31,530 nt of DNA from a virus: positions 1-31,530 of the IMG/VR virus record IMGVR_UViG_3300031234_000026, one strand, 5' to 3'. The notes beneath the pieces are model-generated. The model worked only from the letters and a program-made list of their open reading frames with translations, searched no databases and was not told the DNA's origin. Shown here in pieces: positions 1-31,530 of this stretch. The number at the start of each line of letters is the position of its first letter. The stretch's first letter is position 1. A program made the translations under genes and the position numbers.

Positions 1-300
1 CGCGTCGGCGAGGTTCGCACCGGCGAGGTCCGCGTCGGTGAGGTCCGCGTCGGCGAGGTTCGCACCGGCGAGGTCCGCGCCGGTGATGTTCGCGTCGGCG
101 AGGTTCGCGCCGGTGAGGTTCGCACCGGCGAGGTCCGCGCCGGTGAGGTTCGCACCGGCGAGGTACGCGTCGGTGAGGTCCGCGCCGGCGAGGTTCGCGT
201 CGGCGAGGTTCGCGCCGGTGAGGTCCGCGCCGGCGAGGTTCGCGTCGGCGAGGTTCGCGTCGGTGAGGTCCGCGCCGGCGAGGTACGCACCGGCCTCGAG
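1..300 (-). repeat. 15-bp tandem repeats encoding pentapeptides
   Basis: About 20 tandem 15-bp units with the core GCGGACCTCGCCGGC or close variants on the minus strand. Changes fall mostly at the first two bases of the Asp/Asn/Tyr codon and within the following Ala/Thr and Gly/Asp codons, so the repeat is maintained at protein level. Such an array is prone to gain or lose units by slippage. Confidence 0.9.
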
Positions 301-378
301 CCTCGGCCTTGGTTTGCCGTCCGCCAGTGCCTCGCGGGACGTTTTAGCGTGGGTCTCGAGCAGCTGTCGCGGCGTCAC
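1..378 (-). CDS. Pentapeptide-repeat protein (3' end beyond window)
   Basis: After about 26 non-repetitive residues the frame becomes an uninterrupted series of about 20 pentapeptides of the form A-(D/N/Y)-L-(A/T)-(D/G), the signature of pentapeptide-repeat proteins, which fold as a right-handed quadrilateral beta-helix. Family members include DNA-gyrase-protecting DNA mimics and many proteins of unknown role, so no specific function can be given. I chose the GTG start at 378 because it overlaps the TGA of the upstream 72-residue gene as GTGA and follows a run of five G about 8 nt upstream. The frame is still open at position 1, so the C-terminus is missing. The 15-bp DNA periodicity is coding, not a CRISPR array. 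Confidence 0.85.
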
Positions 379-593
379 GACCGCACCCCCTTCGCCAGCC
401 ACGCGGCTCGGCGCAGGGCGAAGGCGGTCGACGCGTGTCGCTCGGGGCTGGCACTCGCCATCGCGAAGGCCGCGCGCATCACGTCGACGTCCGCCGACTT
501 CTGCTCACGCTCGGTCAGCGTGGCGGACATCGACGCGACGGCCGCGCGCATGTTGGGGACGGAGGAGGGGGGCTTGCGGGTCGCGGTGGGCAT
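375..593 (-). CDS. Small hypothetical protein coupled to the pentapeptide gene
   Basis: A 72-residue Ala/Arg/Ser-rich protein that I do not recognise; it has no membrane segment or visible motif and is probably helical in the middle (residues 15-50). The start is an ATG at 593, preceded by a pyrimidine-rich stretch and no clear Shine-Dalgarno. Its TGA overlaps the GTG of the pentapeptide-repeat gene by 4 nt, so the two are likely translated together, which is the main argument that it is real. The AT-richer stretch upstream (about 600-660) is the likely promoter region. Confidence 0.5.
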
Positions 594-599
594 GGGAGA

Positions 600-660
600 A
601 CTGTATGCCGTTACGACTATAAGCGCAAGTCATAAGTGCATGAAAGTTATTCCAGCGGCG
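600..660 (-). promoter_or_regulatory. AT-rich upstream region with 13-bp spaced direct repeats
   Basis: This stretch is clearly less GC-rich than its surroundings. On the plus strand it holds two near-identical 9-mers, ATAAGCGCA (619-627) and ATAAGTGCA (632-640), 13 bp apart. On the minus strand TATAGT (621-616) could serve as a -10 element for the 72-residue gene, but no good -35 lies 17 bp upstream. A promoter or operator here is inferred only from base composition and repeat spacing. Confidence 0.25.
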
Positions 661-693
661 ACCCCCTTGTGTTTTCCGAAGGAAGCGCGACCA

Positions 694-840
694 TTATCGG
701 CGGACATGGGCGAGCACGGCGGCGTCCGCCATCGCGCGCGTCACGTCCGCGTTCTCGATCACCGTATTGCCGTACGCCCAGTCGGCGCGGGCGGACGGTG
801 TGATGCCCCTTGGGAGTTCGCCCGATGCCTGTCGTGCTCT
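694..840 (-). pseudogene. Possible 3' remnant of a gene cut by the IS insertion
   Basis: The last 45 or so codons of the extended tnpA frame do not look like transposase. They encode a helical stretch containing the pattern W-A-Y-G-N-T followed by V-T-R-A-M, and end with TAA at 694. I read this as the surviving C-terminus of an older minus-strand gene whose 5' part was displaced or lost when the element inserted. No matching 5' part is visible on the minus strand right of the element, so this stays tentative. Confidence 0.3.
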
Positions 841-1341
841 GACCGAAGAACAGCAAGCCACTACCTCGCGAAGCAGGCAGGGGTCCACCGTGGGTAAGCG
901 GGCGAGTGCGGCCTCAGCCGGGTCTCTTCTGGTTCTCTTCTGGTTCTCCACGTACTGCCGCAGTACCTCGATGGGGGCGCCGCCTGCCGAGAGGATGCAG
1001 TAGCTCGGCGACCAGAGCACGGGCTTGCCGCGGTACGCCGCACGGAGCTGCGGGAACTCGGAGCGCAGCCGACGAGACAGGACCGTCTTGAGGTTGTTGA
1101 GGAAGTCGCTCGGCCGGACCTTTGGCGGAAGGTCCACGAGCGCGTGAACGTGGTCGACCTCGCCGGAGCACTCGAGCAGACAGCCTTCCCAGGCAACGCA
1201 GATGTCGCCCGTGATGGTCTTGGCCCTGTCGAGCATCGGCCCGATGAAGACCTTCTTGCGGTACTTGGTAACCAAGACCACGTGGTAGACGAGCCGAAAA
1301 ACGGCGTTGGAATTGCGGTGGAGGGCTTGCACGTGAGACAT
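694..1341 (-). CDS. tnpA: IS200/IS605 Y1 transposase TnpA, C-terminally extended by frameshift
   Basis: HUH-type Y1 transposase that moves the element as single-stranded DNA. The HUH motif is His64-Val-His66 and the nucleophile is Tyr130 in L-R-Q-Y-V-E-N-Q; both are intact. Family members usually end a few residues after this motif, near 140 residues, but this frame runs to 215. An 11-bp tandem duplication (plus strand 924-934 and 935-945) lies just after the Tyr codon. Removing one copy restores the frame and gives a stop after K-R-P-G, for a 138-residue protein of normal length. The extra 77 or so residues are therefore probably an artefact of the duplication. The start lies 20 bp from the divergent tnpB start. 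Confidence 0.85.
   Translation of the reverse strand: MSHVQALHRNSNAVFRLVYHVVLVTKYRKKVFIGPMLDRAKTITGDICVAWEGCLLECSGEVDHVHALVDLPPKVRPSDFLNNLKTVLSRRLRSEFPQLRAAYRGKPVLWSPSYCILSAGGAPIEVLRQYVENQKRTRRDPAEAALARLPTVDPCLLREVVACCSSVRARQASGELPRGITPSARADWAYGNTVIENADVTRAMADAAVLAHVRR
923..948 (-). repeat. 11-bp tandem duplication in tnpA
   Basis: On the minus strand AACCAGAAGAG occurs twice in tandem, followed by a partial third copy. The unit length is not a multiple of three, so the second copy moves tnpA out of its normal frame right after the catalytic tyrosine region. It looks like replication slippage. Confidence 0.85.
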
Positions 1342-1361
1342 GAACCAAGCATAGTGGGCGA

Positions 1362-2522
1362 ATGGTCCGCGTCTACCGGTATCGGATCTGCCCGACGCGA
1401 GCCCAAGACGCTGCGCTCCGGGAGACGCTTGAACGTCTGCGGGAGCTGTACAACGCCGCGCTCCAGCACCGACGGGACGCGTACCGGAAGCGGGGGGAGG
1501 GCGTCTCTGCGTACGGCCAGATGCGCGAGCTTGCCGGCGTCCGCGAGGTTCGGCCGGAGTACGCAGAGATCCACACGCATCTTCTGCAAGACGCCCTCAC
1601 GCGGCTCGACCGCGCCTACCGCGCGTTCTTTCGTCGTGTCAAAGCAGGCGAGACACCCGGCTTCCCTCGCTTCAAGGGCCGTGGCCGCTACCGCACCTTC
1701 ACGTTCAAGGACGCCGCGAACCACAACGGCGTCCGTCTCCTGGCGGGCGGCAAGCGGGTCAAGCTCGCCGGCATCGGCAACGTCAAGGTCAAGCTCCACC
1801 GTCCCGTTGGGGGGCGCATCAAGCAGGCCTCCGTGTCGCTCGACGGGGACGGTCACTGGTACATCGCCTTCGCGTGCGCCGACGTTCCCGCGCGCCCGCT
1901 CCCGCCGCTCGACACCAGCGTCGGGATCGACGTGGGTATCACGACATTCGCCGCGCTCAGCGACGGGGCCATGGTCGACAACCCTCGCCCCTACGAGATG
2001 GCGCAGCGATCTCTCGCCACGGCGCAACGCCGCGTGTCTCGTCGCAAGCGCGGGTCGAAGCGTCGACGCAAAGCCGTGGACCTTCTCGCCAAACAGTCGG
2101 CTCGCGTCCAGCGGGTGCGCCTCGACTTCCACCACAAGACCGCCCACGCCATCGTGCAGCGGTTCGGTTCGATTGCCGTGGAAGACCTCAACATCAGAGG
2201 CTTGGCGCGCATGCGCCTCGCCAAGCAAGTGCATGATGCCGGGTGGGCTCAGTTCACCACGATCCTCGCGAACAAGGCTGAAAGCGCCGGCCGCGAGTTC
2301 TATCGGGTGGATCCACGCGGCACTTCTCAAGAATGCAGCGGCTGCCAGGAACGTGTCCCGAAGGGGCTCCGCGTTCGGGTTCACGCGTGCCCCCATTGCG
2401 GGCTCGTCTTGGATCGCGACGTCAACGCAGCCGTCAACGTACAAGCGCGGGGACACCGCGTTCGAGGAGGGGCGAGCCGTAAGCGCCCCGTTGAATCGAG
2501 AAGCCCCTTCCTCGCGACGTAG
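1362..2522 (+). CDS. tnpB: TnpB, RNA-guided nuclease of the IS605 element
   Basis: TnpB proteins are RNA-guided DNA nucleases, relatives of Cas12, that help keep the element at its donor site. All key features are intact in 386 residues: an N-terminal helix-turn-helix region (about 1-60), RuvC Asp190 in G-I-D-V-G, Glu274 in V-E-D-L-N, a four-Cys zinc ribbon (C325, C328, C343, C346) and RuvC Asp353 in D-R-D-V-N-A-A. Length and motif order are typical. The basic block at about 223-237 (R-R-x-S-R-R-K-R-G-S-K) is usual for the family. The stop codon TAG (2520-2522) sits in the loop region of the right-end hairpin, as expected where the guide RNA overlaps the 3' end of tnpB. Confidence 0.93.
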   Translation: MVRVYRYRICPTRAQDAALRETLERLRELYNAALQHRRDAYRKRGEGVSAYGQMRELAGVREVRPEYAEIHTHLLQDALTRLDRAYRAFFRRVKAGETPGFPRFKGRGRYRTFTFKDAANHNGVRLLAGGKRVKLAGIGNVKVKLHRPVGGRIKQASVSLDGDGHWYIAFACADVPARPLPPLDTSVGIDVGITTFAALSDGAMVDNPRPYEMAQRSLATAQRRVSRRKRGSKRRRKAVDLLAKQSARVQRVRLDFHHKTAHAIVQRFGSIAVEDLNIRGLARMRLAKQVHDAGWAQFTTILANKAESAGREFYRVDPRGTSQECSGCQERVPKGLRVRVHACPHCGLVLDRDVNAAVNVQARGHRVRGGASRKRPVESRSPFLAT

Positions 2523-2565
2523 TCGCAGGGAGGGGAGATGATCACGAGCCCCCGATCAGCGCGGC
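2400..2565 (+). ncRNA. Candidate omega RNA (reRNA) with guide segment
   Basis: TnpB guide RNAs comprise the 3' part of tnpB, the right-end hairpin and about 16-20 nt of flanking DNA. Here a 14-bp stem with one bulge forms between 2504-2518 and 2522-2535 (outer CCCCTTCCT with AGGGAGGGG, inner GCGAC with GTCGC). It is followed by AGATGATCAC ending at 2545, so the guide would begin at 2546 with GAGCCCCCGATC. The 5' limit is nominal and the 3' scaffold boundary is inferred by analogy with known elements. Confidence 0.45.
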
Positions 2566-2576
2566 GGCGGTGGTAA

Positions 2577-2606
2577 TCAACCCCGCCCTAAAGGGCGGAG
2601 CTTTCA
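2577..2606 (+). repeat. GC-rich hairpin, copy A
   Basis: CCCCGCCC-TAAA-GGGCGGAG followed by CTTTC: an 8-bp stem with one mismatch and a four-base loop. A closely similar hairpin lies on the minus strand at 8272-8301. This copy sits between the IS right end and the Shine-Dalgarno of the next plus-strand gene. It may be a terminator-like element or a remnant of an IS200/IS605 end; the sequence alone does not decide. Confidence 0.5.
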
Positions 2607-2616
2607 GGAGAGCGAC

Positions 2617-2808
2617 ATGAAGCTGATGCGTCACCAAACCCGCGAGGCGCTCAAGGCCGCGTACGATGTGTTGACGGCCATAGACACGGGCGACGACGTA
2701 TGCTGCTCATTTTGCTTCGTGCTGAGGCCCAAGACCGGACATCTCGCTGACTGCCTGCTCGCCGTGTCGCTCGATAAGGTCAAGGCGGCGCTGGGAAAGG
2801 AGGAGTGA
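2617..2808 (+). CDS. Small hypothetical protein with a Cys cluster
   Basis: A 63-residue protein with C-C-S-F-C at about residues 29-33 and another Cys near residue 46; a metal site is possible but unproven. I do not recognise a family. The start is supported by AGGAG 7-8 nt upstream of the ATG. The gene ends in L-G-K-E-E, and the same 16 bp (2790-2805) recurs exactly at 3001-3016 near the end of a similar segment of the next gene. It is the first of two plus-strand genes between the IS and the convergent lysis module, transcribed against the late operon. Confidence 0.6.
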   Translation: MKLMRHQTREALKAAYDVLTAIDTGDDVCCSFCFVLRPKTGHLADCLLAVSLDKVKAALGKEE

Positions 2809-2809
2809 G

Positions 2810-3163
2810 GTGACTAGCGAATGGGAACCCTTACATGAGGAGACTCGAATCGCGTGTATCGCGATGGAGACGATCCGTAGGTTGCACGCGGATCGGACCT
2901 CTCTAGAGGCCAAGCTCGCCACGGCTCGAGAGATCATCACCGACTATATGCACACATACCACGTCGCGGAGGACTCGCCTTTGCGGCGGTTGGTCGACGT
3001 GCTGGGAAAGGAGGAGCGATGTCCAAGTGGCAGTGGCCGACGCGTCGAGTACAGGCCCAGCGCGGAGGCGGAGACGGCCCTAGCCGGCCTCGTCGCCAAG
3101 GCCGGCGCCACCCAGAACGACGTTATCGAACGACTCGTCCTGGAGGCGGCTGCGCGGAAATAG
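2810..3163 (+). CDS. Hypothetical protein with C-terminal ribbon-helix-helix-like domain (possible fusion)
   Basis: GTG start 1 nt after the previous stop, behind AAAGGAGGAG. Residues 1-69 are helical and end in L-G-K-E-E like the upstream gene. Residues 75-117 (V-E-Y-R-P-S-A-E-A-E ... V-I-E-R-L-V-L-E-A) look like a CopG-type ribbon-helix-helix DNA-binding domain. The 16-bp repeat at 3001-3016 is followed by CGATG where the upstream gene has TGA. A single T would close this gene there and overlap an ATG at 3019 that has an ideal ribosome site. The protein may thus be a fusion of two ancestral small genes, though joining that ATG to the DNA-binding domain would also need a frameshift. Confidence 0.6.
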   Translation: MTSEWEPLHEETRIACIAMETIRRLHADRTSLEAKLATAREIITDYMHTYHVAEDSPLRRLVDVLGKEERCPSGSGRRVEYRPSAEAETALAGLVAKAGATQNDVIERLVLEAAARK

Positions 3164-3191
3164 CGGGTTGGGTGCTACTCGTTCGCCCGAG

Positions 3192-3779
3192 TCAGGTCGG
3201 ATCGTTCGATGGTCCGTCGAGTAGTCCGTCGATCGCGAGCACACCTGCGCCGGCGACCGAGATTGGCATCTCCGGCTCAGTGACCTCATGGTCGCCCGAG
3301 AGCCGAGAGGCATAGAACGTCTCCCAGCGCTGGACTCCGGTGAGGTACGCATCGAGGGGGGCGGTAAAATATCCCCGCTGCTTGAGCCCGGCGCAGAAGG
3401 CGGACGCGTCACCATTGATCGCACCGGTCCACGCCTCCGGGTAATGGTCGGAGAGGAACGCGACGAAGAAAAGCGACCCGTCATTGAGGCTCATCCACGC
3501 CGAGAACTGACCGAGGCACACCGTTCGAAGCGGGGGCGTACCGAGATACTCGACGGTTTGGAACTCGGTCCAGTTCGGCCCAGGACCGCGTTTTACGTTG
3601 CCGATGTTCCACTGGACCGCGGCACCACCGTTCGACGTTTCTAGGGCCACTTGCGCGCATAGGAGCGCCAACGTCGCGTCGAGGGGTGCATGCCCCATCT
3701 GCGTCGTGAATGCCCAGTGAAGGGCCGCGAGCAAGTCTCTCGGCGTGAACGGGGTGCGGGTGGCAGGGACCTGGCTCAT
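3192..3779 (-). CDS. Endolysin, glucosaminidase (GH73-like) type
   Basis: A 195-residue peptidoglycan hydrolase candidate. Residues 36-64 (L-A-L-L-C-A-Q-V-A-L-E-T-S followed by W-N-I-G-N-V-K) match the pattern of flagellar FlgJ-type and phage glucosaminidases, with Glu47 as the likely catalytic acid. It would cut the glycan strands at lysis. There is no signal peptide, so release would depend on a holin. The ATG at 3779 overlaps the TGA of the upstream gene as ATGA, which is why I prefer it to the longer frame starting at 3854. The acidic tail after residue 165 has no recognised domain. This is the last gene of the late block. Confidence 0.75.
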   Translation of the reverse strand: MSQVPATRTPFTPRDLLAALHWAFTTQMGHAPLDATLALLCAQVALETSNGGAAVQWNIGNVKRGPGPNWTEFQTVEYLGTPPLRTVCLGQFSAWMSLNDGSLFFVAFLSDHYPEAWTGAINGDASAFCAGLKQRGYFTAPLDAYLTGVQRWETFYASRLSGDHEVTEPEMPISVAGAGVLAIDGLLDGPSNDPT

Positions 3780-4036
3780 GGGACGAGGGCGGCAGCGCTG
3801 GCGATCGAGGTGATGACGGACGCGACACCGGCCGCCGCCTGGAGCACGCTCCACACCGTCGCCCAGGCACTAGGGGGTACCCGCGCGTCCGCGGCCTGGT
3901 AGGCGGCAAGCATTTCGGGACCAGACGTTGGATCCGAGTGGATCGTCAGGATCAGATCCGCCACGTCGCGCTCGGTCATTGTGGGCGCGATGGGCAGGAT
4001 GACCCCGACGACGTCCTCGAAGCTCTCGAGCCTCAC
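3776..4036 (-). CDS. Small protein with C-terminal hydrophobic segment, lysis region
   Basis: An 86-residue protein. The first half is soluble and acidic. Residues 58-86 (from W-A-T-V-W-S-V-L-Q onward) are hydrophobic and Ala-rich, enough for one membrane helix. GTG at 4036 forms a GTGA overlap with the upstream stop; a longer frame from GTG 4057 is possible. Its place directly before the endolysin suggests a lysis accessory role such as holin or antiholin, but no family signature is visible. Confidence 0.6.
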   Translation of the reverse strand: MRLESFEDVVGVILPIAPTMTERDVADLILTIHSDPTSGPEMLAAYQAADARVPPSAWATVWSVLQAAAGVASVITSIASAAALVP

Positions 4037-4347
4037 GGTTTTCGGCTCGGCACGCACTCGACGCTACCTACGAGCCTCCCCGCGTCATGCGCCGCAAGAG
4101 AGGCCTGGACCGAGCAGAGTCCGGCCCTCGAGTACGCGCGCACCTGGGGGCCCGCGTCGAGCGCGTACAGCCTAGACAGCATCGACTCGGCCCCGAGCTC
4201 TCCGTTTCGGTCGACAGCCGTGTACGCGGGATGGCAGCTGCCGAGGAACAGGATGGCGAATGCGATTGCCGCCATGATGATCACGGCGACCCCGAGCGCG
4301 CGCAGGAAGTCGAAATCACCAGGGGGCGGCGCGTCGGTGTAGGTCAT
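4033..4347 (-). CDS. Small membrane protein or lipoprotein, lysis region
   Basis: A 104-residue protein with one strong hydrophobic stretch (about 17-36) that ends in F-L-G-S-C, which can be read as a lipobox with Cys38. The N-terminus before it is acidic and Pro-rich, unlike a standard signal peptide, so an N-in membrane anchor is the alternative. The remainder contains two further Cys residues (78 and 98). It overlaps both neighbours by 4 nt. A spanin-like or other envelope role in lysis is possible from position alone. Confidence 0.6.
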   Translation of the reverse strand: MTYTDAPPPGDFDFLRALGVAVIIMAAIAFAILFLGSCHPAYTAVDRNGELGAESMLSRLYALDAGPQVRAYSRAGLCSVQASLAAHDAGRLVGSVECVPSRKP

Positions 4348-5228
4348 CGGAGCAGCCGCCCGAGCGCCGATTCGATTCGCTGCAGTAGCGTGGGGGAGCC
4401 GGAAGGGGCCGCTACGGTGCCTCCGACCGCATCGAAGGCGGTAACGAGCGCTTTCCAGTCGAGGCCGTCTGGCGCCCTCTGCGCGCCGGCAATGATAGTG
4501 TCCTCGTCGAGCTCGACGTAGAGGCCACCGCCGCCAGCCGTCGTCGCCCCGGCGGCCAAGGCGTCGTAGGTGAGGAAGCCCGGCATGCCCCATGACCAGA
4601 TCCGTAGGTTCTGTTCGGTCTGGTCCGCCAACGTGAACGCGTGACCGCTGTTCGGATTGGCCACGAACCCACCGGTCGGCACATCCCACGTCCAGCCGGG
4701 GCTGCTCGGCATGTCGTTGGTCCAAGCGTCGGGCAGTCCCATGCAGATGTTGGCGCCGACGAGGTTCGATACGACCGCTCGCACGAGGTCGCGATTCGTT
4801 GCATCGACGAGCAGGAATCCGGCAGGCTTGTCGAGGCATCCCGCGTTGTCGCTTGGAATCCCGTGCGTACATCCGTTCCCAAGCACGACGGTTTCGTCGC
4901 ACCCCTGATCCCCAGGCATCCCGCCGTCACGCGTGTAGACGGCCAGCACCTGGTCTAGGGTCGGGTGAAAGACGGGCTTGCCGGCGGCCGCCTGACGAAG
5001 TGACTGGCGGTGGAATTGATCGGCCTCAGTGCAGTCGCCGTAACGATCGTTCCCCAAGATATCGGTTAGACAGGCCTGGGCATACGGAGCCGACCCGAAC
5101 GATGTTGATGCTGGCGTAGGCCCGAAAGCGCCGACGTTCGGGTTGAAGTCGGCGAGACGTAGGTGATGTGGCTTGGAAGGGACGAGCCGGCCGCCGACGT
5201 GGAACCCGTTGATAACGCGGCCGCTCAC
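4344..5228 (-). CDS. Papain-like fold phage protein (C39/C1-like) of unknown role
   Basis: A 294-residue protein with the outline of a papain-like cysteine hydrolase: Cys66 in G-N-D-R-Y-G-D-C-T, His196 in S-G-H-A-F-T-L and a W-S-W-G motif at 211-214, in the order expected for Cys, His and the region after. I recall similar G-N-D-x-x-G-D-C proteins in phages and prophages of high-GC bacteria, with no defined function. GTG at 5228 gives a GTGA overlap with the upstream stop. No signal peptide is seen. Cutting a peptide bridge of the cell wall at lysis, or processing a virion protein, are both possible. Confidence 0.65.
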   Translation of the reverse strand: MSGRVINGFHVGGRLVPSKPHHLRLADFNPNVGAFGPTPASTSFGSAPYAQACLTDILGNDRYGDCTEADQFHRQSLRQAAAGKPVFHPTLDQVLAVYTRDGGMPGDQGCDETVVLGNGCTHGIPSDNAGCLDKPAGFLLVDATNRDLVRAVVSNLVGANICMGLPDAWTNDMPSSPGWTWDVPTGGFVANPNSGHAFTLADQTEQNLRIWSWGMPGFLTYDALAAGATTAGGGGLYVELDEDTIIAGAQRAPDGLDWKALVTAFDAVGGTVAAPSGSPTLLQRIESALGRLLR

Positions 5229-5542
5229 AGGTGAGCCCGCGCCTTCATCGCGGCCCCAGCATCGCCGGCCGGCTTGGCGTTGACGATCGCGGTGATGGCC
5301 CCAATGGTGCCCACGACCGGCACGAGCGCCGTGGCACCGCTCTGGACGTCGGTCAGAACCGAGCATACGGCCTTGCTCGCCGCTGGATCTGCCACGTCGA
5401 CGATCGTGCATGCGATGGGCGATAGGGCGCTGAGGATGCTGGCGGCGGTTGTGGCGTCGGCTGCGGCCTGAGAAGCCGTGAAGCCAGCGCACCCGGCGCC
5501 TCCGACGAGGATGAGAGCGGGGAGGAATCGAAGATTCTTCAT
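5225..5542 (-). CDS. Small predicted lipoprotein, lysis region
   Basis: A 105-residue protein with a typical signal sequence (M-K-N-L-R-F-L-P-A-L-I-L-V) ending in G-G-A-G-C; Cys18 is the likely lipidated residue, although Gly at -3 is not ideal. The rest is Ala-rich with two Cys near residues 45 and 62 and a hydrophobic Gly/Ala segment at about 73-90. It could be an outer-membrane spanin or another envelope lipoprotein. ATG at 5542 overlaps the upstream stop as ATGA. Confidence 0.65.
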   Translation of the reverse strand: MKNLRFLPALILVGGAGCAGFTASQAAADATTAASILSALSPIACTIVDVADPAASKAVCSVLTDVQSGATALVPVVGTIGAITAIVNAKPAGDAGAAMKARAHL

Positions 5543-5856
5543 TGGGGGGAACCTTTGGGTGGGGAAATCAGAGGGCGACTCACGGACACTTCGAGGGCCT
5601 TTGCGCTCGCGAGAGACCCCTTGGAGGCTTCGTTTCGAACAAGGTCGATGACGGACTGCAGCGCCGACAGCGGGTTGACCCCGACCGCCAGCAGCAGACG
5701 AACGAGAGCGGCGACGCGCGGTCTGCGCTCTGCCATCGCGAGCCAGCTCGATAGCGGCTGCAGGTAAAGGGCGAACTGAATGACCCCATTCAGCACGACG
5801 CTTCCCTCGACGAGGTACCCGACGATCTGCCCGTGATGCATGACGATCCAATTCAT
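5539..5856 (-). CDS. Small membrane protein, holin candidate
   Basis: A 105-residue protein with two hydrophobic segments, about 11-37 and 48-66, and a soluble tail. The size and two-helix arrangement fit a class II holin, which would form lesions for endolysin release, but there is no family motif. The ATG at 5856 lies 7 nt after the upstream stop with GAGGT as ribosome site, and the stop overlaps the next start as ATGA. Confidence 0.55.
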   Translation of the reverse strand: MNWIVMHHGQIVGYLVEGSVVLNGVIQFALYLQPLSSWLAMAERRPRVAALVRLLLAVGVNPLSALQSVIDLVRNEASKGSLASAKALEVSVSRPLISPPKGSPQ

Positions 5857-5863
5857 GGTGACC

Positions 5864-6526
5864 TCAGTGGACCAGGTGCCCGAACGCGAATCCGGCGGCC
5901 GCGATCGCGATCGACACGGCTGTAAAAACGAGCGTCAGTTTCTCGCGGTGAGTCTTGGCCCGAGACTCGCGTAGGACCTCGTCGGCCTGGAGCTTGGCGA
6001 CGGCGTCCTTGGCCCCACGTTCCTCAGCCTCTCGCTCGCGGGTCTCCCGAATGATCCGTTCGATCTCGGAGGTCTCGACGATCGTGTGCTCTCCGGTCAA
6101 CGTCGGGCGTCCCTTGATCTCGAGCGGCGGCGCTGGGGGGGGAAGTGAAAGGTGGACAGATCCCGAGTACGTTCGCTTCACGCCAACCGCCTTAGCGATG
6201 GCCGCGAGCTCGCTCGATAGGCCGTCAAATCGTGCGCGCATCTCGGTACGCAAGTCCGAGACCTTATCGGCCAGCTCTCGAAGGGCCTTCTCGGTATCCC
6301 GATGGGCCGACTCGAGGAGGAACGCCTTGCCCAGCATCTCGCCGGCCATCGCCGACGTCTCCAGGGCCGCGGCCTTGGCTTCGAATGCGCAGTTCGCCGC
6401 AATCTCGATCGGAGACGACGGCTTGTGGAACGGTCTCTCCTCCTCGTACCGAGGTAGGTCGCCGTTTCGTTCAACGCGTTCGATTCGCTCGGTACGCACT
6501 GGAGTTTTCTCGTCATGCTCGGACAC
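5864..6526 (-). CDS. Coiled-coil protein with C-terminal membrane helix
   Basis: A 220-residue protein. Charged residues and heptad patterns at about 45-115 and 145-195 predict coiled coil, separated by a Pro-rich linker (127-136). Residues about 199-218 (L-V-F-T-A-V-S-I-A-I-A-A-A-G-F-A-F-G) form a C-terminal transmembrane helix. The arrangement recalls XhlA-like lysis proteins but is much longer. GTG at 6526 is chosen because GGGAG sits 7 nt upstream; it overlaps the tiny upstream gene by 14 nt. Confidence 0.65.
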   Translation of the reverse strand: MSEHDEKTPVRTERIERVERNGDLPRYEEERPFHKPSSPIEIAANCAFEAKAAALETSAMAGEMLGKAFLLESAHRDTEKALRELADKVSDLRTEMRARFDGLSSELAAIAKAVGVKRTYSGSVHLSLPPPAPPLEIKGRPTLTGEHTIVETSEIERIIRETREREAEERGAKDAVAKLQADEVLRESRAKTHREKLTLVFTAVSIAIAAAGFAFGHLVH

Positions 6527-6656
6527 GTGTCGCTCCCATCCAGCGGGCCACGACCGCGCCCGTGATTGCCCATACTGCGTGGTGCCATTCCGGTTCGACG
6601 CGAGCCCACGCCATCGACGCGCACACCGCGATTAGGAGTATTGCCGAGCGGACCAT
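6513..6656 (-). CDS. Tiny membrane protein (47 residues)
   Basis: A 47-codon frame begins one base after the stop of the fibre-like gene and ends within the first codons of the coiled-coil gene. It starts with a hydrophobic signal-like stretch (S-A-I-L-L-I-A-V-C-A) and has a second hydrophobic segment (A-V-W-A-I-T-G-A-V-V-A). There is no Shine-Dalgarno, so translation would rely on coupling. Tight packing and hydrophobicity argue for a real gene, perhaps part of the lysis module, but the evidence is modest. Confidence 0.45.
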   Translation of the reverse strand: MVRSAILLIAVCASMAWARVEPEWHHAVWAITGAVVARWMGATRVRA

Positions 6657-6657
6657 G

Positions 6658-8262
6658 TCAATTCGTCTGCACCAAGATCGACGCGCGGCAGTCGATGGCG
6701 CCGGTGGTCGCGGTCGACGGCGATGTCAGTTTGAACGCGAGCGTCGTGCCCGAGATCGTCGGAGTAGGCACCGCGGTAGAGCTCATCGACGTATCCGCGT
6801 GGCTGTCGATCGTCGTACCCGTGCCGACGATGCTGATCGTCCCGGAAACATTTTTGACAAGGTACCGCGTGTCGCTATCGTACGAGTCGCCGACAGCGCC
6901 GCTGGCGAGCACGGTTGCGACGCGGCAATTAGCCTTGAAGTCAACGACGTTCGTGGTGCTTGCTACGAAATTATAAGTGTAGAGCGTGTAAGCCGTAGAC
7001 GCAGCTGTCATCCTCACGACGCCGTCTTGCCAGTCGTCATACACCAGTTGCGTGTTCACGGTCCCGGTCAGATCCGGCGCTATGATGGTCCTGGCGAAAT
7101 TGGCGGACACAACGAGCGGCCGTCCGCCGCTGCCTTCAAGGCAGAATCCACCTGTGCACCCGGAGGTCGAAGGCGAGCTGTAGTTTGACACGCCGATGAT
7201 TCCCGAGCCGCCTCCCAGATACAATGCGTTACTACCGAAAAACTGAACTCCAGAAGTGCTTAATATTGCTTCATTTCCTCCGTTTACGTTTAGCGCGAGC
7301 TCAGCAGAGCCATTGAAGTTTGTGTTACTTCCAGGATAATTCGAGACAATGTAATTGCTAGTTGTATTGCCGCCGGCGTAGTACCCAAGCCACAACAAAC
7401 CTAGCGACGAAATAGACGGATACGCCTCAATCTGACCTATTATATAGCCGCCTCGAGTAACCTGGAAACCTGCTTCGGAGCCTGTACCCGTCGGCGTAGA
7501 AAGCGCTGCAATGACGCTCCCAGGCGTACCGTTCGTGTTGGTCGACGCTTGCGGCGTTAGTGTGAGACTCGAGCCCGTTGCCACGTTCGTACTCGTCTGG
7601 GCCAAACCACACGCCGTACCCGCCGCGTTGCACGTGATCGTGTCGGTCGAAGAGCCGAACGTAAGGGCACCGCCCCTTGCTTGGTTGACGGTCTGCGACG
7701 TGCTCGTGCCCGAGAGGTCGCCGCCGGCTGTAAAACCTCCCGAGGCGGAGGCGCATACGAAGGCGCTCCCGTTATACGTCAGTACGTTCGTGCTAGAGCA
7801 CCCGCTCGTAGACAGTGATAACGCAACGGCGCCAGTAGACGAGCTGGCCGTCACGGGCGCTGTGGCCGACAGAGAGGTAACGCCGCCGCTAGGCGCACGC
7901 CAACGAACGGAACCGTCGACTACCGTCGGCACTTCGCCCGCATCGCCAGGAGCGAGATCGGTTACGGGAAGGCCGGGGAGTATCCCGCCATCCGCGAGCG
8001 AATGTAGATTGATACGAAGCTGCGCCGGATAGGTACCGCACACGGGGCTTGTGCCTCCGTCGCATGACGCCGCGGGACCTTGCGGGCTCGGGACGAGAGA
8101 GCCGACGCGATGCGGCACGGGCTCCGGCGTCGAGTTGTCGTCCTCGGCGTACACGGCTGTGCCGGTATCCAAGGCAGAGTCCTGGGCTGCGTCGGACGGG
8201 ACGGCGTGATGCGACGCGCATCCGACGAGGAGCGCGAGGAGGCTGATGACGAAGAGTCTCAT
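6658..8262 (-). CDS. Lipobox-bearing tail-fibre-like protein
   Basis: A 534-residue protein. Residues 1-15 are a clear lipoprotein signal (M-R-L-F-V-I-S-L-L-A-L-L-V-G-C). A Ser/Asp/Ala/Pro-rich linker with a few Cys follows to about residue 75. The remainder is rich in Ser, Thr, Gly and Asn with beta-strand-like repeats, as in phage fibres and other extended surface proteins. The DNA for the middle part is much less GC-rich (about 45% in 7261-7440 by hand count), a sign of exchange. The gene lies just after the fibre genes. Export to the outer membrane is unexpected for a virion part, so a cell-surface role such as blocking superinfection is possible. Confidence 0.6.
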   Translation of the reverse strand: MRLFVISLLALLVGCASHHAVPSDAAQDSALDTGTAVYAEDDNSTPEPVPHRVGSLVPSPQGPAASCDGGTSPVCGTYPAQLRINLHSLADGGILPGLPVTDLAPGDAGEVPTVVDGSVRWRAPSGGVTSLSATAPVTASSSTGAVALSLSTSGCSSTNVLTYNGSAFVCASASGGFTAGGDLSGTSTSQTVNQARGGALTFGSSTDTITCNAAGTACGLAQTSTNVATGSSLTLTPQASTNTNGTPGSVIAALSTPTGTGSEAGFQVTRGGYIIGQIEAYPSISSLGLLWLGYYAGGNTTSNYIVSNYPGSNTNFNGSAELALNVNGGNEAILSTSGVQFFGSNALYLGGGSGIIGVSNYSSPSTSGCTGGFCLEGSGGRPLVVSANFARTIIAPDLTGTVNTQLVYDDWQDGVVRMTAASTAYTLYTYNFVASTTNVVDFKANCRVATVLASGAVGDSYDSDTRYLVKNVSGTISIVGTGTTIDSHADTSMSSTAVPTPTISGTTLAFKLTSPSTATTGAIDCRASILVQTN

Positions 8263-8271
8263 AGGATCTTA

Positions 8272-8301
8272 GCGGGGAAACCCCGTCCTTCAGGGCGGGG
8301 T
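8272..8301 (-). terminator. GC-rich hairpin, copy B, between fibre genes
   Basis: On the minus strand CCCCGCCC-TGAA-GGACGGGG followed by TTTCCCC: an 8-bp stem with one mismatch and a four-base loop. It fills most of the 42-bp gap between two fibre genes in an otherwise gapless operon. It could attenuate transcription, though the T-run is short. It is closely related to the hairpin at 2577-2606. Confidence 0.4.
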
Positions 8302-8304
8302 TGT

Positions 8305-8796
8305 TTACAGGGATAGCCACTTGCTCGAAGCCTGGACCCACTTCCAGGACACGGTTTCGCCGGCGACCGCGCCAACGGTTACGGAAGACGCGTCCGCTGC
8401 CGCGACGTTCTCCGGGTTGCGAACGAGAGCGCCGGACTGGGCCGCGAAACTGAACCTGTACGCTGGCCAATTCTGGGTACCGTCGATGAATGTCAAAACG
8501 ACGCCATCGACCGGCGTCCCCGTGACCGAGACCGAGATCGCCGAACTCGAGTTCACGACGAACACCTGATTTGTCGACGGGCTCGCAAGCACCGTGTTCG
8601 ACGTGACGACGGTCGCCGCCGATGGTGCCGCTGATCCCTCACCGACGATCGTGACGTCCGTCTGCTCGGTCGTCGTATTGTCGGCAACGGTAGCCCCCGC
8701 AACTAGGTTGAGGACTCTCCGTTGCGCTACGACGGGTATGCCCGCGATCGCGAGCTGGTCGTATCCTGTATCAAGCCAGTCGGACGGGTTGCCCAT
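8305..8796 (-). CDS. Fibre-associated hypothetical phage protein
   Basis: A 163-residue protein, Val/Thr/Ser/Ala-rich and probably all-beta after residue 25. Its C-terminal half (V-F-V-V-N-S-S-S-A-I-S-V onward, ending in W-K-W-V-Q-A-S-S-K-W) resembles small beta-sandwich tips found next to phage fibres. The ATG at 8796 lies one base after the stop of the glycine-rich fibre. A fibre cap or attachment role is inferred from position only. Confidence 0.6.
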   Translation of the reverse strand: MGNPSDWLDTGYDQLAIAGIPVVAQRRVLNLVAGATVADNTTTEQTDVTIVGEGSAAPSAATVVTSNTVLASPSTNQVFVVNSSSAISVSVTGTPVDGVVLTFIDGTQNWPAYRFSFAAQSGALVRNPENVAAADASSVTVGAVAGETVSWKWVQASSKWLSL

Positions 8797-8797
8797 G

Positions 8798-10273
8798 TCA
8801 CTGCTTTCCGTAAACGACGAATCCCATATTTGCGACGCCGCCCGATCCCGTCGTATTCTTCAGGTTATAGAGGACGAGAATCTCACAATAGGAGACCGCG
8901 TTCTGGCTCGGTGACCCGGGCGCCGAGGTCCAGATGCTCACGCCGTTCAACAAGTTGGTCGGCGCTACCGTGTAGTTCGCGTCTGCCATGTTCCGGCCGA
9001 ACTGAAGCTGCAGCGTCGTCAGACCCGTGCCTGAGTTGTAGTTCGCGTTGATCCCGCTGATGTTGAACGATTCGACGACGTTCACATTGCCGGCTCCGTC
9101 GCATGTGATCGTGCCCCAGGCCTTCGGGATATTGTTACCCCAAAGCGTGTTGGGTCCTGGATCAGCCCCCGTATTCGCGTTCTGCGTTACGGATACCGGA
9201 CCATCGACCGCGGAGATCGCTACGGCCGGATAGGAGGCGCCCGGATTGCCCGGCGTTGCCGTCAGCCCCGGTTGTCCCCCCGTTCCGACCGCAACGACGC
9301 CAATGCCGTAGCTAGACCCTCCCGTCGCGACAATGCCGGCACCGCCAGCAGCAGCGCCCGTGCACGTGATGCCCGAAGCGCTGTACGTGCCGCCGCCCTG
9401 GAAATTCCCTCCCGGCCCGTTGCCACCGCCGACGCCGTAGCAGCCCGCAGCGTTCGACGGGCCGCCTTGGCCCGCGATGCCTGGCGCACTGCCCGTCCCG
9501 TTCCCGATGACGCCGTTCGAGTTTCCGCCACCGCCATTGCCGATAACGCCTGCACCGATCGTCGACCCACCGTTGCCGGTGACACCGATTCCAATCGTAC
9601 CCCCCGTCGCTAACACGCCCTGACCGGCGCCGTTCCCCACGCAGATAGCGCCGACGCCACCCCCGGAGCCCCCCCCGAAACTACCGCCCGTGCCGCTGCC
9701 GCTGCCGTAGCCGACGCAGCCGTAGCCGTTCGATCCATTGCCGTAGAAGAGGCCTCCCTGGCCATTGGTCGCGCCGCCGGTCCCGATGACACCCGCTCCG
9801 GTCCCACTCCCGCTACCGTTGACGCCAGCTCCGTTGCCGCCACCGTTACCGTTGCAGCCAACGCCGTTCGAGGACCCGCCGTTGCCGGTAACCCCGGCCG
9901 CGGCACCCTGGCCGATACCGAAGACACCCGGACCATTGGAAGAGCCGCCTTCGCCGACGCAGCCGGGGCCCGATCCGGTGCCGTAGAATTGGCCGCCGTT
10001 CTGAGAGCCGGATCCGCCAGTGCCGACAACGCCGGTGCCCGCCACCCCGCCACCCGTGGTGGGTGTGCCGCCCGGGCCTGTGAAATTGCCGCCCCACGTC
10101 TGGACGCTGGGGTACGCGCCGCCCGTGGATGTGAACTGGCCGAGCGTGGCCGTGCGATCCGCGAGCTCGGAGAGGCCCGGGGCGTAACTGGATGCGTCCC
10201 AGGGATCCGTGTCATCGGGAATCTGAATGGTCGCGGCGAAGTTCGCCGGGTTGCCTGCGTCGGATGAACTCAT
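8798..10273 (-). CDS. Glycine-rich tail fibre
   Basis: A 491-residue protein in three parts. Residues 1-60 are a short N-terminal adaptor. About 60-345 are a long Gly-rich array of units such as G-V-I-G-T-G-G-x-x-N-G-x-G; about half the residues are Gly, with Asn, Ser and Val. The C-terminal 110 residues or so are globular, starting at N-I-P-K-A-W-G-T-I, a pattern common in C-terminal fibre domains. Gly-rich arrays of this kind can form stacked polyglycine-II helices, as in some phage adhesins, or trimeric fibres. It probably recognises the host surface. The ATG at 10273 overlaps the upstream stop as ATGA. Confidence 0.8.
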   Translation of the reverse strand: MSSSDAGNPANFAATIQIPDDTDPWDASSYAPGLSELADRTATLGQFTSTGGAYPSVQTWGGNFTGPGGTPTTGGGVAGTGVVGTGGSGSQNGGQFYGTGSGPGCVGEGGSSNGPGVFGIGQGAAAGVTGNGGSSNGVGCNGNGGGNGAGVNGSGSGTGAGVIGTGGATNGQGGLFYGNGSNGYGCVGYGSGSGTGGSFGGGSGGGVGAICVGNGAGQGVLATGGTIGIGVTGNGGSTIGAGVIGNGGGGNSNGVIGNGTGSAPGIAGQGGPSNAAGCYGVGGGNGPGGNFQGGGTYSASGITCTGAAAGGAGIVATGGSSYGIGVVAVGTGGQPGLTATPGNPGASYPAVAISAVDGPVSVTQNANTGADPGPNTLWGNNIPKAWGTITCDGAGNVNVVESFNISGINANYNSGTGLTTLQLQFGRNMADANYTVAPTNLLNGVSIWTSAPGSPSQNAVSYCEILVLYNLKNTTGSGGVANMGFVVYGKQ

Positions 10274-11121
10274 GGGCGCTCCGGTCCGAGAGAGGAATAA
10301 CGATGCGTACGGTTGCGCGATGCGAGGTGGGTCGTCGGATCGAACCACTTTCCCCATCGACCGTTTGGATTGCCCGAGCGCCCTACGTTTGCAGGGTCGA
10401 ACGCAGCATTGTCGTACGACCAGATCAGGCAGCGAGGCGTGACGTGTGCGCCTCTCCAGGTCGTGATGAGTCCCCGGATCGTGTCTACCTCTTGTGGCGT
10501 GATCGAGAGCCCGATCCCTTGCGTCGTGCCCGGCTGATGGTTCTGTCCATCGCCCCAGTGCCCAGTGGTCGCGACGTAGCCCGTCGTTGGGTATGTCGAT
10601 GCCGTGAGCGGGTAGACGACAATCCAGTAGTCGAACCAGCCCGCGCTATTCGGCACTCCGGTATTGCGCTCGGGGTTCGACACCGAGTCCCAGTTCCACG
10701 TCGATTGCACTTGGGTGACGACACCCGTGGCGGATACCGTCGTGTAGAGCCCGCGCCGTGAGATGACGCGCACCTGTGGATTGCCAGCGAGCCACCGGTG
10801 AAGCTCCTTCGCGAGACCGACGTCGCCGCCAAGGTCGCGCAGGTCGGCGAGCCACGTCTGGAGCGTTCCTAGAAACTGCTCTGGCGTCTGCGTCTCGCCT
10901 TGGAGGCGCATACGGGACTGACCGACGAGCGCGAGATGGTCCACACGCGTGTCGCTTCCTGCCAGTTGCGCGCGCGTCCCCTCGAGCAGGGCCTGCATGG
11001 CACGGTCGAACTGGCCTGTGACAACGTAGAGGAACTGAAACCCGGTCTTGAAGGTTCCACGGTCCGTCAACCATTTCGGGACAACGGATCGAAGCGAGTC
11101 GCGAAATCCCACTGCACTCAT
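10270..11121 (-). CDS. Baseplate/tail protein, tail-protein-I-like by position
   Basis: A 283-residue protein directly after the baseplate J gene and before the fibre, the place occupied by P2 gpI or Mu gp48 types, which link the baseplate to the fibres. The N-terminal 60 residues are helical (V-V-P-K-W-L-T-D-R, F-Q-F-L-Y-V-V), as in that group; the C-terminal part is Trp/Gly/Thr-rich and may contact the fibre. I see no diagnostic motif. The ATG at 11121 gives an ATGA overlap, so the longer frame to 11430 is rejected. Confidence 0.6.
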   Translation of the reverse strand: MSAVGFRDSLRSVVPKWLTDRGTFKTGFQFLYVVTGQFDRAMQALLEGTRAQLAGSDTRVDHLALVGQSRMRLQGETQTPEQFLGTLQTWLADLRDLGGDVGLAKELHRWLAGNPQVRVISRRGLYTTVSATGVVTQVQSTWNWDSVSNPERNTGVPNSAGWFDYWIVVYPLTASTYPTTGYVATTGHWGDGQNHQPGTTQGIGLSITPQEVDTIRGLITTWRGAHVTPRCLIWSYDNAAFDPANVGRSGNPNGRWGKWFDPTTHLASRNRTHRYSSLGPERP

Positions 11122-12296
11122 GCGGGCACCTGGCGGACCGTGACCGAGCTCGTCACGCCTGCGACCTGACCAGCGCTGAGCGGTAGGGCAGACCAGGAGG
11201 ACAGGTCGACGGCGTAGATGCTCGGGTCGACCGACGAAACGGCGCCCGTAATGAAGCTTGCGTAAAGATAACCCTGCAGGCTCGGCGGCTTCGTATATCC
11301 GCCAATGGGGTAGGCTGCGAGAGCATTGTCCACTGACGTAAGCGCCTCGGATTGAATGATCGATGCCGCGGTCGATCCACTTGATGAACTCCACGCGGTG
11401 ATCGCCGCCGAGAACGTGACAACCGTGCATGACTGCGCGGTCGCGATGACGCCCATCGGCTGCGCCACCGCCGTAATTGCTGTCTGGACACCGGCCACGT
11501 CGTTCGGATCCGCAATCCCCGCGGGGCTGGCGAGATAGACAGTTATGTTTCCGGTGTCGGGGTTCGTGTAGACCTGTACCCGGTTGACGTTCACCGGAGC
11601 GCCCGTCACCGCATTCACCGCGCCGGGGACGTTCGAGTATCCGTAGATCGAGGCCAGGTATGCGCCGGTCGGCCCCTTTTGCGACCGAGCCGCTAGCGCC
11701 GCGTAGCAGGCTGCGACGACTTGGGCATCAGACCACTGGTCGACACCGATGCACGCCGTGGCGTTCGTTCCGGTGACACCCACCATCGTCGTGACGATCG
11801 TGGTGATGGTGTTCGCGGAGGCGCCCCCGAGCGACCCCGAGGCCTGCGCCTGAATCTGGAAGGTCACCGTCGACGGGCTGCCCGGTGAGCCGGATCCGAG
11901 TGTGAATGCTGTAACGTTCGTGAACGTGTTTCCGTTCAGCCCACACTGAAAGACCGCCTGCCCGGAGGCATAGGAGTAGACGCCTCCGCCGGTGTTCGTG
12001 AGCGTGTAGCTGGTCGTTCCGAACGTCGCGACCTGACGCGTGACGCCGTACACGTAATAGGCGAGCGCGGTCAGCCATCCCCCGGTTGCCGTACCGAGAA
12101 ACATCGCATTGACGGCCGATGTCACCGCCGCCGAGAAGCCTGCGAAGACGAGGCAAAAGATCGTCAGGAGCGTCGAGAACACTCCGCCCGCGCGCCAGTT
12201 GTTCGCGGGGATGCCGTACGAGACGAGCTGATTGACCGCGCTCGCCCTGGCCTGCGCAGCCGTGACCGGAGAAAGGAGCGTCGAGATCGCGATCAT
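11118..12296 (-). CDS. Baseplate J-like protein
   Basis: A 392-residue protein of the baseplate J / Mu gp47 family, which forms the outer wedge of contractile-tail baseplates. Supporting features are the N-terminal helical region, the central beta-rich section and the pattern G-T-N-A-T-A-C-I-G-V-D-Q-W followed by A-C-Y-A-A-L-A. The C-terminal part contains V-N-R-V-Q-V-Y-T-N-P-D-T-G-N-I-T-V-Y, typical of the family. The gene order (gp25/gp46-like, then J, then I) also fits. The ATG at 12296 overlaps the preceding stop by 4 nt. Confidence 0.75.
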   Translation of the reverse strand: MIAISTLLSPVTAAQARASAVNQLVSYGIPANNWRAGGVFSTLLTIFCLVFAGFSAAVTSAVNAMFLGTATGGWLTALAYYVYGVTRQVATFGTTSYTLTNTGGGVYSYASGQAVFQCGLNGNTFTNVTAFTLGSGSPGSPSTVTFQIQAQASGSLGGASANTITTIVTTMVGVTGTNATACIGVDQWSDAQVVAACYAALAARSQKGPTGAYLASIYGYSNVPGAVNAVTGAPVNVNRVQVYTNPDTGNITVYLASPAGIADPNDVAGVQTAITAVAQPMGVIATAQSCTVVTFSAAITAWSSSSGSTAASIIQSEALTSVDNALAAYPIGGYTKPPSLQGYLYASFITGAVSSVDPSIYAVDLSSWSALPLSAGQVAGVTSSVTVRQVPA

Positions 12297-12772
12297 GCAG
12301 ACACCAGCCCTGTCGACGGTGCGTAGGAGAAGCCGAGGGGGATGATGCTTCCGTCCGCCACGATGTTGACGAGCAGCGAATAGCTCGGCGGCGATGTCGT
12401 TGACGTGACCGTCAGAGACGACTGACTCGAGTCGATCCGAGTGTCCTTTCGAAGCTGCGAATCGATGATGCTCGGTAGCGCCGCGAGGTCCTGAGCGCTG
12501 CCCGACGAGAAGCCCTCGACGCCAACCCCTCGATTCAGGTCGTCGGGGTTGGATCCGAGGATCTCGAGCAGGATGTGATAGACGTCCTGCGCCAGCGCCT
12601 GGGCATCCGTCGTCGTCTCGTTGCCGTTCGCGTCGAGGTCGTCGTAACAGACGGCATCGGTCACGGCGATGAGCGCCGGAACCTCACCGGTCGCACCGGT
12701 TGACGTCGCCGTGTAGAGGCCGCTCGGCTGCAGGTACAGTGTCGTCATCGTTTGGGGGAGCGCTTGCGTCAT
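12293..12772 (-). CDS. Baseplate wedge protein, gp46/gp25-like
   Basis: A 159-residue protein placed directly before baseplate J. The segment I-L-G-S-N-P-D-D-L-N-R-G-V-G-V and the following helix then beta region fit the small baseplate wedge group (Mu gp46, P2 gpW, T4 gp25). These proteins connect the hub to the J wedge. The ATG at 12772 overlaps the upstream stop as ATGA and rules out the longer frame from 12934. Confidence 0.6.
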   Translation of the reverse strand: MTQALPQTMTTLYLQPSGLYTATSTGATGEVPALIAVTDAVCYDDLDANGNETTTDAQALAQDVYHILLEILGSNPDDLNRGVGVEGFSSGSAQDLAALPSIIDSQLRKDTRIDSSQSSLTVTSTTSPPSYSLLVNIVADGSIIPLGFSYAPSTGLVSA

Positions 12773-13284
12773 GCTGCCCCCGCGAAGAATGAAGACATGG
12801 CCGCCCATGTCGCGCTCGAGCGCGTCAGGAGGACGAAGGCGTTCGACGGGTCGGCCGGTGCCCCGCCCGAGGGTGCACCGGATGCGAGCGCGGAGGCGAT
12901 CGCCGCACCGAAGGAACCGACAGGCCCCGACCATGCAAAGACGTCGATTCCCACGGCGCCGCCGCCCTCCCCAGCCGACTCGAAGGCGAGAAGGATGGAG
13001 AGAGACGCAATGAGCGATTCGAGCGCCGCGATGTTCGCGGAAAGCGATGCCGAGAGCGAGATACTCGGGGGGGCCAGGGATGCGGATGCCTCGAGGTTCG
13101 CAAGGATGCTCGCTGCAACCTCGATCGTGGCGGCGACGTTTGCCGGAATCCCCCCGACGCTGATTTGCATATTGAGCGCGCCCGTAAGCTGCGCCTGGAT
13201 ATTCGCGTCGAGCGATGCGAACGCCGCGAATACGGTCGGGAAGATGGCGCCGATCGAGAGGGATCCCACATATTGGAGGCTCAT
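12769..13284 (-). CDS. Hypothetical baseplate-region protein
   Basis: A 171-residue, strongly Ala/Ser/Leu-rich protein with long amphipathic helices between residues 5 and 110 and a Gly/Ala-rich section after that. No family is recognised. It sits between the hub candidate and the gp46-like wedge protein, overlapping both by 4 nt, so it is probably a baseplate or tail-tip component. The length of the helices suggests a coiled-coil or bundle. Confidence 0.6.
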   Translation of the reverse strand: MSLQYVGSLSIGAIFPTVFAAFASLDANIQAQLTGALNMQISVGGIPANVAATIEVAASILANLEASASLAPPSISLSASLSANIAALESLIASLSILLAFESAGEGGGAVGIDVFAWSGPVGSFGAAIASALASGAPSGGAPADPSNAFVLLTRSSATWAAMSSFFAGAA

Positions 13285-14516
13285 CCCGACGCCACCTTCC
13301 CCGAGCCGGTCATGATCTGGCCGATGCCTGCGGATGTGAGCGTCATCGTCCCCGTAAAGGGTTGTCCCGCCACGGTGCCAGTGACCGGGATTATCCCTGG
13401 GAAGAGGACCACGACGGTGTCGCCCTGCCGTGCAACGGGAGCGCCGCCACCGGCGAGTTTCACGGACGCCGAGGACGGTCCGACGTTCACCGTCTCCGAC
13501 GCATCTGCCGTCAACGTGAGGGGAATCGACGAACTGTCGAACGACTCGACGAATGCTTGCGCAGGGTCCCCGTCGAGGAACGCGACCGTGCACTGGCTCG
13601 AGAGCTTGTAGAGGGCCGATAGACCCGACATGCCGGGGGCGACCGAGAGCGGCGACACGTCGGGGGCGTCGCTCGCGGACCCGTCCGGGTTCGCCACCGC
13701 CTGCAGGGTGAGCCGTCCGTCGCTTCCCTGGGTGACGATCCGGTATCGGTAACGCTTGATATGCGCGAGTCCGCCGAGCACCCGAACCATGTTCGTAAGG
13801 GATGAGAGGAGGCGGCCGAAGGGTGATGCTCCGCACCACACCTCGATGCGCGTGCCCGCGTGCGTCCACGTCTGCGATACGTCACGGACCGTGAAGGGGC
13901 CATCGAATCGAGGGTCAGTAAGGACGGTGCCCGGGAGTATGAGTGCATCTCCGGAAAGGATCCCGTGCTGATGGATCGGCTCCCACTCGAGCAGCTCGAC
14001 GGACGAGTCAGGCGTAGCGACGGGACGGACGCCGACCTGGGTGGTCCCGTTCGTATCGACGTACCATTGCCGATCGCCGAATACCGATGAGGCAGGCTGG
14101 TCGTCGGTGACGGAGTAATCGATGCCGAGAAGTACCGGAGCGGGGTCGTTCACCGTCTCACCGACCGACGCCGCCATCGAGCTCTCGACCGTGATCGATG
14201 ACACGCCGCCATCCGAATGCCAGGCCTGCGCCGAAGGAAGGTAACTGGCCCATCCGAGACCGCCGACGACGCGCGCCGTCACTGAGGATATGAACCGGCC
14301 CGCGGACGTCGAATCAATCATTCCGATCAGGGTGATCGGTGTCGCTCCGGCCGGAGCAATAGTGATCGTGACCTTGCCGGATGGCACATCCGCGACCGAC
14401 ACGGGACTGCTGTCCGGGTCGAGGTCGACATCCGCAAACCACGAGCCTTTCCACGCCGTCACAAGGCGCACGGACAGGCATCGAATGCCGTTGAGGTCGA
14501 TCGCCGTGTCACTCAT
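13281..14516 (-). CDS. Baseplate hub or tail-tip protein
   Basis: A 411-residue, mostly beta protein. The last 90 residues (T-V-V-V-L-F-P-G-I-I-P-V-T-G and on) may form an OB-like or spike-like domain. In myoviruses this position after tape measure and before wedge proteins holds the hub and spike (Mu gp44 and gp45, P2 gpD and gpV). No motif proves which one, and fusion of two functions is possible. ATG at 14516 overlaps the preceding gene by 8 nt; the frame to 14552 has no better support. Confidence 0.55.
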   Translation of the reverse strand: MSDTAIDLNGIRCLSVRLVTAWKGSWFADVDLDPDSSPVSVADVPSGKVTITIAPAGATPITLIGMIDSTSAGRFISSVTARVVGGLGWASYLPSAQAWHSDGGVSSITVESSMAASVGETVNDPAPVLLGIDYSVTDDQPASSVFGDRQWYVDTNGTTQVGVRPVATPDSSVELLEWEPIHQHGILSGDALILPGTVLTDPRFDGPFTVRDVSQTWTHAGTRIEVWCGASPFGRLLSSLTNMVRVLGGLAHIKRYRYRIVTQGSDGRLTLQAVANPDGSASDAPDVSPLSVAPGMSGLSALYKLSSQCTVAFLDGDPAQAFVESFDSSSIPLTLTADASETVNVGPSSASVKLAGGGAPVARQGDTVVVLFPGIIPVTGTVAGQPFTGTMTLTSAGIGQIMTGSGKVASG

Positions 14517-15114
14517 TGGGCACCGGCGGTGCGAGGCCCTGGTATGCCGCAATCTTGGCCGTGTTTGCCGCGATGACCTTGTCCTGCGCGGTGGGTACCG
14601 GCTTCGCCGCGACGGGGATGGCCTGCGATGGCTTGCCGATTGCCGGGATGGGCTTCCGATACTCGAGAAAGTGAATCTCGTACGCGTAAAACCCGTTATC
14701 GTCTTCGGCGAGAGCGACGACGTCTTCGACGACGCACTCCGTGATGCTGTACGGCGGGTCGTTCACCATCGGGTGCACGATCGATAACGCTTTAGCCGAG
14801 GTGGTTCCGCCGACGACGACCGCGGCACGAGTCAGGTATGTGTTCGCAAACGACTTCCAAGCCGCGTACTGGGCTCCGGCCCAAAGCTCGACGAGGATCG
14901 TGAATTTGGCGAGCTCCGCGCCCGTCGGAACTACCGTGGCCCCGCTTAGGGCATTGCCCTTCCGAACGTCCCATCCCTGCGGTCGGTTTAGGCCTTTGAC
15001 GGTGCACTTACCGGGGGATACGCCGGAGGTACCTGCCTGCCCTCCGCCGAGCACAAACCAATCCTGGTTAGGCAGCCCGATCGAGTTCGCGGCGATGGTG
15101 AATGGCTGCGTCAC
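14509..15114 (-). CDS. Tail protein between tape measure and hub
   Basis: A 201-residue protein. Residues 1-150 look like a compact beta fold ending in E-I-H-F-L-E-Y-R-K-P, followed by an Ala/Pro/Lys-rich tail. The place fits a tail-tube-like or DNA-circulation-type protein seen after tape measure genes (Mu gp43, P2 gpU), but similarity is only general. GTG at 15114 gives a GTGA overlap with the tape measure stop. Confidence 0.55.
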   Translation of the reverse strand: MTQPFTIAANSIGLPNQDWFVLGGGQAGTSGVSPGKCTVKGLNRPQGWDVRKGNALSGATVVPTGAELAKFTILVELWAGAQYAAWKSFANTYLTRAAVVVGGTTSAKALSIVHPMVNDPPYSITECVVEDVVALAEDDNGFYAYEIHFLEYRKPIPAIGKPSQAIPVAAKPVPTAQDKVIAANTAKIAAYQGLAPPVPNE

Positions 15115-16997
15115 GCGGGCACCGCCTTGGTCGGGATGCCTGCGCCGATGAGTGCGCGCTCGATACTGTCGGTGAGCTTCTCAAGGAAGGAAGACTCGGA
15201 GAGCGAGGCGGCGACTTCTTTGCCCCCTGTACCGGACGCGTTCACCGTCACGTTGAGTGTGATAGGGGCGGCGCCCGAGCCTCCGGCGGCGATGCCCTCG
15301 GGGACAATGGTCTCGCCGGGCGCCACGCTGGCCCAGAACTCACCCGGCGCCGGCTTACCGACGACGCCTCCGTCTGCGTGTGCGGGGGATGTCGTGACGT
15401 TGCCGGATGCGACGGCCATACGGGCGTCATGACCGGCGGCGTAGGCAGCCGCCTGTCTCGACAGATCCGCACCTGAGTCACCCGTCGCGCCCTGCACCGC
15501 ACTCACCACGAAGTCGGCAGCCGCATTCCGTGCCCGGTTCAAAGCGGAGACGACCTGCGCAGCGTCCTTGAGTAGGGCGACTAGTTGCTTCAGGTCCTCG
15601 AGGATGTCGCCGGCGTCGACCGTGAACATGTCGGCGAGCGACTTCTTGCCTTCGTAGGCCGCAATGACAAGTTCCTGCGCGTCGATGACGAGTGACTTGA
15701 AGAAGTCCTCGGCCGCGGGTCCACCCTTCGCGATGGCGCCTACCATGCCGTTGCCGAGAACTTCGACGATCTGCTTGAGCGCAGCTCCGACATCGTTCTC
15801 CGTGTTGAACATCGCGAAGAAGTGTTGGACGGCCTGCAGAAGTGGCTCGAGATTGATGCCGCGTGTGAAGCTGACGAAGGTCTCCTTGAGTCGACGCCAC
15901 TGCACGTCGAGCGAGAGCATCTGCTTCATGTTGATCGAGCCGAAACGAGCGTTGACCGCGTCGGCCACGAACTTCGCCCCCGCGTCGATCTTCATGCCTC
16001 CGATCGCAAGCTGCGAACGAGCCTCGTTCATCTCCTTCGTCGTGATCGGACCGACCTTGTGGAGCGAGCGTGCAAGCGGCGCGACGAGGTCCTTCTCGTA
16101 GTCGATCCCGGTGCCCAGTACGTCGAGGCGGCCTATGCGAACGACGCCAAACTGCTTCGACCGCGTGATGAGTTCACCGATCTGCTTGCCGACAGCGTCC
16201 CCCATCGCTGCCGACGACTGCGCGATCGCCGAATACGTGTCCTGGATGGCCTGCCCGCTCATCGTCGTGTTATTCGCGAGCCGGTAGGTCTCCTGGTAGA
16301 GCGACTGGAGCTCGGCCCGCGCCGTGGGGACGCGCCTGGCCATGGCGTCGATCTGCGACGTCATCGCCGCCGAGTTCTCCGCCGAGCCCGCGGCCGCCTC
16401 TTGCAAGAGACCGAGCGACCTGGCGGCGTCCGCCGTGCCGATAGCCCACTTACCGAACGAGACGATAGACTCGACGACCGCCGTCGTGACCGCTGCGACA
16501 GCGATAACCGTCAACGCGATACCTGCACCGAGTGTGATCAGGCCGAGATGGTTCTCTCCGACAATCTCACGGAATGCCTTCAACTTCTCGCGAAGACCGT
16601 CGGCGGGTCCGCCGGCCGCCTTGAAGCCGCTCGCGAGAGCCCCCACGGTGCCGAGGAGCTCCTTCGACTTGTTCGCAGCCTCCTTTGATGCGGCCGCCTG
16701 CTCGCGCGTCGCATCTCGGAGCGTCCCGAGCCTGTCACGGAGCCCGTTCGCAGCGGTGCGTTGCTCAGTCATGGCCTTCTTGAGCGAGTCGATCTTGTCC
16801 TTCAACTCCGCCTGCTGCTTCGACGTGTCGCCACCCTGTGACCGGAGCGCCTTCAGCTCGGCGCGGTAGTCCTCGACGGCATCGTTGTTGTCCTTGAGAC
16901 GGATCTTGAGCTCGGCAAGGGCCTGCGCGGCCTCGCGTGACTGGGCCTTGAGGTTGCCAGTCAGCGAAATATCGAAAGTTGCTTGCGAGTCAGCCAC
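15111..16997 (-). CDS. Tail tape measure protein
   Basis: A 628-residue protein that sets tail length and occupies the tube lumen. Residues 10-125 are a long coiled coil, followed by hydrophobic segments at about 150-180 (L-G-L-I-T-L-G-A-G-I-A-L-T-V-I-A-V), further helices to about 530 and a Gly/Ala-rich tail with H-A-D-G-G-V-V-G-K-P, a common tape measure element. I chose GTG at 16997 because GGAGG lies 10 nt upstream and it overlaps the frameshifted chaperone stop by 8 nt. GTG at 17021 has no ribosome site. Confidence 0.85.
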   Translation of the reverse strand: MADSQATFDISLTGNLKAQSREAAQALAELKIRLKDNNDAVEDYRAELKALRSQGGDTSKQQAELKDKIDSLKKAMTEQRTAANGLRDRLGTLRDATREQAAASKEAANKSKELLGTVGALASGFKAAGGPADGLREKLKAFREIVGENHLGLITLGAGIALTVIAVAAVTTAVVESIVSFGKWAIGTADAARSLGLLQEAAAGSAENSAAMTSQIDAMARRVPTARAELQSLYQETYRLANNTTMSGQAIQDTYSAIAQSSAAMGDAVGKQIGELITRSKQFGVVRIGRLDVLGTGIDYEKDLVAPLARSLHKVGPITTKEMNEARSQLAIGGMKIDAGAKFVADAVNARFGSINMKQMLSLDVQWRRLKETFVSFTRGINLEPLLQAVQHFFAMFNTENDVGAALKQIVEVLGNGMVGAIAKGGPAAEDFFKSLVIDAQELVIAAYEGKKSLADMFTVDAGDILEDLKQLVALLKDAAQVVSALNRARNAAADFVVSAVQGATGDSGADLSRQAAAYAAGHDARMAVASGNVTTSPAHADGGVVGKPAPGEFWASVAPGETIVPEGIAAGGSGAAPITLNVTVNASGTGGKEVAASLSESSFLEKLTDSIERALIGAGIPTKAVPA

Positions 16998-17585
16998 CGA
17001 ATCCGAGCCTCCGTAGTCCACCGACGATCATCAGAGCTCCGACGTGGGCCCTATCCGCCTCGCAGTCCTCAGGCTTCTCGCCGTCGAAGAGTGCCTCGAG
17101 GCACGCCGCTGCGACTCCGTCGTCGTTCGCGGCGAGTTTCTGGAGCTCTAACGTCCTTTTTTTCTTAGGTCCTCCGAGGCACGGTAGAGACCGGTCAGGG
17201 CATTCGCGACCTCGGTCGACACGAAGTCATTGGCGTCGTGCCATCGCTTGAATACGTCTGCCTCGGGCACGACGACGCCCGATGCGACGTACTCGTAGGC
17301 GTTGAGCGGGGTCAGAGGCTTGTCGGCCATGACCGCGTCACGCCAACGCTTCGAGACGATGGCCGACACGCGTTTGACGACGACGAGTCCTTCCCCGGTC
17401 GCAACAACGGCGAAGTCGCGGCCCTCTTTCCCGATCTCGGTCGCAAACCGGAGTCGGTGCTTGGCGATCTCAAGCAGGTTCGTCTTGGTTTCGGCCTCGT
17501 GCGCTTCTTCGAGTTTCGCCAGCGCTTTCTCGGCTTCCGCAAGCTCTTCGTCGAGGCTCTTCGGATGTTCGACGTGGCCGCTCAT
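16990..17585 (-). CDS. Tail assembly chaperone, -1 frameshift product
   Basis: Translation of the chaperone gene can slip -1 at A-AAA-AAA (17163-17157). The -1 frame then stays open for a further 57 or so codons and stops with TGA at 16992-16990, overlapping the tape measure start. This mirrors the gpG/gpGT arrangement of lambda and the gp41 type of Mu-like phages, in which the long form recruits tape measure. The extension is acidic at first and ends in G-L-R-R-L-G-F-G-G. Confidence 0.75.
17148..17585 (-). CDS. Tail assembly chaperone, short form
   Basis: A 145-residue protein placed between tail tube and tape measure, where tailed phages carry their tail chaperones. The N-terminal 60 residues are a charged coiled coil (E-E-L-A-E-A-E-K-A-L-A-K-L-E-E), followed by a mixed fold. 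The zero frame ends five codons after the slippery run begins, at L-R-K-K-G-R. The ATG at 17585 overlaps the tube stop as ATGA. In known phages the short form outnumbers the long one. Confidence 0.75.
   Translation of the reverse strand: MSGHVEHPKSLDEELAEAEKALAKLEEAHEAETKTNLLEIAKHRLRFATEIGKEGRDFAVVATGEGLVVVKRVSAIVSKRWRDAVMADKPLTPLNAYEYVASGVVVPEADVFKRWHDANDFVSTEVANALTGLYRASEDLRKKGR
17157..17163 (-). promoter_or_regulatory. A7 slippery site for -1 frameshifting
   Basis: On the minus strand the zero-frame codons AGA-AAA-AAA-GGA give the heptamer A-AAA-AAA in the correct register for tandem -1 slippage. It is followed 4 nt later by an in-frame TAG, while the -1 frame is open for more than 50 codons. 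I did not find a strong downstream hairpin by eye. Confidence 0.75.
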
Positions 17586-18091
17586 GACGTCCTCGTCTGG
17601 CTGTAGAGCGTCTTCCCGCCCGTATCCTTGCCGAGGTACGAGAAGGAGAGCGCTTTCTTGAGCGGATCCCCTCCGCTCGTCGGATAGTCACCCTTCTCGC
17701 CGTCCACGTTGCAACCGTCGAAGGTCATCGTGATCGTAGTGGTTGGCTTGTCCTCTTCGAAGAGCTGGACTTGGACAGTGAAGCCGACGTCGCCGAAGGA
17801 TTCGTTGTCCGAAGCCTCGAGTGCGAGCTGATCGGTCACGTAATCCCAAGTCGCTTCTTCGGTATCGATCGTCAGCATGCCCGGCTCGTACTTGCCGGCC
17901 CCCTTCCCGATCGGGCGACCGTCCCGGCGCGATCCCCATACGAGCGGACGCGTGCGCTTCTCCTCGTATCCGGAGCCCATGACGCCCTCGAGGTTCGCGA
18001 GCGTATTGCCTGCGTCCGTCGTGATCGTGAAGAGGCACGAGACGCCCGTGTACTGCGTGCCCTGAAGGCGTGATCTGTCTGCGCCGGCCAT
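17582..18091 (-). CDS. Tail tube protein
   Basis: A 169-residue protein following the sheath by 10 nt, with GAGGAGA as ribosome site. Size, position and an all-beta pattern (V-Q-V-Q-L-F-E-E, T-T-T-I-T-M-T-F-D-G-C) fit myovirus tail tube proteins of the Mu gpM or related groups. The segment G-G-D-P-L-K-K-A-L-S-F-S-Y-L near the end matches the usual C-terminal strand of the fold. It polymerises inside the sheath to form the DNA channel. Confidence 0.75.
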   Translation of the reverse strand: MAGADRSRLQGTQYTGVSCLFTITTDAGNTLANLEGVMGSGYEEKRTRPLVWGSRRDGRPIGKGAGKYEPGMLTIDTEEATWDYVTDQLALEASDNESFGDVGFTVQVQLFEEDKPTTTITMTFDGCNVDGEKGDYPTSGGDPLKKALSFSYLGKDTGGKTLYSQTRTS

Positions 18092-18101
18092 GGTCGTCTC
18101 C

Positions 18102-19649
18102 TCAGGTGAGCGTGTTCACGAACTCCGCGGTCACCGCGAAGCTCTTGACGTAAGCGAGCGCGTCGTTCGATAGCGTCGCGTGGATCGTTTGCGGCCCGTT
18201 GCCAGTGAGCGGGTCGGTGCGCGAGATCGCGAACGCGATCCCGCTGACCTGACCGGACACCGCTTTCGCGATGCGCGTGAGAATGAGCTGCTCCCATGCG
18301 GCCGCGGTGGGCTCGAGGATGAAACCCGTGGAGAGGTTCCGAGGGACGCCCGATGAGCAAAGCTGCGTGAGCTGCTGGAAGGCGACCGACGCCGCCGCGT
18401 TCATCGTTCGGTTGTCTTGGATATAGACGTAGTCGCTGCCCTGGCTCGAGAGCAGGTAGGCATTCGTGATGAACGCGCCGGAGTCCCCGAACCAGCTTCG
18501 GAGTGTCGAAAGCCTCAGCGTGCCGCCCGTCGCGTCGAGCGTGTTCGTCACGTTCTCGTCGTGGAAGGCAGGTGTCAGGTGCGGGTTGTCGATGTCAGCG
18601 TTTCCCAGCGCGCCGAGCGCCTTCAGCGCCGGATCGACGCCGACAGGATTCGCCTCGCACGTCGCAAGGACGTAGAGCGACGTTGGCATTGCTTTTGTCA
18701 CACCGGTGAGCGGCGACACATACGCGGCACCATCGGCGCCACAGCACACGTCATTGGCGACCACGTTCGAGATGATCGTGGTCATCGCCGTTGCGTAGGC
18801 CGTCTCCGTCTCCACCGACCCAGGTATCTGGCCCTTGAAACGGGTATTTACGAGGACCGTCGGGTACCTTCCCGTGGCGTTCATCGTGAGGACCCATGCT
18901 TCGATGATGGCGATGATGGCCGCCGACGTTTCACCATGAATGAGGACGAGATCGAACGGCTGCTTCGACACGTAGAGAGCCTGGAGCGCCGCCGTGATGT
19001 CGGCCGTGCCCATGCGCGGTCCCACCGTCGTGAACCAGAAGTAGTCTCCGGCGATGACCGTCTGCGTCGCGGTGCCAAGCGTGATGACGAGCCCGGTCGA
19101 ACCGCCCGTAACGGGCTCTGTCGGAGAGATCGTCAGCGCCGTACCGAGCGATTGAATCGGCGACACCGAGTTCCCGCCGTCGAGCGAGATGACATACTGG
19201 ATGCCCGCCGTCCCAAGCGCGCCGCCAACCACGAAATAGACGACGACGCCGGCCACGTTGCCCGCGAGCGCGGAAGGCATCGGCGACGCGATCGATTCGG
19301 TGACGACGGCATTGTAATCGTCCGCCGCGGTCGTGGTCGTGACGGAGGGGACGAACGTGCCTGTCTTCGATGCGGTGACCGAGCTGCATGACGCCGCCGT
19401 TGTAGTGGTCGGCTTCACGACCACGACGGGGAGCTCAGCCTCCGTCATCTCGTAGGTCGGGAACTCGACGAGCGGGCCAACGAGGTACGTCTGTTGAACG
19501 AGGAGCGGCGAGTTCCACGCCGTGGCAACGTTCGTGTACGCGGATCCACCCGAGCACGGCGCGACGATCGCGGCGACACCCGTAGCGCTCGGGGGCACGG
19601 TGCCCGCGTTCGCGTTGACCTTGGTAATGCTTACTCCGGGAAGTCCCAT
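18102..19649 (-). CDS. Contractile tail sheath protein
   Basis: A 515-residue sheath. The N-terminus (G-L-P-G-V-S-I-T-K) and the region A-P-C-S-G-G-S-A-Y-T are typical, as is the C-terminal domain (V-Y-I-Q-D-N-R-T-M-N ending in F-V-N-T-L-T), where strand exchange between subunits occurs. Residues about 95-200 form an inserted beta domain. ATG at 19649 is preferred over the frame to 19709 because it matches the family N-terminus and has GAGG about 7 nt upstream. That ribosome site is inside a hairpin. It is the only structural gene with a long untranslated leader. Confidence 0.85.
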   Translation of the reverse strand: MGLPGVSITKVNANAGTVPPSATGVAAIVAPCSGGSAYTNVATAWNSPLLVQQTYLVGPLVEFPTYEMTEAELPVVVVKPTTTTAASCSSVTASKTGTFVPSVTTTTAADDYNAVVTESIASPMPSALAGNVAGVVVYFVVGGALGTAGIQYVISLDGGNSVSPIQSLGTALTISPTEPVTGGSTGLVITLGTATQTVIAGDYFWFTTVGPRMGTADITAALQALYVSKQPFDLVLIHGETSAAIIAIIEAWVLTMNATGRYPTVLVNTRFKGQIPGSVETETAYATAMTTIISNVVANDVCCGADGAAYVSPLTGVTKAMPTSLYVLATCEANPVGVDPALKALGALGNADIDNPHLTPAFHDENVTNTLDATGGTLRLSTLRSWFGDSGAFITNAYLLSSQGSDYVYIQDNRTMNAAASVAFQQLTQLCSSGVPRNLSTGFILEPTAAAWEQLILTRIAKAVSGQVSGIAFAISRTDPLTGNGPQTIHATLSNDALAYVKSFAVTAEFVNTLT

Positions 19650-19761
19650 GGGTGCCTCGGGGCACCCGCACTCTCGTGGGGCGTCGATCCGTACAGATCG
19701 GCGCCCCATGGCAGGGCGGGTTCAGTGGTGGGGTGACGTGTATGCTATCGGCGAAGGCCTC
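19650..19761 (-). promoter_or_regulatory. Sheath leader with two hairpins, one covering the ribosome site
   Basis: This is the longest gap (112 bp) in the late block. Read on the minus strand, the first hairpin pairs 19707-19696 with 19689-19678: outer GGGGCG with CGCCCC and inner CGATC with GATCG, around a six-base loop. The second, GGTGCC-CCGA-GGCACC (19666-19651), ends one base before the sheath start region and includes the GAGG ribosome site. The pair could act as a terminator, a processing site or a translation switch. Confidence 0.5.
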
Positions 19762-20349
19762 TCACGCGGGTTTCTCGATGACGGCGGTGACGGGGGTGCC
19801 GGAGATGCTGATCGGCATTGCGCGCATCTCGCAGTAGAAGGTGAACTGCATGAGCAGCTCCATTCCGAAGCTGATGTTTGCGGATCTCTTCGGATCGCTG
19901 AACACATCGCCCGTGCCAGGGAAGTCGCCCGCGAGGATCTCCCTCAGCGCCGCATGGGTCGTGTTCATGAGCGACGAGACGGCCTGAAGCTGGTTCTCGG
20001 GATTCTGAAGCGCGGTGACGTCGGCCGCCCACACAGATGCCGTGACAACACGCTCCCACGTCGCATTGACTCGATGACCGAGCCCCTTCCTGCGTCGGGG
20101 CTCGACGAGCTTTCCCTGGTTCGATCCGTCGGGCCATGAGCCTGGAATGAGGAGGACGCGATTCGCCTGCCCTGAACCTTGGTTTAGGATCTGCTCCCGC
20201 TGGTTGAAGCCCGTGATTCCGACGGCGGGCGGGGTGATTCCCACGGCCGATAGCCGCGCGACGTTGGCCGAGCTCGCGAACCATGCGCGGAGGCTCTGCG
20301 AAAGGTCGACGAGCGGATCGTCGAACGGGGTCGTGACGACACACGTCAT
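19762..20349 (-). CDS. Neck or tail-terminator protein candidate
   Basis: A 195-residue protein just before the tail sheath. In Mu-type and P2-type phages this place holds a tail terminator or joining protein. The sequence is mixed alpha/beta with helices at about 10-30 and 115-140 and a C-terminal strand (I-S-I-S-G-T-P-V-T-A-V). No motif is diagnostic. The ATG at 20349 gives an ATGA overlap with the preceding gene. Confidence 0.6.
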   Translation of the reverse strand: MTCVVTTPFDDPLVDLSQSLRAWFASSANVARLSAVGITPPAVGITGFNQREQILNQGSGQANRVLLIPGSWPDGSNQGKLVEPRRRKGLGHRVNATWERVVTASVWAADVTALQNPENQLQAVSSLMNTTHAALREILAGDFPGTGDVFSDPKRSANISFGMELLMQFTFYCEMRAMPISISGTPVTAVIEKPA

Positions 20350-20738
20350 CGGCCCATGCTCCGGTTGAAATATTGCGTCGCGGCCTCGGTGATCGCGGAC
20401 GTGATCGGCTTGCCGAGCCTGCCCGTAGACGGAAGGATCGGCCGGGCATGGTTCTGGATGGCCTGCACGCGCTGGTTGCCTGTGGACGTACCGACGAGGC
20501 GAAGGCGCACCTTGGGTCCTACGGAGACCGCCTCGACGGCCGCGGCGGCGTTCTGGAGCGCGGCGGTTCCGTCCTTCTTGCGCGGCGCCCACGCGACACC
20601 GTCCGGGCTCGTACCGGCGGCGGCCGTTTGGCGGTTTGCGGCCTCGACGAGGGGGGCCGCCGTCTTGGCGACGTCCTCCACGTTGCCGAGCTTCGTCAGC
20701 TTCAGGATCATGTCGTCCAGCGCCGCTTCGCCGCTCAT
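20346..20738 (-). CDS. Virion morphogenesis protein (Mu gpG / HK97 gp10-like)
   Basis: A 130-residue protein. The segment T-S-P-D-G-V-A-W-A-P-R-K-K-D-G followed by a basic, beta-rich region and A-I-Q-N-H-A-R-P-I-L-P-S is characteristic of phage virion morphogenesis proteins (Mu gpG, P2 gpS type), which act in head completion or tail joining. Position and size agree. ATG at 20738 overlaps the upstream stop as ATGA. Confidence 0.7.
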   Translation of the reverse strand: MSGEAALDDMILKLTKLGNVEDVAKTAAPLVEAANRQTAAAGTSPDGVAWAPRKKDGTAALQNAAAAVEAVSVGPKVRLRLVGTSTGNQRVQAIQNHARPILPSTGRLGKPITSAITEAATQYFNRSMGR

Positions 20739-21013
20739 ACGCCCCCCGTTTGCTCAAGCATGACGACGTAGGATGAGGTCCCCGCGAAAACGAACGTGGT
20801 CCCGGGGAGAAAATCCTCACGCGCGGGGTCGAAGTCGATCTGAAACCAACTCGCCGCCGAGAGCGTGATGGTCGGAAGGGCGGATCCGCCCTGCGGAGTG
20901 ATGACGAGCGTTCCGGCGCCGATCGCGCGGATCCCCGTCGCGATAAAGGGCGACGCTACCGTGACCGTGCCCGCGGTGCCTGCAGCGAAAGAGTAGCGAT
21001 TCGCGACGGTCAT
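20735..21013 (-). CDS. Small neck-region hypothetical protein
   Basis: A 92-residue, Gly/Thr/Ala-rich and probably all-beta protein that I do not recognise. It overlaps both neighbours by 4 nt and sits among neck proteins, so it is probably a minor head or neck component. Confidence 0.55.
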   Translation of the reverse strand: MTVANRYSFAAGTAGTVTVASPFIATGIRAIGAGTLVITPQGGSALPTITLSAASWFQIDFDPAREDFLPGTTFVFAGTSSYVVMLEQTGGV

Positions 21014-21792
21014 GGGTCGAAGCTCCCGAAGTCGTCGTTGCCATACGATCCGTAGTCCTCGCGACGACCGCGACGACCCTGGCTATCGGTCCACCGGTAA
21101 GGGGACGCGCTCGAGCAACCAAAAGGGCCGCCCGATGAGATTGCCGTGGTCTGGTCCTCCGAGGTGGGCAGGTCGAAGAGACCGTTCTGGGAATCGGCAG
21201 CCTCCTTGACCTCCGCGAGCACCTCTTCCTTGCGCGCGGTGAGCGCCGCGACGCCGGGGTCCTGGGGATTGCTCCCGCGCTTCCAGTAAAGATCTATCGT
21301 CACGAGGACGGTGAGCCAATCGAGAAAGGCTTCGGGCACGGGCGTCGCCGCCGCGTAGGTATTGCTGACGTCGTAGGTGCCGACGGGCGAGAAGTCCGCG
21401 ACGAGACCCGTCGCGCCAAGAGCAACCGCGGGTCCCGTCACGAGGCCCGTCGTCCACGTCACGCCGCCGTCGCTCGACCACTGAAACGTCGCGACTCCCG
21501 CGATCCCGTCCAGGGTGATCTCGAGGGCGAGCAGGTACGCCCCGAGCGTGGGACGACCGGTGAGCACGACGACGGGCGGGTTCAGCCCCGAAGCGATGAG
21601 CGTCGGGGGAACCTGGCCGAACGGGATCGTCGAGGCGTACCGTTTCCGAAGCCTCGAATAGAGCCAGCTCGTTTGCGTTGCGATGCGCTGCACCGTAAAC
21701 CCGGGCTGCGCTGTCTCCACGATCGTCACGTCCGCGGACGGCATGACCGTCCTGGACATGAACTGAGCGAGGGACAGCGCCGGGAAGCTCAC
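21010..21792 (-). CDS. Mu gp36-like (DUF1320) head completion protein with an extended middle
   Basis: A 260-residue protein. The helical part V-P-E-A-F-L-D-W-L-T-V-L-V-T-I-D-L-Y followed by D-P-G-V-A-A-L-T-A-R-K-E-E-V-L resembles Mu gp36, a neck protein normally about 140 residues long. A beta-rich insertion of about 80 residues (about 75-150, with F-Q-W-S-S-D-G-G-V-T-W-T) makes this one longer and may be a surface decoration. The C-terminus is Gly/Ser/Asp/Tyr-rich and disordered. GTG at 21792 overlaps the preceding stop as GTGA. Confidence 0.65.
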   Translation of the reverse strand: MSFPALSLAQFMSRTVMPSADVTIVETAQPGFTVQRIATQTSWLYSRLRKRYASTIPFGQVPPTLIASGLNPPVVVLTGRPTLGAYLLALEITLDGIAGVATFQWSSDGGVTWTTGLVTGPAVALGATGLVADFSPVGTYDVSNTYAAATPVPEAFLDWLTVLVTIDLYWKRGSNPQDPGVAALTARKEEVLAEVKEAADSQNGLFDLPTSEDQTTAISSGGPFGCSSASPYRWTDSQGRRGRREDYGSYGNDDFGSFDP

Positions 21793-22097
21793 GGGAGCGA
21801 CTCTCCGCAGTGGGGACACTTCGCGGCGTTCGACTCGGTGAGCGGCGAGCAGTGGGACGGGTGGGTGTCGACACGGGTCGAGCGTCCGAACGAGTCGTCC
21901 GCACCATACTGGTGCAGCGACGCGTCCTTCGCGCGACGGTCCAGGTCGACGAACTGCGGATCGTGCGAGACCGTACCCTCGATGTCTTCACCGGGCAGGT
22001 GCACGACCACACGATCGCCCGGAAGAAGGCGGGTGCAGCGGAGTTTCGAGACGGACGGTTTCGCGTCCGTCTTCGGGGGCATCGAGTCCTTGCCCAT
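21789..22097 (-). CDS. Small protein with C-terminal Cys-pair motif
   Basis: A 102-residue protein. Residues 17-55 form a small beta region (L-P-G-D-R-V-V-V-H-L-P-G-E) and the end carries K-C-P-H-C-G-E-S-L-P, a Cys-x-x-Cys knuckle that with H-x-x-H or an earlier Cys could bind zinc. The ATG shares its A with the capsid stop (TGATG), giving tight coupling. Role unknown; a head-completion factor is likely by position. Confidence 0.6.
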   Translation of the reverse strand: MGKDSMPPKTDAKPSVSKLRCTRLLPGDRVVVHLPGEDIEGTVSHDPQFVDLDRRAKDASLHQYGADDSFGRSTRVDTHPSHCSPLTESNAAKCPHCGESLP

Positions 22098-23317
22098 CAG
22101 GAGTTGTCGATCCGGATGATGGCGTACGGGTGCCCGTACTGCGCCGACATGCGGCCCTTGCATTGGTATTCGAGCTCGTCGGCGCGAGACAAGACGGCAT
22201 TCAGCCCGTCGACACCTCCCTCACCGAAGTATCGAATCTTGAAAGGCTTTCGCTGCACGTTGAGGAGGCCGCCAAGGGCCGTGTCCTCGTTCGAGTCGCA
22301 GACGATGTAATAGGTCGTGTCGGACCCCGTCACCGTCTCCTTCTTGAAGTTGACCTGCCCCTGCAGCGTGCCCGACGCCACCACGAAGGGAATCTGCGCG
22401 TTGTACGTGACAGCCGCCCCGAACTCCTGCGCAATGATGGGCGTGCCAAGCCCCCATCCCGTGATGAGCTTCTCGACGTCGCCCGACCCTGCGCCGCCTG
22501 ATGCCGCTTGCGCGATCGTCTTGGCGTTGAGGAGCTGGCGCAGTCTGGGAGCCATCCGCGGCGGGATGATGATGTACAGCGGCCTCAGGAATCGCGGGTC
22601 AATGCCGTTCGGCATCTTCCACGACGCGATATAGGCGATCGCCTTGCCGAGATTCGTAAGCGCAACGTCGACCGTGACGGAGTCGTCAATCGGAAGCGCA
22701 CCGGGGTAGTATTGATTACCGGAGGGCGTCGAAACAGTGACCGCGGACCCGTGCAACCAATTGTAGTAGCCACCGAGCGTCGTCCTAAATGGGTTGTAGT
22801 AGTGACCCATTGAGTACGTGCCTGCGGGATTCGGGTTCCCCGTCGCGACGGTCGTGTCCATGAAGAACGGGAGACCGTCGTACGCCGTAGCGGATCCATC
22901 CGTATTCGCACCGTTCAGGACCAGCTGCGCGGCGAGCCTCTGCGGGTAGTATGCGATGTCGGAGCCGATGTTCTCGCTCCACTTCGAGAGCTCGTTTAGC
23001 CCTGTACCGTCGAGGTCCTCGAGCTGGTCGACTTGGACCTTGATGCCCTTGCCGTGCTTGAAGGTCGGATACTCGGCCGACTGAGTCACCATGTTCTCGA
23101 ATTTCATCGATCCCGAACCGCTTGGACCGATCGGCTCGATCGTCGCGGTGTCAAGGAACCACGTTACACGCTCAGTCTTTCCCTCGATCGGCGTGAGCCG
23201 CATCAAGCGATTGACCCACATATTCTCCCCTGACAGCCGCTTGGTGTAGGAGTGTTCGGTGATCGCCTTCATTCGGCGCTCGTACTGCATGACGAACTGC
23301 GGTGTTACATCAGACAT
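22097..23317 (-). CDS. Major capsid protein, Mu gpT-like
   Basis: A 406-residue protein of the Mu gpT type (HK97 fold). The opening (F-V-M-Q-Y-E-R-R-M-K-A-I-T-E) and the central I-D-P-R-F-L-R-P-L-Y-I-I-I-P-P motif fit, as does the C-terminal part with V-I-A-E/Q-type strands (P-I-I-A-Q-E-F-G). It follows the protease-scaffold and decoration genes as in Mu-like phages. ATG at 23317 has AAAGGA as ribosome site in a 29-bp gap. Confidence 0.8.
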   Translation of the reverse strand: MSDVTPQFVMQYERRMKAITEHSYTKRLSGENMWVNRLMRLTPIEGKTERVTWFLDTATIEPIGPSGSGSMKFENMVTQSAEYPTFKHGKGIKVQVDQLEDLDGTGLNELSKWSENIGSDIAYYPQRLAAQLVLNGANTDGSATAYDGLPFFMDTTVATGNPNPAGTYSMGHYYNPFRTTLGGYYNWLHGSAVTVSTPSGNQYYPGALPIDDSVTVDVALTNLGKAIAYIASWKMPNGIDPRFLRPLYIIIPPRMAPRLRQLLNAKTIAQAASGGAGSGDVEKLITGWGLGTPIIAQEFGAAVTYNAQIPFVVASGTLQGQVNFKKETVTGSDTTYYIVCDSNEDTALGGLLNVQRKPFKIRYFGEGGVDGLNAVLSRADELEYQCKGRMSAQYGHPYAIIRIDNS

Positions 23318-23346
23318 CGAAGTATCCTTTCTTTATTCCGCAGTCG

Positions 23347-23763
23347 TCAGACAGCCGGGGATTGAACGAGGACGCCCTTTTGTGGGTCGAGTTTCCACAC
23401 GCGACCGGCCGAGGAGTTGCCGGTCGCCTGCACGGAGTGGTCGTCGAGGACGTAGGCATTTGCGTAGAGAGCCGTGACCGCCGCGCCGCCGGTGGCGTTG
23501 TCCAGCCACTGGCACGCAACTTCTCGGTCGAGCTCGACGAGGCAGTAGATGCCGCCCGACGTGCCCCCCGAGTTGTTGACTGACTCGGCGGCGATACCGA
23601 CGGGGATCAGCGTCGTGGACGTCGCATTACCGATGGTCGCCACGTTGTTCGTGGTGTCGAGGTAGATGCGGGCGCCCTGCCACACCTGGACGGCGGCAAT
23701 GGGGAGCGCCTCGTTCTTCAGGGTCTCGAGGATCGGCTGACGCGGTTGGGTGAGAGCGCTCAC
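23347..23763 (-). CDS. Capsid decoration protein (DUF2190-like)
   Basis: A 138-residue protein placed between protease-scaffold and capsid. Features such as V-Q-V-W-Q-G-A-R-I-Y-L and T-L-I-P-V-G-I-A-A-E-S followed by V-E-L-D-R-E fit the small beta-rich cement proteins of phages. GTG at 23763 overlaps the upstream stop as GTGA. It would stabilise the expanded shell from outside. Confidence 0.65.
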   Translation of the reverse strand: MSALTQPRQPILETLKNEALPIAAVQVWQGARIYLDTTNNVATIGNATSTTLIPVGIAAESVNNSGGTSGGIYCLVELDREVACQWLDNATGGAAVTALYANAYVLDDHSVQATGNSSAGRVWKLDPQKGVLVQSPAV

Positions 23764-24404
23764 GATGCACCTCCGGCGGACTGCAGTTTCTTCAGGTGGT
23801 CACGTGCCTGTTCAGGGGTCATCGGGCCCAACGTCAGGGCACCCCCCTCGTGCGAGATACCGGCGAGCGGCGACTCGCCACCCATCCTCGCGGAGATGGC
23901 TTTGGCAGTTTGCTCGTCGACGAAGTCAGCAGAATCGTCGTTGTTCTGTCCTTTGCCGCGCGTGGGTGCGGACGCGAGCGCCATTGCGGGTCGACCGATT
24001 CGCTCCCACGTCTCGCAGGCTGCCTTGACCTCTGCGATCGGAAGCAGGTCTAGCGTCCTTCGCTGCGCCGCCGTGAAGTCAGGACGCGTCGAGTAGAGCG
24101 CGGCGCGGGCCTCGCCCTCTTCCTTGGCGAGCAGCTTCGTCTCCAGAGCATGGTGTGACGCTGCGAGCTTCGCGAACTCCGACGCGCTGACGGTCGCGAC
24201 GAATGCCTTCGCGGACGCCCCCTCTTCCTTCTTCGGTTCCTCGGCGGCGGCTTTGCCCTCTTCCTTCTTCGGTTCCTCCTTGGCCGGCGCCTTCTCCTTG
24301 TCGGTCTCTTCGTCGCCAAAGGCCGCCTCAAAGGCTTTTTCCATCGCTCCGAAAAAGGCCTTGCGAGCCGCCGCCTTCTTATCGACTTTTTCTTCCTCAG
24401 CCAT
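23760..24404 (-). CDS. Nested scaffold protein from internal start
   Basis: Inside the protease gene an ATG at 24404 (Met274) is preceded by AAGGAG 6 nt upstream, a better ribosome site than that of most genes here. It would give a 214-residue protein equal to the C-terminal part of the protease. That part is highly charged with Lys/Glu/Ala repeats and predicted coiled coil, as expected for scaffold. Nested scaffolds (lambda Nu3 inside gpC, Mu gpZ inside gpI) use this layout. Confidence 0.65.
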   Translation of the reverse strand: MAEEEKVDKKAAARKAFFGAMEKAFEAAFGDEETDKEKAPAKEEPKKEEGKAAAEEPKKEEGASAKAFVATVSASEFAKLAASHHALETKLLAKEEGEARAALYSTRPDFTAAQRRTLDLLPIAEVKAACETWERIGRPAMALASAPTRGKGQNNDDSADFVDEQTAKAISARMGGESPLAGISHEGGALTLGPMTPEQARDHLKKLQSAGGAS

Positions 24405-25223
24405 GGTCTTCTCCTTGGCCGGTGCGGCTGGTGCCGTGGCCTTGTCTGCACTCGCCGCCATGGCGAGCACGTCACTCCAGCTTCCAACCGCATCGGCGAG
24501 GCCGACGCTGACAGCCTCTTTGCCGAGGAAGCTCGCGCCCTCGAGCGCACGCAGGTCATCGGCGGTGATGCCTGGACGCATCTCGGCAACGAGGTCGAAA
24601 AATAGGCTCGCGTGGCCGTCGACTCGCTTCTGCACTTCGACGACAGCGTCCTCGGTTGTCGTCGTGTGAGGGTTCCCGTCCAGCTTTCGCGCACCGCTCG
24701 AGACCATCGTGATCGTGAGACCCATCGCGCGATCGGCTGCGGTCGCATCGACGATGGGCTGAAATATTCCAACGCTGCCAACGAGACTCGCGGGCGGCGT
24801 GACGATGACGGACGCGGCTGTCGAGAGCGCGTAGGCCGCGCTGCACGCCATGCCGTCCACAAAGGCAAAGAGAGGCTTCCCCGCGGCGGCGCACGTCGCG
24901 CGGATCTCGCGCGCGCACTCGATCATGCCAAGAACGTCACCGCCTGGGGAGTCGATCCGAAGAACGACCGCCTTCGACGACGATGCCGTGGCGGCCTCTA
25001 CTCGCCTCGCGATGTCGTCGTAGTTGTCCCAGCCTCGACCGTTGTGTTGAACAACGGGCCCCACGATATCCACGACGGCGGCGGATCCGCATTGTTCGAA
25101 GAGCGCGGGAGCACCGTCCGAAGAGATGACGATCATGCCGGGAGCGAAGCTCGCCCCGTAGGCTGAGGCCATGAGCGCCAGTGGGTCCGAGCCCGTAGGG
25201 CGGTAGGGAAGCACTTTCCTCAC
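23760..25223 (-). CDS. S49-family head maturation protease fused to scaffold
   Basis: A 487-residue protein. Residues 45-270 are an SppA-like serine peptidase with the Ser128-Lys180 dyad: Ser in G-M-A-C-S-A-A-Y-A and Lys in S-S-G-A-R-K. R-I-D-S-P-G-G-D at 89-96 is the usual oxyanion-loop signature. Residues 270 to the end are the charged, helical scaffold. It would process head proteins and itself during capsid maturation. GTG at 25223 overlaps the portal stop as GTGA. Confidence 0.85.
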   Translation of the reverse strand: MRKVLPYRPTGSDPLALMASAYGASFAPGMIVISSDGAPALFEQCGSAAVVDIVGPVVQHNGRGWDNYDDIARRVEAATASSSKAVVLRIDSPGGDVLGMIECAREIRATCAAAGKPLFAFVDGMACSAAYALSTAASVIVTPPASLVGSVGIFQPIVDATAADRAMGLTITMVSSGARKLDGNPHTTTTEDAVVEVQKRVDGHASLFFDLVAEMRPGITADDLRALEGASFLGKEAVSVGLADAVGSWSDVLAMAASADKATAPAAPAKEKTMAEEEKVDKKAAARKAFFGAMEKAFEAAFGDEETDKEKAPAKEEPKKEEGKAAAEEPKKEEGASAKAFVATVSASEFAKLAASHHALETKLLAKEEGEARAALYSTRPDFTAAQRRTLDLLPIAEVKAACETWERIGRPAMALASAPTRGKGQNNDDSADFVDEQTAKAISARMGGESPLAGISHEGGALTLGPMTPEQARDHLKKLQSAGGAS

Positions 25224-26653
25224 GCCGCCTCCGAGAGCTTGTCCGTGGAGACGGGCGGCTGGACAGCGCGGGCACGCGCGGCCGCGAGTTCGTCCAGCGA
25301 AGTGTCCTCGTCGTAGCCGTCAACGAGCCCACCTCGGACGGGGACATCGAAGCGGACCAGGATCTCGGTGACGTCGATCTCGATGGCGTTGCCGTCCTTG
25401 TCGGTGGCAGCCGGACGCGTAATCGTCCCGGTCACCTGGTCCACGACCGGGGCGAGAGCGTCTTTCAGGCTCTTGATCGCTCCGGCGGCTCCCGTGAGGG
25501 ACGAAGCGGCGATGACGAGATCCTTCGGCGTGGCCGTGTTCCACTCGACGCACGGGCACGTCGCGATGATGCCGATGCCTTTGCGCTGCGTCGCGTAGGC
25601 TGGGAGGATCTGAGTGTTGACCGTGTAGGCAAGTCCGTCGCCGGTGTCCTGTACGAGGTCGGATCGGATTGACTTGAATGCGTCGGCATTCTGAAAACCC
25701 GCACCGCCGTCCGTCGTGACCGACTGCCCCGAAAGACAGATCGTGTACTCCTTGTCGCTCGTATCGATGACGTGCTGGAAGACCTCGATGCCCGTCCCCT
25801 TTGACTCGATCAGCTTCACGTCCCAACCGACGGGCAGCGAAAAGACGGTGTCAGTGGCCCACGCCATGACGCGTCGGAAGAAGCCCTGACGCTGCTCGTC
25901 GTTCGCGCCGATGGGAGCGATCGCGACGCGGGCGGGGTTCGCGAGCTTGGCCGCGTAATTCGATCGATTGAGGAGCGCGTGCTCCTTGTTGATGAAACTT
26001 CGACCTAGCGCGGGCCAGGCCGCGGACTGCCACGGAGCGATGCGCCCGCCGCTTATGTGGAGCACCCATCGGCCATCGCCCGGGGTGATCGGCAGAAGGC
26101 CCGCCGAGGACTCGTAATACCAGCGGTTCTCCGTCCAGCGGTATTGCAGATACTCGGGGTCGAGGCGGATCAGGATCGGGTAGTCGCGACCCTCCACCGG
26201 CACGAGTTCGCCGACCCCAACACCGAGCACGATGCCGTCGGCCGCAAGCCTTGCGAGCTCACCGGGAGGGCACATGTCATCGAAGACGGACCGCGTCCCG
26301 TTTTTTGCGCGGAGCTCCTGACAAAGCTCGGCATCGCCATAAAACCGCTTCGGCAGCCGAACAAGGCCGGACGTTCGGGTGCCGAGGAGCCCCGCGAGCA
26401 CCCCGTCTCGCTGCATGGCGCGATAGAGTTGAGATGCGCTCGCCAGCATGCCGGCATCGGCCTGACGCTGGGCACGTTCGAGGTCGTCGAGGTACCAGCG
26501 AAGACGAGTCGTCGGCCAAAGCTGAATCTGTCCGCCAAGGTTTTTGCGGATTCGTTCAACGGACTTCGAGTCGATCGTCGGCCCGTTCTTAGGGTCAGCC
26601 GGCTGGTAGGCAGACACACCCAGAAGGGTGCGCGCGATAGCTCGGAGATCCAC
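25220..26653 (-). CDS. Portal protein, Mu gp29-like (DUF935)
   Basis: A 477-residue portal subunit. The N-terminal part with R-W-Y-L-D-D-L-E-R-A and the central G-I-V-L-G-V-G-V-G-E-L, D-P-E-Y-L-Q-Y-R-W and H-I-S-G-G-R-I-A-P-W blocks match the Mu gp29 family. So do T-I-C-L-S-G-Q-S-V-T-T-D-G-G-A-G-F and the helical C-terminus. It would form the dodecameric channel at one head vertex, to which the terminase docks. GTG at 26653 follows a perfect palindrome (26658-26672). Confidence 0.85.
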   Translation of the reverse strand: MDLRAIARTLLGVSAYQPADPKNGPTIDSKSVERIRKNLGGQIQLWPTTRLRWYLDDLERAQRQADAGMLASASQLYRAMQRDGVLAGLLGTRTSGLVRLPKRFYGDAELCQELRAKNGTRSVFDDMCPPGELARLAADGIVLGVGVGELVPVEGRDYPILIRLDPEYLQYRWTENRWYYESSAGLLPITPGDGRWVLHISGGRIAPWQSAAWPALGRSFINKEHALLNRSNYAAKLANPARVAIAPIGANDEQRQGFFRRVMAWATDTVFSLPVGWDVKLIESKGTGIEVFQHVIDTSDKEYTICLSGQSVTTDGGAGFQNADAFKSIRSDLVQDTGDGLAYTVNTQILPAYATQRKGIGIIATCPCVEWNTATPKDLVIAASSLTGAAGAIKSLKDALAPVVDQVTGTITRPAATDKDGNAIEIDVTEILVRFDVPVRGGLVDGYDEDTSLDELAAARARAVQPPVSTDKLSEAA

Positions 26654-26657
26654 GCTT

Positions 26658-26672
26658 GTGGCGTATCGCCAC
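26658..26672. promoter_or_regulatory. Palindrome upstream of portal gene, operator candidate
   Basis: GTGGCG-TAT-CGCCAC is a perfect 6-bp inverted repeat with a 3-base centre; ACGGCCGT (26671-26678) follows directly. It lies in the 41-bp gap between the XRE regulator gene and the portal gene. It could be bound by that regulator or form a hairpin next to the portal start. Confidence 0.4.
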
Positions 26673-26694
26673 GGCCGTCAACTCGGAGTTACAT

Positions 26695-26913
26695 TCAGCG
26701 CTTAGCCCATTCCCTACATGGTATCCCGATCTCGCGCTCGATGATGATGGCGAGGTCGAGGGAGGGACGCCGTTCCCCACTCGCGAGCTGAGAAACGTGC
26801 TGTCTCGTCACCTTGATCGCCTGAATCATTTCGGCGGTCGATATCTGAAGAACGGCGGCTGCAAATCGTTTGCGACCTTCGGTGATCATCCTGCCAGAGG
26901 CGTCTCGCTTCAC
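26695..26913 (-). CDS. Small XRE-family helix-turn-helix regulator
   Basis: A 72-residue protein. Residues 24-65 (T-A-E-M-I-Q-A-I-K-V-T-R-Q-H-V-S-Q-L-A-S followed by G-E-R-R-P-S-L) form a clear Cro/CI-type helix-turn-helix. GTG at 26913 gives a GTGA overlap with the glycosyltransferase stop, which is why the longer frame to 27030 is not used. A DNA-binding regulator inside the late operon, between cargo genes and portal, is unusual. The palindrome 23-37 bp downstream of its stop is a possible target. Confidence 0.75.
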   Translation of the reverse strand: MKRDASGRMITEGRKRFAAAVLQISTAEMIQAIKVTRQHVSQLASGERRPSLDLAIIIEREIGIPCREWAKR

Positions 26914-27659
26914 GAAACCTTCACCGAGCCGAAGTCGGCGACGCGTCCCCCATACCGGTGACTGCCGTGGTGACCGACCGGAGAGCCGGCGCCGAGGTAC
27001 ATCCAGATCGTGCCGTCGAGATCGCGCCATCGTCGGCAGAACGAGAGGTCCTCGGACAGGAGGTCTCGTCCCGCGGCAATCATCAGCTGAAAGAGGGCGA
27101 CCGTGGGCCGAGGCGGGCGCCCTCGACCCGGCCGATCGTAAAAGAGCAGCTCACTCTCGTAGACGTTGCACATCTTGACGAGCATCGACCGCGTGAGGAG
27201 CGCCATCCCGAGACCTATGGCCCCGATCTGATGCAGCATATGGCGTTCGTCTTCTTCGGCCCGTGGCTCGGGGTCATCGATCATGTGAATCGGGTACGCC
27301 ACGGGAAGGAGCGACGCAGCCGACTGCCTTGGACCCTCGACGAGCATCGCGCGCGCATCGTTTACCTCGGGCAGCTTCCGCCGGTACGGGGCGGCCACGA
27401 AGTCGCGGTCGGCCGCGATCATGCCGTCCACGACTTCGCGTCGGAAGTCGACGTCGGCGTCGATGAACAGCAGGTGACTGCAGTCTGTCTCCAAGAAGTC
27501 TGCGACGTACCGGCTACGGATCCTGACGAGGTCGCCGTCGTACATATCCGTCGGCATGTGAAACTCGTGCTTCGACGAGAGCAGTAGATGCATCATCGAG
27601 AACGCATAAGCCGCGTGGACGGTGCTGTCCTGACTTGGGGTGGCGATGAAGAGTTTCAA
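26910..27659 (-). CDS. GT-A glycosyltransferase
   Basis: A 249-residue protein. The N-terminal half is a nucleotide-sugar-binding fold with the metal-binding D-A-D motif (Asp67-Asp69) in L-L-F-I-D-A-D-V-D-F. The C-terminal half contains E-D-L-S-F-C-R-R-W, a typical acceptor-side E-D motif, and ends in G-S-P-V-G-H-H-G-S-H-R-Y-G-G. Similar proteins occur in several phages. The donor and acceptor are unknown. The start is TTG at 27659, overlapping the upstream stop as TTGA. Confidence 0.75.
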   Translation of the reverse strand: MKLFIATPSQDSTVHAAYAFSMMHLLLSSKHEFHMPTDMYDGDLVRIRSRYVADFLETDCSHLLFIDADVDFRREVVDGMIAADRDFVAAPYRRKLPEVNDARAMLVEGPRQSAASLLPVAYPIHMIDDPEPRAEEDERHMLHQIGAIGLGMALLTRSMLVKMCNVYESELLFYDRPGRGRPPRPTVALFQLMIAAGRDLLSEDLSFCRRWRDLDGTIWMYLGAGSPVGHHGSHRYGGRVADFGSVKVS

Positions 27660-27991
27660 GCGTCCACCTTTCTTTGATCGCTGTCGATAGAGTGACCGAG
27701 CGACCTACGAATCGCATCGCGGAGACGTCGGTTCGCTGCGGCGTAGCTTGCCTTTTGCTCGTCGCGCTCGACCTCGGATGGGTGCGGTCGGTCTGGAAGC
27801 AGAATGTACGGTGGCGAGGCATCTCGCTTCTCCTCGCCTCGGTAGAAGACGTCGATCGACTTTGCGTACGCCACGAGCGCCTCGACGACCGCGTCCGGGA
27901 TCCGGTTCCTCCCTTCGGGCGTGACCTCTTCAAGCTCCGGCGCCGTCGTCGCGCCAACACTACGCAACCGATCCTTCGTAATCTCTCTCAT
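27656..27991 (-). CDS. Hypothetical protein in the cargo block
   Basis: A 111-residue, highly charged protein. Helices are likely at about 38-52 (D-A-V-V-E-A-L-V-A-Y-A-K) and 78-97, joined by a Pro-rich loop (P-D-R-P-H-P). No family is recognised. It lies between two glycosyltransferase-like genes and overlaps both by 4 nt, so it may serve the same process. Confidence 0.55.
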   Translation of the reverse strand: MREITKDRLRSVGATTAPELEEVTPEGRNRIPDAVVEALVAYAKSIDVFYRGEEKRDASPPYILLPDRPHPSEVERDEQKASYAAANRRLRDAIRRSLGHSIDSDQRKVDA

Positions 27992-28812
27992 CGGTCTCCT
28001 CCAATCCCCACGCCCATCGCGCCGAGAGCCAGCTCGGCGACGCAAAGCCTGCACATCCTTGACCCTCTGCCGTTTGAGATCTGCGCTGCACGCGTCGAAC
28101 ACCACGAGCAGATGCCAGGGGGCGGCAGTTCGAGAAGCGGCGGGTTCCCGTTATTCGCCCAGAACAGCGTGCTTTCCAGCTGTAGACTATCGAACCCGTG
28201 CCACGTCACCGTCGCGCGACGGTGCGTGTGGTCGTCATTTCCGTAGGTGCTCTCGACGCTCACGTCGTGGTCGACCAGCGTCGGCACCGGATGAATCGTC
28301 ACGCGACCCGTGTCGACCACAAACGAGTTCAGTAGCTGGTCCTCGTTCTCAGCCTTGACGCGTTCGGGGTAGACGTCCTGCCACGCGATGAACTCTCCGA
28401 GCGTCTCGCGGTCGAGAAGGTACGCCCACCCTACGAGATGGCTCCGCGTCGCGTAAAACCGGTGACCCTGTCGTCGAATCTCTGGGCCGCTCGGGTGCAC
28501 GGCGGAGAGGCCAAGTACGATGCGCTTCGGGAGCGAAGACAGCATCGCGCGAAGGGCCGGCCAGATGTTGGGAGCTACGACGGTGTCGTCTTGGAGCGTG
28601 AGGAAGTAATCGGCCCCGCTCTCGAGTCCCCACTTCCACATTTTTCGGGGCCAAACCTTATTCGACTCACGATCTGAGAATTGACGCCAGTCGATGGCAT
28701 CGCTGCGCAGCTTCTCGCCACCGGGCGCGATCTGCTCCCATAGTCTTCGATAGCTCTCTGCGCGCGCAGGTATCCACGGGCAGTGAGGAAGTCCCAGTGC
28801 AATTGACTTCAT
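27988..28812 (-). CDS. Glycosyltransferase-like protein with C-terminal Cys4 motif
   Basis: A 274-residue protein. L-T-L-Q-D-D-T-V-V (Asp75, Asp76) resembles the metal and nucleotide-sugar site of GT-A enzymes, and E-N-E-D-Q-L-L-N-S-F at about 155-164 the acceptor-side motif. A separate tail carries C235-x2-C238 and C254-x2-C257, a likely zinc ribbon that could bind protein or DNA. The ATG at 28812 has GGAGAG about 4 nt upstream. The family assignment is by motif only. Confidence 0.65.
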   Translation of the reverse strand: MKSIALGLPHCPWIPARAESYRRLWEQIAPGGEKLRSDAIDWRQFSDRESNKVWPRKMWKWGLESGADYFLTLQDDTVVAPNIWPALRAMLSSLPKRIVLGLSAVHPSGPEIRRQGHRFYATRSHLVGWAYLLDRETLGEFIAWQDVYPERVKAENEDQLLNSFVVDTGRVTIHPVPTLVDHDVSVESTYGNDDHTHRRATVTWHGFDSLQLESTLFWANNGNPPLLELPPPGICSWCSTRAAQISNGRGSRMCRLCVAELALGAMGVGIGGDR

Positions 28813-28831
28813 CGTCTCTCCGGGGCGGAGT

Positions 28832-29398
28832 TCACGTCGGCACCCAGTGACGCCATACGACGCCGCGTACTTCGACAGCGTCGCCGAACGTTTCCTTGAC
28901 CGCCTGGACAACACCGGGGAACTCGCGCGACTCGTAGTCGTGGCCCGCGATCATTCCGCCCCGCCTCACCTTCGGAAGCCACGCCGCGATGTCGGCTCGG
29001 ACGTGCTCGTAACGGTGGTCGGCGTCGATGAATACGGCATCGACGCTCCCATCATCGAACGTTTGCGCCACCGTGGTCGACTCCCCCTGCACAATGCGCA
29101 TGTGGCGATCTGGCCCGTGAAGCTCGAGGTTCGTGCGGAAGCTCTCGATCGGGCTGCCGTAGCTCTGCATGCGTTCGAAGACGGACGGATGCAGGTTGTC
29201 GCCTCCCATGTGCTCAGACCACAAGTCGACCGCCACGATGTCGACGCGCCTCCGGACGACCGAACCCAGGAACGCGAACGATCGCCCGTACGCGCAACCC
29301 ACCTCCACGATCGTCCCTCGATCGATGTCGTTCGCCCATTCGCTATACAGGGCGAGCGTGTCCTTGCACGTCCACCCGGGTATGTCCTGCCATGTCAT
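28832..29398 (-). CDS. Class I SAM-dependent methyltransferase
   Basis: A 188-residue protein with the Rossmann-fold motif I E-V-G-C-A-Y-G-R-S (32-40), the ribose-binding acidic Asp58, and F-I-D-A-D-H-R-Y at 123-130. It matches the Methyltransf_24 / macrocin-O-methyltransferase-like group that often modifies sugars. It does not carry the N/D-P-P-Y motif of DNA adenine methylases. Its ATG overlaps the terminase stop as ATGA. Next to two glycosyltransferases, methylation of a sugar is the natural guess. Confidence 0.8.
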   Translation of the reverse strand: MTWQDIPGWTCKDTLALYSEWANDIDRGTIVEVGCAYGRSFAFLGSVVRRRVDIVAVDLWSEHMGGDNLHPSVFERMQSYGSPIESFRTNLELHGPDRHMRIVQGESTTVAQTFDDGSVDAVFIDADHRYEHVRADIAAWLPKVRRGGMIAGHDYESREFPGVVQAVKETFGDAVEVRGVVWRHWVPT

Positions 29399-31002
29399 CG
29401 TCGAAACCCTCCTCCGCTCGCGTAGGGGTCCAGTCCCCGGCCGCGGCCTACTTCGTTTTCGTAAATGTCATTTGACGGTTGCTGCCGCTGGGCATGAGGA
29501 TCGTCGGCCGTCCACCCGCGTTTCTCGTAAACGGCGAGAGCGAGTGCGTCGAAGGTGTCCGGCGAACGACCGATGCGGTCACGGATCTCGCTCTTGGCCG
29601 TCGCGCGAATTCGACCGTCAGGCATTGAGATCCACGTGGGTTCGTAGAGCTCGATCTCTAGCTTGTCGTCCTTGGGGATGGCGCCATCTTGCATCCACCC
29701 ACCAAGCGTCCAGATCAGTTCATCGCGCACGCGTTCGAACTTCGACGGGTCCCGTACATACTTCGACGATGACCGGATCTGGACGACCTCGAACGCGTTG
29801 CCAGGGTCACGTAGACGACGCTCCTCGGCCTCGGAACGAAGCCGGCCAAGGAGCTCGGACCCGATGAGCCCTTCCGCGTCCACGTGAACCGATGGCGTCT
29901 CGCCGCTCTGCCGGTGCTGAGCGATGAACGTTGTCGTCGTCTGGACAATCGCGTCGACGGATTGACCACGAAGCCGAAATACCTGGATGCACTGGTTTCC
30001 CCTCACGGCTGCCCATGCTGTTTCGTCTCCCTTGTCTCCGGGACCGGCAGGGTCAAGCCCGATCACGAGACGACCGGCCGCTTCCTGCGGCGCGAACCGG
30101 AGTTTCGCCTCGTCGATAAGCGCCATTGGGATGCATCGGCCCGTCTCGTTTCGCAGGAACTCCCCGAGCACGCGGACAATGAAGAACGGGTTATCCTCGC
30201 CGCCGTAGTATTGTCTCGCATCCTCAACGCGAGCGGCGTTGACGGTGAACGGGACGACGATACCCGTCTCGCGTTGCCACCGTATGATGTCGAGCGCCGA
30301 GACGTGGAACGTCTGCCACTGATCCCTCAGACGGTTGAACGCCTCGTAGAACGGTCCGGAGCATCGAGTAGGGTTTCCGGTGAGTACGATCGTCCCGCCA
30401 CCCATCGCGTTTCCCGACAATACCTCGGCCTTGTTCGAGGGGAGCGCCGATGCTTCGTCGATGATGAAGAGCATTCGACCGGACAACCCTGCGACCGACT
30501 CGATCTCGCGACCGGTGATGCCACGGATCTCCCTCCCGCCGTCCGTCGACACAAATCCACCCGACGGGGCCTTCGCCAGCACACCATCGACGTCCGTCCC
30601 AAACTCCTTCGCCCGACGGAGCACCGCCGCCAGCTCTCGCCACAGCACCGCCTTCGTCTGGTCTTCGATGGCAGCCGTCACAAACACGCGTGCATCTGGG
30701 AAGCACTCGTAGAACCACATCGCCGACAGAATGGTCGTCAGCGACTTGCCGGCCTTCTGACACGACCGGACCGCGATGCGCGGCGGCTTGTCCCCCCAGA
30801 CCCCAGCGCATACCGCGCGCAAGATCGTCTCTTGGTGGGGCATTAGAACTTGGACACCAAGCCGCTGCTTCGCGTATCCGACCGGGTCCCGATCCCATCG
30901 CTTCAAGGGATAGTCGATGCGGTTACGAACCAGGTTCAGCGCGCGTACCGCCTTCCCGATCTCACCGGCAACAGTGACGGCGCGAGACGTGTTTGCGGTC
31001 AT
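29395..31002 (-). CDS. Large terminase subunit (TerL, Mu gp28-like)
   Basis: A 535-residue packaging motor. The ATPase half has a Walker A variant R-S-C-Q-K-A-G-K-S (79-87), Walker B M-L-F-I-I-D-E-A-S (177-185) and the coupling motif L-T-G-N-P-T (207-212). The RuvC-like nuclease half has Asp317 in I-G-L-D-P-A-G, Asp375 in V-H-V-D-A-E-G and a last Asp in D-T-F-D-A-L-A-L-A-V. It cuts concatemers and pumps DNA into the head through the portal. The ATG at 31002 overlaps the preceding stop as ATGA. Confidence 0.88.
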   Translation of the reverse strand: MTANTSRAVTVAGEIGKAVRALNLVRNRIDYPLKRWDRDPVGYAKQRLGVQVLMPHQETILRAVCAGVWGDKPPRIAVRSCQKAGKSLTTILSAMWFYECFPDARVFVTAAIEDQTKAVLWRELAAVLRRAKEFGTDVDGVLAKAPSGGFVSTDGGREIRGITGREIESVAGLSGRMLFIIDEASALPSNKAEVLSGNAMGGGTIVLTGNPTRCSGPFYEAFNRLRDQWQTFHVSALDIIRWQRETGIVVPFTVNAARVEDARQYYGGEDNPFFIVRVLGEFLRNETGRCIPMALIDEAKLRFAPQEAAGRLVIGLDPAGPGDKGDETAWAAVRGNQCIQVFRLRGQSVDAIVQTTTTFIAQHRQSGETPSVHVDAEGLIGSELLGRLRSEAEERRLRDPGNAFEVVQIRSSSKYVRDPSKFERVRDELIWTLGGWMQDGAIPKDDKLEIELYEPTWISMPDGRIRATAKSEIRDRIGRSPDTFDALALAVYEKRGWTADDPHAQRQQPSNDIYENEVGRGRGLDPYASGGGFRR

Positions 31003-31460
31003 GACCCGTTGAACTCCCTGTCCACGGCCTCGATGCATGCGTCGCACGTGAGGCAGCGCATCAGCCGATCGAGGGCTCGACGAAACGGAGCGCTCCTCGC
31101 AACGGTCGCGTCACTGAGTTCCCCCTCGCCACGATGCTCCCTGAGTTGAGCCAGCGCCTGCCGGTACGTGGACGAAAGGCTGGCGCGGGTGGACATCGAC
31201 TCACCCTTCGCAATGGCGGCGTCGAGCTCGCTCTTCGCACGAGCCGCGTAGAGCTCGCACTCGTGCTCGGTTGAGCCCAGGAGGGCGACGCCCGGGAGCT
31301 CTACCGTAACATTCGCCTCAGGACGCGCCGGTTGGCCCGAAACAGTCAAGGGTGAGTCCGGCGTCTGAAACTTCGTCCTAGGCCCGCTTCCGGCGGAGGA
31401 ACGGTGCTTCCTGGACCTGAGCGTCGACGGCTTCGGGTTCGCGACCGGCAGCCGACCCAT
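30999..31460 (-). CDS. Candidate small terminase subunit or terminase-associated protein
   Basis: A 153-residue protein. The first 50 residues are basic, Ser/Pro-rich and disordered. From about 62 on it is helical and ends with C-x-x-C (L-T-C-D-A-C) near residue 140. It lies directly upstream of TerL with an ATGA overlap, where small terminases reside, but no helix-turn-helix is obvious. The start has no convincing ribosome site. It is the first gene of the late block in the window. Confidence 0.45.
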   Translation of the reverse strand: MGRLPVANPKPSTLRSRKHRSSAGSGPRTKFQTPDSPLTVSGQPARPEANVTVELPGVALLGSTEHECELYAARAKSELDAAIAKGESMSTRASLSSTYRQALAQLREHRGEGELSDATVARSAPFRRALDRLMRCLTCDACIEAVDREFNGS

Positions 31461-31476
31461 CAGGACACCCGTGAAC

Positions 31477-31525
31477 GTTGCAAATGAAGTGCAACTGGAA
31501 CCGGTCGAGTTTGGAAGTCGGTTCC
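31477..31525. promoter_or_regulatory. Two inverted repeats upstream of the terminase genes
   Basis: GTTGCA (31477-31482) pairs with TGCAAC (31490-31495) and GGAACCG (31497-31503) pairs with CGGTTCC (31519-31525). They lie next to each other just upstream of the first late gene. They could be operators, a pac/cos-related site or a leader structure. I saw no clear -10 and -35 pair. Confidence 0.35.
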
Positions 31526-31530
31526 GCTAG

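Follow-up and report, generated by a model that had tools for sequence, protein, structure and literature searches.

Phage-encoded glycosylation of virions has been shown mainly in actinobacteriophages, where it is discussed as a way of evading antibodies. The closest described systems are mycobacteriophage cassettes, whose enzymes are reported, in papers citing Freeman et al. 2023, to act on the capsid and the tail tube (PMC11600133, PMC12363180, PMC11256854). Cluster O phages are described as having three tandem glycosyltransferases (GTs) downstream of an O-methyltransferase, which modify the capsid and the tail tube (PMC11600133). Che8 gp110 and Corndog gp38 are presented as the essential GTs for viral capsid glycosylation (PMC12363180). 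The Corndog-type phage Dylan, of cluster O, has the gene order TerL, portal, O-methyltransferase, three GTs, prohead protease, major head protein, whereas in Che8 (cluster F1) the genes gp108–gp110 are found at the right genome end, apart from the head genes, with the methyltransferase fused to a GT in gp108. The archaeal virus STIV has a GT that is essential to it, A197, whose presumed target is the major coat protein (PMC10551542); this is a single GT, for which no methyltransferase or partner GT is described there.

The locus compared here with these systems belongs to an IMG/VR virus record of 31.5 kb (31,530 nucleotides; hereafter the window), the right half of which is a late gene block, all on the minus strand. 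The block opens with a TerS-like ORF and TerL, and continues with a methyltransferase (MT), a first glycosyltransferase (GT1), a 111-aa ORF, a second glycosyltransferase (GT2), a 72-aa HTH protein, a Mu-type portal and an S49 protease; past the protease come genes for a structural protein of the virion, the major head protein, the sheath, the tape measure and the baseplate. TerL (29395..31047, minus strand; phrog_2, 3.7e-23) likelier starts at the ATG at 31002, which overlaps the previous stop by 4 nt, than at the GTG at 31047. The portal (25220..26653, minus strand; PF06074, 1.1e-34) and the S49-type head maturation protease/scaffold (23760..25223, minus strand; phrog_53, 1.8e-60; PF01343, 1e-23) also overlap by 4 nt, and such overlaps are commonplace in this genome.

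Five ORFs lie on the minus strand between TerL and the portal, in the order given by the original prediction, and, as it also stated, the start of MT overlaps the stop of TerL; the overlap is 4 nt. It was also correct that all but one of the junctions are 4-nt overlaps: these are found at TerL/MT, GT1/small ORF, small ORF/GT2 and GT2/HTH, and the only exception among the five, counted from TerL up to the HTH gene, is MT/GT1, with a gap of 19 nt. The HTH gene and the portal are separated by 41 nt, and no terminator-like site was found on the minus strand from TerL to the portal start. The small charged protein (27656..27991, minus strand; 111 aa), which overlaps both its neighbours by 4 nt, is an orphan, with no library match over the cut-off and no homologue among the loci searched.

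How unusual is this arrangement? Relatives were gathered by scans with portal and TerL alignments, a scan with the single TerL sequence having returned none, and 49 non-redundant loci were compared. The median length of their TerL–portal interval is 205 bp, against 2741 bp in the window; it is longer than 1 kb in two of them only (L107, 1389 bp; L142, 3246 bp), and a GT or MT gene within it was found in none of the 49. These relatives bear out the expectation that TerL normally runs straight into the portal. A recent acquisition of the cassette was considered and discarded, its GC content (0.627 vs 0.643) and similar GC3 giving no sign of it. A nucleotide search of phages with the window returned no match.

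Set beside Dylan gp32–gp35, the window shares a PF13578 O-methyltransferase followed by tandem GTs within the late head block, as well as the short overlaps, and the last GT of Dylan (gp35, phrog_854 family) is homologous to GT1. There are also differences: Dylan has three GTs between portal and protease, whereas the window has two GTs, together with an orphan gene, in its TerL–portal interval; GT2 comes from another GT-A family; and Dylan is a siphovirus, while the window phage is a myovirus with a Mu-type portal, and the host phylum differs. With regard to Che8, GT1 resembles gp110 and MT the C-terminal methyltransferase half of gp108; here, however, the cassette is in the packaging block, and it is GT1 and GT2 that form a fused pair, in the relatives of the window. 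Judged from these comparisons, the cassette is a diverged relative of those with which phages glycosylate their virions; it differs in its second GT, in the GT1–GT2 fusions of its relatives and in its setting, a new phage group.

MT (28832..29398, minus strand) is a predicted SAM-dependent O-methyltransferase of 188 aa (PF13578, 1.6e-24; RMNT_CmcI, 4e-6). PF13578 is common to MT, Dylan gp32 and Che8 gp108, and in hhalign comparisons the MT profile, built from 12 relatives, matches Dylan gp32 (3e-7) and the C-terminal half of Che8 gp108 (2e-8). Among solved structures, the best match of the same profile is PDB 6g7d (1.9e-11), which we take to be the mycobacterial MMP 1-O-methyltransferase MeT1. 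This enzyme methylates an oligomannoside (PMC9883506). MeT1 is a bacterial enzyme that acts on polysaccharide, whereas MT is a phage protein.

GT1 (27988..28812, minus strand; 274 aa) and GT2 both lack a Pfam match. For GT1, the assignment comes from phrog_854 and from structure searches. Its model has a mean pLDDT of 80, with a core of ∼90, and Foldseek returned GT-A enzymes, including a GT of PBCV-1 described as involved in capsid glycosylation. The motif LQDD, whose catalytic-type aspartates D75 and D76 are invariant in the alignment, is of the D-x-D type. The phrog_854 score is 4.6e-6 for the window GT1, 5.4e-12 for the relative in L094 and 1e-99 for Che8 gp110 itself. In the other direction, the GT1 HMM scores 4e-8 against Che8 gp110 and 1e-6 against Dylan gp35, and hhalign gives 6e-8 and 3e-9, respectively, as single-comparison values. 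The likeness to gp110 is remote, ∼20% identity over ∼145 residues; on these profile matches, GT1 belongs to the phrog_854 family, as a remote homologue of gp110 in Che8 and gp35 in Dylan. GT1 was found neither in isolated phages, by tblastn, nor in bacterial genome contigs.

The original prediction had treated the Cys4 tail of GT1 (28042..28110, minus strand; CxxC-x15-CxxC, Cys 235, 238, 254 and 257) as an extra oddity. This putative zinc site recurs in three other GT1-bearing records, L091 (two copies), L093 and L098, and is missing in the GT1::GT2 fusions of L092 and L094 (alignment A4). It stands at the point where GT2 is fused in relatives, a region of low model confidence. A ClpX-type zinc domain was considered for it and rejected, there being no Pfam match over the cut-off.

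GT2 (26910..27659, minus strand; 249 aa, TTG start; phrog_1574, 1e-10) is similar to STIV A197. A profile of 71 relatives matches PDB 2c0n, the A197 structure, at 3.4e-7, and the same entry is the top Foldseek match (9e-8) of the GT2 model (pLDDT 89), at 17% identity. In the motif FIDADVD, again of the D-x-D type, D67 and D69 are invariant in the 71 sequences. The GT2 profile was compared with Che8 gp109 and Dylan gp33 and matched neither (0.36 and 0.43, respectively). That both glycosyltransferases are GT-A-like, as had been proposed, agrees with their predicted structures; the TM-scores to solved structures are moderate (∼0.4–0.6), so that the models speak for the fold class of GT1 and GT2 but not for donor or linkage.

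One question is whether the sugars are destined for DNA. If so, GT1 and GT2 would sugar modified bases of the phage as a defence against restriction, MT would act as a further modifier of base or sugar, and the proximity to TerL would be incidental. The wider GT2 family (25–29% identity) adjoins genes for EndoV, SbcD, SSB, RusA and exonuclease, and its annotated neighbours, in a sample without a distant-gene control, are more often DNA-metabolism than virion genes. A GT2 relative lies between gp46 and gp45 in phiM12, a phage of the T4 superfamily, and the same replication cluster holds relatives in Cr30 and OC; from their positions, these proteins may act on DNA. Such neighbourhoods are the main contrary evidence to a virion glycan, and they rule out GT2 by itself as evidence of a virion role. 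What weight GT2 can lend comes only from the eight GT1-linked GT2s, which form their own clade (support 0.96); its sister, L006, has capsid-region genes on one side and a Mu-like sheath gene on the other. T4-type DNA glucosyltransferases are GT-B enzymes that accompany a base-hydroxymethylating enzyme, whereas both GTs of the window are, by structure search, of the GT-A class, with no T4 AGT/BGT-type match among the matches listed. A thymidylate-synthase-type enzyme (PF00303) is absent from the 12 cassette-bearing records, most of which are fragments, and this weakens the case for DNA. Moreover, the known relatives of GT1 are reported to act on virion proteins. All considered, we regard glycosylation of DNA as unlikely.

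The glycan cargo is not a peculiarity of the window. The series MT-GT1-(small ORF)-GT2 recurs in ∼10 further uncultured phages, in most cases upstream of TerL; in the scans, MT, GT1 and GT2 co-occur in most of the records with further GT1 genes, and the cassette adjoins TerL or portal in diverged phages. The layouts include MT-MT-GT1::GT2-TerL (L094), MT-GT1::GT2 then TerL (L092), MT-GT1::GT1 then TerL (L160), MT-GT1-epimerase-GT1-GT2 with TerL 7 kb on (L156), GT1-epimerase-MT-GT1-GT2 then TerL and portal (L095), and MT-GT1-GT2-Cpn10 then TerL and portal (L091). In L101 the order is epimerase-GT1::GT2 ... MT, TerL, if the contig ends are read across as those of a circularly permuted genome, as we infer; L002 has several MTs, two GT1, Cpn10 and GT2 beside tail genes, and the layouts of L098 and L093 are partial. 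The fusion GT1::GT2 is a single open frame in three independent contigs (L092, L094 and L101/L181), and therefore the two GTs probably act together. Families, predicted folds, gene order, recurrence, the fusion of GT1 with GT2, and the remote homology to the mycobacteriophage cassette can all be read from sequence.

A nucleotide-sugar epimerase lies inside the cassette of three of these phages (L095, L156 and L101). Such epimerases would also suit enzymes that alter the lipopolysaccharide or another envelope glycan of the host, excluding rival phages or changing the surface of the lysogen; methyltransferase and GT genes together are typical of envelope glycan loci. Some members of the lineage are on contigs of Myxococcota MAGs, including a Labilithrix contig of 276 kb; the host group of the lineage is therefore probably Myxococcota, an assignment made via the contigs of relatives, and lysogeny is likely for some members, which again favours a role at the host surface. 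However, Gtr-type O-antigen operons combine a GtrA flippase with a membrane-anchored GtrB. A GtrA-type flippase (PF04138) was found in none of the 12 records, and no transmembrane segment is predicted in MT, GT1 or GT2; the lack of both flippase and membrane-spanning GTs weakens this alternative. Neither a polymerase nor a ligase was seen in the cassette, and from a position in the late block expression in a lysogen is not expected. Modification of the host surface is, in our opinion, improbable.

The best explanation is that the cassette serves to furnish virion proteins, at late times, with an O-methylated glycan, and we consider this probable. MT and GT1 are distantly related to the coat-sugar genes of mycobacterial phages, and therefore the window phage probably does likewise. 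Of what was originally proposed, glycosylation or methylation of the virion is the role best supported, through the remote homology of GT1 and MT to the Che8/Corndog-type cassettes, while the grouping of the HTH protein with these genes did not stand. MT, GT1 and GT2 would be made from the head-gene transcript, presumably late and together, as soluble cytosolic enzymes. One GT would move the first sugar from a host nucleotide sugar, epimerised by phage enzymes in some relatives, to a protein of the head, tail or fibres; the other would extend the glycan, and MT would cap it with a methyl ether. The particle would then carry a short glycan that is O-methylated. The order of enzyme action, the acceptor, the sugar and the benefit to the phage are what we infer.

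If this proposal is true, a known trick of virion glycosylation would extend to an unstudied phage group. That a diverged cassette is linked to packaging genes in environmental myoviruses, relatives of which are found in the genomes of Myxococcota, points to an environmental role of greater age. A bolder version, which is conceivable but rather doubtful, is that GT1 and GT2 form a two-enzyme glycan synthase that equips the coat of temperate myoviruses infecting predatory Myxococcota with a methyl-capped oligosaccharide, with the Cys4 tail perhaps docking the GTs that are not fused. In that case virion glycosylation would have an earlier origin and a broader spread than the actinobacteriophages where it is documented, and its benefit in these phages could not be the evasion of vertebrate antibodies. 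In any case, the cassette supplies concrete proteins for testing, and the GT1::GT2 fusions point to an enzyme pair to be assayed jointly.

The fifth gene has a different story. The HTH protein (26695..26913, minus strand; 72 aa, GTG start; HTH_3, 2e-6) had been counted in the cargo as its XRE regulator, and the 4-nt overlap of GT2 with its gene would suit five genes forming one unit with its own regulator. Yet 15 of the 49 relatives, all without a cassette there, have a matching small HTH gene in the TerL–portal interval, and this HTH gene was not seen in the cassettes found elsewhere. The gap-located genes have the pattern AVLQxT...GIPxxW in common. In 31 relatives, ORFs upstream of TerL carry a similar HTH at their N-terminus; they are mostly directly before TerL and in other cases up to several kb off. 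The 72-aa protein aligns over its HTH with both the gap-located and the TerS-located copies, including the GIPxxW end. The fold is a common one and the copies come from an iterated jackhmmer search, so that the position of the genes and their shared ends weigh as much as the E-values. On this combined evidence, the HTH protein is a resident of the TerL–portal interval, with a HTH resembling the DNA-binding domain of TerS-like proteins, and stands outside the glycan cargo; a single five-gene unit is very improbable. This reassignment removes a misleading regulatory story. A HigA antitoxin was another candidate for the protein, and it was rejected (TIGR02607, 21.8 bits vs a cut-off of 47.7; neighbours without a toxin match). 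As for the TerS-like ORF of the window (30999..31460, minus strand; 153 aa), it appears to be without a HTH of its own, and its residues 87–138 weakly match the C-terminal part of the TerS-like ORFs of the relatives (hmmsearch, 6.5e-7 with a single target; hhalign, 5e-4).

In a 4.3-kb contig (L100), the portal, protease and head genes are 99-100% identical to, and essentially the same as, those of the window; judged by these sequences, it is the same phage species. This contig begins inside the portal gene, and the glycan cassette (an O-methyltransferase and the GT-A fold glycosyltransferases GT1 and GT2) lies beyond its reach.

As for the other relatives, the cassette has variants and neighbors of its own. 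One ORF with two GT1 domains is found upstream of TerL (L160:6345-8456), and genes for the GroES-like Cpn10 lie within or adjoining the cassette in two loci (L002:3990-4328 and L091:5464-5859). The interval between TerL and portal can take other cargo too, since in L142, where it spans 3.2 kb, it holds an ORF assigned by eye as metallophosphoesterase-like (13478-14266).

The portal alone is inverted with respect to TerL and the protease/capsid genes in 8 of the 49 relatives compared (L092, L094/L140, L141, L142, L143, L144, L145 and L146). Is this an accident of assembly? This is unlikely, because eight different contigs show it.

Another point concerns the TerS-like ORF preceding TerL (30999-31460, minus strand, 153 aa), which in the window seems to be without the HTH present in most relatives' counterparts, while a separate 72-aa HTH gene (26695-26913, minus strand) is still kept ahead of the portal. 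This detached protein might supply DNA binding in trans.

GT2-family genes occur in other phages too. In the T4-superfamily phages Cr30, OC and phiM12 (L008, L009 and L010), they sit in the replication cluster, between the gp46/47 and gp45 homologues, and possibly serve an unrecognized DNA modification. In Pelagibacter phage HTVC023P (L005:1-8744), the GT2-family gene adjoins a second glycosyltransferase; 2OG-Fe(II) oxygenases are encoded nearby, as is a tail protein.
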